This document shows, piece after piece, positions 1 to 64,000 of a DNA stretch of 64,000 nt. The position numbers and the translations under genes were made by a program. Source of the stretch: Maritalea porphyrae (lineage in GTDB: Bacteria; Pseudomonadota; Alphaproteobacteria; Rhizobiales; Devosiaceae). The notes beneath the pieces were generated by a model. That model had not been told where the DNA came from. It searched no databases and worked only from the letters and a program-made list of their open reading frames with translations. The first letter of the stretch is position 1. Every line of letters begins with the position of its first letter. Location of the stretch: contig NZ_BSNI01000002.1 in NCBI RefSeq assembly GCF_030159895.1, forward strand, positions 2,196,306 to 2,260,305, given 5' to 3'.

Positions 1-1
1 G

Positions 2-232
2 CTCAAGCGTGTTTCGGCAACGTCCCCTCGCTCGGCACGTCCATTTGCAATTCTCGCTCGTGCTTACGCAAAACTAGGCGACGAAGGTCAAGCAGATCTT
101 GCGGCGGCTGAAGCTGCGTTGCTGAACGGAGATGTTGGGCTTGCCCGTGGCCTGGCGAAAAAAGCTCAAAAGAAACTCACTAAAGGCACACCTGCCTGGT
201 TACGTTCCGATGACATTTTGTCGCTAACATAG
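2..232 (+). CDS. C-terminal end of a probable M48-family (BepA-like) peptidase with TPR repeats, partial
   Basis: An open frame runs in from the left edge and ends at TAG 230-232, giving 76 residues. The segment is helical and alanine/leucine-rich, with a TPR-like pattern (ARAYAKLGDEGQADLAAAEA), and ends in LRSDDILSLT. In Hyphomicrobiales the gene just upstream of a membrane-anchored DsbA protein and aroQ is usually a periplasmic M48 zinc metalloprotease with C-terminal TPRs, and this tail fits that type. The catalytic HExxH lies outside the window, so the family call rests on synteny and the TPR-like tail. The next gene starts 32 bases downstream. Confidence 0.5.
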   Translation, partial: LKRVSATSPRSARPFAILARAYAKLGDEGQADLAAAEAALLNGDVGLARGLAKKAQKKLTKGTPAWLRSDDILSLT

Positions 233-264
233 CCGCTAACAAATTCTGATTCGAAAGACTTCTC

Positions 265-1146
265 ATGCAAGCTCGTTCTATTTACTTCATTACCGGCGCA
301 TTGTTGCTGGCAGCTGCCATCCTTTTTGCGGTGATATCGATAACCAACCAACAACAGCAAGCGCAGCTTTCCCAATCAGACATTGAACAATTGATCGACA
401 AAGCAATTGAGAACAAGATTGCAGAACTTGCGCCGAGCGAAACGGCACCAGCACTAAGCACGCCAGTTGATACTTCAGACCTTGGGCCCGCAATTGAAAG
501 CTACTTGATGGCGAACCCTTCAATTCTGCAACGCATGTCGGTTGCACTTCAGGCAGAGACCGAACGTACGCAAAACGAACAGGCAAGAGTTGCATTGGCG
601 TCTTTGCAAAGTCAGATTTACGATGATCCTGACCATGTTGTTCTTGGAAACCCGAACGGCGATGTGACCCTTGTTGAGTTCTTTGACTACAATTGTGGCT
701 TCTGTCGTCAAGCACTCGCTGACGTAATGCAACTCTTGGACGAAGATAAAAATGTCCGCGTGATCTTGAAAGAATTCCCGATACTGAGCCAAGGTTCCGT
801 TGACGCGGCGCGAATTGCTGTCCTTGTGCAGCGCGAAAAAGACGTAAGCTACCTTGATTTCCACACGCAGCTTTTCGCCTCACGCGGTCAGATTGACAAA
901 GGCGCAGCGCTAAAGGCCGCCCAAAGCTTGGGGCTAAACCCAGTCGATCTAGAATTGCAAATGGGGGATCAATCGGTGACCGATGTTATCAGCCGCTCCT
1001 ACCAGCTCGCTGAGGCACTGGGAATATCATCTACCCCCAACTTCATCGTTGGTGACGAGTTGCTGCGTGGCGCAGTCGGCATTGATGAGATGCGTGAAAA
1101 GGTCAAAAACATGCGCAAATGCGGCAAAGCGACGTGTAATCTATAA
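265..1146 (+). CDS. Membrane-anchored DsbA/Com1-like thiol:disulfide oxidoreductase
   Basis: This 293-residue protein starts with a short N-terminal hydrophobic anchor (about residues 8-27), so it should sit in the inner membrane with its body in the periplasm. A linker and helical region follow. The thioredoxin-fold domain starts near residue 125 and carries the redox motif C144-G-F-C147 after FFDYN, as in the Com1/DsbA group of the thioredoxin superfamily. The Thr-Pro at about 257-258 fits the conserved cis-proline position. It probably oxidises or isomerises disulfides in exported proteins. Two cysteines near the C-terminus (KCGKATC) are outside the core motif. The position between an M48 peptidase end and aroQ is a conserved alphaproteobacterial arrangement. 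The exact DsbA subclass is not certain. Confidence 0.85.
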   Translation: MQARSIYFITGALLLAAAILFAVISITNQQQQAQLSQSDIEQLIDKAIENKIAELAPSETAPALSTPVDTSDLGPAIESYLMANPSILQRMSVALQAETERTQNEQARVALASLQSQIYDDPDHVVLGNPNGDVTLVEFFDYNCGFCRQALADVMQLLDEDKNVRVILKEFPILSQGSVDAARIAVLVQREKDVSYLDFHTQLFASRGQIDKGAALKAAQSLGLNPVDLELQMGDQSVTDVISRSYQLAEALGISSTPNFIVGDELLRGAVGIDEMREKVKNMRKCGKATCNL

Positions 1147-1274
1147 AATCGGACCATTTTATCTATAATTTGTCGAAAAGCGCATAGGATTAGCTTGCAA
1201 CCCTTTGCCTTTTCGCTCAATTTCGTATAGTCACATCACACTTTTGTGGCGAACGGCATAAAAAGGCGGCGTAA

Positions 1275-1715
1275 ATGGCCAAGAAAATCGCAATTCTGAA
1301 CGGACCAAACCTCAATTTGTTGGGGAACCGCGAAGGCGACATTTATGGCAATATCGGCCTAGCAGAGATCGAAGCTGCCTGCGCTGACGAATGCGCGCGT
1401 TTTGATTTTGAGCTTGAATTCTTGCAAACCAATTCAGAAGGCGAATTGGTGACCTTGATTCAACAAGCAGGTGCAGCCTGCGACGGTCTCGTTATCAACC
1501 CAGCAGCTTATACGCACACTTCTGTTGCGATCCATGACGCAATACGCGCCATCGCTATTCCAACAATTGAAGTTCATCTATCCAACATTTATGCGCGAGA
1601 AGAGTTCCGCCATAAATCATTTGTATCTCCAGTGGCTACCGGAACCATTTGCGGTTTGGGCCCAACTGGATATATCCTCGCAATTGGGGCACTGGCGACG
1701 CAGATCCCAGAGTAA
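1275..1715 (+). CDS. aroQ: Type II 3-dehydroquinate dehydratase
   Basis: AroQ dehydrates 3-dehydroquinate to 3-dehydroshikimate in the shikimate pathway in the cytosol. The 146-residue length is normal for the dodecameric type II enzyme. Visible signatures are NGPNLNLLG at residues 8-16, the flexible-lid REGDIYG with the catalytic Tyr, INPAAYTHTSVAI in the middle, and EVHLSNIYARE with the catalytic His. A GGCGGCG purine-rich stretch precedes the ATG. The accB start lies 24 bases after the stop, so aroQ-accB-accC are probably co-transcribed, the usual order in this group. Confidence 0.97.
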   Translation: MAKKIAILNGPNLNLLGNREGDIYGNIGLAEIEAACADECARFDFELEFLQTNSEGELVTLIQQAGAACDGLVINPAAYTHTSVAIHDAIRAIAIPTIEVHLSNIYAREEFRHKSFVSPVATGTICGLGPTGYILAIGALATQIPE

Positions 1716-1739
1716 TTATAAATCGGAGAAGCAACCTAA

Positions 1740-2240
1740 ATGACCAAAGGTTCACAAATTGATCGCGATCTAATCCGCACGATCGCTGAATTGTTGAACG
1801 AGCAAGATCTCGCAGAAGTTGAAATTGAAAAAGACGATTTCCGCGTCCGCGTTACACGATCCTATGCTCAAGAAGTTGTCCACATGCCATCTCCGATGGG
1901 TTATGCGCCGCAAATGATGGCTGCAGCACCTGCACCAGCAGCCCCTGCTGCTGCGGCGGCACCAACACCGGTTGCAGCACCAGCTGCAGAAGATTTGGGG
2001 TCGAACCCTGGCACATTGACATCACCAATGGTTGGCACTGCTTATATGGCGCCAGAACCTGGCGCAGCAAACTTTGTTGAAGTTGGCGCGAAGGTGACCG
2101 AAGGCCAAACAGTTCTCATCATCGAAGCGATGAAAACCATGAACCAAATTCCAGCCCATAAAGCAGGAACTGTAACCCGCATTCTTGTGGACGACGCGCA
2201 GCCTGTTGAATTCGGTGAACCACTCGTTGTGATTGAATAG
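1740..2240 (+). CDS. accB: Biotin carboxyl carrier protein of acetyl-CoA carboxylase
   Basis: AccB carries biotin between the carboxylase (AccC) and transferase (AccA/D) sites to make malonyl-CoA. The 166-residue protein has an N-terminal helix region (1-45), an Ala/Pro-rich mobile linker (about 60-85), and a C-terminal biotinyl domain. The biotinylated lysine is K132 in EAMKTMNQ, and the thumb region ([13 protein letters not shown]) typical of acetyl-CoA carboxylase BCCP is present. A ribosome site (CGGAGAAG) lies about 10 bases before the ATG. It is separated from accC by only 11 bases. Confidence 0.97.
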
Positions 2241-2251
2241 GAGAAACCAAT

Positions 2252-3589
2252 ATGTTCTCCAAAGTTCTCATTGCTAACCGCGGCGAAATCGCTTTGCGAA
2301 TTCTGCGCGCTTGTAAAGAGCTGGGTATTCAAACAGTTGCGGTGCATTCAACGGCAGATGCCGATGCAATGCATGTGCGCCTTGCAGACGAAAGCGTGTG
2401 CATTGGCCCCGCCCCTGCAAAAGACAGCTACCTCAATATCCCATCTATTCTTGCTGCGTGTGAGATCACCGGCGCAGAAGCCGTACACCCAGGTTATGGC
2501 TTTTTGTCCGAAAATTCTCGCTTTGCGCAGATTCTGGAAGAGCACAACATCGCCTTTATCGGTCCTTCGTCTCACCATATCGATATTATGGGCGACAAGA
2601 TCGAAGCAAAACGCACCGCCAAAGAGTTGGGTATCCCCGTGGTTCCCGGTTCTGAGGGTGGCGTGACCGACGATGGCGAAGCCAAGCGCATCGCGCAAGA
2701 AATTGGTTATCCAGTGATCATTAAGGCAGCATCTGGCGGCGGTGGCCGCGGCATGAAAGTTGCCAAAAATGAGAAAGAAATCAGCGTAGCGCTTTCCACT
2801 GCCCGTACAGAGGCCAAAGCTGCATTCGGCGATGATGCTGTTTACATCGAGAAATATCTCGGCAAACCGCGCCACATCGAAGTGCAAGTGTTGGGCGACG
2901 GGAAAGGTCGCGCGGTGCATTTGGGCGAACGTGATTGCTCGTTGCAACGCCGCCACCAAAAAGTATGGGAAGAGGCAAACGGACCTTCAATTACCCCCGA
3001 AGAGCGCGAATCTATTGGCATGATCTGCGCCAATGCGGTCGCCAAAATGGGGTATTCTGGCGCTGGCACCGTCGAATTTTTGTATGAAGATGGCGAGTTC
3101 TATTTCATTGAAATGAATACGCGTTTGCAGGTGGAACACCCTGTGACCGAACGTATCACCAACGTCGATATCGTTTACGAACAAATCCGCATTGCTGCGG
3201 GTATGGAAATGACGGTCAAGCAAGAGGACGTTCAGTTCTGGGGTCACGCCATTGAAGTGCGGATCAACGCAGAAGACCCTGAGACTTTTGCACCTTCTCC
3301 TGGCACAATTTCATACTACCACCCAGCTGGTGGCGTAGGCGTGCGCGTAGATAGTGGCGTCTATCAAGGTTACAAAATCCCACCATACTATGACAGCCTA
3401 ATCGGCAAGCTTATTGTCCACGGACGCACGCGCGCTGAGTGCCTACAACGCCTCAATCGTGCCCTGGATGAGTTTGTCGTTGATGGGGTCAAAACCACAT
3501 TGCCGCTCTTTAGAAAACTAATCAAAGAGCCTGATGTGATTGCCGGTAATTACGATATTCACTGGCTCGAAAAATATCTTGGGATGTAA
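2252..3589 (+). CDS. accC: Biotin carboxylase subunit of acetyl-CoA carboxylase
   Basis: AccC uses ATP and bicarbonate to carboxylate the biotin on AccB. The 445-residue length is normal. The N-terminal pre-ATP-grasp domain begins KVLIANRGEIALRI, the ATP-grasp glycine loop is ASGGGGRGMK at about 161-170, and the catalytic stretches ERDCSLQRRHQK and EMNTRLQVEHPVTE are intact, as is the C-terminal domain. The GGAG ribosome site is 8 bases before the ATG. A strong hairpin plus T-run follows the stop at 3597-3619, so the aroQ-accB-accC transcript probably ends here in part. Confidence 0.98.
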   Translation: MFSKVLIANRGEIALRILRACKELGIQTVAVHSTADADAMHVRLADESVCIGPAPAKDSYLNIPSILAACEITGAEAVHPGYGFLSENSRFAQILEEHNIAFIGPSSHHIDIMGDKIEAKRTAKELGIPVVPGSEGGVTDDGEAKRIAQEIGYPVIIKAASGGGGRGMKVAKNEKEISVALSTARTEAKAAFGDDAVYIEKYLGKPRHIEVQVLGDGKGRAVHLGERDCSLQRRHQKVWEEANGPSITPEERESIGMICANAVAKMGYSGAGTVEFLYEDGEFYFIEMNTRLQVEHPVTERITNVDIVYEQIRIAAGMEMTVKQEDVQFWGHAIEVRINAEDPETFAPSPGTISYYHPAGGVGVRVDSGVYQGYKIPPYYDSLIGKLIVHGRTRAECLQRLNRALDEFVVDGVKTTLPLFRKLIKEPDVIAGNYDIHWLEKYLGM

Positions 3590-3596
3590 AGAGATG

Positions 3597-3619
3597 CAGG
3601 GCCAATTTGGCCCTGTTTT
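3597..3619 (+). terminator. Probable intrinsic terminator after accC
   Basis: CAGGGCCA (3597-3604), loop ATT and TGGCCCTG (3608-3615) form a perfect 8-bp stem followed by TTTT. It lies 8 bases after the accC stop. It overlaps a possible TTG start for aat at 3607, which is one reason to prefer the ATG at 3625 for that gene. Some readthrough into aat is likely because no separate promoter is obvious. Confidence 0.7.
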
Positions 3620-3624
3620 CAATT

Positions 3625-4296
3625 ATGGAACCTAATGATCCTTACGCGCTGAAATTGACGCCCGAAATGCTACTGAGCGCATACGCACATGGCATTTTCC
3701 CAATGGCGGAAAGCGCAAAGTCAAATGATTTGTTTTGGGTCGATCCCGACGAGCGCGGGGTCATCCCCCTTGACGGCTTTCATATTTCCAAGAGCCTGAA
3801 AAAGAAGATGCGCCGCAACTTGTTTGAAGTGCGTGTCGATACAAACTTTATGTCTGTCATTTCCAATTGCGCAGCTGAACGACGCGACAGTGCAGATACT
3901 TGGATCAATGACGAGATTATTGAGCTTTATCACTCTTTGTTTCGCACAGGGCATTGCCACACTGTTGAGGTTTGGTCACAGAACAATCTGGTCGGCGGGC
4001 TATATGGCATCGCGATAGGCGGCGCATTTTTTGGCGAAAGCATGTTCCACAAAGAACGAGATGCATCAAAAATCGCCCTCGCCCATCTTGTAGATCGACT
4101 AAATGTTGGTGGATTTCATCTGCTGGATACGCAATTTATTACCGACCACCTGCGCTCGCTAGGCGCTGTTGAGATATCGCGCGCGCAATACCACCAGCAT
4201 CTACAAAGAGCGCTACAGATTGACGCCGATTTCTATCGGCTGGATGGTGGTGGAATATCCGATGATTGTTTGCAGTCAACAAGCCAAATGTCATAA
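3625..4296 (+). CDS. aat: Leucyl/phenylalanyl-tRNA--protein transferase
   Basis: Aat adds Leu or Phe to N-terminal Arg/Lys of proteins, creating N-degrons for ClpS/ClpAP. The 223-residue protein shows the family blocks: LTPEMLLSAYAHGIFPMAES near the N-terminus, FWVDPDERGVIPLDGFHISKSL, TWINDEIIELY, and GGLYGIAIGGAFFGESMF followed by LLDTQFITDHLRSLG. I start at ATG 3625 because the upstream TTG (3607) sits in the loop of the accC terminator and would add residues outside the family. The last 64 bases overlap the convergent DUF2155 gene. Confidence 0.95.
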   Translation: MEPNDPYALKLTPEMLLSAYAHGIFPMAESAKSNDLFWVDPDERGVIPLDGFHISKSLKKKMRRNLFEVRVDTNFMSVISNCAAERRDSADTWINDEIIELYHSLFRTGHCHTVEVWSQNNLVGGLYGIAIGGAFFGESMFHKERDASKIALAHLVDRLNVGGFHLLDTQFITDHLRSLGAVEISRAQYHQHLQRALQIDADFYRLDGGGISDDCLQSTSQMS

Positions 4297-4664
4297 ACCG
4301 CGTGATCAATGGCATTTAGCGCCGGACTGTCAGCAAACATCCAACCCGTGAAAATTCTGCTCAGCGTCTGCTTCAAAGAAACCTGATCAACTTCAACGAA
4401 AACAGTTGTGCGCTGTGTTTCGTTTGCAGGCCGTGTGTAACAGGCTTTGGGCGTGATTTGCAGCGCACCAAATTGAACCGTTTCATCAATATAGACGTCA
4501 AAATTGATGATCCGGCCGGTTATCTTGTCCAGTCCAGCGAAAACCACCACTGGATTGGCCACCGTTTCAGCACGTGCAGAAGGCGCAAAAGACAAAGCGG
4601 TCACAGCAAAAAGCATGACCGCAAAAAATGCGCGTAAACTGAACAAGTTGTGGCTTGTCATCAA
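4233..4664 (-). CDS. DUF2155 domain-containing exported protein
   Basis: This 143-residue protein begins with a signal peptide (LRAFFAVMLFAVTALSFAPSARA, cleavage likely after the second ARA near residue 32), so it is probably periplasmic. The mature part contains the DUF2155 core: AGLDKITGRIINFDVYIDE, FGALQITPKACYTRP with a conserved Cys, and RIFTGWMFADSPALNAIDHAVYDIWLVDCK with a second Cys. The family is widespread in alphaproteobacteria and lies next to aat and the NDUFA12 gene; its function is unknown. The two cysteines could form a disulfide. The NDUFA12 gene ends 7 bases upstream, so both are probably one transcript. Confidence 0.9.
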   Translation of the reverse strand: MMTSHNLFSLRAFFAVMLFAVTALSFAPSARAETVANPVVVFAGLDKITGRIINFDVYIDETVQFGALQITPKACYTRPANETQRTTVFVEVDQVSLKQTLSRIFTGWMFADSPALNAIDHAVYDIWLVDCKQSSDIPPPSSR

Positions 4665-4671
4665 TTCGATA

Positions 4672-5058
4672 CTATTCAGGCGACCAAGCGTCGTAATCGC
4701 CGGTCACGTTCGGGCGCTTACCGTCTTCCAACAAGCTACCCTTCGGGCGATAGGCCGCGGCTGTGCCGGTTAGATTTTCGTGGTGAGGCTTTTCCCAAGC
4801 TTTGGCCTGGTAGTTTTGCTCAGTCGGCGGCACATCGGTACGGCCATGCATCCAGCCATGCCAACCTGCCTGAATTGCAGAAGCTTCTGCAGGGCCATTA
4901 TAGGTGACCCAACGTTTTTTAGGGTCCTTCTTGGATACATAATACTTGTTGCCCGCATCGTCTTCGCCAACAAACTTGCCGTTTAGCGCAGTGAACAAAC
5001 GGGTACCCATGGTCTGGCCATGCCACCAAATGAAGATTTCTGCAAATAGCTGTTTCAT
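4672..5058 (-). CDS. NADH:ubiquinone oxidoreductase NDUFA12-family subunit
   Basis: A 128-residue homologue of the mitochondrial complex I accessory subunit NDUFA12 (B17.2), which alphaproteobacteria retain on the cytoplasmic arm of complex I. Typical features are the N-terminal IFIWWHGQTMGTRLFT, GKFVGEDDAGNKYY, the RWVTYNGPAEASAIQAGWHGWMHG core, and a C-terminal proline/tyrosine-rich tail. I choose ATG 5058 because GGAG lies about 7 bases upstream and the family starts with MK. A TTG at 5085 would add nine residues but has less support. It is followed by DUF2155. Confidence 0.93.
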   Translation of the reverse strand: MKQLFAEIFIWWHGQTMGTRLFTALNGKFVGEDDAGNKYYVSKKDPKKRWVTYNGPAEASAIQAGWHGWMHGRTDVPPTEQNYQAKAWEKPHHENLTGTAAAYRPKGSLLEDGKRPNVTGDYDAWSPE

Positions 5059-5222
5059 ATCAGCTCCAAGATCGTAACCACCCAATTGCCCCCAAATGAA
5101 AGCAATTATTGTCTTTGGAAGCGTTTAACATCTCTTTGTGGCAAGAGCCAGCCAAAAGCGGCACTATTTCAGCGGCAAATTAGCCTAAGACGAACAAGTG
5201 CCTTCTTTGCGATGGCCGCACA

Positions 5223-5816
5223 TCAATAAAATGATGACTTCAGAATACGATCCACGTCTGATTGCAACGATTCGACCTGCGCCATTTGCTCATCTTGCAC
5301 GAAGCCGCTTGATTCGAAGCCTGTGGGACCTAGTTTCTGGTTCTCAATTCGATCAACTAGATTGCCAACAACATACTTATCGCCCACCAGCTCCATTTGC
5401 TGCTGCTCTGAAGAAACCCAAGTGATGTACTCAAAAAGTCGGTTCGTTGATATTGGTTTCGCCAGGACAGCATGGGCACCAAGTTTTATGGCTTGCTCAA
5501 ATGCCCTTTGGCGCACCTCAGACATCACCATGATAACTGGGGTCAAACATATGGGGTAAAGCTGCCTAGAGCGAAATTGTTTTAAGAATCGGTTGCCCGG
5601 CAAACTGTCTGCTTCCCAATCAACCAAGATCACATCAGGTGGGTCCGAAAGAATCGAGGGAATCGCATATTTGGGGTCGCTAAAAATGCGCAGCGCCCGT
5701 GTCGCCGCGCCCGAAAGCATTGATCTATAGAGAACTTGCATATGTCTGGCGGTCTCAATCACCACCACTGAGGGCCCTTTAGTTTCGTCGGCCCGGTTCG
5801 GCGCATGAACACCCAT
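5223..5816 (-). CDS. Single-domain response-regulator-like protein with an altered acidic pocket
   Basis: With the start at ATG 5816 this is a 197-residue receiver-domain protein. The predicted phospho-acceptor is D66 in VILVDW, the conserved switch lysine is K120 in LAKP, and Ser/Thr at VMS is kept. The usual acidic pair at the end of beta-1 is replaced by VVVIETARH, leaving one Glu, so Mg2+ binding may be weakened. After the receiver come about 70 residues without a recognised output domain. An upstream ATG at 5987 would add 57 residues that do not resemble the family, so I prefer 5816. It is probably a stand-alone receiver or adaptor; its partner kinase is not in the window. Confidence 0.75.
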   Translation of the reverse strand: MGVHAPNRADETKGPSVVVIETARHMQVLYRSMLSGAATRALRIFSDPKYAIPSILSDPPDVILVDWEADSLPGNRFLKQFRSRQLYPICLTPVIMVMSEVRQRAFEQAIKLGAHAVLAKPISTNRLFEYITWVSSEQQQMELVGDKYVVGNLVDRIENQKLGPTGFESSGFVQDEQMAQVESLQSDVDRILKSSFY

Positions 5817-6095
5817 GAAATACAACCTAAACGCAATACTAAAATACTCACCAAATAATGCGCTTGACAGGGTTGTGTGAAAAGTTGGCATGGACACCAA
5901 TGGCACTTCCACGGACACGAAATCGTTAACCTTTGGTTTGACCAATTGTTCAAATGCTGCCGCAAAACGTCGATATTTCCGGAACATATTTCGATTTCTA
6001 GATGTGATTCAGCGGCTATTCTGACAGGCATATTTTGCCGCCACCATTCCACAACGCATCCGAATCACACTGTTTACTTTATCCCCATTGTTCAC

Positions 6096-6116
6096 ACCAT
6101 ATATACCAGATATGGT
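6096..6116. promoter_or_regulatory. Inverted repeat upstream of the receiver gene
   Basis: ACCATAT (6096-6102) and ATATGGT (6110-6116) are perfect complements around a 7-base centre. The site lies about 280 bases upstream of the preferred start of the minus-strand receiver gene and about 440 upstream of nrdJ. It could be a dimeric regulator site, but no regulator is identified. Confidence 0.3.
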
Positions 6117-6347
6117 CATAATGAGCGTGATAGACACTAGGGATTGTGAAAATTGCAAATCTATGTGGTTGACGATTTTTTGGAAATGGGTAGGCTTTGA
6201 TACTGCAAATTGAGTAAAAGCTACAAACCAGCAAAATGCGTATCAAATCCCACAGAATACTAGGTGGGCGGCGGATCATTTTGTTTCGGTTTTTCTGACG
6301 ACGCGGGCAACGGTAAGCAAAACTACCTAAGTAGCGAAATCAGAACG

Positions 6348-6558
6348 TTGACAAGCGATCACCCAATTTCACGCTTGTTTTAGGACTTGAACCAACAACT
6401 AAATGTTGGGGGGCCTAAAATGAAAATAACGGGGCTAACTAGGCCATGTAGGAAAGGCTCATTTCCTACGCCTAACGGGCAAAGTCGAACAGAAAATCGA
6501 AGAACCATATTGGTTCATCGGACGCAAATGCTGCGTCCAATTACAGCGGGGACTACAA
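6348..6558 (+). promoter_or_regulatory. Structured leader of nrdJ with six inverted repeats
   Basis: A consensus-like -35 TTGACA lies at 6348-6353; the -10 is unclear. Six perfect inverted repeats follow: ACAAGCG/CGCTTGT (6351-6357, 6372-6378), CCAACA/TGTTGG (6392-6397, 6404-6409), GGCCTA/TAGGCC (6412-6417, 6440-6445), GTAGGAAA/TTTCCTAC (6448-6455, 6462-6469), GAACCA/TGGTTC (6502-6507, 6511-6516) and GGACGCA/TGCGTCC (6520-6526, 6532-6538). The nrdJ ribosome site (GGGGA) comes just after the last. Such density suggests a cis-regulatory RNA. I see no cobalamin B12-box, so it is not an obvious classical cobalamin riboswitch. A structured RNA named the nrdJ motif has, as I recall, been reported; I cannot test the match here. 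Confidence 0.55.
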
Positions 6559-9500
6559 ATGCGCATAGAGCGGCGTTACACCAAGCCAAATCAATCACCG
6601 TATGCGGGTATTAAATTCCGTAAGGCCACGAGTGAGATCAAAAACCCTGACGGGTCGATTGTATTTAGGCTTGATAATATTGATGTTCCTCAAAGCTGGT
6701 CGCAAGTTGCCGCTGATATCATCGCGCAAAAATACTTCCGCAAAGCAGGCGTTGCCGCCAAGCTGAAGAAGGTTGAAGAAAACACTGTTCCTTCATGGCT
6801 GTGGCGCTCGGTACCTGACGAAAAAGCGCTCGAAAAACTCCCCGAAGAAGAGCGCTACGGTTCTGAAATTGACAGCCGACAAGTTTTTGATCGCCTCGCT
6901 GGCACTTGGACTTATTGGGGCTGGAAAGGTGGCTATTTCAACAAAGAAGAAGACGCCCGCGCCTTCTTTGACGAAATGGCATATATGCTAGCGACGCAAA
7001 AATGTGCGCCAAACTCCCCACAATGGTTCAACACAGGCCTTCACTGGGCTTATGGCATTGATGGTCCGGGCCAAGGCCACCACTATGTGGACCCATTCAC
7101 CCACGAGCTTGTGCGCTCCAATTCCGCTTATGAGCACCCACAGCCGCACGCTTGCTTCATCCAGTCGGTTGACGACGACCTTGTCAGCGATGGCGGCATC
7201 ATGGACCTTTGGGTGCGTGAAGCGCGCTTGTTTAAATATGGTTCAGGCACAGGCTCTAACTTTTCTGCCCTTCGTGGCGCAGGCGAAAGCCTTTCAGGTG
7301 GCGGCAAGTCATCTGGCCTTATGTCATTCCTTAAAATTGGTGACCGCGCTGCTGGCGCCATCAAATCTGGTGGCACCACTCGTCGTGCGGCAAAAATGGT
7401 GGTTGTTGACATCGACCACCCAGATATTGAGGAATATATCAATTGGAAGGTGAAAGAGGAGCAAAAGGTTGCCGCTCTCGTCACTGGTTCCAAAACCGTT
7501 TCCAAACATATGAAAGCCATCATGAAGGCCTGCGTGAATTGCGAAGGTCAAGGCAATGATTGCTTTGATGTACTAAAGAACCCTGCCCTGAAGCGCGAAG
7601 TCCGCGCGGCGAAAAAAGCGTTGGTGCCTGAAAACTACATTCAGCGCGTGATCCAGTTCGCAGAGCAAGGCTATACCGACCTTGAATTCCCAGTTTACGA
7701 CACAGATTGGGATAGTGAAGCCTACCTCACCGTTGCGGGTCAAAACTCAAACAACTCAATCCGCGTCACCGATGGTTTCCTGGAATCTGTTGAGCAAGAT
7801 GGCGAATGGGACCTCAAGGGGCGCATTACGGGTGAAACCACCAAATCCCTTAAAGCGCGTGAATTGTGGGACAGCGTTGGCTATGCCGCTTGGGCATGTG
7901 CTGACCCAGGCATCCAATATCACACTACCATCAATGACTGGCACACCTGTAAGGCGTCTGGCGACATCCGTGCGTCAAACCCTTGTTCAGAATATATGTT
8001 CTTGGACGACACAGCGTGTAACCTTGCCTCTTTGAACTTGCTGCAATATCGCGGCGAAGACGGTGAATTCCTCATTGAAGACTTTGAGCATTCTGTTCGC
8101 TTGTGGACCATCGTGCTTGAGATCTCTGTGATGATGGCGCAATTCCCATCCAAAGCAATTGCAGAACGCTCATTTGAGTTCCGCACTTTGGGCCTTGGTT
8201 ACGCAAATATCGGCGGCTTGTTGATGACATCGGGCATTGGCTATGATTCTGATGAAGGCCGCGCCATTGGCGGTGCCATCACAGCAATTCTAACCGGTGT
8301 TTCTTACGCAACATCTGCGGAAATGGCGAAAGAGTTGGGCCCGTTCCCAAGCTACAAGCCAAACGCCGAGCACATGTTACGCGTTATCCGCAACCACCGT
8401 ACAGCAGCGCACGGCAAAGCCGATGGGTACGAAGATTTGTCCATTAACCCTGTGCCACTTGACCACGCAAACTGCCCAGACACACGCCTTGTGGACCACG
8501 CCAAAAAAGCTTGGGACAAAGCGCTTAAACTTGGCGAAAAGCACGGCTACCGCAATGCGCAGGTCTCTGTGATTGCACCAACCGGCACCATTGGTTTGGT
8601 GATGGATTGTGACACAACCGGCATCGAGCCTGACTTTGCACTAGTGAAGTTTAAAAAGCTTGCCGGTGGTGGTTACTTCAAAATCATCAACCGCGCTGTG
8701 CCAGAAGCATTGCGCACCCTTGGCTATGCTGAAGACCAGATCGCAGAGATTGAAGTCTACGCGGTTGGCCACGGCAATCTGAACCAAGCACCAGGCATCA
8801 ACCCAACCACATTGAAAGCCAAAGGCTTCACTGATGAGAAGGTTGAAGCAATCAATGCTGGTTTGGAAAGCGCATTTGACATCAAATTCGCCTTCAACAA
8901 ATGGAGCTTGGGCGAAGAGTTCTGCAAAAACGAACTTGGCTTGACCGACGAGCAGCTCAACGACATGAATTTTGACATGCTCGCAGCACTCGGCTTCACC
9001 AAAGAAGAAATCGACGCAGCCAACATTCACGTTTGCGGTGCGATGACGCTTGAAAAAGCCCCTCACCTTAAAGAAGAGCACTATAATGTGTTTGACTGTG
9101 CCAACCCTTGTGGCCGGATCGGCAAACGCTTCCTAAGCGTTGAAAGCCACATCCGCATGATGGCAGCAGCACAGCCATTCATTTCTGGTGCGATTTCTAA
9201 AACCATCAACATGCCAAACAACGCAACGGTTGAAGAGTGTAAAGAAAGCTACATGCTGTCTTGGAAACTCGCTTTGAAAGCCAATGCCTTGTACCGCGAC
9301 GGCTCTAAGCTTTCTCAGCCACTCAATGCTCAATTGTTGGCGGATGATGATGACGATGCCATCGATGCGGCAGAAGAGTTGGTGGCAAAATCAGCCGTTG
9401 AGCGCACACAAACCATTGTGGAACGTGTGGTTGAGCGGATGCGCGAACGCGAAAAAATGCCAGATCGCCGCAAAGGCTACACGCAAAAAGCTGTCGTGGG

Positions 9501-10245
9501 CGGCCACAAAGTTTACTTGCGTACTGGCGAATATGACGATGGTCGTTTGGGCGAAATCTTCATTGATATGCACAAAGAAGGTGCAGCCTTCCGTGCCATG
9601 ATGAACAACTTCGCCATCGCTGTGTCACTTGGCCTGCAATATGGTGTGCCACTTGAGGAGTTTGTTGAAGCCTTCACCTTCACCCGCTTTGAACCTGCGG
9701 GCATGGTGATCGGCAATGAAGCAATTAAGTCTTCAACTTCCATTTTGGACTATGTGTTCCGCGAGTTGGCTATCTCTTACCTAGAGCGGTCTGACTTGGC
9801 CCACGTGACCCCAGAAAATATGAGCTCAACCGCTCTTTCTGGCGGCGTGGCGGAAGATAAAGCCGCCGGCAACGCACCAGAACAAGTCGCAGCCGAACGC
9901 TTTGTGTCCAAAGGCCTTACCCGTGGTCGCGTGAAAGACAAAAACTTGATGCTTGTTTCTTCCGAACCACAAGCGGCCACCACAAACCCTGTGGCTTCTA
10001 TGCAGTCAAACGCTGCAACCATGCTGCACACTTCAGCCGCCACCGCGTTGAAAACAGAAGCACATTCCGCTCAGGAAATGGAACTCAATCCATCCCCCGT
10101 TGCCGATGTGAACACCCAACGCGCCCAAGCCCGGATGAAAGGCTATGAAGGGGAAAGCTGCCCCGAATGCGCCAACTTCACCCTTGTGCGCAACGGCACC
10201 TGCCTAAAGTGTGACACCTGCGGAAGCACCACAGGTTGTAGCTAA
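6559..10245 (+). CDS. nrdJ: Adenosylcobalamin-dependent (class II) ribonucleoside-diphosphate reductase
   Basis: NrdJ reduces ribonucleotides to deoxyribonucleotides with a radical generated from coenzyme B12, independently of oxygen. The 1228-residue length fits the large alphaproteobacterial form. Signatures include [10 protein letters not shown] near residue 155, a candidate redox cysteine C199 in HACFIQS, the [12 protein letters not shown] block, the catalytic loop N474-P-C476-S-E478 with the radical cysteine and Glu, APTGTIG near 677, and a C-terminal TSCPD-type extension. The tail ends with CPEC and CLKCDTCG motifs that resemble a zinc ribbon or redox shuttle. No nrdA/B genes are in the window. 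Regulation is probably through the structured leader, and an intrinsic terminator follows at 10296. Confidence 0.98.
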
Positions 10246-10295
10246 CAGGCTAGCCTGATCGCACTATGCGAAGCGATATATTGTAATGATATTGA

Positions 10296-10328
10296 CCCCG
10301 GTCGGCGCAAGTTGGCCGGGGTTTGTTT
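10296..10328 (+). terminator. Intrinsic terminator of nrdJ
   Basis: CCCCGGTC (10296-10303) pairs with GGCCGGGG (10314-10321), with one G-U, around a 10-base loop, and is followed by TTTGTTTT. It lies 50 bases after the nrdJ stop and just before the ribosome site of the next gene. Confidence 0.8.
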
Positions 10329-10342
10329 TAGGAGCAGGCAAC

Positions 10343-11179
10343 ATGGTTTTGAAAAAACTGTATTCATTGCGAAAAAGCCATACTGACGGAAAGTCGCAAA
10401 TGACTTTGCAGGTCCTTAAATCTGCATTCGGCAAAATCTTTCAGGTTTGTCAAAACGAAGGGTTGTTTCAGGAGGAACTGGGATATGAATGCATCGACCA
10501 TGGGGAAATTCAAGGCAAGACTGTCGACGTCTCCCTTGAGCTAATGATTCGATCTCAAAAAGATAGTCTCTGGCCTATCCACGAGAGCATCGATCATTAT
10601 AACGAAGAAGACGTGTTTGATGTGATTGAGTTCTTGCATGACAAAGCATCATTTCCCACAAAAGGCTGGCATCACGACTATATGGAATGCGGGTGGCACT
10701 ATACCGAATTTGACGCCGCAAAAGGAAAAGCTAGATTTCGAAATCATGTTAATGGCCTTCTAGCGCACTATCTCAACGGATACAGGTTGAATGAAGAGGG
10801 TGAAATTGAAGAATTACCTGAAACTGGGTTGGGGAGCCTGTTAGATGCAAGACTTCCGCCAAAATCAGAGAATATCGAAAACCAAGTGAATTCTGCAATC
10901 CGTAAATATAGGCTGAGAAGCTCCACTTTTGAGGATCGCAAAGACGCTGTGCGCGAACTAGCAGACGCATTTGAATTCATAAGACCCAAACTTAAAAAGG
11001 TGATGGTCAAGAATGACGAAATGGCACTTTTTGACCTCCTAAATAACTTCAGTATCCGTCATCACAATCACAAGCAGAAGACGAATTACGATCAAGCCAT
11101 TTGGCATAGCTGGATGTTCTATTTTTTTCTCGCGACAATCCATGCTGCAATGAGAGAAATTGAGAAAAAATCAAATTAA
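10343..11179 (+). CDS. Hypothetical protein, unrecognised family
   Basis: I do not recognise this 278-residue protein. ATG 10343 is chosen because AGGAG lies 8 bases upstream; an earlier start at 10286 would be translated through the nrdJ terminator. It is charged and soluble-looking, with no signal peptide. There is a Trp/His-rich patch (GWHHDYMECGWHYTEF) near residue 115 and a helical C-terminal half ending in a hydrophobic segment (WMFYFFLATIHAAMREI) preceded by NNFSIRHHNHKQK. The IRHH-plus-helix end loosely recalls C-terminal domains of some abortive-infection proteins, but I cannot claim that. Composition appears AT-richer than nrdJ, and a repeat island follows, so it may be horizontally acquired. 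Confidence 0.7.
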   Translation: MVLKKLYSLRKSHTDGKSQMTLQVLKSAFGKIFQVCQNEGLFQEELGYECIDHGEIQGKTVDVSLELMIRSQKDSLWPIHESIDHYNEEDVFDVIEFLHDKASFPTKGWHHDYMECGWHYTEFDAAKGKARFRNHVNGLLAHYLNGYRLNEEGEIEELPETGLGSLLDARLPPKSENIENQVNSAIRKYRLRSSTFEDRKDAVRELADAFEFIRPKLKKVMVKNDEMALFDLLNNFSIRHHNHKQKTNYDQAIWHSWMFYFFLATIHAAMREIEKKSN

Positions 11180-11256
11180 CAGCGGTGCCCCCCCGTTTGG
11201 CTTGTTCGTCATAATGCAAACTCAACAGCTCATTGGATAATTGTGAGGCTGCATGG

Positions 11257-11279
11257 ATACTCGGGTCAAGCCCGAGTAT
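11257..11279. repeat. Palindrome with TCAAG loop, copy 1
   Basis: ATACTCGGG and CCCGAGTAT form a perfect 9-bp stem around TCAAG. The flanks (ATGGA before, TGACGA after) recur in copy 3 when that copy is read on the opposite strand. Such intergenic palindromes are common in alphaproteobacteria. Confidence 0.75.
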
Positions 11280-11390
11280 GACGAGGGTGTTGTGAGGTTG
11301 GGCAAGCAGCACCAATCATCTGCAAGCGTCCCATGTGGAAGGCAAAACTCTCCACCCGCACCACCTTGCACTCGCGCAGACCAAAGAGAG

Positions 11391-11411
11391 GTCCCGGATC
11401 AAGTCCGGGAC
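11391..11411. repeat. Palindrome with TCAAG loop, copy 2
   Basis: GTCCCGGA and TCCGGGAC form a perfect 8-bp stem around the same TCAAG loop. The arms differ from copy 1 at several positions, with compensating changes, so the hairpin rather than the exact sequence appears conserved. Confidence 0.75.
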
Positions 11412-11493
11412 GGTGCGAAAAGGGAGTCCGGCCGCTCAAAATCACGGCCACACAAAAGTGTGGATCGTTGGAGCACAAGCCGCCCTCTTCGTC

Positions 11494-11516
11494 ACCCTCG
11501 GGCTTGACCCGAGGGT
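11494..11516. repeat. Palindrome with TCAAG loop, copy 3 (inverted)
   Basis: ACCCTCGGG, loop CTTGA, CCCGAGGGT form a perfect 9-bp stem. Read on the minus strand the loop is TCAAG and the flanks match those of copy 1, so the unit is inserted in inverse orientation. Confidence 0.75.
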
Positions 11517-11563
11517 CCATGAAGCATGTCCCGTTTCCACAACTGGGCTTGTTCAACCACCTT

Positions 11564-11617
11564 CGTCATCCCTGCCTGCCTGCGCAGCGTGAGCGAGAAA
11601 AAACAACAGGGATGACG
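11564..11617. repeat. Inverted repeat with 11-bp arms
   Basis: CGTCATCCCTG (11564-11574) and CAGGGATGACG (11607-11617) are perfect complements around 32 bases. The CGTCATCC/GGATGACG edge resembles the flanks of the TCAAG palindromes, so this is probably a larger member of the same intergenic repeat family. Confidence 0.6.
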
Positions 11618-11637
11618 GCGCGTCATTTCGAAGCCAC

Positions 11638-11681
11638 TTCGCTTGGCTTTCTCGTTTTCATTCGCATAAGTTCCAAGCGAA
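11638..11681. repeat. Inverted repeat with 9-bp arms
   Basis: TTCGCTTGG (11638-11646) and CCAAGCGAA (11673-11681) are perfect complements around 26 bases. It directly follows the 11-bp repeat, and the two together look like a composite repeat. Confidence 0.5.
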
Positions 11682-11813
11682 AACTGCGGACACAACCTCT
11701 ATTGTCATCCGACGAACCCAACGCCGACAGAACAATAACACTCTGAATCTAAAAAGCATCTCCAAATACTTATCCCCGCCCACACCGACCACACTATACT
11801 GGATCGCATCTTC

Positions 11814-11937
11814 GCTTCAGCGGCCATCGACGGATGGTGAAGCGGTTTGAGCTGCTCTTAGCCCCGATAACCATTGGCGCCAGCTAGCAGGCACCAAAAG
11901 GCGGCAAGTAAGCGAAGCTTACGACGGCGGCTCAAAC
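11814..11937. ncRNA. Candidate structured RNA element (multi-hairpin)
   Basis: A first hairpin has GCTTCA/TGAAGC (11814-11819, 11838-11843) enclosing CCATC/GATGG (11824-11828, 11833-11837) with a 4-base bulge. Next to it an 11-bp arm, GTTTGAGCTGC (11845-11855) with GCGGCTCAAAC (11927-11937), encloses two smaller stems: TTGGcGCC/GGCaCCAA and GTAAGC-GAA-GCTTAC. This is a compact branched fold in a gene-free stretch. Wobble evidence for the coding strand is contradictory (the outer arm favours plus, one inner arm minus). It does not show the signature sequences of RNase P RNA, tmRNA or SRP RNA. Confidence 0.3.
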
Positions 11938-12054
11938 AAGAGGATATTGAGACCAAATCGGGTCGCTGATTTGGGTCGCAATGCAATTATGTCCAGTCTG
12001 ACACCGAAGGCAGGCGTAAATCATCGGGCAGCATGTTGAAGCTGTTCTGGAAAT

Positions 12055-12330
12055 TTTTGGGGGTTCGTTGTTTTTCGTGCCGCCGTTGGTCGCTTTCGCT
12101 CAGCGCTTTTTAGCGCTCACGCCGCGCTCCCGACCCCGGCACCCCCGCCAACTGGTGCTTTTCACAAGCGCTGGACAAGCGAGGTAAATGACGGACGAGC
12201 CAAAGGCGAGGACCTCGGCCAACTTTTTGGCCGCCCCGCCGGAGGGGCAACAATTTGCATAGGTCGGTTTTAGACCGTCATGTAAATTGTGGTGCGCCCC
12301 GTGAGGTACAAAAACTCCCAATGATCTATC
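12055..12330. repeat. GC-rich, hairpin-dense block
   Basis: This stretch is clearly more GC-rich than its surroundings and contains AGCGCT-TTTT-AGCGCT near 12100, GGCC-N8-GGCC and GCCCC-N6-GGGGC near 12220-12245, and a nested hairpin around GGTC-N7-GACC flanked by CAATTT and AAATTG (about 12250-12290). It may be a decayed mobile repeat or an RNA gene. A minus-strand 73-codon frame across it starts at TTG and has no recognisable family. Confidence 0.35.
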
Positions 12331-12360
12331 AACGGATCATGATGTTGCTAAAGGAGATAG

Positions 12361-12408
12361 ATGGGTGAGCACTCCGGGGCAAAATTGCGGTTGCGAAAAA
12401 CTCAATAG
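12361..12408 (+). CDS. Possible 15-residue leader peptide
   Basis: AAGGAG (12351-12356) sits 4 bases before an ATG that opens a 15-codon frame with a basic product (GEHSGAKLRLRKTQ after Met), ending at TAG 12406-12408. The stop codon touches the left arm of the long inverted repeat at 12408-12470. The ribosome site is good but the frame is too short for any family evidence, and nothing downstream shows attenuation. Confidence 0.15.
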   Translation: MGEHSGAKLRLRKTQ

Positions 12409-12479
12409 CACGAGGCGTTTATCGTCTCATTTAGAATCAAAATTTGAACGAGATCATAAACGCCTCGTGCATCCGCAAC
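12390..12479. repeat. Long inverted repeat with perfect 15-bp arms
   Basis: GCACGAGGCGTTTAT (12408-12422) and ATAAACGCCTCGTGC (12456-12470) are perfectly complementary around 33 AT-rich bases, which themselves contain TCTC/GAGA near the edges. Outside, GTTGCG (12390-12395) and CGCAAC (12474-12479) also pair. No T-run follows on either strand, so it is not a standard terminator. It could be a small mobile palindrome, an RNA hairpin or a protein-binding site. Confidence 0.6.
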
Positions 12480-12657
12480 TATTGCAAAACCGATGAAGCG
12501 ATTCTGCTCCTCGGGTAGCTAGGCATGCTCACTGTTCACAAATGCACGCTAAGTATGCACGTACGTAGATACTATTACTGGCAAATTCAGTCTTAACCAA
12601 AACACAGAAAGACTTGAAAAACATGCGACATATCGCCCAAATCCTTGCCTTTCACTG

Positions 12658-12686
12658 TTGACCAAAAACGAACACTACCGTAAACA
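12658..12686 (+). promoter_or_regulatory. Possible promoter of the outer-membrane barrel gene
   Basis: TTGACC at 12658-12663, a 17-base spacer and TAAACA at 12681-12686 resemble a sigma-70 promoter. It is 43 bases before the start codon, in AT-rich DNA. Confidence 0.35.
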
Positions 12687-12728
12687 AATTCATGATTAAC
12701 AATTTATGAATATGTTTATGGGGGCGTT

Positions 12729-13244
12729 ATGTCTTTTCTAAAATCAACATTGCTTGCGACAGCAGCAGCTCTAATATCGACATCAGCATATGCAGCAGAT
12801 CCTGTGGCGAACCCGTCAACCGGATTTGATTGGGATGGTTTCTACGCTGGTGTTGGCGTAACCGGCACCAGCTTTTCAAATGGCGGCCCTGCCGAAACAG
12901 TTGGCTTCGTCGATGCCATTATCGGCTTCAACGTAACCAATGACCAAATTCTCTTCGGACTTGAAGGCTGGATTGGCGCATACGCTGACTCCTCATCAAC
13001 CGGAACCGGCGGCGGCGTTGAAGCACGTGTTGGTTACCTCGCCAATCCGGATATGCTGATCTACACCGGCGTTGGTCGTTATCACTTCGATGCTGGTGGT
13101 CAGTACACAACTGTTGGTCTTGGTGCTGAGTTCGTCGTGGGCGATAACGTGACAATCGACACCGAATACAAGTATTGGGGCTGGTCCAATACCGGCTTCA
13201 CCGGCCACAGCATCGGTGCATCAGCTAACTGGCATTTCGAATAG
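12729..13244 (+). CDS. Small outer-membrane beta-barrel protein (Omp25/OmpA-like barrel family)
   Basis: This 171-residue protein has a clear signal peptide (LLATAAALISTSAYA, cleavage after AYA near 22). The mature part is dominated by alternating beta-strand segments rich in Gly, Tyr and Trp: FDWDGFYAGVGVTG, LFGLEGWIGAYADS, GVEARVGYL, YTTVGLGAEFVVG, TIDTEYKYWGW. It ends HSIGASANWHFE with a terminal-aromatic strand, typical of barrels inserted by BamA. It resembles the porin-like Omp25/31 group common in Hyphomicrobiales, though shorter than most. Ribosome site GGGGG precedes the ATG, and an intrinsic terminator follows. Confidence 0.85.
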   Translation: MSFLKSTLLATAAALISTSAYAADPVANPSTGFDWDGFYAGVGVTGTSFSNGGPAETVGFVDAIIGFNVTNDQILFGLEGWIGAYADSSSTGTGGGVEARVGYLANPDMLIYTGVGRYHFDAGGQYTTVGLGAEFVVGDNVTIDTEYKYWGWSNTGFTGHSIGASANWHFE

Positions 13245-13270
13245 GTCCAATTAGACCCTTGAATTCGATA

Positions 13271-13299
13271 AACGCCCGGCCTTTGCGTCGGGCGTTTTT
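13271..13299 (+). terminator. Intrinsic terminator of the outer-membrane barrel gene
   Basis: AACGCCCG (13271-13278) and CGGGCGTT (13289-13296) form an 8-bp stem with a T-run at its end, 26 bases after the stop codon. Confidence 0.85.
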
Positions 13300-13310
13300 G
13301 CATCCAGCAC

Positions 13311-13337
13311 AAAAAAAGCCCCGGCAAAAACCGGGGC
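13311..13337 (-). terminator. Intrinsic terminator of the DUF4342 gene
   Basis: On the minus strand GCCCCGG, a 6-base loop and CCGGGGC are followed by seven T. It lies about 50 bases past the DUF4342 stop. Confidence 0.85.
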
Positions 13338-13386
13338 AATATTTGGGAGGTCATCTTAAGTTGTCTTCATGCTAGGCCAGCAAAAG

Positions 13387-13758
13387 TTAAGACTTTGCCT
13401 TCTTCTTCTTTTTCTTTTTAGGCGCATCTTCTGCATCTGATTCACCAGGCTCTGTTTCTGCATCGCGGATAACTTCGATCTTGACCTTAGCCAACACGCC
13501 CGCAAGGCCACCAAGAATGGCCAACCAGGGCGCCGCAAGCACCACCACGCCGCCGACAACCACACTGCCGGTCAATGGCACTTCGATCATCATATCGTCG
13601 TTCGCAGATCGAATTCGCAGCTTGCGTACATTGCCCTCTGAGACCAACCGCGTGATCTCTTCAACAAGCTTGCTGCCTGCCACTTCTATTTCTTCTGCAA
13701 AGCTTTCCCAACCATCTTTGGGCTCGTCAGATTTCTTGCGCTTGTCATCAACCATCAT
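13387..13758 (-). CDS. DUF4342 domain-containing protein
   Basis: A 123-residue protein with an acidic/polar start, a DUF4342-like stretch (EVAGSKLVEEITRLVSEGNVRKLRIR), then a hydrophobic segment with glycines (VVVGGVVVLAAPWLAILGGLAGVLAKV) that may insert in the membrane, and a highly basic tail KKKKKKKAKS after an acidic patch. I start at the first of two ATGs (13758) because AGGAGA is about 7 bases upstream; the longer frame to 13863 adds residues with no family match. Function is unknown. It is a monocistronic gene with its own terminator. Confidence 0.82.
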   Translation of the reverse strand: MMVDDKRKKSDEPKDGWESFAEEIEVAGSKLVEEITRLVSEGNVRKLRIRSANDDMMIEVPLTGSVVVGGVVVLAAPWLAILGGLAGVLAKVKIEVIRDAETEPGESDAEDAPKKKKKKKAKS

Positions 13759-13899
13759 CGGTCTCCTTTGCTGCACTGTTACCAAAGGATGTGGGAAATA
13801 ATGAGCAAACAACAAGGCACCCAACCGCGTTTTATTGCAATTGGATGCCTTGAAATGCCACATTTACTGCCTTATTGGGCACAAAATGCTTGAATTTGC

Positions 13900-14649
13900 T
13901 TAGTTTTCACCACCAGGGCGAACGTCTGTATAGTCCTTGGTCGCCGGTTTCCCGCGAAATGTAACCCAGAAGAAGTTCAAAACGTAGACGCCAGCGGTCT
14001 GGAATACGCCCTCTTCCGCCAAGCGACGACCTGAGGTGCGCATAGGCAATTTAAATGTCCATTTCACAGGACCAACCTTTGATAGCCGCACAGCGATATC
14101 TGTGTCTTCGCCGTAAAATGAAATTGTCGTGTCATATCCACCAGCCTTCAGCCAAGCGGATCGGCGGATCACAAAGTTGCCGCCTTGGATCATCGAACCA
14201 ACTTTGAGCACAAAACGATTGAGCAGATAAACCATGTAGGACAGATAGTAGAACAAGCGCACTAGGAAGCGGTTCCATAGTGAAAGATCATAATAGATAT
14301 ATGGGCCGCTCAACCCAACCAATTCGGGCTGCTTTTCGAATGTCGACATGACGGTTTCGATCCAACCATCTGGCAGCTCGGTGTCCGCGTCCAGATTGGC
14401 AACTAGCTCGGCAGTTGATGCATTGAACCCCGCGCGACGCGCATAGACGAGGCCTTTATCAAACTCATCGACAACAGTTACGCCGTCAAAACCTTCAGCA
14501 ATTTCTTTGGTGCGATCCGTGGATGCATTGTTGACCACGATAATCTCGCATTCAACACCAGACTCTTTCACTCGTTTGGTCACAGATTCCAAACAACGTC
14601 CGATTAGGCCCTCTTCATTAAAGGCCGGAATTACAAATGCCAGTTGCAT
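13900..14649 (-). CDS. Family 2 glycosyltransferase
   Basis: A 249-residue GT-A fold enzyme. It begins with FVIPAFNEEGLIGRCLES, has the nucleotide-sugar region IIVVNNASTDRT, and a DxD-like metal motif in ANLDADTELPDGW. The later GGNFVIRRSAW and FYGEDTDIAVRL supply the predicted catalytic ED. A moderately hydrophobic stretch (FLVRLFYYLSYMVYLLNRFVLK) suggests membrane association. Start ATG 14649 has AGGAG 5 bases upstream and removes ten residues of the longer frame. The sugar donor and acceptor cannot be told; the neighbouring prenyltransferase-fold gene gives no clear pathway. Confidence 0.88.
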   Translation of the reverse strand: MQLAFVIPAFNEEGLIGRCLESVTKRVKESGVECEIIVVNNASTDRTKEIAEGFDGVTVVDEFDKGLVYARRAGFNASTAELVANLDADTELPDGWIETVMSTFEKQPELVGLSGPYIYYDLSLWNRFLVRLFYYLSYMVYLLNRFVLKVGSMIQGGNFVIRRSAWLKAGGYDTTISFYGEDTDIAVRLSKVGPVKWTFKLPMRTSGRRLAEEGVFQTAGVYVLNFFWVTFRGKPATKDYTDVRPGGEN

Positions 14650-14787
14650 GTGAGCTCCTTTTTTCGGCAGCCCAATCAACTGAGATGCCCGCCGCTTCGC
14701 TCAAAAACTTATCCTCGCCACCTTATTACAACTTATAATAGGTGCAAATTGCGATGCTGCGCGGGGGTTATGCCTACAAATGCCAGA

Positions 14788-15717
14788 TTATTCAACCCCG
14801 AAGTGCTTGAATACCCGCATTGCAAATAACGTAACCCAGCGACTGGGTTGGCCAGCGCGCTCCATATTGAAGTGAGATTGCCCAGGAATTTTTGCCTGCA
14901 CATTCCAAAGTCGATCTTTGCGCCGCTTCTGCTGCAAGACTTCAATCGCCGGCTGCAAACGTTGATCCCAAGGATGATCTGCGCGTTGCAGGTAATCAAG
15001 GGCGCGCAGAATGCTGTAGTACCAACGGTAAGGATAGGACAATTTCAAAAACCGTGGATCAATCACCTCGCCTGTTCTGTCCGACAAAAACAGTTGATGC
15101 ACCAACAAGAACTCTTCCGAATGCCCCATGGCACTTATAATTTCGTCACTTCGATAGCGATAGCCACCATTCAAATAGCGCTGAAAGCCCTCAAGAACAG
15201 AACAGGTGGTGTGGAGGGAGGAATGGTGCGGCTTACCGCGGTTAGACCGACAGTTAAAGCCGCCATCGGCCATATGTTGGGCCAACACAAAATCGACAAT
15301 AGAGCGCAACTCAGTTTCATCAGCACCAAAATAGCAAGCAAAGTTCAAAAACATGCCATTCACGCAAACATCGCTTTTGCCCTCTTTGCCAATTGGCAAC
15401 ATGCCACCATCGGTTTTCGATTTGTTGTGGCTCAGAACATGGGCAATGTCGGACTTGATGGCTGAAATCTCGGGTGAAATCTCGATGTTACACAAATCAA
15501 GAAGGGTATAATGGGAGGAGACCCATTTGGGCTGGTAGTAGGACTGCCCCCAACCACCTTTGGGATTGCGGGCATCCATAAACTGTTTGCCCCACCCTTC
15601 GGTGGCGATCCGGGCCTGCAAATCAGGGCGGTCTTCGCCAAGCAAATCACGACGCGTTTGAAATTCAACTGCAACATCGCCACTGTGCAGCCAGTCGATA
15701 ATCTCGTCGTCGTTCAT
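14788..15717 (-). CDS. Prenyltransferase/squalene-cyclase-like alpha-alpha toroid protein
   Basis: This 309-residue protein has repeats of the alpha/alpha-barrel type, each with Gly-Gly-Phe/Trp turns: GGWGQSYYQPKW, DGGMLPIG, ADGGFNCRSN, and the HTTCSVLEGFQRYL block. These resemble the prenyltransferase and squalene oxidase repeat superfamily, but length and lack of the DxDD motif mean it is not a normal squalene or terpene cyclase. Such stand-alone proteins are usually annotated as hypothetical. It lies 138 bases from the glycosyltransferase gene on the same strand. Confidence 0.7.
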   Translation of the reverse strand: MNDDEIIDWLHSGDVAVEFQTRRDLLGEDRPDLQARIATEGWGKQFMDARNPKGGWGQSYYQPKWVSSHYTLLDLCNIEISPEISAIKSDIAHVLSHNKSKTDGGMLPIGKEGKSDVCVNGMFLNFACYFGADETELRSIVDFVLAQHMADGGFNCRSNRGKPHHSSLHTTCSVLEGFQRYLNGGYRYRSDEIISAMGHSEEFLLVHQLFLSDRTGEVIDPRFLKLSYPYRWYYSILRALDYLQRADHPWDQRLQPAIEVLQQKRRKDRLWNVQAKIPGQSHFNMERAGQPSRWVTLFAMRVFKHFGVE

Positions 15718-15787
15718 TGCCTAAACCCTCCACACAAGGTGAAGCATAGGATCTGGTTAATCTGTGCGAAATGATCGACGTCAAACG

Positions 15788-17137
15788 CTAGATTGTTGCC
15801 AACGCCTTCTCAATTGCGGCAATGGCCCGATCAATGTCTTCGTCAGTGGTCCGCCAAGAAGAAACAGACAAGCGAAATACGTCGTCACCGTTCCATTTAG
15901 AAGGACCAAACCAAATCTCACCACTTGCACTAATCGACTTCAGCAACGCTTCATTTTTCAGGCTATCGCCAAGTGTGCAAAGCACTTGATTGATAGCAAC
16001 ATCATTCAGCACGGTCACACCGATACCACGCAAACCATGTGACAATCGCTGCGCTTGCTCACAATGGCGCGTGACCATGTCGTCAACCCCCTGACGCCCC
16101 AAGGAACGCAAAGCGGCCCAAATGGGAATTCCCCGCGCACGTCGCGAAAACTCAAGCACCAAGTTCTTTTGAGCAAAAGGCTCTGCTGTGGAGTACACGG
16201 CATCCGAGTTCAGCGTTTCAGCAAATTCATCGGCATGTTTGCAGATTGCCATTGCCCCATCATAGGGCGTGTTGAGCCATTTGTGTCCGTCAGTCGTCCA
16301 ACTGTCGGCAAGCTCAACCCCAGTCGTCAAATGCTTCTTCGCAGCACTCGCGCGGGCCCACAACCCAAACGCACCATCCACGTGCACCCAAGCGCCAGCT
16401 TTGTGGGCAATGTCGATGATTTGGGTAAATGGATCAAATCCACCTTTGTTTACTTCACCAGCTTGCAAACACACAATGGTCATGTCATCGATTTCGGGCA
16501 ACTTGGCCAAGTCCACCAAGCCATCATGATTGGTCGGCGCAACTATGAGCCGGTTGAGGCCAAACCCAAGCAATCTTGCAGCTTTCTTGATGGTGATGTG
16601 AATGGTTTCCGATACCATCAGTTTGACCTCTGGCGCGCCGATAAGCCCATCTGCGTCGATGTCCCAACCTTTGCGTTTCAGCAATGCCCTGCGTGCCACC
16701 GCAAGCATAGAAAGCCCACACGCCGTTGCACTGGTGCCAAAACCAATTCGGCTTTCCCGTGGCAGGTCCAAAATGTCGAGCACCCATTTGGTCGCAACAT
16801 CTTCAATTTTTGCGGCCACCGGCGAATTCACAAAAGAAGACCCACATTGATCCCATGCAGACGCGAGTCGCTCTGCAGCAGCAGCGGCAGGCAGTGTTGC
16901 GCCAATGACAAAACCAAAATATCGGCCACCATTCGAAGTAACTGTTGCTGGCGTGCCAAATTCATCAAGCAAATTAAGCGTGTCGGCTGGGTCGCTCGTT
17001 TGGGTTGGCAACTCCTCATCAAAACGCGTCAAACCTTTAATTGCCGCATCATCTGGAAAAACACGCCGCGTTTTCACGCTGGCGATATAGTCAGCAGCAA
17101 AGCGATCCGCCTTATTCATCAAGTCAATCTCGATCAC
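15788..17137 (-). CDS. PLP-dependent group II decarboxylase/aminotransferase-family protein
   Basis: A 449-residue fold-type I PLP enzyme like the glutamate/aromatic-L-amino-acid decarboxylases. The Schiff-base lysine is in TDGHKWLNTPYD (about residue 290), preceded by the cofactor-binding AWVHVDGAFGLWAR stretch. The N-terminus has RYFGFVIGATLPAAAAAERL, matching the substrate/cofactor region of the family. The substrate cannot be deduced. It follows an ArsR-type regulator after only 9 bases, so it is the likely target of that repressor. A long antisense frame on the plus strand (16055-17470) is rejected as a shadow. Confidence 0.88.
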   Translation of the reverse strand: MIEIDLMNKADRFAADYIASVKTRRVFPDDAAIKGLTRFDEELPTQTSDPADTLNLLDEFGTPATVTSNGGRYFGFVIGATLPAAAAAERLASAWDQCGSSFVNSPVAAKIEDVATKWVLDILDLPRESRIGFGTSATACGLSMLAVARRALLKRKGWDIDADGLIGAPEVKLMVSETIHITIKKAARLLGFGLNRLIVAPTNHDGLVDLAKLPEIDDMTIVCLQAGEVNKGGFDPFTQIIDIAHKAGAWVHVDGAFGLWARASAAKKHLTTGVELADSWTTDGHKWLNTPYDGAMAICKHADEFAETLNSDAVYSTAEPFAQKNLVLEFSRRARGIPIWAALRSLGRQGVDDMVTRHCEQAQRLSHGLRGIGVTVLNDVAINQVLCTLGDSLKNEALLKSISASGEIWFGPSKWNGDDVFRLSVSSWRTTDEDIDRAIAAIEKALATI

Positions 17138-17146
17138 AATTTTCCC

Positions 17147-17455
17147 CTACAACTCTGCGGCAACGCGCTTTGCCATTTTTTGAATGGCTTCTTCATCTCG
17201 TTTGTAAAATGTCCATTTTTTAATGCGCTTAGGCACAATCAACCCTGCGTCACGCAGCAGAGCCAAATGAGCAGATGCTGTGGGGGCACTCACACCCAAC
17301 TTGTCAGCAATGAACCCGGAACAGACACCATCTTTGACCAAATCCCCGTCGACCTGCGGCGGGAAATGCGCTTCCGGGTCTTTCAACCACTCAAGTACTT
17401 TCAGTCGTTTCTCATGCGCCAATGCGTTGGCGACAAATGCAAAATCTTCGTCCAT
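17147..17455 (-). CDS. ArsR-family winged-helix repressor
   Basis: A 102-residue helix-turn-helix protein with the ArsR pattern: VANALAHEKRLKVLEWL at the N-terminus, DKLGVSAPTASAHLALLRDAGLI as the recognition helix, and the wing KKWTFYKRDEEAI. It lacks the classical metal-binding CxC of ArsR/SmtB; only one Cys (VCSGF) is seen, so it may sense another ligand. It precedes the PLP enzyme by 9 bases and probably controls that operon and itself through the perfect inverted repeat at 17459-17482, which ends 4 bases from the start codon. No ribosome site is seen. Confidence 0.9.
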   Translation of the reverse strand: MDEDFAFVANALAHEKRLKVLEWLKDPEAHFPPQVDGDLVKDGVCSGFIADKLGVSAPTASAHLALLRDAGLIVPKRIKKWTFYKRDEEAIQKMAKRVAAEL

Positions 17456-17458
17456 GAT

Positions 17459-17482
17459 TTAGTCAATTAGCTTATTGACTAA
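17459..17482. promoter_or_regulatory. Probable ArsR operator
   Basis: TTAGTCAAT (17459-17467) and ATTGACTAA (17474-17482) are perfect complements with a 6-base centre, 3 bases upstream of the arsR-like start codon and 54 bases upstream of the divergent DUF1801 gene. The symmetry and size are typical of a dimeric winged-helix repressor site; occupancy could affect both directions. Confidence 0.7.
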
Positions 17483-17535
17483 CTGGAAACAAGGAAAATC
17501 TTGACCCAAGCGTACGCAATGTGAAAATTGGCCCC

Positions 17536-17943
17536 ATGACAGAACAGAAAACACCAGAACAGTTCTTGGCTTCAATTGAAGACAAAAACCGACAAGAAGA
17601 TTGCAACAAAATCCACGAAATGATGGCGCGTATTTCTGGCTGGGATGCCAAGATGTGGGGCCCCTGCGTCATTGGCTATTCAAGCTATAAGTACAAGTAT
17701 AAGAGTGGTCATTCCGGCGAAACTTTCCGTATCGGCTTTGCAAACCGCAAAACCCAGATAACGCTCTATATCCTTTGGTATCCGGACAAGGATGACCCAC
17801 TACTTGCAAGCCTTGGCAAGCACAAGGTGGGCAAAGGTTGCTTATATATCAAGCGATTAAGCGATGTGGATGAATCAGTTCTTGAAGCGCTGATTCAGCG
17901 TGCGGTCTCAGAGTTTGGCAATCGCAGCGAAGTGACCGAATAG
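17536..17943 (+). CDS. DUF1801 domain-containing protein, copy 1
   Basis: A 135-residue YdhG-like (DUF1801) protein. It contains the core EDCNKIHEMMARISGWDAKMWGPCVIGYSSYKYKY, followed by GFANRKTQITLYI and KGCLYIKRLSDVDESVLEALI. The function of the family is unknown. I prefer ATG 17536 over GTG 17521; neither has a strong ribosome site. It is divergent from the ArsR gene and shares the operator-containing region. It resembles the next gene so strongly that the two must be tandem duplicates. Confidence 0.87.
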   Translation: MTEQKTPEQFLASIEDKNRQEDCNKIHEMMARISGWDAKMWGPCVIGYSSYKYKYKSGHSGETFRIGFANRKTQITLYILWYPDKDDPLLASLGKHKVGKGCLYIKRLSDVDESVLEALIQRAVSEFGNRSEVTE

Positions 17944-18002
17944 CCTAGCGAACTGGAAAGCCACAGCAATTTGTGGTTACATCAATCGCAGGGGATAAAG
18001 AG

Positions 18003-18428
18003 ATGGCGAAAAATCAAAATAAGACGCAAGAAACCGATGCAAGCGTTGATGAATATCTCATGCAAATTGAGAACGATGAAAAGCGAGCAGATTGCTTTAG
18101 AATCAGAGAGATGATGGAACGCATTGTCGGCGCGCCGGCAAAAATGTGGGGAACCGCTATCATTGGATTTGGCAACTATCACTACAAATACGAAAGTGGC
18201 CGCGAAGGTGACTTCATGCGCTCTGGTTTTGCGGCACGAAAAGCAAACATTGTTCTATATATTATGGCTGGCTTTTCGGAGTATGAAGCCTTGCTTGAAA
18301 AAATGGGCCCGTACAAACACGGCAAAAGCTGTTTATACATCAAACGCTTGAGCGATTTGGATGAATCAGTTCTCGAAGAAATCATTACGCGATCAGTGGC
18401 CTATATGGCTGAGAAATATCCAGAATAG
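18003..18428 (+). CDS. DUF1801 domain-containing protein, copy 2
   Basis: A 141-residue second DUF1801 protein. The segments KMWGTAIIGFGNYHYKYESG and KSCLYIKRLSDLDESVLEEII match copy 1 almost residue for residue, while the N-terminus differs. Start ATG 18003 has GGGGA about 9 bases upstream; the earlier GTG at 17973 lies in the gap. It is 59 bases after copy 1 and 9 bases before the SRPBCC gene, so the three are probably one operon. Confidence 0.88.
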   Translation: MAKNQNKTQETDASVDEYLMQIENDEKRADCFRIREMMERIVGAPAKMWGTAIIGFGNYHYKYESGREGDFMRSGFAARKANIVLYIMAGFSEYEALLEKMGPYKHGKSCLYIKRLSDLDESVLEEIITRSVAYMAEKYPE

Positions 18429-18437
18429 GAACCAAGC

Positions 18438-18899
18438 ATGCCAACCATCACTATTTCAAAGCACTATAACGCCTCACCCGAAATCGCGTTCGACACAGTT
18501 TCTGATTTCCCAAACGCCGCACAGTTCGTTGATGGCATCAAAGAGGTGAAAATGCTGACCGATGGCCCCGTCGCTATTGGCACAAAAGTCAAAGAAACCC
18601 GCATCATGATGGGCCGCGAGGCCAGTGAAGTGATGGAAGTCACGGTGATGGATCGCCCTTCACGTTTTGTCGTAGAAGCATTTAGCCACGGCACCAAATA
18701 TGTGACCAGCTACGATATTGAGCCGGAAGACGATGGCTCAAAGGTGATGCTCACCTTTAAAGCGACGCCTCAGACTATTATCTCAAAAATCCTCGCAGCG
18801 TTGTTTTCGAAAATGATCTCGACAGTCGCTGATTTGATGGAAAAGGATTTGATCCAAGCAGGCGAAGAGGCTGAGCGGCGCTCAAAAGAAGCCGCCTAA
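18438..18899 (+). CDS. SRPBCC-family (polyketide cyclase/START-like) protein
   Basis: A 153-residue helix-grip protein. The N-terminus TITISKHYNASPEIAFDTVSDFPNAAQFVDGIKEV is typical of the SRPBCC/polyketide cyclase-like superfamily, followed by beta-strands (GTKVKETRIMMGREASEVMEVTV, RFVVEAFSHGTKYVTSYDIEP) and a long C-terminal helix (LAALFSKMISTVADLMEKDLIQAGEEAERR). It likely binds a hydrophobic ligand; no substrate can be assigned. Its last 4 bases overlap the convergent DUF4336 gene. AGGA precedes the ATG by 6 bases. Confidence 0.85.
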   Translation: MPTITISKHYNASPEIAFDTVSDFPNAAQFVDGIKEVKMLTDGPVAIGTKVKETRIMMGREASEVMEVTVMDRPSRFVVEAFSHGTKYVTSYDIEPEDDGSKVMLTFKATPQTIISKILAALFSKMISTVADLMEKDLIQAGEEAERRSKEAA

Positions 18900-19588
18900 C
18901 GCAACAAACCGACCCACGCTTGGGCAAACTTTTCCCGTGCGGCAATGCCTTCATAAATCGCACCGTGAGACATGATAATTCGCTCAAATGGCCACGCCTT
19001 TGCACGTTCAATGCCGGCAAGAAACACCGATTTATCGCCGGCGGCAAACTTGTGGTAAAATGGCAGTGACAATTCGCCGAATTTCGCGACCAACCGAAAG
19101 AACAATGTCTCACTGGGATACTGATCACCTTGATAGTGATAAATCATATCCGCAGTGATTAGTGTTTTGCTTGGCGAATGAAAAAACACCGTTTCTCGAA
19201 TGCCGTGTCCTTTGAGAGCAATTTGCTCAAGTTCACCGCTGCTCACCACTGGATTGCCGTCGTCCAACAATTGATGGTCTGGTAATTCGCCTTTTAGTTT
19301 TTCGGCTAAACCCTTAGGCGCCCAGCATTGAGCGTTCGGAAATCTCTTGGCGCAAGCCATAAAGAAAAGGTGGTGAAACAGATTTGGCGCCACAATGCGT
19401 GCAACCGCGCCAAGCGCTTCGATTTGGTCGCTCAACTGATCATCAATCATCGTCGGAGAATGGATGAACAATTGACCATCCCCGAACCGCACAATGGTCA
19501 TGCGCACGGAACCTTTAACGCCCAGAATGACGAAACTGTCTTCAACAACCCAAATATTTTCATCAATCTTGCGCAGTTGCGAAGGCAT
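18896..19588 (-). CDS. DUF4336 domain-containing (metallo-beta-lactamase-fold-like) protein
   Basis: A 230-residue protein of the DUF4336 family. It begins QLRKIDENIWVVEDSF, then MTIVRFGDGQLFIHSP, VAPNLFHHLFFMACAKRFPNAQCWAPKGLAEK and KTLITADMIYHYQ, a layout like metallo-beta-lactamase proteins but without the full HxHxDH; the HH of NLFHHLF and the late IIMSHG may be remnants. It is therefore probably not a hydrolase of the classical type. It converges on the SRPBCC gene. Confidence 0.82.
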   Translation of the reverse strand: MPSQLRKIDENIWVVEDSFVILGVKGSVRMTIVRFGDGQLFIHSPTMIDDQLSDQIEALGAVARIVAPNLFHHLFFMACAKRFPNAQCWAPKGLAEKLKGELPDHQLLDDGNPVVSSGELEQIALKGHGIRETVFFHSPSKTLITADMIYHYQGDQYPSETLFFRLVAKFGELSLPFYHKFAAGDKSVFLAGIERAKAWPFERIIMSHGAIYEGIAAREKFAQAWVGLLR

Positions 19589-19639
19589 ATCCCTATCCCG
19601 AAACGGTCATATGTTCACAAAGACTAACCACCATAAACG

Positions 19640-19668
19640 AAAAAAGCCAATGCAATTAATGCATTGGC
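19640..19668 (-). terminator. Intrinsic terminator of the candidate sRNA
   Basis: A perfect 9-bp stem, GCCAATGCA and TGCATTGGC with loop TTAAT, is followed by TTTTTT on the minus strand. It lies 51 bases upstream of the DUF4336 start, so it cannot be the terminator of that gene. Confidence 0.75.
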
Positions 19669-19746
19669 CAAATATTGGAGATCTTGGTTTGGGTCGCCAT
19701 CGGACATGGTTGAGGGCTGCAAAGGGGGACATGTCCGACAGCGACC
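19640..19746 (-). ncRNA. Candidate trans-acting sRNA
   Basis: On the minus strand a 17-bp helix (GGTCGC-TG-TCGGACATG with CATGTCCGA-TG-GCGACC, plus-strand 19692-19746) is continuous, with two G-U pairs; on the plus strand those positions would be C-A mismatches. The 21-base loop holds TCCCCC and CCCTC, C-rich motifs of the kind that can pair with ribosome sites. About 25 bases downstream GCCAATGCA-TTAAT-TGCATTGGC is followed by six T. No minus-strand gene feeds into this terminator from upstream, since amn is on the plus strand. The 5' end is not defined. Confidence 0.55.
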
Positions 19747-19963
19747 TAAGCGGTCGACAAAGGGCAATAAGCCAACCGCACAAAACCGATATGGTGCTCC
19801 CATTCTGTGATTAAAGAGGCGTCACATTCTTGTGATCAAAAAATCTTCTGATTGTGCATAAAGACAAAACCAAAAACACCAGATATGCTTTCGCAATGTT
19901 GGCACCAAAACCAATTGCTTGGTGCAGCAGAACGAAAAAAACAAAAACAATAATGGAGTTCAA

Positions 19964-21439
19964 ATGGATATACTTCGCCCAGAACCTTTGCCGGAAAAAT
20001 CTTTCAGTGACCCCTATATGGCTCGCGACTATGTGGCTGAGATTTACAACCGCAATACGCAGTTTATTCGCGACGCGGTGCAAGAACTTTCCAAAGGCAA
20101 CCCGCCAAAAGGGCGTGTTCGGGCAACATATCCGATGGCAAAAGTGCGTTCACGCAGTTTCCAAAAGATCGATTCACATTTGCCGTATGGCTTTCTGCAC
20201 TCGCCTGGTATTTATCAAACAACTATTTCTGAACCTGAGCTCTTCAAATACTATCTCACCGCGCAGTTCGCCCAGCTTTTGAAGAATCACGAGTGCGAGA
20301 TAGTTATTAGTGAGTCAGATACACCGATTCCGGTCCATTTTGCGCTCGACCCGACTACAACACTGGATGGCGAAGCTATCAACGCATTGGGCATCCCGTT
20401 GCGCGACATTTTCGATGCGCCAGATTTGGCACATACGGACGATGAAATCGCCAACGGCACGTTCATTCCTCCACAGGGAGGCCCCTACCCGTTGGCAGCA
20501 TTTACAGCGCCGCGCGTGGACTATTCGTTGCATCGCTTGTCGCACTACACCGCAACGCAGCCCGAGCATTTCCAAAATTTCGTGCTGTTCACCAACTATA
20601 GCTTCTATATCGAAGAGTTTTGCCGCCTAGCACACAAATGGATGGAAGAAGGTCACCCCGACTACCACGCATTTGTCGAGCCTGGAAACGTCATCACGCA
20701 CAACAAAAATGTAGGCGAAGCCCCTACTGGCAAAAAACCGCCACGGGAACCGCAAATGCCAGCCTATCACCTCAAAGCAAAGCACGGATCTGGTATTACG
20801 ATGGTCAATATTGGTGTTGGCCCATCAAATGCCAAAACCATCACTGACCATATTGCAGTGCTGCGCCCTCACGCTTGGGTTATGCTTGGGCACTGCGCTG
20901 GGCTGCGAAACTCGCAGGAGTTAGGTGACTATGTTCTTGCCCATGCCTATGTGCGCGAAGACCACGTTCTCGATGCGGATCTACCAATTTCAGTACCGAT
21001 TCCCGCCCTTGCTGAAGTTCAAGTCGCCCTAGAACAGGCGGTCGGTGAAATCACCGAGCTTACCGGAATGGACAAAAAACGGATCATGCGCACTGGAACG
21101 GTAGCGACTTTTGACAACCGGAATTGGGAATTGCGCGACCAAAACGAAATTGCACAGCGATTGTCGCAATCACGTGCTATCGCACTAGATATGGAAAGTG
21201 CAACGATCGCTGCGAACGGTTTTAGGTTCCGCGTACCATATGGCACGCTCTTGTGTGTTTCAGACAAACCGCTACATGGCGAATTGAAACTGCCTGGCAT
21301 GGCCAGCGATTTCTACCGCACCCAAGTTTCAAAACACTTGGAAATCGGCATACGCGCAATGGAAATATTGCGTCAACAGCCCGCCCACTCAATCCATTCC
21401 CGCAAACTCAGATCGTTCGCGGAAACGGCATTTCAGTAG
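19964..21439 (+). CDS. amn: AMP nucleosidase
   Basis: Amn cleaves AMP to adenine and ribose 5-phosphate, regulating the adenylate pool. The 491-residue protein has the Amn-specific N-terminal domain (SDPYMARDYVAEIYNRNTQFI, then RATYPMAKVR) and a C-terminal purine nucleoside phosphorylase-like domain with TMVNIGVGPSNAKTITDHIAVLRP, AWVMLGHCAGLR and ALDMESATIAANGFRFRVPYGTLLCVSDKPLHGE. ATG 19964 is chosen for its GGAG 5 bases upstream; the longer frame from 19919 starts at TTG. It converges on the malic enzyme gene. Confidence 0.96.
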   Translation: MDILRPEPLPEKSFSDPYMARDYVAEIYNRNTQFIRDAVQELSKGNPPKGRVRATYPMAKVRSRSFQKIDSHLPYGFLHSPGIYQTTISEPELFKYYLTAQFAQLLKNHECEIVISESDTPIPVHFALDPTTTLDGEAINALGIPLRDIFDAPDLAHTDDEIANGTFIPPQGGPYPLAAFTAPRVDYSLHRLSHYTATQPEHFQNFVLFTNYSFYIEEFCRLAHKWMEEGHPDYHAFVEPGNVITHNKNVGEAPTGKKPPREPQMPAYHLKAKHGSGITMVNIGVGPSNAKTITDHIAVLRPHAWVMLGHCAGLRNSQELGDYVLAHAYVREDHVLDADLPISVPIPALAEVQVALEQAVGEITELTGMDKKRIMRTGTVATFDNRNWELRDQNEIAQRLSQSRAIALDMESATIAANGFRFRVPYGTLLCVSDKPLHGELKLPGMASDFYRTQVSKHLEIGIRAMEILRQQPAHSIHSRKLRSFAETAFQ

Positions 21440-21453
21440 GCTTTGCAAGGTGT

Positions 21454-21477
21454 TGCGGACGTTACTTCGCGTCCGCA
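21454..21477. terminator. Bidirectional terminator-like hairpin between amn and maeB
   Basis: TGCGGACG and CGTCCGCA form a perfect 8-bp stem with an 8-base loop, 15 bases after the amn stop and overlapping the last codons of maeB. T-runs are poor, so it may block readthrough or protect the 3' ends rather than terminate strongly. Confidence 0.35.
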
Positions 21478-23750
21478 CCAACTGCTTCTGACACAGCGAC
21501 GGCGGTCATATTGACGATGCCGCGGCTGGTAACAGATGGCGACAAGATGTGCGCGGGTTTTGCCGTGCCCATCAAAATCGGACCAACGGACAAAGCGTCG
21601 TTAAGCTCTTTAATGAGTGTCATCGACAAGTTGGCAGCGTCCAGATTCGGGAACAACAGCAAGTTGGCTTCACCTTTCAAATCGCTGCTCGGAATATAGC
21701 GTTCGCGCAACATTTGGTTGAGCGCCAAATCGCCTTGCATCTCACCTTCAATGATCATTTCAGGTGCCGCAGCTTTCAGCTTATTGTAGGCCAAGCGCAT
21801 CTTCTTAGAGGTTTCGCCATCACGCGAGCCAAAGTTCGAATAGCTAAGCAACGCGGCCTTGGCTTCAATGTTGAAGCGCTTCAAGTGATCCTGCGCCTGC
21901 AAGGCAATTTCCACAAGCTCATCTGGGCTTGGATCCATGGTCACATAAGTATCAGCGAAGAAGAACACACCGCGACGCATAATCAGCATAGAAAGCGCGG
22001 AGACATCGCTGGCGCTCTCATCGAGACCAATTATCGACTTGATGTCGCGCACGTGCTTGATGTAGCGCCCTTGCAAGCCACAAATCAAAGCATCCGCTTC
22101 ACCACGTTTAACCGCAAGCGCACCAATCACAGTGGTGTTGGTCCGCACAATCGTCCGCGCAGTATCTGGTGTCACGCCAGAGCGGCCAACAAGTGAGTGG
22201 AACAGATCAACATAATCGCGATAACGCGGATCATCTTCGGGGTTGATCACTTCAACATCTTTGCCCAACTCAAGGTTCAGGCCAAACTTTTCAATCCGGT
22301 GCTCAATCACTGCTGGACGGCCAATAAGAATTGGCTTGGCAATGCCATCTTCAAGTGCAACCTGCGCTGCACGCAACACCCGCTCATCTTCGCCATCTGC
22401 ATAGACGACGCGCTTGTTGCTTGACCGCGCCATATCGATAATTGGCTTCATCACCATACCTGAGCGGAACACGAAACGGTTCAAACGATCATGGTATGCG
22501 TCAAAATCCTCGATGGGGCGAGTTGCAACGCCGCTCTCCATTGCCGCTTTGGCAACCGCAGGAGCAATACGCAAGATTAAGCGCTGATCAAATGGATTTG
22601 GAATTAGGTATTCTGGGCCGAACGTTGCGCCTGCTTCTGCTGTCGATGCCTCAAGCGCAGGCTCATGCGCCAGTTTGGCAATGGCGTGTACCGCCGCCAT
22701 CTTCATTTCTTCATTGATGGCGGTTGCGCCAACATCTAGCGCGCCGCGGAACATAAACGGGAAGCACAAAACGTTGTTCACTTGGTTCGGATAGTCAGAG
22801 CGGCCAGTGCACATCATCGCATCTGGACGCGCTTCTTTCGCCAATTCAGGCATAATCTCAGGAATTGGGTTGGCCAAAGCCATTACCAAGGGATTCGGCG
22901 CCATTTTTTTGAGCAATTCAGGCTTCAATACGCCCGCAGCGCTCAATCCAACAAACACGTCGGCGTTGTCCATGACTTCCGCCATGGTGGTTTTATCTGT
23001 GTCTTGCGCAAAAGCTGCCCGCCAACGATCCATCGAATTCAAGCGATTTTTGGTCACCAAACCATCACGGTCCGCCACCCAAATATTTTCGCGTTTCGCA
23101 CCAAGGCTTATCAACAAGTTCAAGCAGGCAATTGCTGCAGCCCCTGCCCCTGATGTGACGATTTTGACGTCTTCAATCTTCTTTTTGGCTAGTCGCAAAC
23201 CGTTGATAACAGCAGCGGCCACAATAATGGCGGTACCGTGCTGATCATCATGGAATACCGGAATTTCCATGCGCTCGCGCAGCGCTTCTTCGACTTCAAA
23301 ACACTCAGGCGCTTTGATGTCTTCTAGGTTGATACCGCCAAATGTTGGCTCAAGCGGTGCAATGACATCAACAAGTTTGCCCGGGTCTTCTTCATCGATT
23401 TCAATGTCGAAAACATCAATGCCGGCAAATTTTTTGAAAAGGACAGCCTTTCCTTCCATCACGGGCTTAGAAGCCAGCGCGCCGATCGCACCAAGACCCA
23501 AAACTGCGGTGCCGTTTGAAATAACGGCAACAAGATTTCCACGTGACGTGTAGTCAGAAACGGTAGCCGGATTTTTGGCTATTTCTTCGCACGGTGCCGC
23601 AACACCTGGTGAATAAGCTAGTGCTAGATCGCGTTGGTTACCCAGAGGCTTTGTGGGTCTAATTTCCAGTTTACCCGGCTTCGGATATTTATGAAAATGC
23701 AGTGCTGCTTCGTGAATTGAATTTTGCGCATCACGTGGATCTTGCGTCAT
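21462..23750 (-). CDS. maeB: NADP-dependent malic enzyme with phosphotransacetylase-like domain
   Basis: MaeB oxidatively decarboxylates malate to pyruvate. The 762-residue protein has an N-terminal malic domain ([16 protein letters not shown]), a NAD(P)-binding domain ([21 protein letters not shown], then [35 protein letters not shown]), and a C-terminal PTA-like domain starting near residue 430 ([22 protein letters not shown]); this tail is regulatory and catalytically inactive in the studied homologues. ATG 23750 has AGAGG 9 bases upstream; a start at 23789 would add 13 residues. The gene stands alone on its strand. Confidence 0.96.
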
Positions 23751-23869
23751 CAAGCTTACCTCTTTGAAATTGCTGATCTGGTCTGCCACTAAACCGGCAA
23801 AAAGAAAAGCGTCAGATCAGCTTTCACGCCCAATTTATACTTTAGTATGATTTTGGATACAGGCAAGCA

Positions 23870-25696
23870 CTACGAGGCCGCAGCTTTTTCACCCTCATTG
23901 TCGGACGATTCATCACCGCCAATCATGATTTCTTCTTCTTGCTCAACAACGGGCGCCACATAATCCGGATCATCATCGGCGCCCGTCGCTTCACTTGTTT
24001 CTAGTTCGGCTGCGCCCTCAATTCCCGGCATGTCGCCATAGTCGACACCAATTTCGCGATGTTCATCATCAACAAAGCCAACAAGGTCATCGACCTTGGC
24101 TTGATCCAGTTCGTCAATAAGCTGAACTTCTTCATTGTTCATGCGCTCGGCAAGTGCCAGATAGGCATCGACAGGCAGCGCAGGCGCGAACAAAAATCCT
24201 TGAGCCTGGCGTATGCCTTTTTTGCGCAAATAGAGCGCCTGCTCTTCAGTTTCAACACCTTCAGCAATGATCTCGGTACCCAAATCGTTGGCCATGCTAA
24301 TCAGTGCATCAACAACGGGAACGGGTTGGTTGCGATGCTTGATCAGTTCGACAAAAACACGATCAATTTTCACAATGTCGATACCAAGCTTTTGGATGTA
24401 AGCAAGGTTCGAGTGCCCGGTGCCTGCATCATCAAGCGCAACCTTCGAACCAAGATCACGCAATGCGTGAATCACCGCATTTACACCGCCCATGTCGGAC
24501 AATGGTTGCCGTTCGGTAATTTCAAATACCAATTGGCTATATCGAATATTGGTAGCACCAAAAATCGATTGCACATCCTCAACGATCGAACCATCACGGA
24601 AATGACGCTCAAACAAGTTGATGCCAACTTTAAGGTGCGCATGGCGATCGCATAAATCTTCCAAGTCGTCTCGCACCTGCTCCATCAATGACAAAGTCAT
24701 TGGAATCGCCAAGCCGCTTAGCTCTGCATATTCGATGAATGCGCCCGGTGATATGACTTCGCCATTTGGCTTCTCCCAACGGATCAATACTTCACAACCG
24801 GCAATATGGCCCGTCTGCAAATCGATCACTGGCTGGTAGCGCGGACGGAGCTCTCCATCATTGATTGCGCGCTCAAGATCAAATGTGGGCGCTTGTGAGC
24901 GTCGTACATATTGCACGCATAGCCACAAGAAAATGCAGCTCGCCAAACTCGCAACAAGCGTGAAGCCAATCTGAAGGTCCGCATATTCTGCTGCAATCAA
25001 ATCAAGAGGGATCGCAGCGGATACAGAAATTGGCACATTTTGCGCCACTTGCTGTGCAAACAGAAAGTTCTCTTGAGGGTGTGGATCGTCAAAATAGCGC
25101 GCCGGATCACCAAACTCAAAAATTGTCAGGCCGCTGGTGAGCGCGAAACGCGTCATGATCGACTTTTCAACCGCACCATGACCATCATCAAACATGTGTG
25201 CGTTAATCGGCACAAATGTTGAAACTTCTTTGCCTGGACGCACCCGCAACGACACTTTGAGCAGCGGAAACGCATTGTCGTCGATGCGGACGACCGTCAT
25301 TTCCTGCGGCCCGCCCGGCATGCTCATGGTCGGGGTAATCGCAGTATAGCTGAACTTATCGCCATAAAGCGCACACTGCAGCGCCCCATCCGTCGAATTC
25401 ACGATCAACTGACGCATCAAATAGTTTGCGCGCATTTCAGCCGCCGCCGCGCGATAAAAGGTAGGTGTGCACAATGAAGGGCTACGGGCGGTTAGGCTCT
25501 GCAAAGATTCTGTAGCGGATTCGACGGTGCGCTGTGTTTCCTCAACAATGCCATTAATTGACATTTTGATCTCTTGCATACCGCGCATGCGCACATAAGC
25601 GTCCATCAAATAGTCGACAGAGATAACCGGCGCGAACGCAAGGATCGCACTGAAGAACATCAGGACATGTGAAATCCGTGATTTCAAATCGGCCAC
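23870..25696 (-). CDS. Membrane-bound EAL-domain cyclic di-GMP phosphodiesterase with CSS-motif-like sensor
   Basis: A 608-residue protein. TM1 is near 9-27, followed by a periplasmic domain with two cysteines (SLCTPTFYRAAAAEMR and GALQCALYGDK) that fits the CSS-motif sensor, TM2 near 243-263, and an EAL domain at about 275-530. Catalytic residues look intact: E in CEVLIRW, N in VGINLF, E in FEITERQ, the DD of ALDDAGTGHSN, K in IVKIDR, E in AEGVE and Q in AQGFLF. So it should hydrolyse c-di-GMP. It ends in an unusual tail of about 80 residues, strongly acidic. In CSS-type enzymes the periplasmic cysteines form a redox-sensitive disulfide; I infer the same here. Confidence 0.9.
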   Translation of the reverse strand: MADLKSRISHVLMFFSAILAFAPVISVDYLMDAYVRMRGMQEIKMSINGIVEETQRTVESATESLQSLTARSPSLCTPTFYRAAAAEMRANYLMRQLIVNSTDGALQCALYGDKFSYTAITPTMSMPGGPQEMTVVRIDDNAFPLLKVSLRVRPGKEVSTFVPINAHMFDDGHGAVEKSIMTRFALTSGLTIFEFGDPARYFDDPHPQENFLFAQQVAQNVPISVSAAIPLDLIAAEYADLQIGFTLVASLASCIFLWLCVQYVRRSQAPTFDLERAINDGELRPRYQPVIDLQTGHIAGCEVLIRWEKPNGEVISPGAFIEYAELSGLAIPMTLSLMEQVRDDLEDLCDRHAHLKVGINLFERHFRDGSIVEDVQSIFGATNIRYSQLVFEITERQPLSDMGGVNAVIHALRDLGSKVALDDAGTGHSNLAYIQKLGIDIVKIDRVFVELIKHRNQPVPVVDALISMANDLGTEIIAEGVETEEQALYLRKKGIRQAQGFLFAPALPVDAYLALAERMNNEEVQLIDELDQAKVDDLVGFVDDEHREIGVDYGDMPGIEGAAELETSEATGADDDPDYVAPVVEQEEEIMIGGDESSDNEGEKAAAS

Positions 25697-25759
25697 GCAA
25701 CGTAACTGTTGACTACACCTAGCTTGTACTGAACTAGGATTAACACCGAATTAACCAAA

Positions 25760-25789
25760 GGCGGCGCCGTGATCTCTCACGGCGCCGCC
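25760..25789 (-). terminator. Intrinsic terminator of aspS
   Basis: A perfect 13-bp stem, GGCGGCGCCGTGA with TCACGGCGCCGCC, has a 4-base loop and is followed by TTTGGTT on the minus strand. It lies about 34 bases past the aspS stop and may also separate it from the EAL gene. Confidence 0.7.
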
Positions 25790-25822
25790 AATACATTAAA
25801 TATCAAAGACTTAGCGAAACCG

Positions 25823-27595
25823 CTATTCCTTCGGCAAGTTCAGCCGAATGCTCAATTCGCGCAACTGGCGAGCCGAAACGTCAGATGGCGCGCCCATCAA
25901 CAAATCTTCAGCTTGCTGATTCATTGGGAATGCTGTCACTTCGCGCAAGTTTTCTTCGCCACACAACAGCATCACGATACGATCGATGCCTGGTGCAATA
26001 CCACCGTGCGGTGGCGCGCCATATTCCATAGCACGCAACATGCCGCCAAACTTCTCATACAAAATGCTTTCATCATAACCAGCGATGTCGAAGGCTTTTT
26101 TCATAATTTCCGGACGGTGGTTCCGAATCGCACCAGAGCTTAGCTCGAAGCCATTGCAAACAATGTCGTATTGGTAGGCATTGATGGTCAGAGGGTCTTG
26201 GTTTTCCAAAGCATCCAAGCCACCTTGTGGCATTGAGAATGGGTTGTGAGAGAAGTCGACGCGTTTTTCGTCTTCGTTCCACTCAAACATTGGGAAATCA
26301 ACGATCCAGCAGAGGTCAAAGCGGTCTTTGTCGATTAAGTCGAGATCTGTACCCACCTTTGTGCGGGCAGCACCGGCAAAGCTTACAAATTTGGATGGGA
26401 CGCCACATGCGAAGAACACCGCATCGCCATCTTTAAGACCAAGCTGATCACGGATCGCTGCGGTGCGCTCAGGGCCGATATTCTTAGCAATCGGGCCAGC
26501 ACCCTCACCGTCACGGAAGAAGATGTAGCCAAGACCTGGCTGACCTTCGCCCTGTGCCCACTTGTTCATACGGTCACAGAATGCGCGTGATCCGCCAGTT
26601 GGTGCTGGGATTGCCCAAACTTCAACTTTTGGGTCGTTCGCAATTTGGTTGGCGAAAACACCAAAACCAGACCCCGCGAAGTGCTCTGTTACCGCTTCCA
26701 TTTCAATTGGGTTACGCAGGTCTGGCTTGTCGTTACCGTATTTACGCATCGATTCTGCGTATGGAATGCGTGGGAATTCTTTAGTGACGGGCTTGCCTTC
26801 ACCAAACTCTTCAAACACGCCGCGCAAAACAGGCTCAATTGCTTGGAACACGTCTTCTTGTTCCACAAAGCTCATTTCAATATCGAGCTGGTAAAATTCA
26901 CCCGGTGAACGGTCAGCACGCGCATCTTCGTCGCGGAAGCACGGCGCGATTTGGAAATAGCGGTCAAAGCCGGAGATCATCAGCAATTGCTTGAACTGCT
27001 GCGGCGCTTGTGGCAACGCATAAAATTTACCGGGATGCAAACGAGATGGCACCAAGAAATCACGCGCGCCTTCTGGGCTAGAAGCCGTAAGGATTGGCGT
27101 TTGATATTCCATAAAGCCTTGCTCAACCATGGTTGAACGCAGGTGGGAAATGATCTTAGAACGCATCACGATATTGTTGTGGATCCGTTCGCGACGCAAA
27201 TCCAAGAAGCGGTGTTTAAGTCGAATATCTTCGGGGTATTCTTGATCGCCAAACACGGGCATTGGCAATTCTTTTGCAGCGCCAAGTACTTCGATATCGC
27301 GAATGAACACTTCCACATCGCCTGTGGGCAAATCTGCGTTCGCTGTGCCTTCTGCGCGGTCCTTAACTTCACCATCCAATCGGATAACAAATTCTGAGCG
27401 CAATGTTTCAGCCAAGCCGAACGCATTCGAATCTGGGTCAACAACACATTGTGTCATGCCGTAATGGTCGCGGAGGTCAATGAACAGAACCCCGCCATGA
27501 TCTCGAACACGGTGTACCCAGCCTGAAAGCCGAACAGTTTCACCAACATGAGTTTTGCGCAAATCAGCACAAGTATGGCTACGATAGCGATGCAT
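25823..27595 (-). CDS. aspS: Aspartyl-tRNA synthetase
   Basis: AspRS charges tRNA-Asp. The 590-residue bacterial-type enzyme has the N-terminal OB anticodon-binding domain ([26 protein letters not shown]), class II motif 1/2 regions ([34 protein letters not shown], then [26 protein letters not shown]), and motif 3 ([20 protein letters not shown]). As the window also encodes GatCAB and alphaproteobacteria often lack AsnRS, this AspRS may be non-discriminating and form Asp-tRNA-Asn; that is inference. I start at ATG 27595, which gives the normal length. Confidence 0.97.
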
Positions 27596-27811
27596 TTTCA
27601 ATACCAATCCCGGTAATCCGTTTGGGAAATTTTGCGCGGAAAAGCGCATGATGTGCGCCATTTGTCAAGCATCTGCACCCAAATCGTCCGGCTCATATGA
27701 GTTCAAGCCATATCAAGGGTTGCAAGTTGCTAGAAAAACCGCACACTAGCGCGCAACCAATAAACCAAAAACGACGCCGTTTCAAACGCGCAACCGGATA
27801 AAAAGAATAAT

Positions 27812-28978
27812 ATGAAAATCATCACGTCCACGAAGGACTTGGCCAACTTCTGCAATGCAGCAAAAACCTTTGATTTTGTCACAGTAGATACAGAATTCCT
27901 GCGCGAAACAACGTATTGGCCAATTCTTTGTCTGGTGCAAATGGCCACGCCTGAAGATGCGGTGATCGTTGATCCGATGGTCGAGGATATCGACCTCACC
28001 CCAATGTTCGATCTCTTTCAAGACAAGTCGGTTGTCAAAGTCTTCCACGCAGCGAAGCAAGACATAGAGATTTTCGTCAAACTGTCCGGCAACGCACCAC
28101 AACCTGTGTTCGACACACAAGTGGCGGCCGCCGTTTGCGGCTTCGGCGACAGCATCTCCTATGACAATTTGGTCCGCCAGATCACCGGCACCCAGGTGGA
28201 CAAAAGCTCACGCTTCACCAATTGGTCTCATCGTCCACTCACCGACAAGCAGCTTACCTATGCCCTTGGCGATGTGACTCACCTGCGCGATTGCTACACG
28301 CACATTCTTGAGCAATTGGAGAAAAAGAACCGACTGCCTTGGATTGAAGCCGAATTGGCAGCGTTGATGGATCGCCACAATTATCTCGTGCAACCAGAAG
28401 ATGCGTGGAAACGATTGAAAATGAAAGTCAATCGGCCGCGTGATTTAGCGATGATGAAAGAACTCGCCGCTTGGCGCGAACGTAAAGCGCAGCAGCAAGA
28501 CGTACCGCGTGGCCGTGTAGTCAAAGACGATGCGATCTACGAGTTAGCGCAGCAACAGCCAACGTCGCCAAAAGCGTTTGATCGTTTGCGCTCATTCTCT
28601 AAAGGCTTTGGCCGCTCATCTTCGGCAGATGAAATCATCAAAATCGTCACCCAAGTTCAAAAGATCGACAAAGACGATCTACCCAAAGTGCCGCGAAAAC
28701 CAAATGGCCCGTCGCCCAAAGGGGCAATCGGCGATTTGCTTCGTGTATTGCTAAAGGCCGTTAGCGAAAGCGAAGGCGTCGCGCCGCGCATTATCGCCTC
28801 AAGTGACGACATCGATCAAATCGTCTTGGACAGCAACGCTGATGTCCCTGCGCTTTCTGGCTGGCGTCGCGACGTGTTCGGCGACAAGGCGTTGGCCATC
28901 AAGAATGGCAAACTAGCGCTTGGCGCAACACCGGAAGGCATCGTTCCGATCAAAGTTGATCTCGAGGTCAACGACTAG
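27812..28978 (+). CDS. rnd: Ribonuclease D
   Basis: RNase D is a 3'-5' exoribonuclease that trims tRNA precursors. The 388-residue protein has the DEDDy exonuclease domain: VTVDTEFLRETTYWPILCLVQM (DxE), VKVFHAAKQDIEIFV (second Asp), and YALGDVTHLRDCYTHIL (Tyr and third Asp). HRDC domains follow at about 205-285 and near the C-terminus. It is divergent from aspS with a 216-base gap, and its stop overlaps the convergent ppx stop by 4 bases. Confidence 0.96.
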   Translation: MKIITSTKDLANFCNAAKTFDFVTVDTEFLRETTYWPILCLVQMATPEDAVIVDPMVEDIDLTPMFDLFQDKSVVKVFHAAKQDIEIFVKLSGNAPQPVFDTQVAAAVCGFGDSISYDNLVRQITGTQVDKSSRFTNWSHRPLTDKQLTYALGDVTHLRDCYTHILEQLEKKNRLPWIEAELAALMDRHNYLVQPEDAWKRLKMKVNRPRDLAMMKELAAWRERKAQQQDVPRGRVVKDDAIYELAQQQPTSPKAFDRLRSFSKGFGRSSSADEIIKIVTQVQKIDKDDLPKVPRKPNGPSPKGAIGDLLRVLLKAVSESEGVAPRIIASSDDIDQIVLDSNADVPALSGWRRDVFGDKALAIKNGKLALGATPEGIVPIKVDLEVND

Positions 28979-30519
28979 GCAGAAACTACTTCAGCTTCTA
29001 AGTCCAAAAAGGTGGCCAGCTGATTAAGCCGTCTGAGCATCTTCTCGGCCGCCAACACTTCAAACCCAGCGGGCAAAACCAACTGCAACTTGTCCTCGGT
29101 CTTTTGCCAGCTAATTTGTGGCAATACATTTGGCATCGCTGCCGACAACAAATATGCCACTCGGAACAGTGCACCGATCATGTCCGCATGTTGCGCGTGC
29201 TTTTCAGCACATAAGGCAAGCACTGCGTCATTTTCCAAATGTTTTCGTTTGAGCCCCAAATAGCGTACCGCCAAGCATCTGGCCAAATGAGCACGTCCCC
29301 CATGATCAACACCAACAAATGATCCATAAGCGATTGCGTCAACTGCTTGTACACCTCGGTAGTCTGGGTGCCCACGCCAAGAAATGTCAGAAAGATAACA
29401 AGCAGCATTTCGCAATTGCCGCTGTGCATCGCTTTCTTCAAAACCAATTGCGTCCAGGAATGCTGCGGAGAACTCGATTAGATCCTGAGCATGTTGGGGA
29501 GAACGCGAACGCAAGATAGACAGCTCTTCGCAGGCTTGAAGCAAAGGATCAACTTGCTGCTCCGCATCATCAAGCTGGCCAAATAGATAGCCCTCACGCA
29601 CGCCAAGCGCCGAAAACTTTACCGTTTTGAACTTCCCAACTTCCGATACAGCCTGAAGTGCTGCCGCACCATAACTCAATAAATCACGTCTATTGCTTGA
29701 AAGACGCTGCGCTTCCTCAGGCAATTCGCCTTTCTGCGACAATTCAATGATTTGACTGCACAATTCACTCATATCCGAAGCGTCAACCCGATATCCTTGA
29801 ACCATCGACAACGGGTAGTTTGTACGAATTTGATGAACCTTTGCCAAGGCACGCCACGTGCCACCAATAGCAACGAATTCGGTGCGCTTTACGCTGCCAA
29901 TTAAGCTCGATGCGGACAGCGCCTTGCGTGCAATTTTAAGTGCCTTAGCAGCAGAATTCCCGCTGTCGTCTTGCAAACGAATAGCGCCTAGCGGGTGCGT
30001 TTCACCTTCACCGGGTTGCTGACCGTCGAGAATTGCCAATTCGAGGCTGCCACCGCCGAAATCACCCAGCATCCCTTGTTGTTGCGGCATACCAGCGATC
30101 GTTCCAAGCGCCGCAAAGTGAGCTTCTTCCTCGCCGGATAATATCCGAACCGCCGCGCCCATAATTTCTTCGACACCTGCAATAAACATTGCGCCATTAC
30201 TCGCGTCGCGCGTAGCAGCTGTTGCAAGAATATGCAGGTTTCCAACGCCGGTCATCTGACAAACAAGCGCAAAACGGCGCATTGCGATCAAAGCACGATC
30301 CACACTGTCTTGCGCCAACGCCCCGGTTTGGCCAATACCGCGCCCTAAACCGCAAGCCACTTTTTCGTTGTAGATCGGGGTTAGCGCACGAATATGACGC
30401 TCGTAAATGACCAGTCGAACGGAGTTGGACCCGATATCAAGGACAGCAATCGGCTGCCCCTCGGTGATACGACCTTGGGCTGTCGGTGCTTTCAGCGACT
30501 TAACAAAAGACCGGATCAA
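28975..30519 (-). CDS. ppx: Exopolyphosphatase / guanosine pentaphosphate phosphohydrolase
   Basis: Ppx/GppA hydrolyses terminal phosphate from polyphosphate. The 514-residue protein has the ASKHA-fold signatures [17 protein letters not shown] near 24-40 and [17 protein letters not shown]. The C-terminal half matches the helical HD-like domain of the long Ppx form. Its ATG overlaps the ppk stop (ATGA), indicating translational coupling in one ppk-ppx transcript. Its stop overlaps the convergent rnd stop by 4 bases. Whether it prefers polyphosphate or pppGpp cannot be decided here. Confidence 0.93.
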
Positions 30520-32684
30520 TCATCGTCCTCTTCAACAAGCCCGTCGCTTGCTGAAGCGCTGCCACGGCCCGACAAGCTTGGGTTGGTCATGAAATACTCA
30601 TGCGCGTTAAACGCAACCTCCCCTTCTTGTGGCTCGATTCGTCGCGAAGTACCATCCGGAAGCACTTCCCAGCTTTGCTGATTGTCATTGATATTCGCGA
30701 CCATGATCCTATCAAGCACTTGTCGCTGCACTGTCTTATTAAACAGCGGCACCAACACCTCAACCCGTCCATCAAGGTTGCGCGGCATCAAATCAGCGGA
30801 AGAAATGTAAACTGCCGCTTTGCGCGATGGCATTTCGTGGCCCTGCCCAAAGCAGAAGATTCGTGAGTGCTCAAGGAAACGACCAACAATGCTTTTTACC
30901 CGAATATTGTCGGAGAAACCTGGAATCCCGGGGCGCAAACAGCAAATGCCTCGTACAATCAGTTCAACCTGTACCCCGGCCTGCGACGCGCGATAGAGCG
31001 CATCGATAATCTTAGGGTCCACCAACGAATTCATCTTGAACCAAATATTGGCAGGCTCGCCAGCCTCAGCATGTTCAATTTCCTTATCGATATGCTGCAA
31101 CAAAGTGCTGCGCAACGACATCGGTGAAACCGAAATGCATTCAAGCGCTGTCGGGCGCGCATAGCCCGTAATGAAGTTGAACACCCGTGCCACATCACGT
31201 GTAATCGTTGAGTTGGTCGTAAAATAGCTAAGGTCAGTATAAATCTTCGCCGTAATCGGGTGATAATTTCCTGTTCCGATATGACAGTAAGAAACCAACT
31301 TGCCTTTTTTCTCGCGTCGCACGACCTGGCTCAATTTGGCGTGGGTTTTCCATTCGATAAAACCAAACACCACTTGAACGCCTGCGCGCTCAAGGTCTCG
31401 CGCCCAACGAATATTGGCTTCTTCATCGAACCGCGCTTTCAATTCGATCAACGCGGTTACAGACTTACCGGCTTCTGCTGCCTGAATAAGCGCTTTCACA
31501 ATCGGAGAATTGTTAGACGTGCGATAAAGTGTCTGCTTGATCGCCACCACATCCGGATCGCTCGCCGCCTGCATCAAGAATTGCGCAACAATATCAAAGC
31601 TTTCATAGGGATGCTGTACTACGATATCTTTTTGCTTGATGGCCGCAAAACAGTCACCATGATGATCCCGCACGCGTTCTGGAAAACGCGCATTGAACGG
31701 CTTAAACTTCAATTCCGAGCGGTCAATCGAGCAAATGCTTGACGCATCCGCAAGCGCCAAAAAGCCTTCAACCTCGAACGTATCTTCCTGCCCCACACGC
31801 AACTCGTCGGCGATCCGCTTACGCAATTTGCGCGGCATTGAGCGCTCGATTTCGAGCCGGATCACCTGACCACGACGGCGTTGCCGCAAAGCAGATTCAA
31901 ACTCCACAACAAGATCAGCAGCCTCATCATCGATTTCCATTTCGCTGTCACGAATGACACGAAACGCACCGGCGCCAACCACATCATGCCCCGGAAACAT
32001 GCCTTCAAAGAACAAGTTGATGAGGGTTTCGATGGTGACCATCTCGATACGTTTGCCCAGCGTCAACTCCTCAGGAATAAAGACAAAACGCTCAACATTG
32101 TTCGGCACCCGAACAAGCGCCGTAAGTGTCTCGTCCTCGTCTGGACGTTTCAGTTCAAACGCTAACGAAAAGCCTAAGTTTGGAATGAACGGAAATGGGT
32201 GAGCAGGGTCGACTGCCATTGGGGTAAGAACAGGAAAGATTTCATCCTTGAACATCTGCTCAAGATATTCGAGCTGTTTATCCGACAATTCGTCGGCCTC
32301 ATGCAACACAATGTCTTTTTTCTCAAGCGCTTCACGAATTTCTTGCCAACTGTCCTGTTGTTCGAGATGCAAGTGTTGCGCAAGAGCGGCAATCTCATCC
32401 AGTTGCTCGGCAGGCGACATGCCGTCCGCACTTAAGCGCGTCACCCCTGCCCGCAATTGGCCTTTCAACCCCGCAACGCGGACCATAAAAAACTCATCAA
32501 GGTTGCTAGCAGAGATCGAAACAAAACGCAGTCGTTCAAGCAAAGGATGCGCTGTGTTACCAGCTTCTTCAAGCACGCGCATATTGAATTGCAACCAAGA
32601 CACCTCCCTGTTCACAAATCGCGCAGGGCTGTTCCACAATGCATCGACTTCAGGAGCAAGGTCTTCAGTTGTCATATTGTCCAT
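30516..32684 (-). CDS. ppk: Polyphosphate kinase 1
   Basis: Ppk1 reversibly polymerises ATP gamma-phosphate into polyphosphate. The 722-residue protein shows [17 protein letters not shown] near the N-terminus, [49 protein letters not shown], and the phospho-acceptor His in [10 protein letters not shown] with a second His in [11 protein letters not shown]. The ATG at 32684 has GAGG 8 bases upstream; a GTG at 32705 would add 7 residues. The stop overlaps the ppx start. Confidence 0.97.
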
Positions 32685-32791
32685 GTGTTGCCTCAAATCA
32701 GGCACGACATTTCGCGCCTCAATAAATCATTTTCACTCAAAAACTTAGCCCAGATTTATGGCAATAACGTTACAATATTGCGTTGCCTAAA

Positions 32792-33475
32792 CTACGCCTT
32801 AGCCAAGTCCTCGAGCGCCTCTGCTGCCACGCGCTTTGTAATGGCTTTTCCCTGTGCCAATGCCAGCTCGTCCATCTTCTCAACGAGTGCCACCACCTGC
32901 GCTGGAGATCGCTCCATCCGTGGCAAGATATAGCTTATCAGAGATGGATCGACTTGCACTTGACGATCATCAAAAAGCTTCACAAATAGTTGCATCAAAT
33001 GCGCATCATCAAGCGCTGCAATTTCCACCGAATGCGCAAGACGAAGGCGTGAGCGGACATCGTTTGTCCGCAAGTCCCATTCGTTTGGGTGCGCAATAGC
33101 TGTAAGCACAACGCGAAACTCTGAGCGCATAGCTTGATTAAGCAAATTGAACAAAGCTGTTTCGCCCATCCATAGCGTGTCGGCTGCTTCCACGAGCAAA
33201 TCGCTTTCCAAATACTCCGGCCATTCATCACCCGGGGAAAGTCGAACAGCCGCCATATGCTTTGCCCAAATTCCAGCTAGGTGCGTTTTCCCCGATTTTG
33301 GCGGACCAAAAAGCACACTGACCTGAGCTGGCCATTCGTTAGCCACTAGAAAATGGTCGTAGGCGACCTTATTGCCAGCACCGACCACAAAATCAGCCTC
33401 ACCCATCGCTGTTTCAACAGGTAGGTCCAACACCAATTGCTGGTTTATTTGGGTCGCATTCTTGTCTTTTGCCAT
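32792..33475 (-). CDS. hdaA: HdaA, DnaA-related regulator of replication initiation
   Basis: HdaA, with the sliding clamp, stimulates ATP hydrolysis on DnaA to prevent re-initiation. The 227-residue protein has an N-terminal QLVLDLPV segment that fits the clamp-binding motif, Walker A at about 57-65 (GPPKSGKTHLAG), a Walker B-like stretch, sensor-type residues around RSRLRLAHSV, and the C-terminal region seen in Hda. It lies 3 bases downstream of the permease gene, so they form an operon. This pairing with a PerM-type permease is common in alphaproteobacteria. Confidence 0.93.
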   Translation of the reverse strand: MAKDKNATQINQQLVLDLPVETAMGEADFVVGAGNKVAYDHFLVANEWPAQVSVLFGPPKSGKTHLAGIWAKHMAAVRLSPGDEWPEYLESDLLVEAADTLWMGETALFNLLNQAMRSEFRVVLTAIAHPNEWDLRTNDVRSRLRLAHSVEIAALDDAHLMQLFVKLFDDRQVQVDPSLISYILPRMERSPAQVVALVEKMDELALAQGKAITKRVAAEALEDLAKA

Positions 33476-33478
33476 GCG

Positions 33479-34633
33479 CTAGCTTGTTGCGCTTTCTGTT
33501 GTTTTACTTGCTTCTTCTTGGTCTTCAGCGATGGCAGATGGCATCACTTTAGGCTTTGGCCCATTACTCGCATCATATAGCGGGCTTTCTAGATACTTTT
33601 TGACCGCGTAGCGGCCAAGCACCCCAGCAATCGCAGCCATAGGCACCGCCAAAAGTACACCGACTGCGCCGAAAAGCAGCGCAAATGCAAATAGTGCAAA
33701 CATTAGCCAAACCGCGTGCACGCCAATCGAACGCCCCACGAGCTTAGGGTACAAAATGTTACCTTCAATAAACTGACCGACCATGAATATGCCGAACACG
33801 ACGCCGACCATAAACCAATCAGGCCAGAATTGAACAATTGCAACACCGATAGAAAGGACAAAGCCAACCAGAAAACCGACATAAGGAATGAAACTAAAGA
33901 AACCAGCCGCCAAACCAATGGCGAGGCCAAAATTTAGGTCTACAAGGGTCAGGGCCGTGGCATAGAATGCCGCCAAGATCATGACAACCGAGCTTTGCCC
34001 GCGCACAAAGCCTGCCATTGCGACATCAATTTCGCCAAAAACATACTGAATTTCTTTGCGATGCTCACGCGGCAACAATTCGTCAATCCGCTTAACCATC
34101 TGGTCCCAGTCGAGCAAAAGATAGAACGCAACAACGGGCGTAACAATCATCAGGCCAAGTGCGTTAAGCAAAGTCAAACCGCTCTGCGCAACTCGCGTCG
34201 TTACATCCACAGCAAAGCCAATGCCCTGATTAAGCAATTGATTTAGCCATTGCTGGAATTCGGCCGCGCGTTCCTCGCCCAACCGCTCAATGATTGTTGG
34301 GGCATACTTGTTTCCGTACTCAGTGGCGAAAACCTGCAATTGCGAAATATATTCGGGCAAACGGGCCACGAGACCAACAAGTTGGTTGATCAACGGCGGT
34401 ACGATAAACAAAAACAAACCAATAAAGAACGCAACAGCAACCACAAGGATAGTCAGCGTAGCCCAAAACCGGGAGAATTTGATCTTCTCAAGCAAATCGG
34501 CAACCGGGTCCAGCAAATAGGCCAAAATCATGCCCGCAATGAACGGCAGTAGTATGCCGCGGAACACCCACATGAACAAAATGAACACGGCGAGCATCAC
34601 AACCCACGCTTTTATCTGATTTTGCAGTGTCAT
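33479..34633 (-). CDS. AI-2E family (PerM-like) membrane permease
   Basis: A 384-residue multi-spanning protein with the AI-2E/PerM layout: an N-terminal TM block (IKAWVVMLAVFILFMWVFRGILLPFIAGMILAYLLDPV), a central amphipathic/soluble segment (residues about 110-220), and C-terminal TMs including GLAAGFFSFIPYVGFLVGFVLSIGV and ILYPKLVGRSIGVHAVWLMFALFAFALLFG. I use the ATG at 34633 (purine-rich GGCGGGG upstream); the longer frame adds 49 residues unlike the family. Transported substrate is unknown. It lies directly upstream of hdaA. Confidence 0.9.
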   Translation of the reverse strand: MTLQNQIKAWVVMLAVFILFMWVFRGILLPFIAGMILAYLLDPVADLLEKIKFSRFWATLTILVVAVAFFIGLFLFIVPPLINQLVGLVARLPEYISQLQVFATEYGNKYAPTIIERLGEERAAEFQQWLNQLLNQGIGFAVDVTTRVAQSGLTLLNALGLMIVTPVVAFYLLLDWDQMVKRIDELLPREHRKEIQYVFGEIDVAMAGFVRGQSSVVMILAAFYATALTLVDLNFGLAIGLAAGFFSFIPYVGFLVGFVLSIGVAIVQFWPDWFMVGVVFGIFMVGQFIEGNILYPKLVGRSIGVHAVWLMFALFAFALLFGAVGVLLAVPMAAIAGVLGRYAVKKYLESPLYDASNGPKPKVMPSAIAEDQEEASKTTESATS

Positions 34634-34783
34634 ATCGGGCCCCGCCTCTTGCGTGAATGTGCTCAAACCTTTATCAGCGCTGATATCGTTTTGAATGCGG
34701 ATATTCAACCAGATATGGCTGATCGCATCAACATTTTCGCCTTTCAGCGCGAACATGCCTAAAAATAGGGATTGGGGCACAAA

Positions 34784-35860
34784 ATGCCAGATAATGCATC
34801 AAAAAAAACCAACGGTTTGTCATATCGCGACGCAGGCGTGGATATTGACGCAGGCAACGAACTTGTCGAGCGCATCAAACCAGCAGTTAAATCCACAAAA
34901 CGCCCCGGTTCAGACACCGAAATCGGCGGCTTTGGTGGGCTGTTTGACCTCAAAGCGGCAGGCTTTAAAGATCCAATCCTTGTTGCCGCCAATGATGGTG
35001 TGGGAACAAAACTAAAAATCGCTATTGATAGCGGTGTGCACGACACAGTAGGCATCGACCTTGTGGCTATGTGCGTAAACGACTTGATCGTTCAAGGCGC
35101 TGAGCCACTTTTCTTCCTCGACTACTATGCAACCGGCAAATTAGAAAATGATGTTGCTGTTGCGGTGGTTGAAGGGATCGCCGCAGGCTGTCGGGATGCA
35201 AATTGCGCCCTTATTGGCGGGGAGACCGCTGAAATGCCAGGCATGTACAAAGAAGGCGATTATGACCTCGCTGGCTTTTGTGTCGGCGCGGCAGAGCGCG
35301 GCAACATGCTGCCAACAAACGACATCTCCATAGGCGACGTGATTATTGGTCTACGTTCTTCTGGCGTCCATTCAAATGGCTACTCGCTTGTGCGCAAAAT
35401 TGTCGAGCTATCAGGTTTGGCATGGGATGCCCCTGCTCCTTTTGAAGACGGGGTTACACTTGGTGAAGCCTTGCTGCGTCCGACGCGCATTTACGTTCGC
35501 CAAATTCTTGCAGCGCTCAAAAACGGCGTGAAGATCAAAGCCCTCGCCCACATTACGGGTGGCGGGTTTACAGAGAACATCCCGCGTGTATTGCCAGACA
35601 CGCTGGCAGCGTCAATTGATCGCTCTGCGATTGTTGCCTCGCCTGTGTTCCGCTGGCTTGCAGATCAAGGCGGCGTAAAAGCTGACGAAATGATGCGCAC
35701 ATTCAACTGTGGCGTTGGCATGGTCTTAGTGGCAAGCGCTGACGAAAAAGACGCGCTAATCAAAGAACTCAAGTCAGCCGGTGAAGAGCCACTCGTTCTT
35801 GGCGAACTGGTTGAGCGCGACGGTGACGCCGTGGTCTATTCGGGTGAGCTATCACTATGA
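34784..35860 (+). CDS. purM: Phosphoribosylformylglycinamidine cyclo-ligase (AIR synthetase)
   Basis: PurM closes the imidazole ring to make AIR in purine synthesis. The 358-residue protein has the N-terminal [70 protein letters not shown] and [24 protein letters not shown] motifs. Start ATG 34784 gives the normal length; an upstream TTG at 34772 is less likely. Its stop overlaps purN (ATGA). Confidence 0.97.
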
Positions 35861-36486
35861 GCGCAAAAACCAAGGTCGCAATTCTGATTTCGGGACGCGG
35901 CTCCAACATGCGCACCCTGATTCAAGCTGCGAAAGACAAAGACTATCCTGCTGAAATAATTGGTGTATTCTCGAACCGCGCAGATGCAGCGGGCCTCGCC
36001 TATGCTCAAAGCGAAGGCATTCAGACAGCAGTGATTTCTCACAAAGATTTTGATAGCCGTGAATCATTTTGTGAAGCACTTGATGCACAACTTGAAGTAT
36101 GGGGCGCCGAGCTATTAGTCCATGCGGGCTACATGCGTATACACGCGGACAGCTTTGCTCAAAAGTGGCTTGGAAAAATGCTCAACATCCACCCCTCCCT
36201 ATTGCCGTCATTCAAGGGCCTGCATCCTCAGCAGCAGGCATTGGATGCAGGGGTGAAAATTGCAGGCGCAACGGTGCATGAAGTAACGCCAGAACTTGAT
36301 GCCGGCCCGCCAGTCATGCAGGCTGTCGTTCCTGTGTTGGATAGCGACGATGCCGACACGCTTGCGGCACGCATTCTTAAAGTTGAACATCAAATCTACC
36401 CACTGGCGCTCAAGCAATATATCGAGAAACGTCCAAATAATGACGTTGAAACCGCTGACCAGACGTCGCTCGTTTGGCCCAACTAG
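35857..36486 (+). CDS. purN: Phosphoribosylglycinamide formyltransferase
   Basis: PurN transfers formyl from 10-formyl-THF to GAR. The 209-residue protein shows [76 protein letters not shown] with the HPS/Asp catalytic environment, and [20 protein letters not shown]. The 4-base overlap with purM indicates coupled translation. Confidence 0.97.
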
Positions 36487-36498
36487 GAGGAAAGCAAA

Positions 36499-37197
36499 AT
36501 GACCAAAACTGTTGTGATTACAGGTGCCAATCGCGGAATTGGCTTTGAGTTGGTCAAATGCTACCTCGCAAACGGCGATTGGCACATTATTGCAGCCTGC
36601 CGATCACCCGAAAGTGCAAAGGCCCTGAATAGCCTTGCGGATGCGACCGACGGTGACATCGAGATTGTACAGCTCGATGTTGCAAATGCCGATTCTGTTG
36701 CCGCGTTTGCAAGTGCAATTGGTGACCGGAAAATTGATGTCTTGATCAATAATGCTGGAGTGATCGGTGGCGATCACCAATCTTTGGGTGACATCGACTA
36801 CGATGAGTGGATGGAAACACTTGCGATCAACACGCTGGGCCCTGTTCGCGTCACTGAAGCGCTGATCAGTAACATTCGCAAAAGCGACAATGGCAAGATT
36901 GTTGCCATTTCAAGTCAGTTGGGCGCAATGCAGTATCAAACCCAAGGGCGGTTTGCATACAATTCGTCAAAAGCAGCGCTAAATCGCGCAATGACTTTGC
37001 TTGCCAGCCAATTGCGATCTGAAAGCATAATTGTAGCCATGTACCATCCGGGCTGGGTACAGACGGACATGGGCGGTCAGCAAGCTGACATAACGCCGCC
37101 AGAAAGCGCCAACAGCCTTTTCCAATGCTTTGAAAAGCTTGTACTTGCAGATACCGGCAAGTTCTTCAAATGGAACGGTGAACCACACGCTTGGTAG
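36499..37197 (+). CDS. Short-chain dehydrogenase/reductase
   Basis: A 232-residue NAD(P)-dependent SDR. The glycine-rich TGANRGIG lies near the N-terminus, NNAGV in the middle (about 81-85), and the catalytic Tyr-Lys is in YNSSKAAL with the Ser in AISSQLG. It resembles the C-factor-like and carbonyl-reductase-like SDRs; the substrate is unknown. A strong AGGAGGAA ribosome site lies 7 bases before the ATG and 13 bases after the purN stop, so it could be co-transcribed with purMN, though it has no known purine role. Confidence 0.92.
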   Translation: MTKTVVITGANRGIGFELVKCYLANGDWHIIAACRSPESAKALNSLADATDGDIEIVQLDVANADSVAAFASAIGDRKIDVLINNAGVIGGDHQSLGDIDYDEWMETLAINTLGPVRVTEALISNIRKSDNGKIVAISSQLGAMQYQTQGRFAYNSSKAALNRAMTLLASQLRSESIIVAMYHPGWVQTDMGGQQADITPPESANSLFQCFEKLVLADTGKFFKWNGEPHAW

Positions 37198-37296
37198 CTC
37201 ATCAATTTTTGTGATGGTAAAATCGTATTTTTCGGTTCGACAGCGACACGCAACTGAGCATAGGTTGGCGCTCCACAAAGTCGAAAGCACAGCCAC

Positions 37297-38193
37297 GTGA
37301 AAATATCAGATTGGGCGATCATTATCGGCATGGGGTTTATCTGGGGCGGTTCGTTCCTGTTTAACGCCATCCTTATCCGCGAATTGGGACCACTTTCAGT
37401 TTCCCTTGGCCGCGTTGGTGTGGCCGCAATTGGCTGTTGGGCCTACCTTTTGGCCACAAGGGTACAACTTCCCTCGGACTGGCGGATTTACGCGGGCCTC
37501 ACCTTGCTCGGCATCATCAATTTTTCGATTCCATTTGCACTGTTCCCATTGGCCCAAGCACACGTAAATGTCGGCGTTGCAGGAATCGTCAACGCGTTGA
37601 CACCAATCATGGTCGTGATCGTTTCGCAATTCTGGCCCGGCGGCGAAAAAGCAACGAAAGCAAAATCAATTGGTGTTGCGATTGCATTTGGTGGCGTTGC
37701 TCTGATTGCTTTGCCTGCCGTGCAATCAGGCGGGCAATCGGAATTGTGGGCAATTGGATTAATGATTCTCGCAACATTCCTTTACGGCATCGCGCTCAAC
37801 TATACGCGATCGTTCAAGCATCTAAACCCTTCCTTCATTGCCACAATAGCACTCACAGGGGCAACAATTGCGCTACTGCCATTTGTGCTAATGATTGAAG
37901 GTATGCCGCAAATCCAAAAAGCAGAATCTTGGGGCGCTTTGTTCTATATCGGCTTCATCGCCACCACATTCACGTTCTTGGTGGTGTACCGAATTTTGGA
38001 GCGGGTTGGCGCAACAAACATGTCTACAACAACATTTGTTGCCCCCATATCGGCAATAATATTGGGTTTTATCGTCTTGGGCGAAAACATCCTGCCAATT
38101 CATGTTGCAGGCATGGCCGTCATCTTCGTAGGCATTTTGGCAATAGACGGTCGACTGTTTAAGCTTTTCCAGCACGCAAAGCCGGCCGCCTAG
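37297..38193 (+). CDS. EamA/DMT-superfamily transporter
   Basis: A 298-residue integral membrane protein with about ten TM segments in two EamA repeats: IIIGMGFIWGGSFLFNAILIRELGP in repeat one and FLYGIALNYTRSFKHLNPSFIATIALTG starting repeat two, ending HVAGMAVIFVGILAIDGRLF. The family exports metabolites such as amino acids; no substrate can be deduced. It lies 99 bases after the SDR gene, and the GTG start has no strong ribosome site. Confidence 0.9.
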   Translation: MKISDWAIIIGMGFIWGGSFLFNAILIRELGPLSVSLGRVGVAAIGCWAYLLATRVQLPSDWRIYAGLTLLGIINFSIPFALFPLAQAHVNVGVAGIVNALTPIMVVIVSQFWPGGEKATKAKSIGVAIAFGGVALIALPAVQSGGQSELWAIGLMILATFLYGIALNYTRSFKHLNPSFIATIALTGATIALLPFVLMIEGMPQIQKAESWGALFYIGFIATTFTFLVVYRILERVGATNMSTTTFVAPISAIILGFIVLGENILPIHVAGMAVIFVGILAIDGRLFKLFQHAKPAA

Positions 38194-38206
38194 GCGTTAA
38201 TTCAGA

Positions 38207-38512
38207 TCACGCCGACTGCGTTTGCACCGTCACGGCCATCGGCTCAGGCGACAAGCTGTCGCCTGCTAGTTCTTTGAGGCGGGCCGCGAAAATCTTGAAA
38301 TAGTCGCGTGATTGGACGAGCGTAAGTATCTCTTGGCTTTTCCATCGGCCAATGTGGGTTCGTCTGTTGCTTTCCCGAGACTTCGAAACTATGTAGCTAA
38401 ATCCTTCCCCAATCTCGGTATCAGCATCAAGTGCCGACACAAACGTGCCGACAACATTCTCCCATTCTTTCTCATCGCCCGAATATGTGTAGTTGATAAC
38501 AATTCCATTCAA
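38207..38512 (-). CDS. Antibiotic-biosynthesis-monooxygenase-like (dimeric alpha/beta barrel) protein
   Basis: A 101-residue protein resembling the ABM-like superfamily, with VINYTYSGDEKEWENVVGTFVSALDAD, RTHIGRWKSQEIL and SRDYFKIFAARLKELAGD. I place the start at TTG 38512 because AGGAG lies 8 bases upstream and the earlier GTG (38566) adds residues unlike the family. It is the second gene of an operon with the WYL regulator (stop of that gene about 60 bases upstream). The substrate is unknown. Confidence 0.75.
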   Translation of the reverse strand: MNGIVINYTYSGDEKEWENVVGTFVSALDADTEIGEGFSYIVSKSRESNRRTHIGRWKSQEILTLVQSRDYFKIFAARLKELAGDSLSPEPMAVTVQTQSA

Positions 38513-38572
38513 TTGGCTTTCTCCTGTTCTCAACCCATGTCGTATGAAGGTCAACAAATTCGACACTTCAAT

Positions 38573-39313
38573 TTATCGTCGGGTCATCTCATCTGAAAAT
38601 GCTTTGTCGATTTGAGTTCTTCGCGGATTGCTTTGCTCTTCCTCCCACCAAAGCTTCTTGAGCGCGGCACGCGATTTGGGAATTCGTTCATTAAGCACTT
38701 CAAGTTTTGATATTCGGTCTGCGCGAAACGCTCGAAATGCTTCGCGTTGCTCACACCAACAAAGCATCAATCGCTTGAAGTCAAAATAGCCAATAGAGAT
38801 TGGCCAAACGCGCCTCGCGCTTAACCGCCCCTGTTCATCGGTGTATTCCAGCTCTACAACCCTCTCCGCTTTAAGCGCTTTGCGCAATTCGTGAGAGGAA
38901 ACATGCCCTTCATATCGCTGTTTCGTCTTAGCAGGTGCATAAAGCGATACGCCGAAAAATTCCTCACGCAACTCTTGAGGTAAGACCGCCGCAATTTTGG
39001 CAACCACATCTTTTGCTGCAAGCTGTTGATCTAAATCGCCGTGAACCTCAACCCACCGCGCACCCAGCATTAGTGTTTCCAACTCAGTTGAATTGAAAAT
39101 CAATGGCGGCAAATCCAAACCACCTTCGAGAACATAGCCAACCCCTGCCTCGCCTCGCACGGGCACATTGATCGATTCAAGTGCAACCATATCGCGATAG
39201 ATTGTGCGTTTGGCCACCTCTAACTCTTGCGCAATTTGGCCAGCAGAAACTGGCTGCCCGTTGGACCGCCGCAAGATCTGCACAATTTGTAACAACCTAT
39301 CTGCTCGGCGCAT
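38573..39313 (-). CDS. WYL-domain transcriptional regulator (YafY type)
   Basis: A 246-residue DeoR-like regulator. The N-terminal HTH (RRADRLLQIVQILRR, then SAGQIAQELEVAKRTIYRDMVALESINVPVRGEAGVGYVLEGG) is followed by a WYL domain (about 130-225) with LEYTDEQGRLSARRVWPISIGYFDFKRLMLCWCEQREAFRAFRADRISKLEVL. WYL domains sense small ligands or nucleic acids. It probably represses itself, and perhaps the divergent GST gene, through the perfect inverted repeat at 39324-39347, which begins 11 bases from its start. Confidence 0.92.
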   Translation of the reverse strand: MRRADRLLQIVQILRRSNGQPVSAGQIAQELEVAKRTIYRDMVALESINVPVRGEAGVGYVLEGGLDLPPLIFNSTELETLMLGARWVEVHGDLDQQLAAKDVVAKIAAVLPQELREEFFGVSLYAPAKTKQRYEGHVSSHELRKALKAERVVELEYTDEQGRLSARRVWPISIGYFDFKRLMLCWCEQREAFRAFRADRISKLEVLNERIPKSRAALKKLWWEEEQSNPRRTQIDKAFSDEMTRR

Positions 39314-39323
39314 TTGTTACTCC

Positions 39324-39347
39324 ATGCTGACACCACGCTGTCAGCAT
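39324..39347. promoter_or_regulatory. Probable WYL-regulator operator
   Basis: ATGCTGACA (39324-39332) and TGTCAGCAT (39339-39347) are perfect 9-bp arms around CCACGC; a further TGTCAG follows at 39350-39355. The site is between the divergent WYL and GST genes. Confidence 0.65.
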
Positions 39348-39395
39348 GATGTCAGTATTGTTCAGCCATAGCAACCCAGACAAGGAGCGATGCGA

Positions 39396-40127
39396 ATGAC
39401 CATCCAATTTTTTCAGCCACCTACCGAACAAGGCGCGCCAAACCTGAGCCCCTTCTGCACCAAACTGGATATGATCCTTCAACTATCCGGCCTAGAGTTC
39501 AGCCGCGAGTTAGTAATGGATCCACGCGAGGGCCCAAAACAGAAGGTGCCATTTATTGCTGATAGTAATAAACGTGTGGGCGACACGCAGTTTATCGAAG
39601 CTAAACTCAACGCAGACCATGGTGTAGATTTGCTAGCCCACCTATCACCAACCGACAAAGCGATTGGCCACATGATTATGGGCACAGTCGAAGAACAACT
39701 CTATTTCATTCTCGTCTATTCACGCTGGCAGGTGGAAACCAACTGGCCAATCATGGAAGAAATCTTCTTCGGTCACATGCCAGAAGAAGCAAGACAGCAA
39801 ATTGCGCCGCAGGCCCTTGATATGATGCAAAACGCATTGCGCGGACAAGGAATCGGGCGTCATTCGACCGAGGAAACCTACATACTTGGCAAACGCATAA
39901 TTGATGATCTTGCTACGATACTGGACGACAGCACCTATTTTCTGTCAGAAAAACCAACATCAATCGATGCGAGCGTTTATGGCTGTTTGATAAACCTTGT
40001 GCAGAACCCAGTCCCCACACCATTGGCAGAGCATATAGCCGGACACAAGAATCTAAGTGACTTCTTGGACAGGGTTTCAGCTCAATTCTTCCCCAATGCT
40101 AAACGATCACCGGCAGAAGCAGCCTAA
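39396..40127 (+). CDS. Glutathione S-transferase family protein
   Basis: A 243-residue GST-like protein. It has an N-terminal thioredoxin-type half (FCTKLDMILQLSGLEFSRELV, then KQKVPFIADSNKRVGDTQFIEAKL with the cis-Pro VPF) and a C-terminal helical half (SIDASVYGCLINL). It resembles the metaxin/Tom37-like or glutathione-transferase-like Faxc group. I use the second ATG (39396): GGAG is 8 bases before it but only 2 before the first. It is divergent from the WYL regulator. Confidence 0.85.
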   Translation: MTIQFFQPPTEQGAPNLSPFCTKLDMILQLSGLEFSRELVMDPREGPKQKVPFIADSNKRVGDTQFIEAKLNADHGVDLLAHLSPTDKAIGHMIMGTVEEQLYFILVYSRWQVETNWPIMEEIFFGHMPEEARQQIAPQALDMMQNALRGQGIGRHSTEETYILGKRIIDDLATILDDSTYFLSEKPTSIDASVYGCLINLVQNPVPTPLAEHIAGHKNLSDFLDRVSAQFFPNAKRSPAEAA

Positions 40128-40146
40128 AGCTCCGCAAGTTGGATTG

Positions 40147-40169
40147 GAGGTGGTGAAATGCGCCACCTC
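40147..40169. terminator. Terminator-like hairpin between GST and BLUF genes
   Basis: GAGGTGG (40147-40153) and CCACCTC (40163-40169) form a perfect 7-bp stem, 20 bases after the GST stop and 22 bases beyond the convergent BLUF stop. There is no T-run. Confidence 0.3.
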
Positions 40170-40190
40170 TCAGCATCTCGCGATACTTTG

Positions 40191-40517
40191 CTATTTGGCC
40201 ATTGAATCGAGCAACAAATCGAATTCAAGGCCGCCAACAAGCTTCATGCCCCATCCGTCAAATTCACGATGATCGATTTCTTTGCGCATCACCTCGCGCA
40301 CGCCGGTATGCCGAGGGTCAGCCATGATGGCATTCATCAGAGGGTCAACAACCGCCTCATCTCCCTCAAGCACTTGTGCAAATGTGCTACCATTGAACGC
40401 CAATGCACCTGTAATTGAGCGCTTCTCATTTTCAACAGAGGAAGCTGCTGCGATTTGATTGACCTCAGACGCCGTTACAACCGTTTTTGCGGTGCTGAAA
40501 TACAGTACTCTGATCAT
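40191..40517 (-). CDS. Stand-alone BLUF-domain blue-light photoreceptor
   Basis: A 108-residue protein consisting almost wholly of one BLUF domain, which binds FAD and responds to blue light. The key residues are visible: Y6 in VLYFST, N30 in SSVENEKRSITG, Q48 in FAQVLEG, and W89/M91 in FDGWGMK. No output domain is fused, so it should act by protein-protein contact, as in short BLUF proteins. Nothing nearby is a clear partner. Confidence 0.93.
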   Translation of the reverse strand: MIRVLYFSTAKTVVTASEVNQIAAASSVENEKRSITGALAFNGSTFAQVLEGDEAVVDPLMNAIMADPRHTGVREVMRKEIDHREFDGWGMKLVGGLEFDLLLDSMAK

Positions 40518-40656
40518 TTACCACCCTCCATCGCCAGTTGGGCGGAACACTTTAGACCTCAATCCAAAGACGCAATTCCGATAATTCGAATCGAATTCAT
40601 AGATGGATTATGAGCACGGAGATCAATTCTTCGCAAATTCTAGGCATCTATCGCGC

Positions 40657-41047
40657 TTAGCCCGCACTCGTTAAAGGGGCGGTAGGAGACGAGATATCAA
40701 TAAGCTGCCCATTTGGATCCTCAATCAACAATCTCTCTTGTCCGTAAGGCATTGCCGTTGGTCCAGACACGATTTTTGCATCAACTGCCTTAGCCGCGTC
40801 ATGGGCCAAATGCACGTTTTCAACTACGAATGTCAGTATACCTCCAGTCGCTCTTTGCGACATGTTTTCTGGCACAATTGGGTTTTGGACATTAAGGATT
40901 GCCAGCTCTATCAGCGGTCCATCGGCAGGTGTCAGAATAATGAACCAATCACTGTCAAAGTGGCGTTTCAAATCCAATATCGCGCAGTAGAAATCTGCAG
41001 TCTCACCAACATCATTTGCTAATATCGTATAAAAACGCGCGAAACAC
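40657..41047 (-). pseudogene. VOC/glyoxalase-family gene with a likely frameshift at its 5' end
   Basis: The frame ending at 40657 encodes a vicinal-oxygen-chelate domain (FYTILANDVGETADFYCAILDLKRHFDSDWF, ILTFVVENVHLAHDAAKAVDAKIVSGPTAMPYGQERLLIEDPNGQLIDI), but its 5' end has no ATG, GTG or TTG before codon 40977. A GTG at 41047, overlapping the stop of the upstream GNAT gene, reads M-F-R-A-F and then goes out of frame within five T (plus-strand A 41031-41035). With four T it would read into F-Y-T-I-L-A-N-D-V in the correct frame. So this looks like a one-base insertion, either mutation or sequencing error. The shorter TTG start would leave a truncated domain. Confidence 0.75.
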
Positions 41048-41553
41048 TATTTGTCATTATCAACCAGCTTCTTTTCCATCTTGTATTCGTAAAGTACATC
41101 TTCGGTGTAAGCATCGCGCGTTCTCGCAACGACCTCAAACCCCTGCCCCTGATAAAATCTTACTGCACGTTGGTTGGGCTCATAGACTTCCAAATATGCA
41201 TTGTGTGCATGTGGAAATGCGTCGATTGCATTAGACAGCAATCGTTTGCCAATACCTTTGCCGTGAAATGAATGGTCCAAATATAGCCTTGCAAGATGAA
41301 TTGTTCGTGGTTGCGCTTCATACATCAAAGCGTGGCCAACAATTGAACCATCGCATACCGCAACCAAGCTGCAAATGTCGTCTGCTTGTGCTTCTGCTCG
41401 CAATTTATCAAGCGTGTGCCAGCCAGCTGCTAGCTTCGTCACGCGCTCTACGCCCAAAAAGCTATCATAAGTGTTGTGCCAGATATTCAACAATGCAGTT
41501 TTTAACTCTGCAGCATCTTCAACTTGGGTAGCTCGAATGGTTGTTTTGCTCAT
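41047..41553 (-). CDS. GNAT-family N-acetyltransferase
   Basis: A 168-residue acetyltransferase with the acetyl-CoA loop in ARLYLDHSFHGKGIGKRLLSNAI and the C-terminal YLEVYEPNQRAVRFYQGQGFEVVART. Substrate unknown. It shares the pattern SLVAVCDGSIVGHALM with the next gene upstream (NLVAVSDSLIVGHTHV), so the two are diverged paralogs. It lies 16 bases after that gene and overlaps the VOC start by one base. Confidence 0.88.
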   Translation of the reverse strand: MSKTTIRATQVEDAAELKTALLNIWHNTYDSFLGVERVTKLAAGWHTLDKLRAEAQADDICSLVAVCDGSIVGHALMYEAQPRTIHLARLYLDHSFHGKGIGKRLLSNAIDAFPHAHNAYLEVYEPNQRAVRFYQGQGFEVVARTRDAYTEDVLYEYKMEKKLVDNDK

Positions 41554-41569
41554 TTAACGAACGCTATTT

Positions 41570-42067
41570 TTAAAGTGCCATCGTCATCTTAATACTTGAA
41601 GGCTCATCTGCAGGAGTGGGTTCGGGACCCGCTTCATAAAATCCAATGGATTTGTAAAAGGCAATAGCGGCGTGATTTTGTTGCAATACACCCAGCTCGA
41701 CGTGAGACGTGCCTGGAAAACACTCTATTGCCGAATTTAGAAGTGTCTCGCCAATTCCACGTCGCGCATGTGCTTTCAAAACATAAAGATAAGCGACCAG
41801 AAGCGAATTATTCTCGCGTGGCAGAACGTGCGTGTGCCCGACAATAAGGCTGTCGGAAACGGCCACCAGATTGCACGCATTCTGATCGACCAAGCGTTCT
41901 GCAAATTTTTGTGGCGTCAGCCAGGTTGAACAAATTTCGTCCAACTTTGGAGCAGAAATTATGTCCACATAAGCTTCGCGCCACGATGTTACCATCATGG
42001 CGCTAAGCTCTTGTGCATCATTTTGCTTGGCAGCGCGGATCGAAAATGGTCTTTGATCCGCACCCAT
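41570..42067 (-). CDS. GNAT-family N-acetyltransferase
   Basis: A 165-residue acetyltransferase: AYLYVLKAHARRGIGETLLNSAIECFPG carries the acetyl-CoA loop and HVELGVLQQNHAAIAFYKSIGFYE the last strands. It starts 2 bases after the gatB stop, so it belongs to the gat operon transcript. Its paralog follows. Substrate unknown. Confidence 0.88.
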   Translation of the reverse strand: MGADQRPFSIRAAKQNDAQELSAMMVTSWREAYVDIISAPKLDEICSTWLTPQKFAERLVDQNACNLVAVSDSLIVGHTHVLPRENNSLLVAYLYVLKAHARRGIGETLLNSAIECFPGTSHVELGVLQQNHAAIAFYKSIGFYEAGPEPTPADEPSSIKMTMAL

Positions 42068-42069
42068 TA

Positions 42070-43551
42070 TTAAAGCCCAAGCTTGTCCTTGAGGATTTTG
42101 TTCACCGCTTGTGGGTTGGCCTTACCTTGCGATGCTTTCATCACCTGACCAACAAACCAGCCCATCAGCTTTGGATTCTCTTGTGCTTTTGCGACCTGAT
42201 CAGGGTTTGCGGCAACAATTTCATCAACGATCTTTTCAATCGCGCCGGTGTCAGTAACCTGCTTCATGCCACGTTCTTCAACGAGCTGCGCTGGGTCACC
42301 GCCTTCTGTCCAAACAATCTCAAACAAGTCTTTGGCAATTTTGCCAGAAATGTCGCCTTTTGAGATCAAATCGACAATGCCGCCAAGCTGTTCTGCAGAA
42401 ACGGGGCTTGCAGTTACGGCCAAGTCTTCTTTGTTTAATCGGCCAAACAACTCATTGATTACCCAGTTCGCTGCCAGCTTGCCGTCACGACCTTCAGCAA
42501 CAGCTTCGTAGAATGCCGCGCTGTCGCGGTCTGCAACCAAAACATTTGCATCATATGCAGTAAGACCAAATTCCTTGATGAAACGCGCACGCTTTTCGTC
42601 TGGAAGCTCTGGAAGGTCTTTTGCCAACTCTTCGATGAATGCATCATCAAATTCTAGCGGCAACAAATCTGGCTCTGGGAAATAGCGATAATCTTGTGCA
42701 TCTTCCTTTGAGCGCATTGACCGCGTCTCACCCGTTTTGGGATCGAACAAACGTGTTTCCTGATCGATCTCCCCGCCGTCTTCCAAAATGTCAATTTGGC
42801 GACGTGCTTCATATTCAATCGCCTGCCCGGCAAAACGCACGGAATTGACGTTTTTAATTTCACACCGCGTGCCAAACTCGCCACCTGGCCGACGAACTGA
42901 TACGTTAATATCTGCACGCATGGAACCTTGCTCCATGTTGCCATCACATGTGCCCAAATAGCGCAAAATTGTGCGCAACTTGCTGATGTAAGCCTTGGCT
43001 TCATCGGACGAACGTAGATCGGGTTTAGACACGATCTCCATCAACGCCACACCGGCACGATTGAGATCGACAAAGCTCATATTTGGATGCTGATCGTGCA
43101 TTAGTTTGCCCGCATCAGTCTCAAGGTGAAGCCGCTCAACACCAATTTCAACTTCACCGTCTTCGCCCATATCGAGCAAAACCTTACCCTCCCCGACAAT
43201 CGGATCGAGATATTGAGAAATCTGATATCCAGGTGGTTGGTCGGGATAAAAGTAGTTTTTGCGGTCAAAAATAGACCGCTTATTGATCTTGGCCTTAAGC
43301 CCCAAACCCGTGCGCACAGCTTGGCGCACACATTCTTCGTTGATCACCGGCAACATGCCAGGCATCGCCGCATCAACAAAACTCACATTATTGTTGGGCG
43401 GTTGGCCAAATTCAGTAGATGAACTAGAAAACAGCTTTGATTCCGATGTTACTTGCGCGTGGACCTCAAGACCAAGCACCATTTCCCAGTCGCCTGTGGC
43501 GCCTTTGATAAATTTCTTTGGGTCCGGCGTACGTGTATCAACAAGTGTCAT
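42070..43551 (-). CDS. gatB: Asp-tRNA(Asn)/Glu-tRNA(Gln) amidotransferase subunit B
   Basis: GatB binds the mischarged tRNA and activates the aminoacyl group by phosphorylation for GatCAB. The 493-residue protein has [46 protein letters not shown], the kinase-like [18 protein letters not shown] block, [31 protein letters not shown], and the C-terminal YqeY/tail domain ending in [14 protein letters not shown]. It lies downstream of the chorismate mutase gene. Confidence 0.97.
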
Positions 43552-43587
43552 ATTCTTTGCTCTTTATTGCTGCCTGTTGGCGAAGGT

Positions 43588-43908
43588 CTAGCCTTGGCTA
43601 CGGCGGGCGGCGATAACGCCTTTTTCAAAATTCACATTCCAGTCGATAAGGGTACGCCAAATCAATTCGGCCTGATCCTCATCCAATTGTTTCTCCAGCG
43701 CGCGGGCACGCACCTTTTCGATTACCGTTTCAATCCGCGCCTTATCGTAAGCTTCATGCGGGTCGGTCTTAATCGCGGCCATGCGGATGACATAGCCATG
43801 GCGCTCAGCGAACAAATTGATCAATTCTTGATCTAGTCGATCAATCTCTGAACGTACATCTTGCTTCGTTTCGCATTGTGCTGGTGTTTTCATCCGCTCA
43901 GTCATCAT
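43588..43908 (-). CDS. AroQ-class chorismate mutase
   Basis: A 106-residue stand-alone chorismate mutase (chorismate to prephenate). All-helical AroQ features: RSEIDRLDQELINLFAERHGYVIRMAAIK with the conserved Arg residues, and a C-terminal WRTLIDWNVNFEKGVI. A gene for this enzyme between gatA and gatB is common in Hyphomicrobiales. Start ATG 43908 has GGGCGGG upstream; the longer frame begins at GTG 43932 and would overlap gatA. No fusion to a dehydratase is seen. Confidence 0.9.
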   Translation of the reverse strand: MMTERMKTPAQCETKQDVRSEIDRLDQELINLFAERHGYVIRMAAIKTDPHEAYDKARIETVIEKVRARALEKQLDEDQAELIWRTLIDWNVNFEKGVIAARRSQG

Positions 43909-43922
43909 GCCCGCCCTTTTTG

Positions 43923-45407
43923 CTACCACCACTTATTGGGTGTGAAGTCCAAACCATGCGATTTCTCAATCACACGTGCTGCCGCAAACAATGTTTCTTC
44001 ATCGAACGGCTTACCGATCAACTGCAAGCCCAATGGCAAGCCCTGACCATCTTTACCAGCTGGCACCGCAATGCCTGGCAATCCGGCCATATTCACCGTC
44101 ACCGTGAAAATGTCGTTCAGGTACATTTTGATTGGATCTGACTTCATTTCCTGATCAGCCACACCAAATGCAGCAGAAGGCGTTGCTGGCGTCAAAATCG
44201 CATCAACGCCATCATTGAACACATTTTCAAAGTCACGTTTGATCAATGTGCGCACTTTTTGAGCCTGAACATAGTAGGCATCATAGTAACCAGCCGACAG
44301 CACATAGGTGCCAATCATCACACGACGTTGTACTTCACGGCCAAAGCCTTCGGCGCGCGTTAGTTCATACATCTCTGTGATGTCTTTGCCCGGAACACGC
44401 AAGCCGTATTTCACACCATCATATCGCGCGAGGTTTGAAGACGCCTCCGCAGGTGCAACAATGTAGTACGCTGGAAGCGCGTACTTGGTGTGTGGCAACG
44501 AAATATCTTTAATCGTTGCGCCCTCAGCTTTGAGCCATGCAAGACCTTCTTGCCAAAGCTTTTCGATCTCGGCTGGCATGCCGTCCATGCGATATTCTTT
44601 TGGCACACCAATGGTCAGCCCCTTAACGCCACGCTCGACAGCCGCCGCGAAATCAGGAACAGCCATATCAACAGACGTTGAGTCTTTTGGATCAAAGCCA
44701 CAGATCGAAGTGGTCATGATCGCTGCATCTTCAACGGTACGTGCAATAGGTCCCGCTTGATCAAGAGAAGAAGCAAAGGCAACAGTGCCCCAGCGCGACG
44801 CGCGACCATATGTTGGCTTGATACCAACTGTACCAGTGAAAGCAGCAGGCTGCCGGATTGACCCGCCAGTATCAGTTGCAGTTGCACCAGCGCAAAGCCA
44901 GCCAGCTACAGCAGAAGCTGAACCACCGGATGAACCACCTGGCACCAAATCAGCGTTTGAACCTTCTGCGCGCCATGGGTTAATTACTGGCCCGTAGTAT
45001 GAAGTCTCATTTGATGACCCCATCGCAAACTCGTCCATATTGAGTTTGCCAAGCATCACCGCACCGTCATTCCACAAATTCTGTGTGACCGTGCTTTCAT
45101 ATTCGGGTTTGAAGCCATCAAGAATGTGACTGGCAGCCTGTGTGTGCACACCCTTGGTGGCGAACAAGTCTTTAATGCCTAGCGGCACACCTTCCAGCGC
45201 ACCACCCTCGCCTTTTTGCAACTTCTCGTCACTCTGCGCAGCCATATCCAACGCTTGATCAGAGGTTACAGCTACATAGGCGTTCAATGCCTCAGCTTTT
45301 TCAATTGCGTATAGATAAGAGGCAGTGACTTCTTTTGAAGTGAAATCTTTTGCCTTGAGGCCCTTTGCGGTTTCCGCAAGGCTCAATCGAGTTAGATCAG
45401 TTGTCAT
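43923..45407 (-). CDS. gatA: Asp-tRNA(Asn)/Glu-tRNA(Gln) amidotransferase subunit A
   Basis: GatA is the glutaminase that supplies ammonia to GatB. The 494-residue amidase-signature protein has the catalytic triad K79 (GIKDLF), S159 (GGSSGGSAS) and S183 ([10 protein letters not shown]). The C-terminus, including [25 protein letters not shown], is complete. Its ATG overlaps the stop of a GNAT gene (ATGA), so that acetyltransferase is translationally coupled to it. Confidence 0.98.
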
Positions 45408-45898
45408 TGAAATAATTCCTCAAACCCGCCCATCACGAGTTCTTTTTCAAAAAAGGCGGAATAATCGCTCTCTGGATAATCCAGAATTGGTCCGCACTTT
45501 GTAAATCCAGCATTCTCATAAAGCCGATAGGCGCCGGCATAGCCTTCGCCAGTACCTGTTTCGAGCACCAAACGTTTATGGCCGCTAACCCGCGCTTTGT
45601 CTTGTATGGCGTTAAGCAGTCGAACACCAACGCGCTGCCCCCGAACTTCCGGTAGAGTGAACATGCGCTTCACTTCACCTAGTCCTTCGCCGTGATCTTT
45701 TAGCGCACCAATGCCCACGGCATTGCCGTCATCATCGCGTGCAACAAAAACGGTAGTTGTGTCATCCGCCATATCTTCCACGGTCATGCAGAAGTTAAAC
45801 TCGGCAGGCGCAAGCGGTTCAATATGAGCATTGAGCGCGGCAATCAAATTGCGCACATCATCTTGCAACGGAGATTCAACAAATACTGTTACGGCCAT
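45404..45898 (-). CDS. GNAT-family N-acetyltransferase between gatC and gatA
   Basis: A 164-residue acetyltransferase with [41 protein letters not shown] as the acetyl-CoA site, and [23 protein letters not shown] at the end. It starts 7 bases after gatC and overlaps the gatA start by 4 bases, so it sits squarely inside the amidotransferase operon. Substrate unknown. Confidence 0.9.
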
Positions 45899-45905
45899 CT
45901 TTGGA

Positions 45906-46193
45906 CTACTCGACGACTTTCGGCACCATGAAGAAGTTGTCTTCGCTCAGGGGAGAGTTTGCGACAATTTTCTCTGGATATCCGCCATCGGTTACTTTGT
46001 CTTCACGACGACGCAAAGCCATCGGCGCAACCGAAGTCATCGGCTCCACCCCAGTAACGTCAACTTCAGAAAGCTGCTCAACAAATTCAAGAATGGTGTT
46101 GAGTTCGCCATTGAGCTTTTCAACATCGCCATCTTCAATTTTGATACGGGCAAGGCGCCCAATACGCTTCACTGTATCGGCATCGACCGACAT
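45906..46193 (-). CDS. gatC: Asp-tRNA(Asn)/Glu-tRNA(Gln) amidotransferase subunit C
   Basis: GatC wraps GatA and GatB and stabilises the complex. The 95-residue protein has [47 protein letters not shown], the diagnostic family stretch. It is the first gene of the minus-strand operon; promoter sequences would be in 46194-46301. Confidence 0.97.
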
Positions 46194-46301
46194 ATGAGAC
46201 TCCTCAATAAATCAGGAAAGGTTCCCGCGCTTTTAGCAATGCCAATAAGGCCTGACAACCAAAAGCACGCGGTTTTTGTACTCATTTGACGCAAAAGTGC
46301 A

Positions 46302-46826
46302 CTAAAGCTCTATCGCTAGTCCAATTTCCGCCAACTGAATGCGCATTTTACCCGCCGCGGCAGCAAGTCTGTCCATATCCAGCGCCTGCGGATCAACGAC
46401 AGCGAAAATCAACTGCCGAGCAGTATTCAGTGAACCGTCATTAAGTTGAGCAAGGCATTGTTCAAAACTCCCAACACTCAGAACAACTGCACCATTTTGC
46501 CAACTGCCAACTTCGTCGCGCATGGCCGCAGACAAATCCTTGATTACCAAACGCTCATCAGGCGGCGCATCCAAAACAAACTGCCCCTCACCGCTTAGAA
46601 AGCGTTCAGGATCATCCATCACATCAATCAACCGTCCAGAATTTGATGTTTCCGGTGACGCAATCAACGGCGTGAACATTTCATGCGAAGCGTTCTCGAC
46701 AGCGATTGCGTCCCCCACAAGCGCCGCTGCATTGAAGTCCGCTCGCGCTTCTTTTGGGTAAAAAACGAAGTCATTTTCACTGAATTTAATGCGAAAACAT
46801 CTGCCGCCGAACCAGGTAATACGCAT
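46302..46826 (-). CDS. Hypothetical protein with a metallo-hydrolase-like N-terminus
   Basis: A 174-residue protein. Its start, MRITWFGGRCFRI, matches the first strand of UlaG/UPF0173-type metallo-beta-lactamase proteins, and such a gene normally occupies this place between ruvX and gatC. Here no HxHxDH or other metal ligands are seen, and the remainder is a compact alpha/beta sequence ending QLAEIGLAIEL. It may be a relic or a repurposed fold; I cannot assign function. Start ATG 46826 has AGGG 5 bases upstream. Confidence 0.7.
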   Translation of the reverse strand: MRITWFGGRCFRIKFSENDFVFYPKEARADFNAAALVGDAIAVENASHEMFTPLIASPETSNSGRLIDVMDDPERFLSGEGQFVLDAPPDERLVIKDLSAAMRDEVGSWQNGAVVLSVGSFEQCLAQLNDGSLNTARQLIFAVVDPQALDMDRLAAAAGKMRIQLAEIGLAIEL

Positions 46827-46883
46827 TTGCACCCTATTTGCTTGTACTCAACTGCATGAGACGCTAGGGAAGTTTCAATCAAT

Positions 46884-47360
46884 TTGCCAGCAAAAGAGCT
46901 TAGCTTGTCACAAGAAGATCAGTTCTCCCTCGACGCACTCCCCACCACTGGTCGCCTAATCGGCTTAGACCTGGGAACCAAAACTATAGGCGTTGCGATT
47001 TCAGACGGCCTGCAGATGACTGCAACCCCCAACGAAACCATCAAACGCAAGAAGTTTGGTTTGGACGCCGAACGAATACTTGAACTGATCGCAATTAACG
47101 CATGTGTTGGTGTCGTCGTCGGGTTACCGCTCAATATGGACGGATCAGAAGGTCCCCGCGCCCAATCAACACGAGCCTTTGTGCGAAACTTCTCGCAAAA
47201 GTGCGACCTTCCCATGGCTTTTTGGGACGAACGGCTTTCAACAACAGCTGTCACGCGTACAATGGTAGAAGCTGATATTTCGCGCGCTAAACAGGCAAAA
47301 GTGGTCGATAAACTTGCCGCCAGCTTTATCCTTCAGGGCGCACTTGACCGCCGCCGTTAA
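46884..47360 (+). CDS. ruvX: Holliday-junction-resolvase-like YqgF/RuvX protein
   Basis: A 158-residue RNase H-fold protein of the RuvX/YqgF family, implicated in pre-16S rRNA 5'-end maturation. It shows LIGLDLGTKTIGVAISD (first acidic residue), VVGLPLNMDGSEGPRAQ, and WDERLSTTAVTR, with KVVDKLAASFILQGALD as last block. The frame starts with TTG, which has a weak GGGA upstream. It is divergent from the preceding minus-strand gene. Confidence 0.93.
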   Translation: MPAKELSLSQEDQFSLDALPTTGRLIGLDLGTKTIGVAISDGLQMTATPNETIKRKKFGLDAERILELIAINACVGVVVGLPLNMDGSEGPRAQSTRAFVRNFSQKCDLPMAFWDERLSTTAVTRTMVEADISRAKQAKVVDKLAASFILQGALDRRR

Positions 47361-47454
47361 GGCTGAATAGGTAATTGGTGTGAAATGCGCTGTTTTCCCT
47401 TGAGCCTAACTGGGGCTTAAGGTATGCCGGGGAAACCGACTTGGAACGAGGCAT

Positions 47455-48411
47455 ATGAATACCACTTCGCCACGCCATAACGCATTCTCCCAGAAGCATC
47501 TTTTAGGCATTGCTGATCTTAACCCAGTTGAGATCACGGAATTGCTCGACCGTGCCGAGACCATGGTCAAGGTTTCGCGGCAGCAGAAAAAGGCCAAGCA
47601 CACGCTTGCAGGCCGCACCCAAATCAACCTGTTCTTTGAAAACTCTACCCGCACCCAAAGCTCATTCGAGATTGCCGGCAAACGTCTTGGCGCCGACGTT
47701 CTTAACATGGCAGTGAGCACCTCAAGCGTGAAAAAGGGTGAAACGCTGATCGATACCGCCGCAACGCTGAACGCTATGCAACCCGACGTGATCGTGGTTC
47801 GCCACGCCTCTTCCGGCGCAGTGAAACTGCTATCCCAAAAAGTGGGATGTTCGGTGGTCAACGCGGGCGATGGGACACATGAACACCCCACTCAAGCACT
47901 ATTGGATGCCCTGACCATAAGACGCCACAAAGGTCGCTTGAACGGCTTAACCGTGGCGATATGTGGCGACATTGCAAACTCGCGAGTCGCACGCTCCAAC
48001 TTAATGCTACTGAACGCAATGAATGTGCGTACAAGAGTTATAGCACCAAAAACAATGCTGCCCTCCGGCATCGAGCACATAGCAGCGGAAGTCTTCACCA
48101 ATATGGAAGAAGGCCTAAAAGACGCCGATGTGGTGATGATGTTGCGCATCCAGCGCGAACGCGCCTCCGGTCAACAAATTCCATCGGTCCGCGAATTCTA
48201 CCGCTTCTATGGTCTAGACGAGCGAAAACTCGCATTTGCAAAGCCCGACGCAATCGTCATGCATCCCGGCCCGATGAACCGTGGCGTTGAAATAGACCCC
48301 GCGATTGCTGATTGCGACCGCTCCGTAATTACAGAGCAAGTTGAAATGGGCGTCGCGGTGCGGATGGCGGTATTAGAGGCGCTTCTTGCGAATGATGAGG
48401 TGCAAGCATGA
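47455..48411 (+). CDS. pyrB: Aspartate carbamoyltransferase catalytic subunit
   Basis: PyrB condenses carbamoyl phosphate and aspartate, the first committed step of pyrimidine synthesis. The 318-residue protein has the carbamoyl-phosphate site [41 protein letters not shown] and [13 protein letters not shown]. It overlaps pyrC by 4 bases, and no pyrI regulatory subunit is present, in line with a PyrB-PyrC holoenzyme. Confidence 0.97.
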
Positions 48412-49691
48412 GCAAATTAGTCATCAAAAATGCACGCATCATCGACCCTGCATCTGAAACTGACAAGATGGGTGCGATCCTCATTGAAGAGGGCAAAATC
48501 GCAGAAATTGCAGAAGGCGATATATCTGCGCCAGAAGGTGCCCACATACATGATGCTCAAGGTCGCATAATTGCTCCCGGACTTGTGGACCTGCGCGTTT
48601 TCACAGGCGAACCAGGCCGTGAATATCGCGAAACGCTAAAAAGCGCATCGGACGCGGCGGCAGTTGGCGGCGTTACCAGCGCCCTAATTATGCCGGACAC
48701 TAATCCCGTATTGGATGACGCAGCACTAATTGACTTTGTCGCTCGGCGCGCGCGCGACAATGCGGATATCAACTTCTACCCAGCAGCTGCGATTTCAAAA
48801 GGTCTTGCAGGCGAAGACATTTCAGAATTTGGCTTACTTAAAGAAGCTGGTGCAAAAGCACTTACAGATGGTCGCAACTCAATTCAGAACCCAGCACTTC
48901 TGAAAACGGCATTCACCTATGCCCTAAACTTTGACATGCCGGTAATCCATCATGTGTCGGACGCTTCATTGACTGGTAGTGGCGTTATGAATGCAGGATT
49001 GCTTGCCACTGGACTTGGCCTAAAAGGCATTCCGCACATTGCAGAGACAATCCCATTGGATCGGGACATTCAATTGGCCGAAGCTACCGGTGTCCGGTAT
49101 CACGCGGCGCAAATCTCTTGCGGCACATCTGCTGAGATAATCAAGCGCGCAAAAGCCAACTCTGACCGAATCTCGGCAGGCATATCGATCAATAATCTTT
49201 GCCTAAATGAAAATGACATTGGCGATTACCGCACATATTTCAAACTGGCTCCGCCACTCCGCAGCGAAGATGAGCGCCAGGCAATGATTGCAGCTTTGGC
49301 TGATGGCACAATTGACGTGATCCATTCCGCGCATGATCCACAGGATATGGAAGGCAAACGCCGTCCGTTTGCCGAAGCTGTCGATGGTGCTGTTGGTCTA
49401 GAAACCATGCTCAGCGCTGCATTGCGCCTCGTGCACGAAGATCAGGTAGACCTTGTTACCCTGTTGCGCGCCATGACGTGCAACCCGGCTGACTTGTTGG
49501 GCATTGATGCTGGGCGAATTACAAAAGGCGCACAGGCAGACCTGATTGAAATCGATTTAGACTACCCTTGGGTCGTTTCCGAGAATGATCTCAAATCACG
49601 CTCACGCAACACAGCATTTGAAGGTGCGCGATTTAGTGGTAAGGTCACCACGTCCATTGTAAGCGGCACAAAGATATACGAATTGGCATAA
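48408..49691 (+). CDS. pyrC: Dihydroorotase-like protein lacking catalytic metal ligands (PyrC-prime type)
   Basis: A 427-residue amidohydrolase-fold protein adjoining pyrB. Active dihydroorotases have PGLVDLHVHLRE; here the place is [14 protein letters not shown], with R63-V64-F65 instead of HxH. The catalytic Asp region reads HSAHDPQD rather than SDHAP, so the Asp is missing as well. The rest ([33 protein letters not shown]-like end) is normal in length. In Pseudomonas an inactive dihydroorotase homologue next to pyrB is needed to assemble aspartate carbamoyltransferase; I infer the same role. A true dihydroorotase must be elsewhere. Confidence 0.93.
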
Positions 49692-49698
49692 AGCATTT

Positions 49699-50307
49699 AT
49701 GGAATATCTAAATCTCATCATTGCAGCACTTGGTGGCTATCTGCTTGGGTCAGTCCCTTTTGGCTTAGTCATTTGCCGTTTGGCCGGCTTGGGCGACATA
49801 CGCGAAATTGGTTCTGGCAATATTGGCGCCACCAATGTTTTGCGCACTGGCCGCAAAGATTTGGCACTTGCAACATTGCTGCTTGATGCAGGAAAAGGTG
49901 GCATTGCCGTTTTAGTTGCCCGCTATTTCTTGGGTGAGAATGCAGCGCTAATTGCGGGCGTTACCGCATTTGCTGGGCATTGCTGGCCAATTTGGCTCAA
50001 ATTCAAAGGCGGAAAAGGCGTTGCAACATTCATCGGCACCCTGCTCGCACTGAATTGGATTGTGGGTCTACTTGTTTGTCTTACTTGGGCAATTGTGGCA
50101 TTTGCCCGTCGTTATTCCTCACTCGCGGCACTTTCCGCCGCTGCGGCTGCACCAGTCTTTGCTTGGATTTGGTCTGGCCCATCTCTAAGCGCTGCATGCG
50201 CCTTTATTTCCATATTTTTATACTATCGACACAAAGAGAATATTTTACGCCTTATGAATGGAACTGAAACCAAAATAGGTGGTGAAAAGTCTCAATCGGC
50301 TAGCTAA
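49699..50307 (+). CDS. plsY: Acyl-phosphate:glycerol-3-phosphate acyltransferase
   Basis: PlsY acylates glycerol-3-phosphate at sn-1 from acyl-phosphate in phospholipid synthesis at the inner membrane. The 202-residue protein has about five TMs and motifs EIGSGNIGATNVLRTGRKD and FKGGKGVATFIG. It starts 7 bases after pyrC and its stop shares a base with the dprA ATG. Confidence 0.95.
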   Translation: MEYLNLIIAALGGYLLGSVPFGLVICRLAGLGDIREIGSGNIGATNVLRTGRKDLALATLLLDAGKGGIAVLVARYFLGENAALIAGVTAFAGHCWPIWLKFKGGKGVATFIGTLLALNWIVGLLVCLTWAIVAFARRYSSLAALSAAAAAPVFAWIWSGPSLSAACAFISIFLYYRHKENILRLMNGTETKIGGEKSQSAS

Positions 50308-51452
50308 TGCAGCTATTCGACGAGCCTGAACCACCCAAAACCTATCTCACTGACAATCAAAAGCTGGCTTGGCTAAGGCTGATCCGCTCCGAAAATGTTG
50401 GACCCGCAACATTTAAGCGCTTGATCAACCGCTACGGTACCGTAGATGCCGCTCTGGGAGCATTGCCAGCTTTGGCGGCGCGCGGCGGCGCCGCCAAACC
50501 CATTAAGATCTGCCCCGAAGACGAAGCGATGCACGAAATTGAAAGGCTGCATCAAATTGGGGGCAAACTCATCGCGTTGGGCGAACCAGACTTTCCTCCC
50601 CTGCTCGCTCACGCGTCAGGCGCGCCACCCCTGCTTTCCGTGTTGGGGCAGGCGCGCTTGGACTTAAACAAAACTGTCGCCATCGTAGGCGCGCGAAATG
50701 CATCAGCTGCTGGAATGGCCCTAACCAGGCAGTTGGCCGCCGAACTTGGACAAAATAGCTATACTGTGGTGTCGGGTCTCGCTAGAGGAATAGACAGTGC
50801 CGCACACGTGGCCAGCGTCCAGTCTGGCACAGTGGCCGTATTCGCTGGCGGCGTTGACCATATCTATCCAGAGCAAAACCGCGATCTTGCCCAATCAATT
50901 GTCGACAATAACGGGCTTTTGGTCAGCGAGATGCCGATTGGCACCAAGCCTATCGCTCGCGATTTCCCACGGAGAAACCGCATTGTTGCGGGAATGTCGC
51001 TGGGTGTTTTGGTTGTTGAAGCGGCCATACGATCCGGCTCATTGATCACCGCTCGTCTGGCAAACGAACAAAATCGCGACGTGATGGCTATTCCCGGTTT
51101 TCCATTGGACCCGCGCGCGGCGGGTGGGAATAAACTGATCCGCGACGGCGCCACACTTGTACGCAATATCGACGATATCCTAGAAGAACTGACAAGATTT
51201 CAACTGAGCCAACCGACTTTGTTCAGCGAAGACGAAGATGAATTGATTGCTGATTGGGATATCGAACAAGTACCTGACGCGACCGAACAAGTCTTATCCG
51301 CACTAAGCCACACACCGATCGCGATTGATGAAGTGATAAGAGCGACCAATCTACCTGCTCAAGCGGTTCAAATGGTATTACTCGATCTTGAAATCGCAGG
51401 ACGTATTGAACGCTCTTCAGGACAGCTTGTGAACTTAAAATTGACCGCGTGA
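50307..51452 (+). CDS. dprA: DNA-processing protein DprA
   Basis: DprA binds incoming single-stranded DNA and loads RecA during transformation. The 381-residue protein has an N-terminal SAM-like region (LAWLRLIRSENVGPATFKRLINRYG), a Rossmann core with VAIVGARNASAAGMALTRQLAAELG, YTVVSGLARGIDSAAHVASV and FPRRNRIVAGMSLGVLVVEA, and a C-terminal winged-helix (VLSALSHTPIAIDEVIRATNLPAQAVQMVLLDLEIAGRIE). It shares one base with plsY, and topA follows after a 137-base gap. Confidence 0.96.
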   Translation: MQLFDEPEPPKTYLTDNQKLAWLRLIRSENVGPATFKRLINRYGTVDAALGALPALAARGGAAKPIKICPEDEAMHEIERLHQIGGKLIALGEPDFPPLLAHASGAPPLLSVLGQARLDLNKTVAIVGARNASAAGMALTRQLAAELGQNSYTVVSGLARGIDSAAHVASVQSGTVAVFAGGVDHIYPEQNRDLAQSIVDNNGLLVSEMPIGTKPIARDFPRRNRIVAGMSLGVLVVEAAIRSGSLITARLANEQNRDVMAIPGFPLDPRAAGGNKLIRDGATLVRNIDDILEELTRFQLSQPTLFSEDEDELIADWDIEQVPDATEQVLSALSHTPIAIDEVIRATNLPAQAVQMVLLDLEIAGRIERSSGQLVNLKLTA

Positions 51453-51589
51453 AATAAAACATTCACTTGAAATCGTCTTGTTTCTCCACTAGGTGAGCAC
51501 ATCGGCAGGTATGTTGAGTGATTGACATTCAACACCAAACAAGACCATGTTGCGCACCGCCCACCGCACGAAATTTAAGGAAATACGCG

Positions 51590-54142
51590 ATGAAAGTTGT
51601 TATTGTCGAAAGCCCCGCAAAAGCTAAGACAATCAATAAATATCTCGGAAAAGATTTCGAGGTACTCGCGTCTTTTGGACACGTGCGCGACTTGCCATCT
51701 AAAGATGGCTCCGTCGATCCAGATCATGATTTTGAAATGAAATGGGAAGTTGATGCGGCGTCAAAAAAACGACTAACAGAGATAACGCGCGCTGTAAAAG
51801 CGTCTGACGAACTGATCCTAGCGACTGACCCTGATCGCGAAGGTGAAGCGATTTCTTGGCATGTTTTGGAAGTACTGAAACAAAAAAAAGCGCTTAAAGA
51901 CAAACCGGTTAAGCGTGTCGTGTTTAACGCGATTACCAAAAATGCTGTTCTCGACGCCATGGCTAATCCACGCGATTTGGACGAGCCGCTAGTTGATGCA
52001 TATCTTGCTCGCCGTGCGCTCGATTATCTTGTAGGCTTCACCCTATCGCCAGTTCTATGGCGCAAGCTTCCAGGCTCGCGCTCCGCTGGTCGTGTGCAAT
52101 CTGTTGCACTTCGTTTGGTTTGCGAACGAGAAACCGAAATTGAGAAATTTAAGCCGCAAGAATTCTGGACAGTTACGTCGAATTTTGAAAAGGACGGCAC
52201 CAAGTTCGATGCCCGTCTCTATGCGCTCGATGGCAACAAAGTCGACAAGCACGACATTAAAACCCAAGCCGAAGCAGAAGCTATACAAGCAGCGATCAAA
52301 GCCGGCGATATTGTTGTTGATAGCGTTGAGAAAAAGCCAACCAAACGCAATCCTTACGCGCCTTTCACCACTTCGACGCTGCAACAAGACGCGTCTAGTC
52401 GTCTAGGCTTTTCACCGTCACGCACCATGCAGATCGCGCAGCGCCTTTATGAAGATGGCTCAATCACTTACATGCGTACTGACGGCGTTCAAATGGCACC
52501 CGAGGCAATTGACGCAACACGTCGACAAATCGCTCGTGAGTTTGGCGACAACTATTTGCCTGAAAAGCCACGCATTTATCAGTCTAAAGCCAAGAACGCT
52601 CAAGAGGCGCACGAAGCTGTGCGCCCTACAGACTTGTCCAAAACACCTGCGCAGCTCAAAAACTCTGATCCTGACCAGAAAAAACTATATGAATTGATTT
52701 GGAAGCGCACAATGGCTAGCCAAATGCGCGCTGCGGAGATCGAACGCACCACTGCAGATTTGCGCGTTGGTGGCGAGCGATTGATCGATCTTCGCGCTGT
52801 CGGTTCGGTTGTTACATTCCCAGGCTTCATGACCCTTTATGGCGTGAGCACTGTCGACAAAGACGATGAAAACTCAAAAGAGTTGCCGAAACTGGATACT
52901 GGTGACAAACCAGCGCTGCTCGACGTATTGGCCGAGCAAAACCACACAAAGCCACCTGCTCGTTTCACAGAAGCAAGCTTGATCAAAAAAATGGAAGAGC
53001 TTGGCATTGGCCGCCCTTCTACTTTTGCGGCGACGCTTGGGGTTCTCAAGGATCGCGACTATGTCCGCCTTGAAAAGCGCACGCTCATACCTGAGGATCG
53101 AGGCCGGTTGGTAACAGCGTTCTTAGAAAGCTTCTTTGAGCGTTATGTCGAATATGGCTTCACAGCTGGCCTTGAAGAACAGCTCGACGAAATTTCTGCA
53201 GGCAACGTCCAATATAAAGACGTTCTGACCAAGTTTTGGCGCGACTTCTCCGCGCATGTTGTCGAGATTAAAGACCTTCGGGTATCTGAAGTTCTAGATG
53301 CACTGAACACTTTGCTCGGTTCACACATCTTCCCACCAAAGGAAGACGGAACTGACCCGCGCAAATGCCCGGATTGTGATACTGGTATGCTATCGCTCAA
53401 GCTTGGCCGTTATGGTGCATTTATTGGGTGTGAGAACTATCCAGAATGTAATCACACACGCCAACTTGCAGAAAGCGCGACAGGACAAGCCGCTGAAACT
53501 GCTGGCGTTGGCGTAATTGGTCAGCACCCCGAATTCGGTGTCGACATTGAAATGAAGTCAGGTCGATTTGGTCCATATCTTGAAATGGTCCACGAAGGCG
53601 AAAAGAAGCGCGCCGGACTGCCGAAAGGCTGGGCACCCGAGACCATCGACTTGGAAAAAGCCGTAAAGCTGATTTCGCTACCTCGCGAAGTTGGTGAGCA
53701 CCCAGAAGACGGCAAAATGATTACTGCGGGCCTTGGCCGCTATGGGCCATTTGTGTTGCACAATGGCAAATACGCCAACCTTCCGGACATTGAAGAAGTG
53801 TTCAGTGTTGGGTTGAACCGCGCTGTGACAGTTTTGGCCGAAAAAGCAGCTGGTGGCGGACGTCGCGGCGCAGCCGCCACGCTTAAAGAATTGGGCGATC
53901 ATCCAGATGGCGGTCCAATCACCGTCAAGGACGGACGCTATGGCCCATATGTGAATCATGGCAAGATAAACGCAACTCTGCCCAAAGACACTGATCCGCA
54001 AAGTGTCACTATGGAACAAGCGTTGGAATTGATCGCAGCAAAAGCGGCAAAAGCGCCAGCGAAGAAACGCAAAGCACCGGCGAAGAAAAAAGCGCCAGCA
54101 AAGAAAAAACCAGCGGCAAAGAAGACAGCCGCCAAGACGTAA
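51590..54142 (+). CDS. topA: DNA topoisomerase I
   Basis: Type IA topoisomerase relaxing negative supercoils. The 850-residue protein has the Toprim domain (KVVIVESPAKAKTINKYLG, ATDPDREGEAISWH), the catalytic tyrosine Y294 in GSITYMRTDG, a C4 zinc finger (CPDCDTG...CENYPEC) near 605, then Toprim-C repeats (GRYGPYV-like) and a Lys/Ala/Pro-rich tail with five or more KK blocks. I start at ATG 51590 (AGGA upstream); an extension to 51518 uses GTG and is not family-like. Confidence 0.97.
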   Translation: MKVVIVESPAKAKTINKYLGKDFEVLASFGHVRDLPSKDGSVDPDHDFEMKWEVDAASKKRLTEITRAVKASDELILATDPDREGEAISWHVLEVLKQKKALKDKPVKRVVFNAITKNAVLDAMANPRDLDEPLVDAYLARRALDYLVGFTLSPVLWRKLPGSRSAGRVQSVALRLVCERETEIEKFKPQEFWTVTSNFEKDGTKFDARLYALDGNKVDKHDIKTQAEAEAIQAAIKAGDIVVDSVEKKPTKRNPYAPFTTSTLQQDASSRLGFSPSRTMQIAQRLYEDGSITYMRTDGVQMAPEAIDATRRQIAREFGDNYLPEKPRIYQSKAKNAQEAHEAVRPTDLSKTPAQLKNSDPDQKKLYELIWKRTMASQMRAAEIERTTADLRVGGERLIDLRAVGSVVTFPGFMTLYGVSTVDKDDENSKELPKLDTGDKPALLDVLAEQNHTKPPARFTEASLIKKMEELGIGRPSTFAATLGVLKDRDYVRLEKRTLIPEDRGRLVTAFLESFFERYVEYGFTAGLEEQLDEISAGNVQYKDVLTKFWRDFSAHVVEIKDLRVSEVLDALNTLLGSHIFPPKEDGTDPRKCPDCDTGMLSLKLGRYGAFIGCENYPECNHTRQLAESATGQAAETAGVGVIGQHPEFGVDIEMKSGRFGPYLEMVHEGEKKRAGLPKGWAPETIDLEKAVKLISLPREVGEHPEDGKMITAGLGRYGPFVLHNGKYANLPDIEEVFSVGLNRAVTVLAEKAAGGGRRGAAATLKELGDHPDGGPITVKDGRYGPYVNHGKINATLPKDTDPQSVTMEQALELIAAKAAKAPAKKRKAPAKKKAPAKKKPAAKKTAAKT

Positions 54143-54154
54143 GAAGGGGTCCAG

Positions 54155-56458
54155 ATGGCCCGAAGAGACAACAAGGGTCGCCTGCCCGAAGCTCCAGATC
54201 AGCGACGCAGTCACCAAACCCGCGCAAAACAAAACCGCGATGGGCAAATCCCAACGCGTGAGCAACTTGTTGAGTATCTGGATATCAATCCCAACAATGC
54301 CAGCAAACGCGATATTGCGAAAGCGTTTGGTATTCGGGGCGACGACAGAATTATCCTCAAAGCGCTTCTGAAGGAAATGGAAGATGACGGGATCATCAAC
54401 AGGTCCCGCAAAGTATATAAGCGCACAGCCGTACTTCCATCTGTCACCGTCATTGAAATCCCAAGCGACGCGGACCCGGAATATATGGTTGGTCACCCGG
54501 CCAAATGGGATGACGACGACGGTGAACGACCCGGCGTTTTGATTGTTGGCGGCAAAGACGCTAAAGCAGTCCCCGGCCCCGGCGACCGTGTGTTGGCACG
54601 TATCAGCAAAAACGACGACAACGAAGGCCCAGCCTATATCGCAAAACCAATGAAGGTGCTTGATGCGCCTCGAAAATCTTTGATTGGCGTTGTGCGCTTG
54701 GTCGAACGTGGTGCGCGGTTGATACCAGTGGAACGCAAAGGCCGCGAAATGCAAATCCACGCAGGCGACTTAAATGGCGCCAAAGATGGCGACTTAGTGG
54801 AAGTTGAACAGGCTGTGTCTGGCCGTGCAATGGTACCAAAAGCCAAAGTGGTCAACGTTATTGGCAACCCGCTGAGCGAAAAAGCGGTTAGCTTGATCGC
54901 ACTACACAACCTTGAAATTCCACACAAATTTCCAAATTCTGTAGTAGCAGAATCGGAAGCAGCTCAGCCTGCGGATATCTCTGGGCGCGAAGATTGGCGA
55001 GAACTCCCGTTCGTTACCATCGACCCTGCAACCGCAAAAGATCATGACGATGCGGTGTACGCACATCTAGACGATGATACGAACAATGAGGGCGGATTTA
55101 TCGTCTATGTGGCGATCGCCGATGTCGCGCATTATGTACGCCCCGGTTCGGACATGGAGCGCGAGGCATTATTGCGCGGCAATTCAGTCTATTTCCCTGA
55201 CCGCGTTGTCCCAATGCTGCCAGAAAAGATTTCAAACAATCTTTGCTCTTTGGTGGAAAACCAGAACCGCGCCGCAATGGGCTTGCGCATGGTGTTCAAC
55301 GCTGATGGCGAAAAAACAGGTCATAGCTTCCATCGTGTATTGATGCGCTCAGCGGCAAAACTGAGCTACCAACAAGCGCAAACAGCAATTGATGGGCACC
55401 CCGACGACAAAACTGAGCCACTGCTTGAACCAATCTTGAAGCCGCTTTTTGCAGCATTCAAGGCGATGGAAAAAGCACAAAAGAAGCGTGGACCGTTGGC
55501 GCTGGACTTGCCAGAGAGAAAAATCATCCTCAACGACGACGGTTTGGTTGAAGACGTACATATTCCTGAGCGGCTGACGGCACACAAGTTGATTGAAGAA
55601 ATGATGATTCAATCAAATGTTTGTGCTGCAGAGACACTTGAGCAGCACAAAGTGCCCCTGCTCTATCGTGTTCATGATGCGCCAAGCCAACAGAAATTGA
55701 TCGGATTAAAAGAAACACTCTCCACCATGGAGCTCAATTTCAATCCGGGTGACACGGTCAAGCCAGAACAATTCAACCGTATTTTGGCTGTCGCAGAACA
55801 AAGTGACAATCCGCATCTGGTGAATGAAATGATTTTGCGCGCGCAGGCGCAGGCCGAGTACACAAATGAGAATTATGGACACTTTGGTTTGAACTTGCGG
55901 CGTTATGCTCACTTCACCTCGCCTATTCGCCGCTATGCCGATTTAATTGTCCACCGCGCGCTGATTAGAGCACTAAAACTGGGTGATGATGGTCTGCCAA
56001 AAGAAACAGACAACAAGCTCGCGGTCATCGGCGAACAGATTTCAATGACCGAACGACGCGCAATGGCCGCTGAGCGCGAAACCACAGATCGTTTGCTCGC
56101 CTATTTCCTTGCCGACCAGATTGGCGCTCGATTCCCTGGGCGAATTGCGGGCGTTATTGGGGCGGGACTATTTGTCCGATTGGATAAATCGGGCGCAGAT
56201 GGTTTTATACCCGCAAGCACCCTTGGCACGGACTATTTCATCCATGATGAAGGTCAACAGGCGCTGATTGGAGAACGTACCGGAGAGCGTTATCGGATCG
56301 GCGATCAAGTTGAAGTCCGGCTGATGGAAGCTGAACCATTGGCGGGTTCTTTGCGGTTTGAAATGCTTACACGCGGTGAGCGTGTCAAACCACCAAAGGG
56401 CCGTCGTTCGCGTCGACCTGTCAAAAAGACATTTGGCGGTCGCCGAAACAAACGATAG
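54155..56458 (+). CDS. rnr: Ribonuclease R
   Basis: RNase R is a processive 3'-5' exoribonuclease that degrades structured RNA. The 767-residue protein starts with a basic region, then a winged-helix-like segment (SKRDIAKAFGIRGDDRIILKALLKEMEDDGII), cold-shock domains (about 80-220), the RNB domain with the catalytic acidic cluster TIDPATAKDHDDAVYA, and the C-terminal S1 domain (GRIAGVIGAGLFVRLDKSGADGFIP) and basic tail KGRRSRRPVKKTFGGRRNKR. It starts 12 bases after topA. Confidence 0.96.
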   Translation: MARRDNKGRLPEAPDQRRSHQTRAKQNRDGQIPTREQLVEYLDINPNNASKRDIAKAFGIRGDDRIILKALLKEMEDDGIINRSRKVYKRTAVLPSVTVIEIPSDADPEYMVGHPAKWDDDDGERPGVLIVGGKDAKAVPGPGDRVLARISKNDDNEGPAYIAKPMKVLDAPRKSLIGVVRLVERGARLIPVERKGREMQIHAGDLNGAKDGDLVEVEQAVSGRAMVPKAKVVNVIGNPLSEKAVSLIALHNLEIPHKFPNSVVAESEAAQPADISGREDWRELPFVTIDPATAKDHDDAVYAHLDDDTNNEGGFIVYVAIADVAHYVRPGSDMEREALLRGNSVYFPDRVVPMLPEKISNNLCSLVENQNRAAMGLRMVFNADGEKTGHSFHRVLMRSAAKLSYQQAQTAIDGHPDDKTEPLLEPILKPLFAAFKAMEKAQKKRGPLALDLPERKIILNDDGLVEDVHIPERLTAHKLIEEMMIQSNVCAAETLEQHKVPLLYRVHDAPSQQKLIGLKETLSTMELNFNPGDTVKPEQFNRILAVAEQSDNPHLVNEMILRAQAQAEYTNENYGHFGLNLRRYAHFTSPIRRYADLIVHRALIRALKLGDDGLPKETDNKLAVIGEQISMTERRAMAAERETTDRLLAYFLADQIGARFPGRIAGVIGAGLFVRLDKSGADGFIPASTLGTDYFIHDEGQQALIGERTGERYRIGDQVEVRLMEAEPLAGSLRFEMLTRGERVKPPKGRRSRRPVKKTFGGRRNKR

Positions 56459-56468
56459 GGAATGCTAA

Positions 56469-56885
56469 GTGAGCATTGAAATAAACGCGATTGATAAGCC
56501 CAAGCGCAGCGTTTGGGCTGCAATGAAAAATGGAATAGTCGGCAAGTGCCCCAAATGCGGAAAGGGGAAATTGTTTAAAGGCTATCTAAGGGTGAACTCT
56601 GGCTGTTCGAGTTGCGGCGAAGCCTTTCACCACCACCGAGCGGATGATGCCCCGCCATACATCACAATGGCCATTGTTGGTCACGTCGTTGTTGGTGGAA
56701 TTTTTCACCTTGAAACAAGCTATCAGATTGAACCTATGGTGCACCTTTATTGGTCGATACCGACAATGCTTGTGCTTTCGCTGGGCTTGTTGCGACCGAT
56801 AAAGGGAATGATTGTAGCTATCCAGTGGGCAAACTACTTGCATGGCTTCGATCCAAACTTCTCCCCTGCGACAGACATGCAGTAG
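56469..56885 (+). CDS. DUF983 domain-containing membrane protein
   Basis: A 138-residue protein with a zinc-ribbon-like N-terminus (CPKCGKGKLFKGYLRVNSGCSSCGE, two CxxC) and two hydrophobic helices (ITMAIVGHVVVGGIFHLET and SIPTMLVLSLGLLRPIKGMIVAIQW). The family is common in alphaproteobacteria after rnr and of unknown function. It starts at GTG 10 bases after the rnr stop, with AGGG upstream. Confidence 0.9.
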   Translation: MSIEINAIDKPKRSVWAAMKNGIVGKCPKCGKGKLFKGYLRVNSGCSSCGEAFHHHRADDAPPYITMAIVGHVVVGGIFHLETSYQIEPMVHLYWSIPTMLVLSLGLLRPIKGMIVAIQWANYLHGFDPNFSPATDMQ

Positions 56886-56918
56886 AATAACCATTTTTCA
56901 AAAACATCACGCGGACGC

Positions 56919-56946
56919 TTGACTTTTTGCGCTAAATGCCTAGTTT
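56919..56946 (+). promoter_or_regulatory. Probable promoter of rpmG
   Basis: TTGACT (56919-56924), a 16-base spacer and TAGTTT (56941-56946) resemble a sigma-70 promoter, 65 bases before the rpmG ATG. It lies directly after DUF983. Confidence 0.5.
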
Positions 56947-57010
56947 GCGCCCGATATCGATTTTGTGCCGCGCGTATAATTCGCGTGGCCATTTATTTGG
57001 GATTGCAGGC

Positions 57011-57178
57011 ATGGCCAAGTCAAACACCGTCAAGATCAAGCTGGTTTCAACAGCTGACACAGGCTTCTTTTATGTTGCCAAGAAGAATTCGCGTACAATG
57101 ACAGAAAAGCTTACTTTGAAAAAGTATGACCCTGTTGTACGCAAGCACGTTGAATTCAAAGAATCCAAAATCAAGTAA
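57011..57178 (+). CDS. rpmG: 50S ribosomal protein L33
   Basis: The 55-residue protein starts [18 protein letters not shown] and ends [12 protein letters not shown], with the L33 core [28 protein letters not shown]. It has no CxxC, so it is the zinc-free form. I use ATG 57011; the upstream 25-codon extension is not ribosomal-protein-like. It has its own promoter and a strong terminator. Confidence 0.97.
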
Positions 57179-57210
57179 GGTTTCTTTTTAGAAATCTGTT
57201 GATTGTGCGA

Positions 57211-57365
57211 AAAAATTAAAACCCCGCCGAAAGGCGGGGTTTTTTAGTGGGCAGTTCAACCCAGCAAGAAGAGGCCACTCTAACGCTAGGTTGAACTCGC
57301 CCGACCTACGGACCCAGGAAGTTGCGGCGGACCTGAGAAATCTCCGTAGGAATAGTCGGGCTCTT
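57211..57365 (-). ncRNA. Candidate structured sRNA downstream of rpmG
   Basis: On the minus strand GTTCAACCTAGC and GCTGGGTTGAAC form a 12-bp helix with one G-U (plus 57254-57296); on the plus strand that position would be an A-C mismatch. A second hairpin (57299-57361) has GCCCGA/TCGGGC closing, then CCTACGGA/TCCGTAGG and an inner CAGG/CCTG. The transcript would end at CCCCGCC-loop-GGCGGGG followed by TTTTAATTTTT on the minus strand. The 5' end is unknown. It is not clearly 6S, SRP or RNase P RNA. Confidence 0.45.
57218..57245. terminator. Bidirectional intrinsic terminator after rpmG
   Basis: AAAACCCCGCC, loop GAAA, GGCGGGGTTTT is a perfect 11-bp stem with six or more T after it on the plus strand and an A/T-rich T-run on the minus strand. 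It terminates rpmG and probably the opposing RNA. Confidence 0.9.
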
Positions 57366-57462
57366 AACGAACCGCTTACCATCTTACCTACACCTACGAA
57401 GAAGTTTTTCCAACCAAATGCGGCGAATCTCAGCCTGATTTCGCTTTGTATGTTAAAGGCTT

Positions 57463-57511
57463 AACCTTAACGCGCACCATTAAGGTTACGGCTTAATCCT
57501 AAGCGGTAACC
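57463..57511. repeat. Overlapping palindromes past the pleD stop
   Basis: AACCTTAA (57463-57470) pairs with TTAAGGTT (57480-57487). Overlapping it, GGTTAC-g-GCTTA-atcc-TAAGC-g-GTAACC (57484-57511) forms a 28-base hairpin with one mismatch. The TTAA elements recall CtrA half-sites, but their spacings are not the canonical 7. It may be the pleD transcript 3' end structure. Confidence 0.45.
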
Positions 57512-57552
57512 TTGATAGATAAACTTGTAACTAGTTGAGGCGACTTTGGGCC

Positions 57553-58923
57553 CTACGCAGCGTCATAAACGATGCGATTGCGCCCTTCCCGCTTAGCGCG
57601 ATAAAGCGCAATGTCAGCGCGTTTCATCATTTGTTCCGGCGTGTCATCATCAAGCTCGTTGATTGAAATGCCAACACTGACGGTTATGTTCAGTGGATCA
57701 GTTAGACCTGTTTCAAAAGGCTCACTCGCAACAGCATGGCGCATACGCTCCGCGATATTCTTCGCGTGAACCAAATCTGTATCTGGCATCATAACGACGA
57801 ACTCTTCACCGCCATAACGACAAGCAAGATCAACGCCTCGGATATTGCGCTGCAAACGCTCGGCAAACTCTTTTAGAACTTCATCGCCAGCCGCGTGGCC
57901 GTGCGTATCATTGACCGACTTAAAATAGTCGATGTCCAACATCATCAAGCCTAAGCTACGACCGCCCTCTTTCGCCTTATCAAGCTGCACACACATGTGA
58001 CGATCAAAATAACGACGATTGTAAAGCCCAGTCAGGCCATCGATCACTGCCATTGCAACCGTGCTCGACAAATTCTTGCGCAGCTCAGCTGAATAACGAT
58101 GACGGCGCAATTGCGTGCGAACGCGTGCTGCCAATTCGTTTCGCTCAACCGGACGAAGAATAAAGTCATTCACGCCAAGTTCCAAACCACGCACAACCTT
58201 TGGCTTGTCCGGCACGTCAGCAACAAGAATGATTGGAATAGATCGACTTTGCTCCAATGTCCGAATTTGTGAACATACACGGAGCGGGTCAATATCGCCC
58301 ATCGCCATTGAAACAACGACAACTTCGTAGTCTTTGTCAGCCAAATGGAAAGCTGCGTCCTCAGGTGTCGACAGGTGCGTGACCTTGTGCTCTACATCGA
58401 GCGCCTCAAGCAAGCGCTTTGCGTTGTGCGCATCAGAATCAATTACAAGGATCTCACCACCAGTTGGTTCAATCCCAGCGGTCATATCGACTATATCTTC
58501 AATTGCGATCGCCTGCCCTGTCAAAGCGCGCGAACGAAGTTCATCGGTCAAGCCTTTCAAACGGGACAAGCTTTTAACCCGCGCCATCAATTGAACATCG
58601 TCAACGGGTTTCGTAAGAAAATCATCGGCACCGGCTTCGAGACCGCGGACCTTGTCCGATGGTTGATCCAATGCTGTGACCATCACAACAGGTATGTGCT
58701 GTGTCTTTGGATCGCACTTCAGCCGCTGGCAGGTTTCAAAACCATCCATATCTGGCATCATTACGTCCAAAAGCACCAAATCACATTCACCGCGACGACA
58801 GATTTCAATCGCGTCAGCGCCGTTGCTTGCCTCAAGCACATCAAAATACTCAGCTGTCAGCCGCGCGGCCAACAGCTTAATGTTCGTTGGAATATCATCA
58901 ACAACCAATACTCGCGCCGTCAT
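57553..58923 (-). CDS. pleD: PleD-like response regulator/diguanylate cyclase
   Basis: PleD makes cyclic di-GMP when phosphorylated and directs polar development in Caulobacter. The 456-residue protein has receiver 1 with D53 (LVLLDVMMPDMDG), a degenerate receiver 2 (VVVVSMAMGDIDP, acceptor Asp lost), and a GGDEF domain with RYGGEEF at the active site and an RGVD (RxxD) inhibitory site just before. It follows divK by 26 bases in one operon. Confidence 0.96.
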   Translation of the reverse strand: MTARVLVVDDIPTNIKLLAARLTAEYFDVLEASNGADAIEICRRGECDLVLLDVMMPDMDGFETCQRLKCDPKTQHIPVVMVTALDQPSDKVRGLEAGADDFLTKPVDDVQLMARVKSLSRLKGLTDELRSRALTGQAIAIEDIVDMTAGIEPTGGEILVIDSDAHNAKRLLEALDVEHKVTHLSTPEDAAFHLADKDYEVVVVSMAMGDIDPLRVCSQIRTLEQSRSIPIILVADVPDKPKVVRGLELGVNDFILRPVERNELAARVRTQLRRHRYSAELRKNLSSTVAMAVIDGLTGLYNRRYFDRHMCVQLDKAKEGGRSLGLMMLDIDYFKSVNDTHGHAAGDEVLKEFAERLQRNIRGVDLACRYGGEEFVVMMPDTDLVHAKNIAERMRHAVASEPFETGLTDPLNITVSVGISINELDDDTPEQMMKRADIALYRAKREGRNRIVYDAA

Positions 58924-58949
58924 GATTACGCCCTACTCTTTTTCCCGGC

Positions 58950-59324
58950 TTACTTTCCCGGTCCGATAAAACTTTCAATGGTTTCCAAGAAGTGCGGCAG
59001 CGAAATTGGCTTAGAAATATACCCCTCGCACCCACCTTCCAAAATTCTCTCTTCGTCGCCTTTCATGGCGAACGCTGTCACAGCAATCACCGGAATATGG
59101 GCCAACTCATCATTCTCTTTGATCCACTTGGTCACAACCAACCCGGAAACTTCAGGCAGTTGAATATCCATCAAAATCAAATCTGGATGATGCTCTTTCG
59201 CAATATCTAGCGCTTCAAGGCCATTCCGTGTTTGTATCGTGCGATAGCCACGCGATTCCAATAGATCATTGAAGAGCTTCATGTTGAGCTCGTTATCTTC
59301 AACAATCATCACCGTTTTTGACAT
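58950..59324 (-). CDS. divK: Single-domain response regulator DivK
   Basis: DivK is the 124-residue essential cell-division regulator of alphaproteobacteria, a substrate of the kinase/phosphatase pair PleC/DivJ. It shows the full receiver set: E9/D10 in IVEDN, D53 in [13 protein letters not shown], Thr in VIAVTAF, and Lys in ISKPISL. It is upstream of pleD; divergent DUF3572 begins 97 bases away. Confidence 0.97.
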
Positions 59325-59421
59325 AATTTTCCCGGATCAAAAGTTCACATGACTAATCGAATTTATGATGTATTTGATTTAACATTCAAAATCTTACGAA
59401 AGACGTAATGGGACCCAATTT

Positions 59422-59691
59422 ATGAGCCTTGTTTCTGAGCACTTTGTAGACGAAATCGCCAACGCTTGCCTAAGCCATTTGATCAATGAGCCAGAATTAC
59501 TAGGCGAATTCATGGCGCAAACAGGCACGGGACCCAACGAACTGCGTTCAGGACTAAACGAAAACGTGACAACGGGCTTGCTTGATTTTTTCGCGCACAA
59601 TGAGCCCGCATTGCTTTCAGTTTGCGCTAATGCACAAATCAGCACAGAACAGTTTATGCGCGCCTACTACAAGCTAAACCCAAGCGGATAA
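59422..59691 (+). CDS. DUF3572 family protein
   Basis: An 89-residue helical protein: LVSEHFVDEIANACLSHLINEPELLGEFMAQTGTGPNELR and DFFAHNEPALLSVCANAQISTEQFMRAYYKL. This family is restricted to alphaproteobacteria and is nearly always next to divK/pleD and dinB; its function is unknown. It is 4 bases upstream of dinB, so both are one operon. Confidence 0.92.
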   Translation: MSLVSEHFVDEIANACLSHLINEPELLGEFMAQTGTGPNELRSGLNENVTTGLLDFFAHNEPALLSVCANAQISTEQFMRAYYKLNPSG

Positions 59692-59695
59692 TCAA

Positions 59696-61006
59696 ATGGC
59701 GTCGCTGTGCAAAGAATGCGGACATCAACAAAACGAGAAAGAGTTCTCGCGTTGCCCCAACTGCATGTCTCGGCGCACCATCACGCACAACGAGCTCGAT
59801 GAACTCTCAATCGCCCACGTGGACTGCGATTCCTTTTATGCGTCTGTTGAAAAGCGGGACCACCCAGAATTGCGCGACAAACCGGTTATTGTCGGCGGCA
59901 GCAAACGCGGCGTCGTCTCTACATGTTGTTACATCGCGCGGATGAGCGGCGTACGTTCTGCCATGCCTTCTTTTCAAGCAAAAAGGCTCTGCCCAAACGC
60001 CGTTTTTGTGCCACCGCGAATGGCTGAATACGTGAAGGCCAGCAAACAAATACGCGAAGAATTCGACAAACTAACACCTTCAGTCGAGCCATTGAGCATC
60101 GATGAGGCATTTCTGGACCTTTCTGGAACGCAAAAGCTTCATCATGCAAGTCCCGCCCAAAGCCTTGCAAAACTCGCCCGTACGATTGAAGAAAAAGTCG
60201 GCGTAACAATCTCGATTGGTCTTTCACACAATAAATTTCTCGCCAAGATTGCGTCGGACCTGGACAAGCCGCGCGGCATGGCACTGATTGGCAAAGCAGA
60301 AACCGTTGACTTTCTCGCCGACAAACCAGTCACCATAATCTATGGCATCGGCAAGAAGTTTGGCGAAAGACTAGAACGTGATGGCATCACGCGCATCGGC
60401 CAACTGCAGGATATGGACCTGAAAGATTTAGCAGGTCGCTATGGTGAAATTGGTGCGCGATTGTACTACCTCGCTCGCGGCGAGGACAAACGCCTCGTTA
60501 AGCGGTCACGCGGTGTAAAATCAGTTTCAAATGAAACAACATTCTTTAAAGATATAAATGACTTTGACGAGCTTTCTAAAGTTATGCTTCGCCTATCCGA
60601 GGAAGTCAGCGCGCGGTTGAAGAAAAAGGACTTGGCAGGCGACACCGTCACACTAAAACTCAAAACTGCGGGATTCGCCACACGCACGCGGCGCAAACAG
60701 TTGCTATCACCAACCCAGCTCGCTTACACCATCTATGAAACAGGCCAAGCCATGCTGGAAAAGGAAGTGGGCATGACCAGTTTTCGGCTAATTGGCATTG
60801 GCGTTTCCGGTCTATGCAAAGCGCCCACCAGCGACCCAGTAGACCTTATTGACCCAAAGATTGCCAGAAAAGCCGCAGCCGAACGTGCAATGGACAAGGT
60901 ACGCGACCGCTTTGGCAAAAAAGCGGTCTTGCGCGGAAAACTGATGAGCGTCAAAAAAGAAGAAGCAAAAGGCGACACAGAATCGCCAAAACCAAAATCA
61001 ACTTAG
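59696..61006 (+). CDS. dinB: DNA polymerase IV (Y-family) with an N-terminal zinc ribbon
   Basis: DinB performs translesion synthesis. The 436-residue protein has, before the usual start, a 38-residue extension with C5-x2-C8 and C20-x2-C23, a likely zinc ribbon seen in many Hyphomicrobiales homologues. The palm motifs are IAHVDCDSFYASVEK and LSIDEAFLDLSG with the catalytic acidic residues; then HhH (ITRIGQLQDMDLKDLAGRYGEIG) and the little-finger domain. The C-terminus is Lys-rich (VKKEEAKGDTESPKPK), where a clamp-binding motif may lie. Confidence 0.95.
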   Translation: MASLCKECGHQQNEKEFSRCPNCMSRRTITHNELDELSIAHVDCDSFYASVEKRDHPELRDKPVIVGGSKRGVVSTCCYIARMSGVRSAMPSFQAKRLCPNAVFVPPRMAEYVKASKQIREEFDKLTPSVEPLSIDEAFLDLSGTQKLHHASPAQSLAKLARTIEEKVGVTISIGLSHNKFLAKIASDLDKPRGMALIGKAETVDFLADKPVTIIYGIGKKFGERLERDGITRIGQLQDMDLKDLAGRYGEIGARLYYLARGEDKRLVKRSRGVKSVSNETTFFKDINDFDELSKVMLRLSEEVSARLKKKDLAGDTVTLKLKTAGFATRTRRKQLLSPTQLAYTIYETGQAMLEKEVGMTSFRLIGIGVSGLCKAPTSDPVDLIDPKIARKAAAERAMDKVRDRFGKKAVLRGKLMSVKKEEAKGDTESPKPKST

Positions 61007-61015
61007 GGTTTGATC

Positions 61016-61474
61016 ATGACACCAGAACAGAAAATCAATGAACTCGGCTTCGAACTGCCAGAGCCAGTCGCGCCGCTCGCCAGCTATATTCCAGTGCAAA
61101 GAACGGGGAACTTGCTGCAAATTTCCGGACAGCTACCAATGGACAGCGAAGGTTTGCGCAAAGGTACACTTGGCGACAATGTTGGCGTGGAAGATGCGCA
61201 AAAGGCTGCTCAAATCTGCGCGCTCAATATCCTTGGGCAGATCAAGGCCTTTGGTGTTGACCTTGGCGACATCAAACAAGTCATCAAACTTGGCGTTTTC
61301 GTTGCGTGTACAGACACATTTATTGAGCATCACCTGGTCGCCAATGGCGCATCCAACCTGATCGGCGAAATTCTCGGCGAAAAAGGCAAGCACGCGCGCG
61401 CCGCGGTTGGCGTGCCGTCCCTTCCACTAGGTGCAATGGTTGAAATTGAAGCAATTGTTGAGATCAACGACTAG
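61016..61474 (+). CDS. RidA-family (YjgF) protein
   Basis: A 152-residue RidA-like protein that probably hydrolyses reactive enamine/imine intermediates. It has NLLQISGQLPMDSEGLRKGTLG, AAQICALNILGQIKAFGVDLGDIKQVIKLGVFVACT, and ARAAVGVPSLPLGAMVEIEAIVEI, the last being the family signature. I start at ATG 61016 (AGGG 7 bases upstream); the earlier TTG at 61010 adds two residues. The stop overlaps the next GTG. Confidence 0.9.
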   Translation: MTPEQKINELGFELPEPVAPLASYIPVQRTGNLLQISGQLPMDSEGLRKGTLGDNVGVEDAQKAAQICALNILGQIKAFGVDLGDIKQVIKLGVFVACTDTFIEHHLVANGASNLIGEILGEKGKHARAAVGVPSLPLGAMVEIEAIVEIND

Positions 61475-62214
61475 TGAGCATTCTCTCTGCTGCATTTAGC
61501 AGACCTATAGCGCATCGCGGTCTTCATGATCGCGATGCAGGCATTATTGAAAACAGTCAAAGTGCATTTGCTGCAGCGATTGATTCCAACTATGCCATTG
61601 AATGCGATATTCAGCTCACGGGCGACGATATCCCTGTTGTCTTTCACGACTACTCGTTGGACAGGCTTACCGCGCAGAAAGGTAAACTGCGCGACATAAG
61701 CGCTGACCAACTGGCCCGCATATCGCTTACGGGCTGCAACACAGCACCACAAATTTTTTCGCAGTTTCTGAGCCAAATTGATGGCCAGGTGCCTCTAATT
61801 GTCGAGTTAAAATCACAGAACGAACGAAATCTGGCTCTTGCTGAAAGCGTGCTGCAAGCCGCAAAAGACTACTCGGGGGCCCTCGTATTCAAGAGCTTTG
61901 ATCCACGCTTATTAGGTGCACTAAGAGATTTGAATTGCAAATGGCCCCTCGGCATCGTCCTTGAAAAGGAAAAGCCGCCGGAAGCAACTTGGGCGCAAGG
62001 ATTTGTCCTTCGGCATCTCCTTCATTATCCCTCGACAAAATTTGATTTCCTATCGTGCAATGTTGATGATCTAACACTTCCTATGGTTCTTTTCTTCAGA
62101 GCATTGGGGTTTAGTGTCATGACCTGGACCGTAAAAGACGAAGCCGATTTGCTTGCTGCACACACACATGCCGATCAAATTGTTTTTGAAGGCAGCATCA
62201 CTACAATGATTTGA
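61474..62214 (+). CDS. Glycerophosphodiester phosphodiesterase
   Basis: A 246-residue GDPD TIM-barrel enzyme releasing glycerol-3-phosphate from deacylated phospholipids. Catalytic/metal residues: H14 in PIAHRGLHD, E43 and D45 in IECDIQLT, and H58 in VVFHDYSLDRLT. No signal peptide, so it should be cytosolic. It starts at GTG overlapping the RidA stop by one base, indicating coupling. Confidence 0.93.
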   Translation: MSILSAAFSRPIAHRGLHDRDAGIIENSQSAFAAAIDSNYAIECDIQLTGDDIPVVFHDYSLDRLTAQKGKLRDISADQLARISLTGCNTAPQIFSQFLSQIDGQVPLIVELKSQNERNLALAESVLQAAKDYSGALVFKSFDPRLLGALRDLNCKWPLGIVLEKEKPPEATWAQGFVLRHLLHYPSTKFDFLSCNVDDLTLPMVLFFRALGFSVMTWTVKDEADLLAAHTHADQIVFEGSITTMI

Positions 62215-62224
62215 AAAGAACGAA

Positions 62225-63376
62225 GTGTCTGATCCCCAAAATCCAATCATTGCAAAGACTTTCGCCTCCGTCGCAGAGATTGGCGAATTGGATTGGAACG
62301 CATGTGCAGGCGCTAGCAACCCCTTTGTGAAGTATGCGTTTTTTGATGCGCTTGAAAGATCCGGTAGCGCGACTTCCTTATCTGGCTGGCACCCTCAGCA
62401 CATTGCAATTGTAGACGCGCACGATCAAGTCCAAGCGATCATGCCCGCCTATATCAAAAGCCACTCGCAAGGCGAATATGTTTTTGATCACGCGTGGGCC
62501 GATGCCTATGCGCGAGCGGGCGGTAATTACTATCCAAAATTGCAAATAAGTGTGCCATTCACCCCTGCCTCCGCGCCAAAACTTTTGGTGCGCGGCGATG
62601 CCCCCACTGCTGTAGCAAGCGCCCTGCCCGATGCAGCCGCATCTGCAACGGTTCAATTGGGTTGTTCTTCGGCACACGCGACTTTCTTGACAAAGGGCGA
62701 ACTGGAAGTCTTCAAATCAAAAGGTTGGCTTGAACGCAATGATCAGCAATTTCATTGGTCGAACCGAAACTATTCAAGCTTTGACAATTTTCTGGAAACG
62801 CTAACGTCGCGAAAACGCAAAGCCATCCGCAAGGAAAGACGCGAAGCACTGTCCGGTGGCATAGAAGTGCAATGGAAAACCGGAGAATCGATTACAGAAA
62901 GTGATTGGGACGTGTTTTTTGAGTTTTACCAAGACACGGGAAATCGCAAATGGGGCTCGCCTTACTTAAATCGAACATTCTTTTCGATGATCGGTGAAAG
63001 TATGGGCAATGATGTTCTGTTGATGTTCGCCATCAAAGACGGACGAGCGATTGCAGGTGCGCTCAATTTCATCGGAGCAGATACGCTTTTTGGCCGATAT
63101 TGGGGGTGCAATACCCATGTGCCGTTTTTGCACTTCGAGCTCTGTTATTATCAAGCCATTGATTTTGCGATTAAACACGGCCTCGACCGCGTCGAGGCAG
63201 GCGCACAAGGCGGACACAAATTGGCTAGAGGATATGAACCCGTCACAACTTACTCCGCCCACTACATCGCTCACCCAGCATTCCGCGAAGCGATTGCCGA
63301 CTACTTGGAAAACGAACGAGAACATGTCGCCCTAGATCAGTTGGAAATGCGGGCCTATACGCCGTTCAAGAAATGA
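62225..63376 (+). CDS. FemAB/GNAT-like protein (DUF482 family)
   Basis: A 383-residue protein of the DUF482 group, related to FemAB peptidyltransferases and GNATs. Blocks: NPFVKYAFFDALERSG near the N-terminus, YVFDHAWADAYARAGGNYYPKLQISVPFTPA, and the KRKAIRKERREAL basic block, then GRYWGCNTHVPFLHFELCYYQAIDFAIKHGLDRVEAGAQGGHKLARGYEP. Its substrate is unknown; peptidoglycan or lipid modification is suggested only by family. The start is GTG 62225 with little ribosome site. Confidence 0.88.
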   Translation: MSDPQNPIIAKTFASVAEIGELDWNACAGASNPFVKYAFFDALERSGSATSLSGWHPQHIAIVDAHDQVQAIMPAYIKSHSQGEYVFDHAWADAYARAGGNYYPKLQISVPFTPASAPKLLVRGDAPTAVASALPDAAASATVQLGCSSAHATFLTKGELEVFKSKGWLERNDQQFHWSNRNYSSFDNFLETLTSRKRKAIRKERREALSGGIEVQWKTGESITESDWDVFFEFYQDTGNRKWGSPYLNRTFFSMIGESMGNDVLLMFAIKDGRAIAGALNFIGADTLFGRYWGCNTHVPFLHFELCYYQAIDFAIKHGLDRVEAGAQGGHKLARGYEPVTTYSAHYIAHPAFREAIADYLENEREHVALDQLEMRAYTPFKK

Positions 63377-63467
63377 CCCGGGTTTTTGTTCTGCAATTGA
63401 CAAGAATCACGAAATTCTGCACCTGTAAGACAACAATTTTCGCTTCATCAAAGGCAAAGAGCGCACC

Positions 63468-63890
63468 ATGGCTGGCCATTACGATCCAAACAACATCTTC
63501 ACGAAAATCATTGCCGGCGACATTCCGAGCCACAAAGTGTTTGAGGACGATGTTTGTATTTCAATCATGGATATCATGCCCGAAAGCCGTGGGCATGTAT
63601 TGGTGATACCAAAACAAGGCTCACGCAATCTTATCGACGCTGACCCTGAAGTGCTTGGCGACGTGATGAAACGAGTTCAAAGTATTGCAGTTGCCGTAAA
63701 AAAGGCGATGCATGCAGACGGAATCCTATTGCGCCAATCAAGTGAAGAAGTTGCCGGACAAACTGTCTATCACCTGCACTTCCACATTATTCCTTGCTAT
63801 GCGGGTCAAAGGCGCAATCGACATGGCGAAGTAAAGACTTCTGAAGAAGATCTGATTGAGATCTGCGAACATATCAAATCATTTCTCTAA
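63468..63890 (+). CDS. HIT-family nucleotide-binding protein
   Basis: A 140-residue HIT hydrolase. It starts HYDPNNIFTKIIAGDIPSHKV and has the histidine triad VYHLHFHII (H102, H104, H106), which forms the adenylate-binding phosphate pocket. Substrates are typically adenosine phosphoramidates or dinucleotides. A palindromic terminator follows the stop by 5 bases. Confidence 0.95.
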   Translation: MAGHYDPNNIFTKIIAGDIPSHKVFEDDVCISIMDIMPESRGHVLVIPKQGSRNLIDADPEVLGDVMKRVQSIAVAVKKAMHADGILLRQSSEEVAGQTVYHLHFHIIPCYAGQRRNRHGEVKTSEEDLIEICEHIKSFL

Positions 63891-63895
63891 GAAAA

Positions 63896-63919
63896 AAGGC
63901 CGGTCAATTGACCGGCCTT
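63896..63919. terminator. Bidirectional palindromic terminator after the HIT gene
   Basis: AAGGCCGGTCAA and TTGACCGGCCTT form a 24-base perfect palindrome 5 bases past the stop; A-rich DNA before it and T-rich after let it serve both strands. Confidence 0.75.
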
Positions 63920-63926
63920 CTTGTTG

Positions 63927-64000
63927 TTAGCTCTTCTCTGGGCTTTTCTTTGGCTTCCGCTTGGGCGTTGATGGCACCCTTGCACTGCTCGATGTCGGCT
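63927..64000 (-). CDS. C-terminal end of an unidentified gene, partial
   Basis: On the minus strand an open frame enters from the right edge and stops at TAA (plus 63927-63929). Only 23 residues are in the window, ending RVPSTPKRKPKKSPEKS, a Pro/Lys/Ser-rich basic tail. It lies next to the bidirectional terminator, which supports a real convergent gene. Too little remains for identification. Confidence 0.45.
   Translation of the reverse strand, partial: PTSSSARVPSTPKRKPKKSPEKS

Follow-up and report, generated by a model that had tools for sequence, protein, structure and literature searches.

The intergenic region that precedes amn in Maritalea porphyrae contains hairpins on the minus strand, and the question raised by this locus is whether they belong to an independent regulatory RNA, as an original prediction made from the sequence had proposed, or to one of the neighboring genes. 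We addressed this question in a 64,000-nt stretch of DNA, hereafter the window, and in related genomes, mostly of the family Devosiaceae.

A predicted RNA gene upstream of amn

Folding of the minus strand confirmed the proposed 17-bp stem with two G-U pairs (19746-19692). This stem, that of hairpin B, is uninterrupted and consists of 15 Watson-Crick pairs, one U-G pair, and one G-U pair. The terminator hairpin followed by six T, proposed for the same strand, was also recovered (19669-19640). Its hairpin (19669-19645) reads GCCAAUGCA-UUAAU-UGCAUUGGC, with nine Watson-Crick pairs and an outer G-U pair as scored, and the six T stand at 19645-19640 of the minus strand. Hairpin B was more stable when read from the minus strand (z = -7.8) than from the plus strand (z = -5.0), and none of 200 shuffles equaled it on either strand. 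The plus strand is less stable at this hairpin because the G-U pairs turn into A-C mismatches. For a 146-nt stretch that includes the 5' hairpin, the z values were -7.6 (minus) and -5.6 (plus).

The extent given to the RNA had to be revised. Hairpin B and the terminator stood, but the original prediction had overlooked the 5' hairpin, the promoter-like elements, and a downstream gene of the same strand. Alignment revealed a conserved block between amn and hairpin B, which folds as the 5' hairpin A. The layout of the predicted RNA gene, from 5' to 3', is promoter-like elements, hairpin A, the C-rich hairpin B, and terminator C (Table 1). The statement that no upstream gene on the minus strand can explain the terminator holds, since the nearest such gene, encoding a malic enzyme/phosphotransacetylase, ends at 21462, with amn intervening on the plus strand.

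Table 1. Features of the predicted sRNA locus, in window positions.
Feature	Coordinates	Strand	Basis
amn, AMP nucleosidase, divergent neighbor	19964..21439	+	Pfam AMNp_N and PNP_UDP_1
Palindromic operator-like site GATCACAAGAATGTGAC, Maritalea form of TTCAC-N5/6-GTGA	19821..19837	read on -	Alignment of 35 loci
-35-like CTTTAA, with a 17-nt spacing to the -10-like element	19811..19816	-	Family alignment; consensus only
-10-like CATATC	19788..19793	-	Family alignment; consensus only
Predicted sRNA gene, about 142 nt	19640..19782	-	5' end predicted near 19781 by the position of the -10-like element; 3' end is the T-tract
5' hairpin A, 9 bp	19750..19779	-	Folding and helix 1 of the family pair counts
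Hairpin B, 17 bp including two G-U	19692..19746	-	Folding and helix 3 of the family pair counts
C-rich loop of hairpin B, 21 nt, UCCCCCUUUGCAGCCCUCAAC, candidate seed	19709..19729	-	Exact 19-nt core common to 6/6 Maritalea
Intrinsic terminator C and six T	19640..19669	-	Terminator call and helix 4 of the family pair counts
DUF4336 gene, about 50 nt past the terminator	18896..19588	-	Pfam

Stems change and loops stay nearly fixed

Pairing was counted over the three hairpins (36 pairs) in 42 non-Maritalea sequences, a restriction made because MAFFT misaligned the Maritalea copies when run on all 48. Changes on both sides were seen in 29 of the 36 pairs, and 92.3% of the cells in these 42 sequences were paired. 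By helix, both sides had changed in 8/9 pairs of helix 1 (hairpin A), 6/9 pairs of helix 3 (hairpin B), and 15/15 pairs of helix 4 (terminator C). None of 500 shuffles reached any of five pairing measures, and pairing fell to 34-49% when the partners were slid by 1-3 columns; it should be noted that the shuffles ignore the relatedness of the sequences, which the sliding control keeps. While the stems change, both loops, CGACCCAUGC and CCCC.AAGCCCUCAA, show little or no variation in the same 42 sequences. Outside Maritalea, the loop of hairpin A is a near-invariant CGACCCAUGC, and elsewhere in the family loop B takes the form UCCCCCAAGCCCUCAACA. The predicted sRNA is a clear case of strong stem turnover with nearly fixed loops.

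Distribution across Devosiaceae and beyond

The original prediction had named conservation in relatives as a check, and this check was passed, both for the loop in Maritalea (6/6 genomes) and for the whole RNA across Devosiaceae. The closest named relatives of the window amn come from Maritalea, then Devosia, Arsenicitalea, and Pelagibacterium. Of 48 loci with an amn of 70% identity or more, which come from Devosiaceae or closely related bacteria and include some MAGs with a name only at order level or in another family, 47 have the RNA in divergent orientation to amn. A motif search placed the loop motif and a hairpin within 600 nt upstream of amn at 46 of the 48. At L058, the RNA lies farther upstream and was matched with an E value of 5e-25 by a covariance model trained outside Maritalea (R2), whose training set does not contain this locus. 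At L078, the RNA is absent from the 700 nt upstream of amn and R2 gave no good match. At 32 loci with an amn at most 66% identical, no true motif was found within 600 nt upstream (two regex matches were spurious), and R2 found nothing better than E 0.35 over the whole of these loci; two training loci included in that scan as controls scored 131 and 149 bits. A terminator script called a T-tailed hairpin at 34 of the 42 non-Maritalea loci, picking the wrong hairpin in L071.

A second covariance model, R1, was built from 40 sequences, including those of the window and L002. At E 0.01, it matched 118 of 136 Devosiaceae genomes, or 117 once G148, whose match (E 2e-4) is without the loop, is dropped from the family count; all of the remaining 117 have E values of 1.9e-6 or better. 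By genus, the R1 tally is 12/16. The RNA is normally single-copy, with a second R1 match in four family genomes: on another contig and with the same score in G024, and at E 0.008-0.009 in G021, G121, and G156. When amn and the RNA are on one contig, as in 14 genomes, they are adjacent and divergent in all 14; in G019, they are on two contigs. Two further genomes are set apart by their gene content: G008 (genus g4) lacks the RNA as well as any amn match at E 1e-40, and G017 (genus g13) has amn with the RNA absent upstream.

Outside the family, R1 matched 4 of 297 genomes of the order (the other 12 matches of that scan are family members and are excluded from this count) and 6 of 385 genomes of the class, with a marginal best E value of 5.6e-5. 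Inspection covered the first match in each of these ten genomes, and none of these first matches has a C-rich hairpin loop; the second and third matches are L165-L168 and the second of G642. In L164, a similar string is found on the opposite strand only.

Within Maritalea, the exact 19-nt loop is found in all six genomes and always occupies the same position on the upstream side of amn; one additional site in G003 matches it with two mismatches. The stems of G001, G002, and G005 differ greatly in sequence from that of the window and still pair, with two G-U each as counted from folds, which cannot reveal A-C. Compared with the rest of the family, the Maritalea copies differ in the loop of hairpin A and have a loop B that is 4 nt longer, and a good terminator is absent in 4/6 genomes (G001, G002, G004, and G005). 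R1, run under strict filters, missed the six Maritalea genomes although its training included the window and L002; it also missed G009, whose loop, UCCCCUCUGCAGCCCUCAACC, is an intermediate form. The RNA is present in all of these by loop and position. With R2, the window copy scored 8.2 bits (E 0.78) and ranked ninth among the matches in the window, and the best Maritalea match of this model, at the correct place in L003/L049, had an E value of 0.085. The orthology of the Maritalea copies is argued from where they lie, from the order of promoter elements and of hairpins, and from the UCCCCC..AGCCCUCAA loop that they share with the family, with no significant model score.

Promoter-like elements and a conserved palindrome

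Along the minus strand of the window, the palindrome is followed by CTTTAA, a 17-nt spacer, CATATC, the predicted start near 19781, and hairpin A. Alignment of 35 loci gave a consensus with the same order, namely TTCAC-N5/6-GTGA, then CTTTT..CATCTT, then hairpin A. CTTT..CAT[AC]T is found in 37/46 loci and the TCA..GTGA palindrome in 43/46. A plain promoter scan of the window returned nothing at the sRNA site, and the promoter is a predicted one, assigned by consensus and conservation only. Its -10-like element may also resemble the -10 element of alphaproteobacterial RpoH promoters. GGAAC-N15-18-GTT, used here as the sigma-EcfG promoter consensus, was found in none of the 46 loci.

The exact Devosia form of the palindrome, TTCACNNTTCGGTGA, has 18 matches in 41 Devosia genomes. 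Fifteen of them, in 15 genomes, adjoin the sRNA by coordinates, and three are elsewhere. A regulator binding the TTCAC-N5/6-GTGA palindrome beside the -35-like element would control the expression of the sRNA.

Candidate seeds and proposed action

We consider it likely that this locus is a stand-alone sRNA gene of the Devosiaceae, whose predicted transcript has its own promoter and, mostly, its own terminator and acts by base-pairing through its C-rich loops. Transcription would start at this promoter, lead in the direction opposite to amn, and in most species stop at the terminator. The candidate seeds are UCCCCC..AGCCCUCAA in hairpin B and CGACCCAU in hairpin A. Their partners would be G-rich stretches in several mRNAs, probably located close to ribosome sites, and pairing, in which Hfq probably takes part, would alter translation or stability. 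Hfq is encoded in five of the six Maritalea genomes, and the sixth genome is 83% complete. The features expected of a trans-acting base-pairing sRNA are present, namely a predicted promoter, a terminator, an intergenic location, and a conserved structure with an unpaired segment. A base-pairing regulator is suggested by precedent from the normally single copy, the intergenic position, the covarying stems, the fixed C-rich loops, the promoter-like elements, and the terminator; since no specific target was found, the mechanism is one that we infer.

Neither the pattern search nor the duplex search yielded a convincing mRNA target. With at most one mismatch, TTGAGGGCTTGGGG has 170 matches in 61 Devosia genomes versus 17 for the reversed pattern. 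About 60 of the 170 are probably the RNA gene itself. Twenty of the roughly 110 other sites were sampled, and all lie in stretches open for at least 100 codons, 17 of them on the sense strand. Long open stretches are common in GC-rich DNA, and the excess of sites is read as a putative effect of codon composition. One site, in L242, has a GTG/ATG 5-8 nt downstream. The start region of amn was compared with loops A and B at the 40 of 42 loci fitting the loop patterns, and the duplexes were on average weaker than shuffled ones; only L059 reached 0.05 among the loci listed.

That no target stands out, that both loops hardly vary across most of the family, and that the copy number is normally one would also fit an RNA that binds a protein, in a titrating or structural role, with the invariant loops serving as protein-recognition sites and no base-pairing. 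We hold this to be unlikely, as the two C-rich, single-stranded loops resemble known base-pairing seeds of alphaproteobacterial sRNAs, and Hfq is present.

Going beyond the base-pairing reading, we offer one tentative and rather doubtful suggestion. An undescribed core sRNA of the Devosiaceae, with two different invariant loops on separate hairpins, might regulate globally through two seeds or serve as a decoy for an RNA-binding protein. Its link to amn would be a palindromic operator common to both and rare in the rest of the genome, so that purine-nucleotide salvage and the RNA answer one signal.

Neighboring genes, strand, and reading frames

The presence of a DUF4336 gene downstream on the same strand raises the alternative that the RNA is the 5' leader of this gene, either an attenuator or a riboswitch. 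In the window, the gene indeed starts shortly past the terminator. However, five other Maritalea genomes carry the RNA without a DUF4336 gene at the locus, and the leader reading is excluded for these relatives because the gene is missing there; overall, we judge it very unlikely. G003 and G004 have no DUF4336 match, and the same hairpin lies between amn and a Polyketide_cyc2 gene. In G001, G002, and G005, relatives of the DUF4336 protein (26-32% identical) are encoded on contigs other than that of amn. According to a crude ORF caller, the next ORF is convergent in four named Maritalea loci, and elsewhere in the family it is of many kinds and on both strands.

Past the DUF4336 gene, the window contains a Polyketide_cyc2 gene and a tandem pair of DUF1801 genes (17521-18428) on the plus strand. 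A DUF4336 gene between the sRNA and Polyketide_cyc2 was seen in 1/6 Maritalea genomes, that of the window, which would reflect either a recent insertion there or losses elsewhere. Among the ORFs adjoining the sRNA in related loci, the largest group (10/46) resembles DUF1801 by eye.

The position upstream of amn, together with stems that largely pair on the plus strand too, could instead point to a plus-strand element, either the 5' leader of amn or the terminator of the gene upstream of it. When the 42 sequences are read on the minus strand, however, 190 G-U, 17 A-C, and 98 other mismatches are counted, against shuffled means of 252 G-U and 102 A-C. A-C is avoided far more than G-U, a pattern that fits an RNA read from the minus strand. 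This ratio leads us to reject the plus-strand reading as highly improbable. In addition, the T-tract comes after the terminator on the minus strand, and the palindrome, the -35-like element, and the -10-like element follow one another in an order consistent with minus-strand transcription. Sequence comparison shows three hairpins selected for pairing, strong selection on the sequence of two unpaired loops, and minus polarity. The independent minus-strand RNA of the original prediction is thus supported by conservation, by compensatory changes, and by a bias in pairing from which the strand follows.

A gene for a short peptide that begins at the conserved ATG of hairpin A is scarcely credible and is rejected by its frames, for although CCATGC is near-invariant outside Maritalea, 13 of the 42 sequences read MHR-stop, one encodes another three-residue peptide, the remaining ones give 5 to 41 residues with shifting frames, and the loops are invariant at every codon position.

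Comparison with known RNA families

The Rfam check that had been proposed for alphaproteobacterial sRNA families returned no family at threshold. Rfam 15 had no matches at the gathering threshold in the window and 18 family loci, and permissive scans gave sub-threshold matches only, the best at the window site being 16.7 bits against a threshold of 50. Kinship with Rhizobiales-2 (RF01723) was considered and rejected, as its model reached 27.4 bits in L066 against a threshold of 40 and was unlisted to E 3 in 20 other loci. The Rhizobiales-2 RNA is like the sRNA in its hairpins, its terminator, and, in strong matches, a single-stranded CACCCCAAGCGCCC stretch; unlike the sRNA, it is without amn within about 1.5 kb on each side at the six loci checked. 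RF01723 itself is found in 5/199 genomes of the order, all of one genus (genomes of 6.9-8.8 Mb), with two matches each (L180-L189), and in L180 and L183 the CACCCCAAGCGCCC stretch resembles the sRNA loop. A literature search, with subscription journals mostly outside its scope, returned nothing on this RNA, no paper on a Devosiaceae sRNA, and no paper on 'Rhizobiales-2 RNA'; Devosia went unmentioned in the papers listed by part of this search.

These results support the locus as a real candidate for a conserved structured RNA gene, one that would represent a new Devosiaceae sRNA family of a known kind that is not in Rfam 15. The Devosiaceae (Devosia, Pelagibacterium, Maritalea, and others) thereby gain a normally single-copy candidate regulatory RNA, and it is directly testable because a covariance model is at hand, its ends are predicted, and promoter-like elements as well as candidate seeds have been located.

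Several sRNAs of related bacteria are built on a comparable plan. PmaR of Agrobacterium, with a spoon-like structure, is described as restricted to Agrobacterium and one Rhizobium strain (PMC6234868). By that description, it shares with the sRNA a long stem, a single-stranded loop with C-rich regions, and a narrow range. The Rhizobiales sRNAs SmelA075 and SmelA099 are described as having three or four hairpins with CCUCCUCCC loops (PMC3927594). They are similar in their hairpins, conserved C-rich loops, and variable stems, but the two loops of the sRNA (CGACCCAUGC and UCCCCCAAGCCCUCAACA) differ from each other, and neither contains CCUCCUCCC. The alpha-R8 family, with its UUUCCUCCCU stretch, is of the same broad kind (PMC12559287).

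GsrN of Caulobacter (Caulobacteraceae) is described as an RNA of about 106 nt whose 5' C-rich loop, its best-conserved part, acts on G-rich mRNA sites, and whose BLASTn matches are in one family only (PMC5869019). The same text places it in the sigma-EcfG stress regulon, with homologues typically near those genes (PMC5869019). The likeness lies in an exposed C-rich 5' loop as the target seed, an intrinsic terminator, and a narrow range. The predicted sRNA combines an unpaired, C-rich loop on its 5' side with an intrinsic terminator, the latter being poor in 4/6 Maritalea. The differences from GsrN as described there are the location beside amn, the EcfG-like site found in 0/46 loci, other loop sequences, and a separate 5' hairpin. 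The best reading is that the sRNA is like GsrN in plan and not a member of its family.
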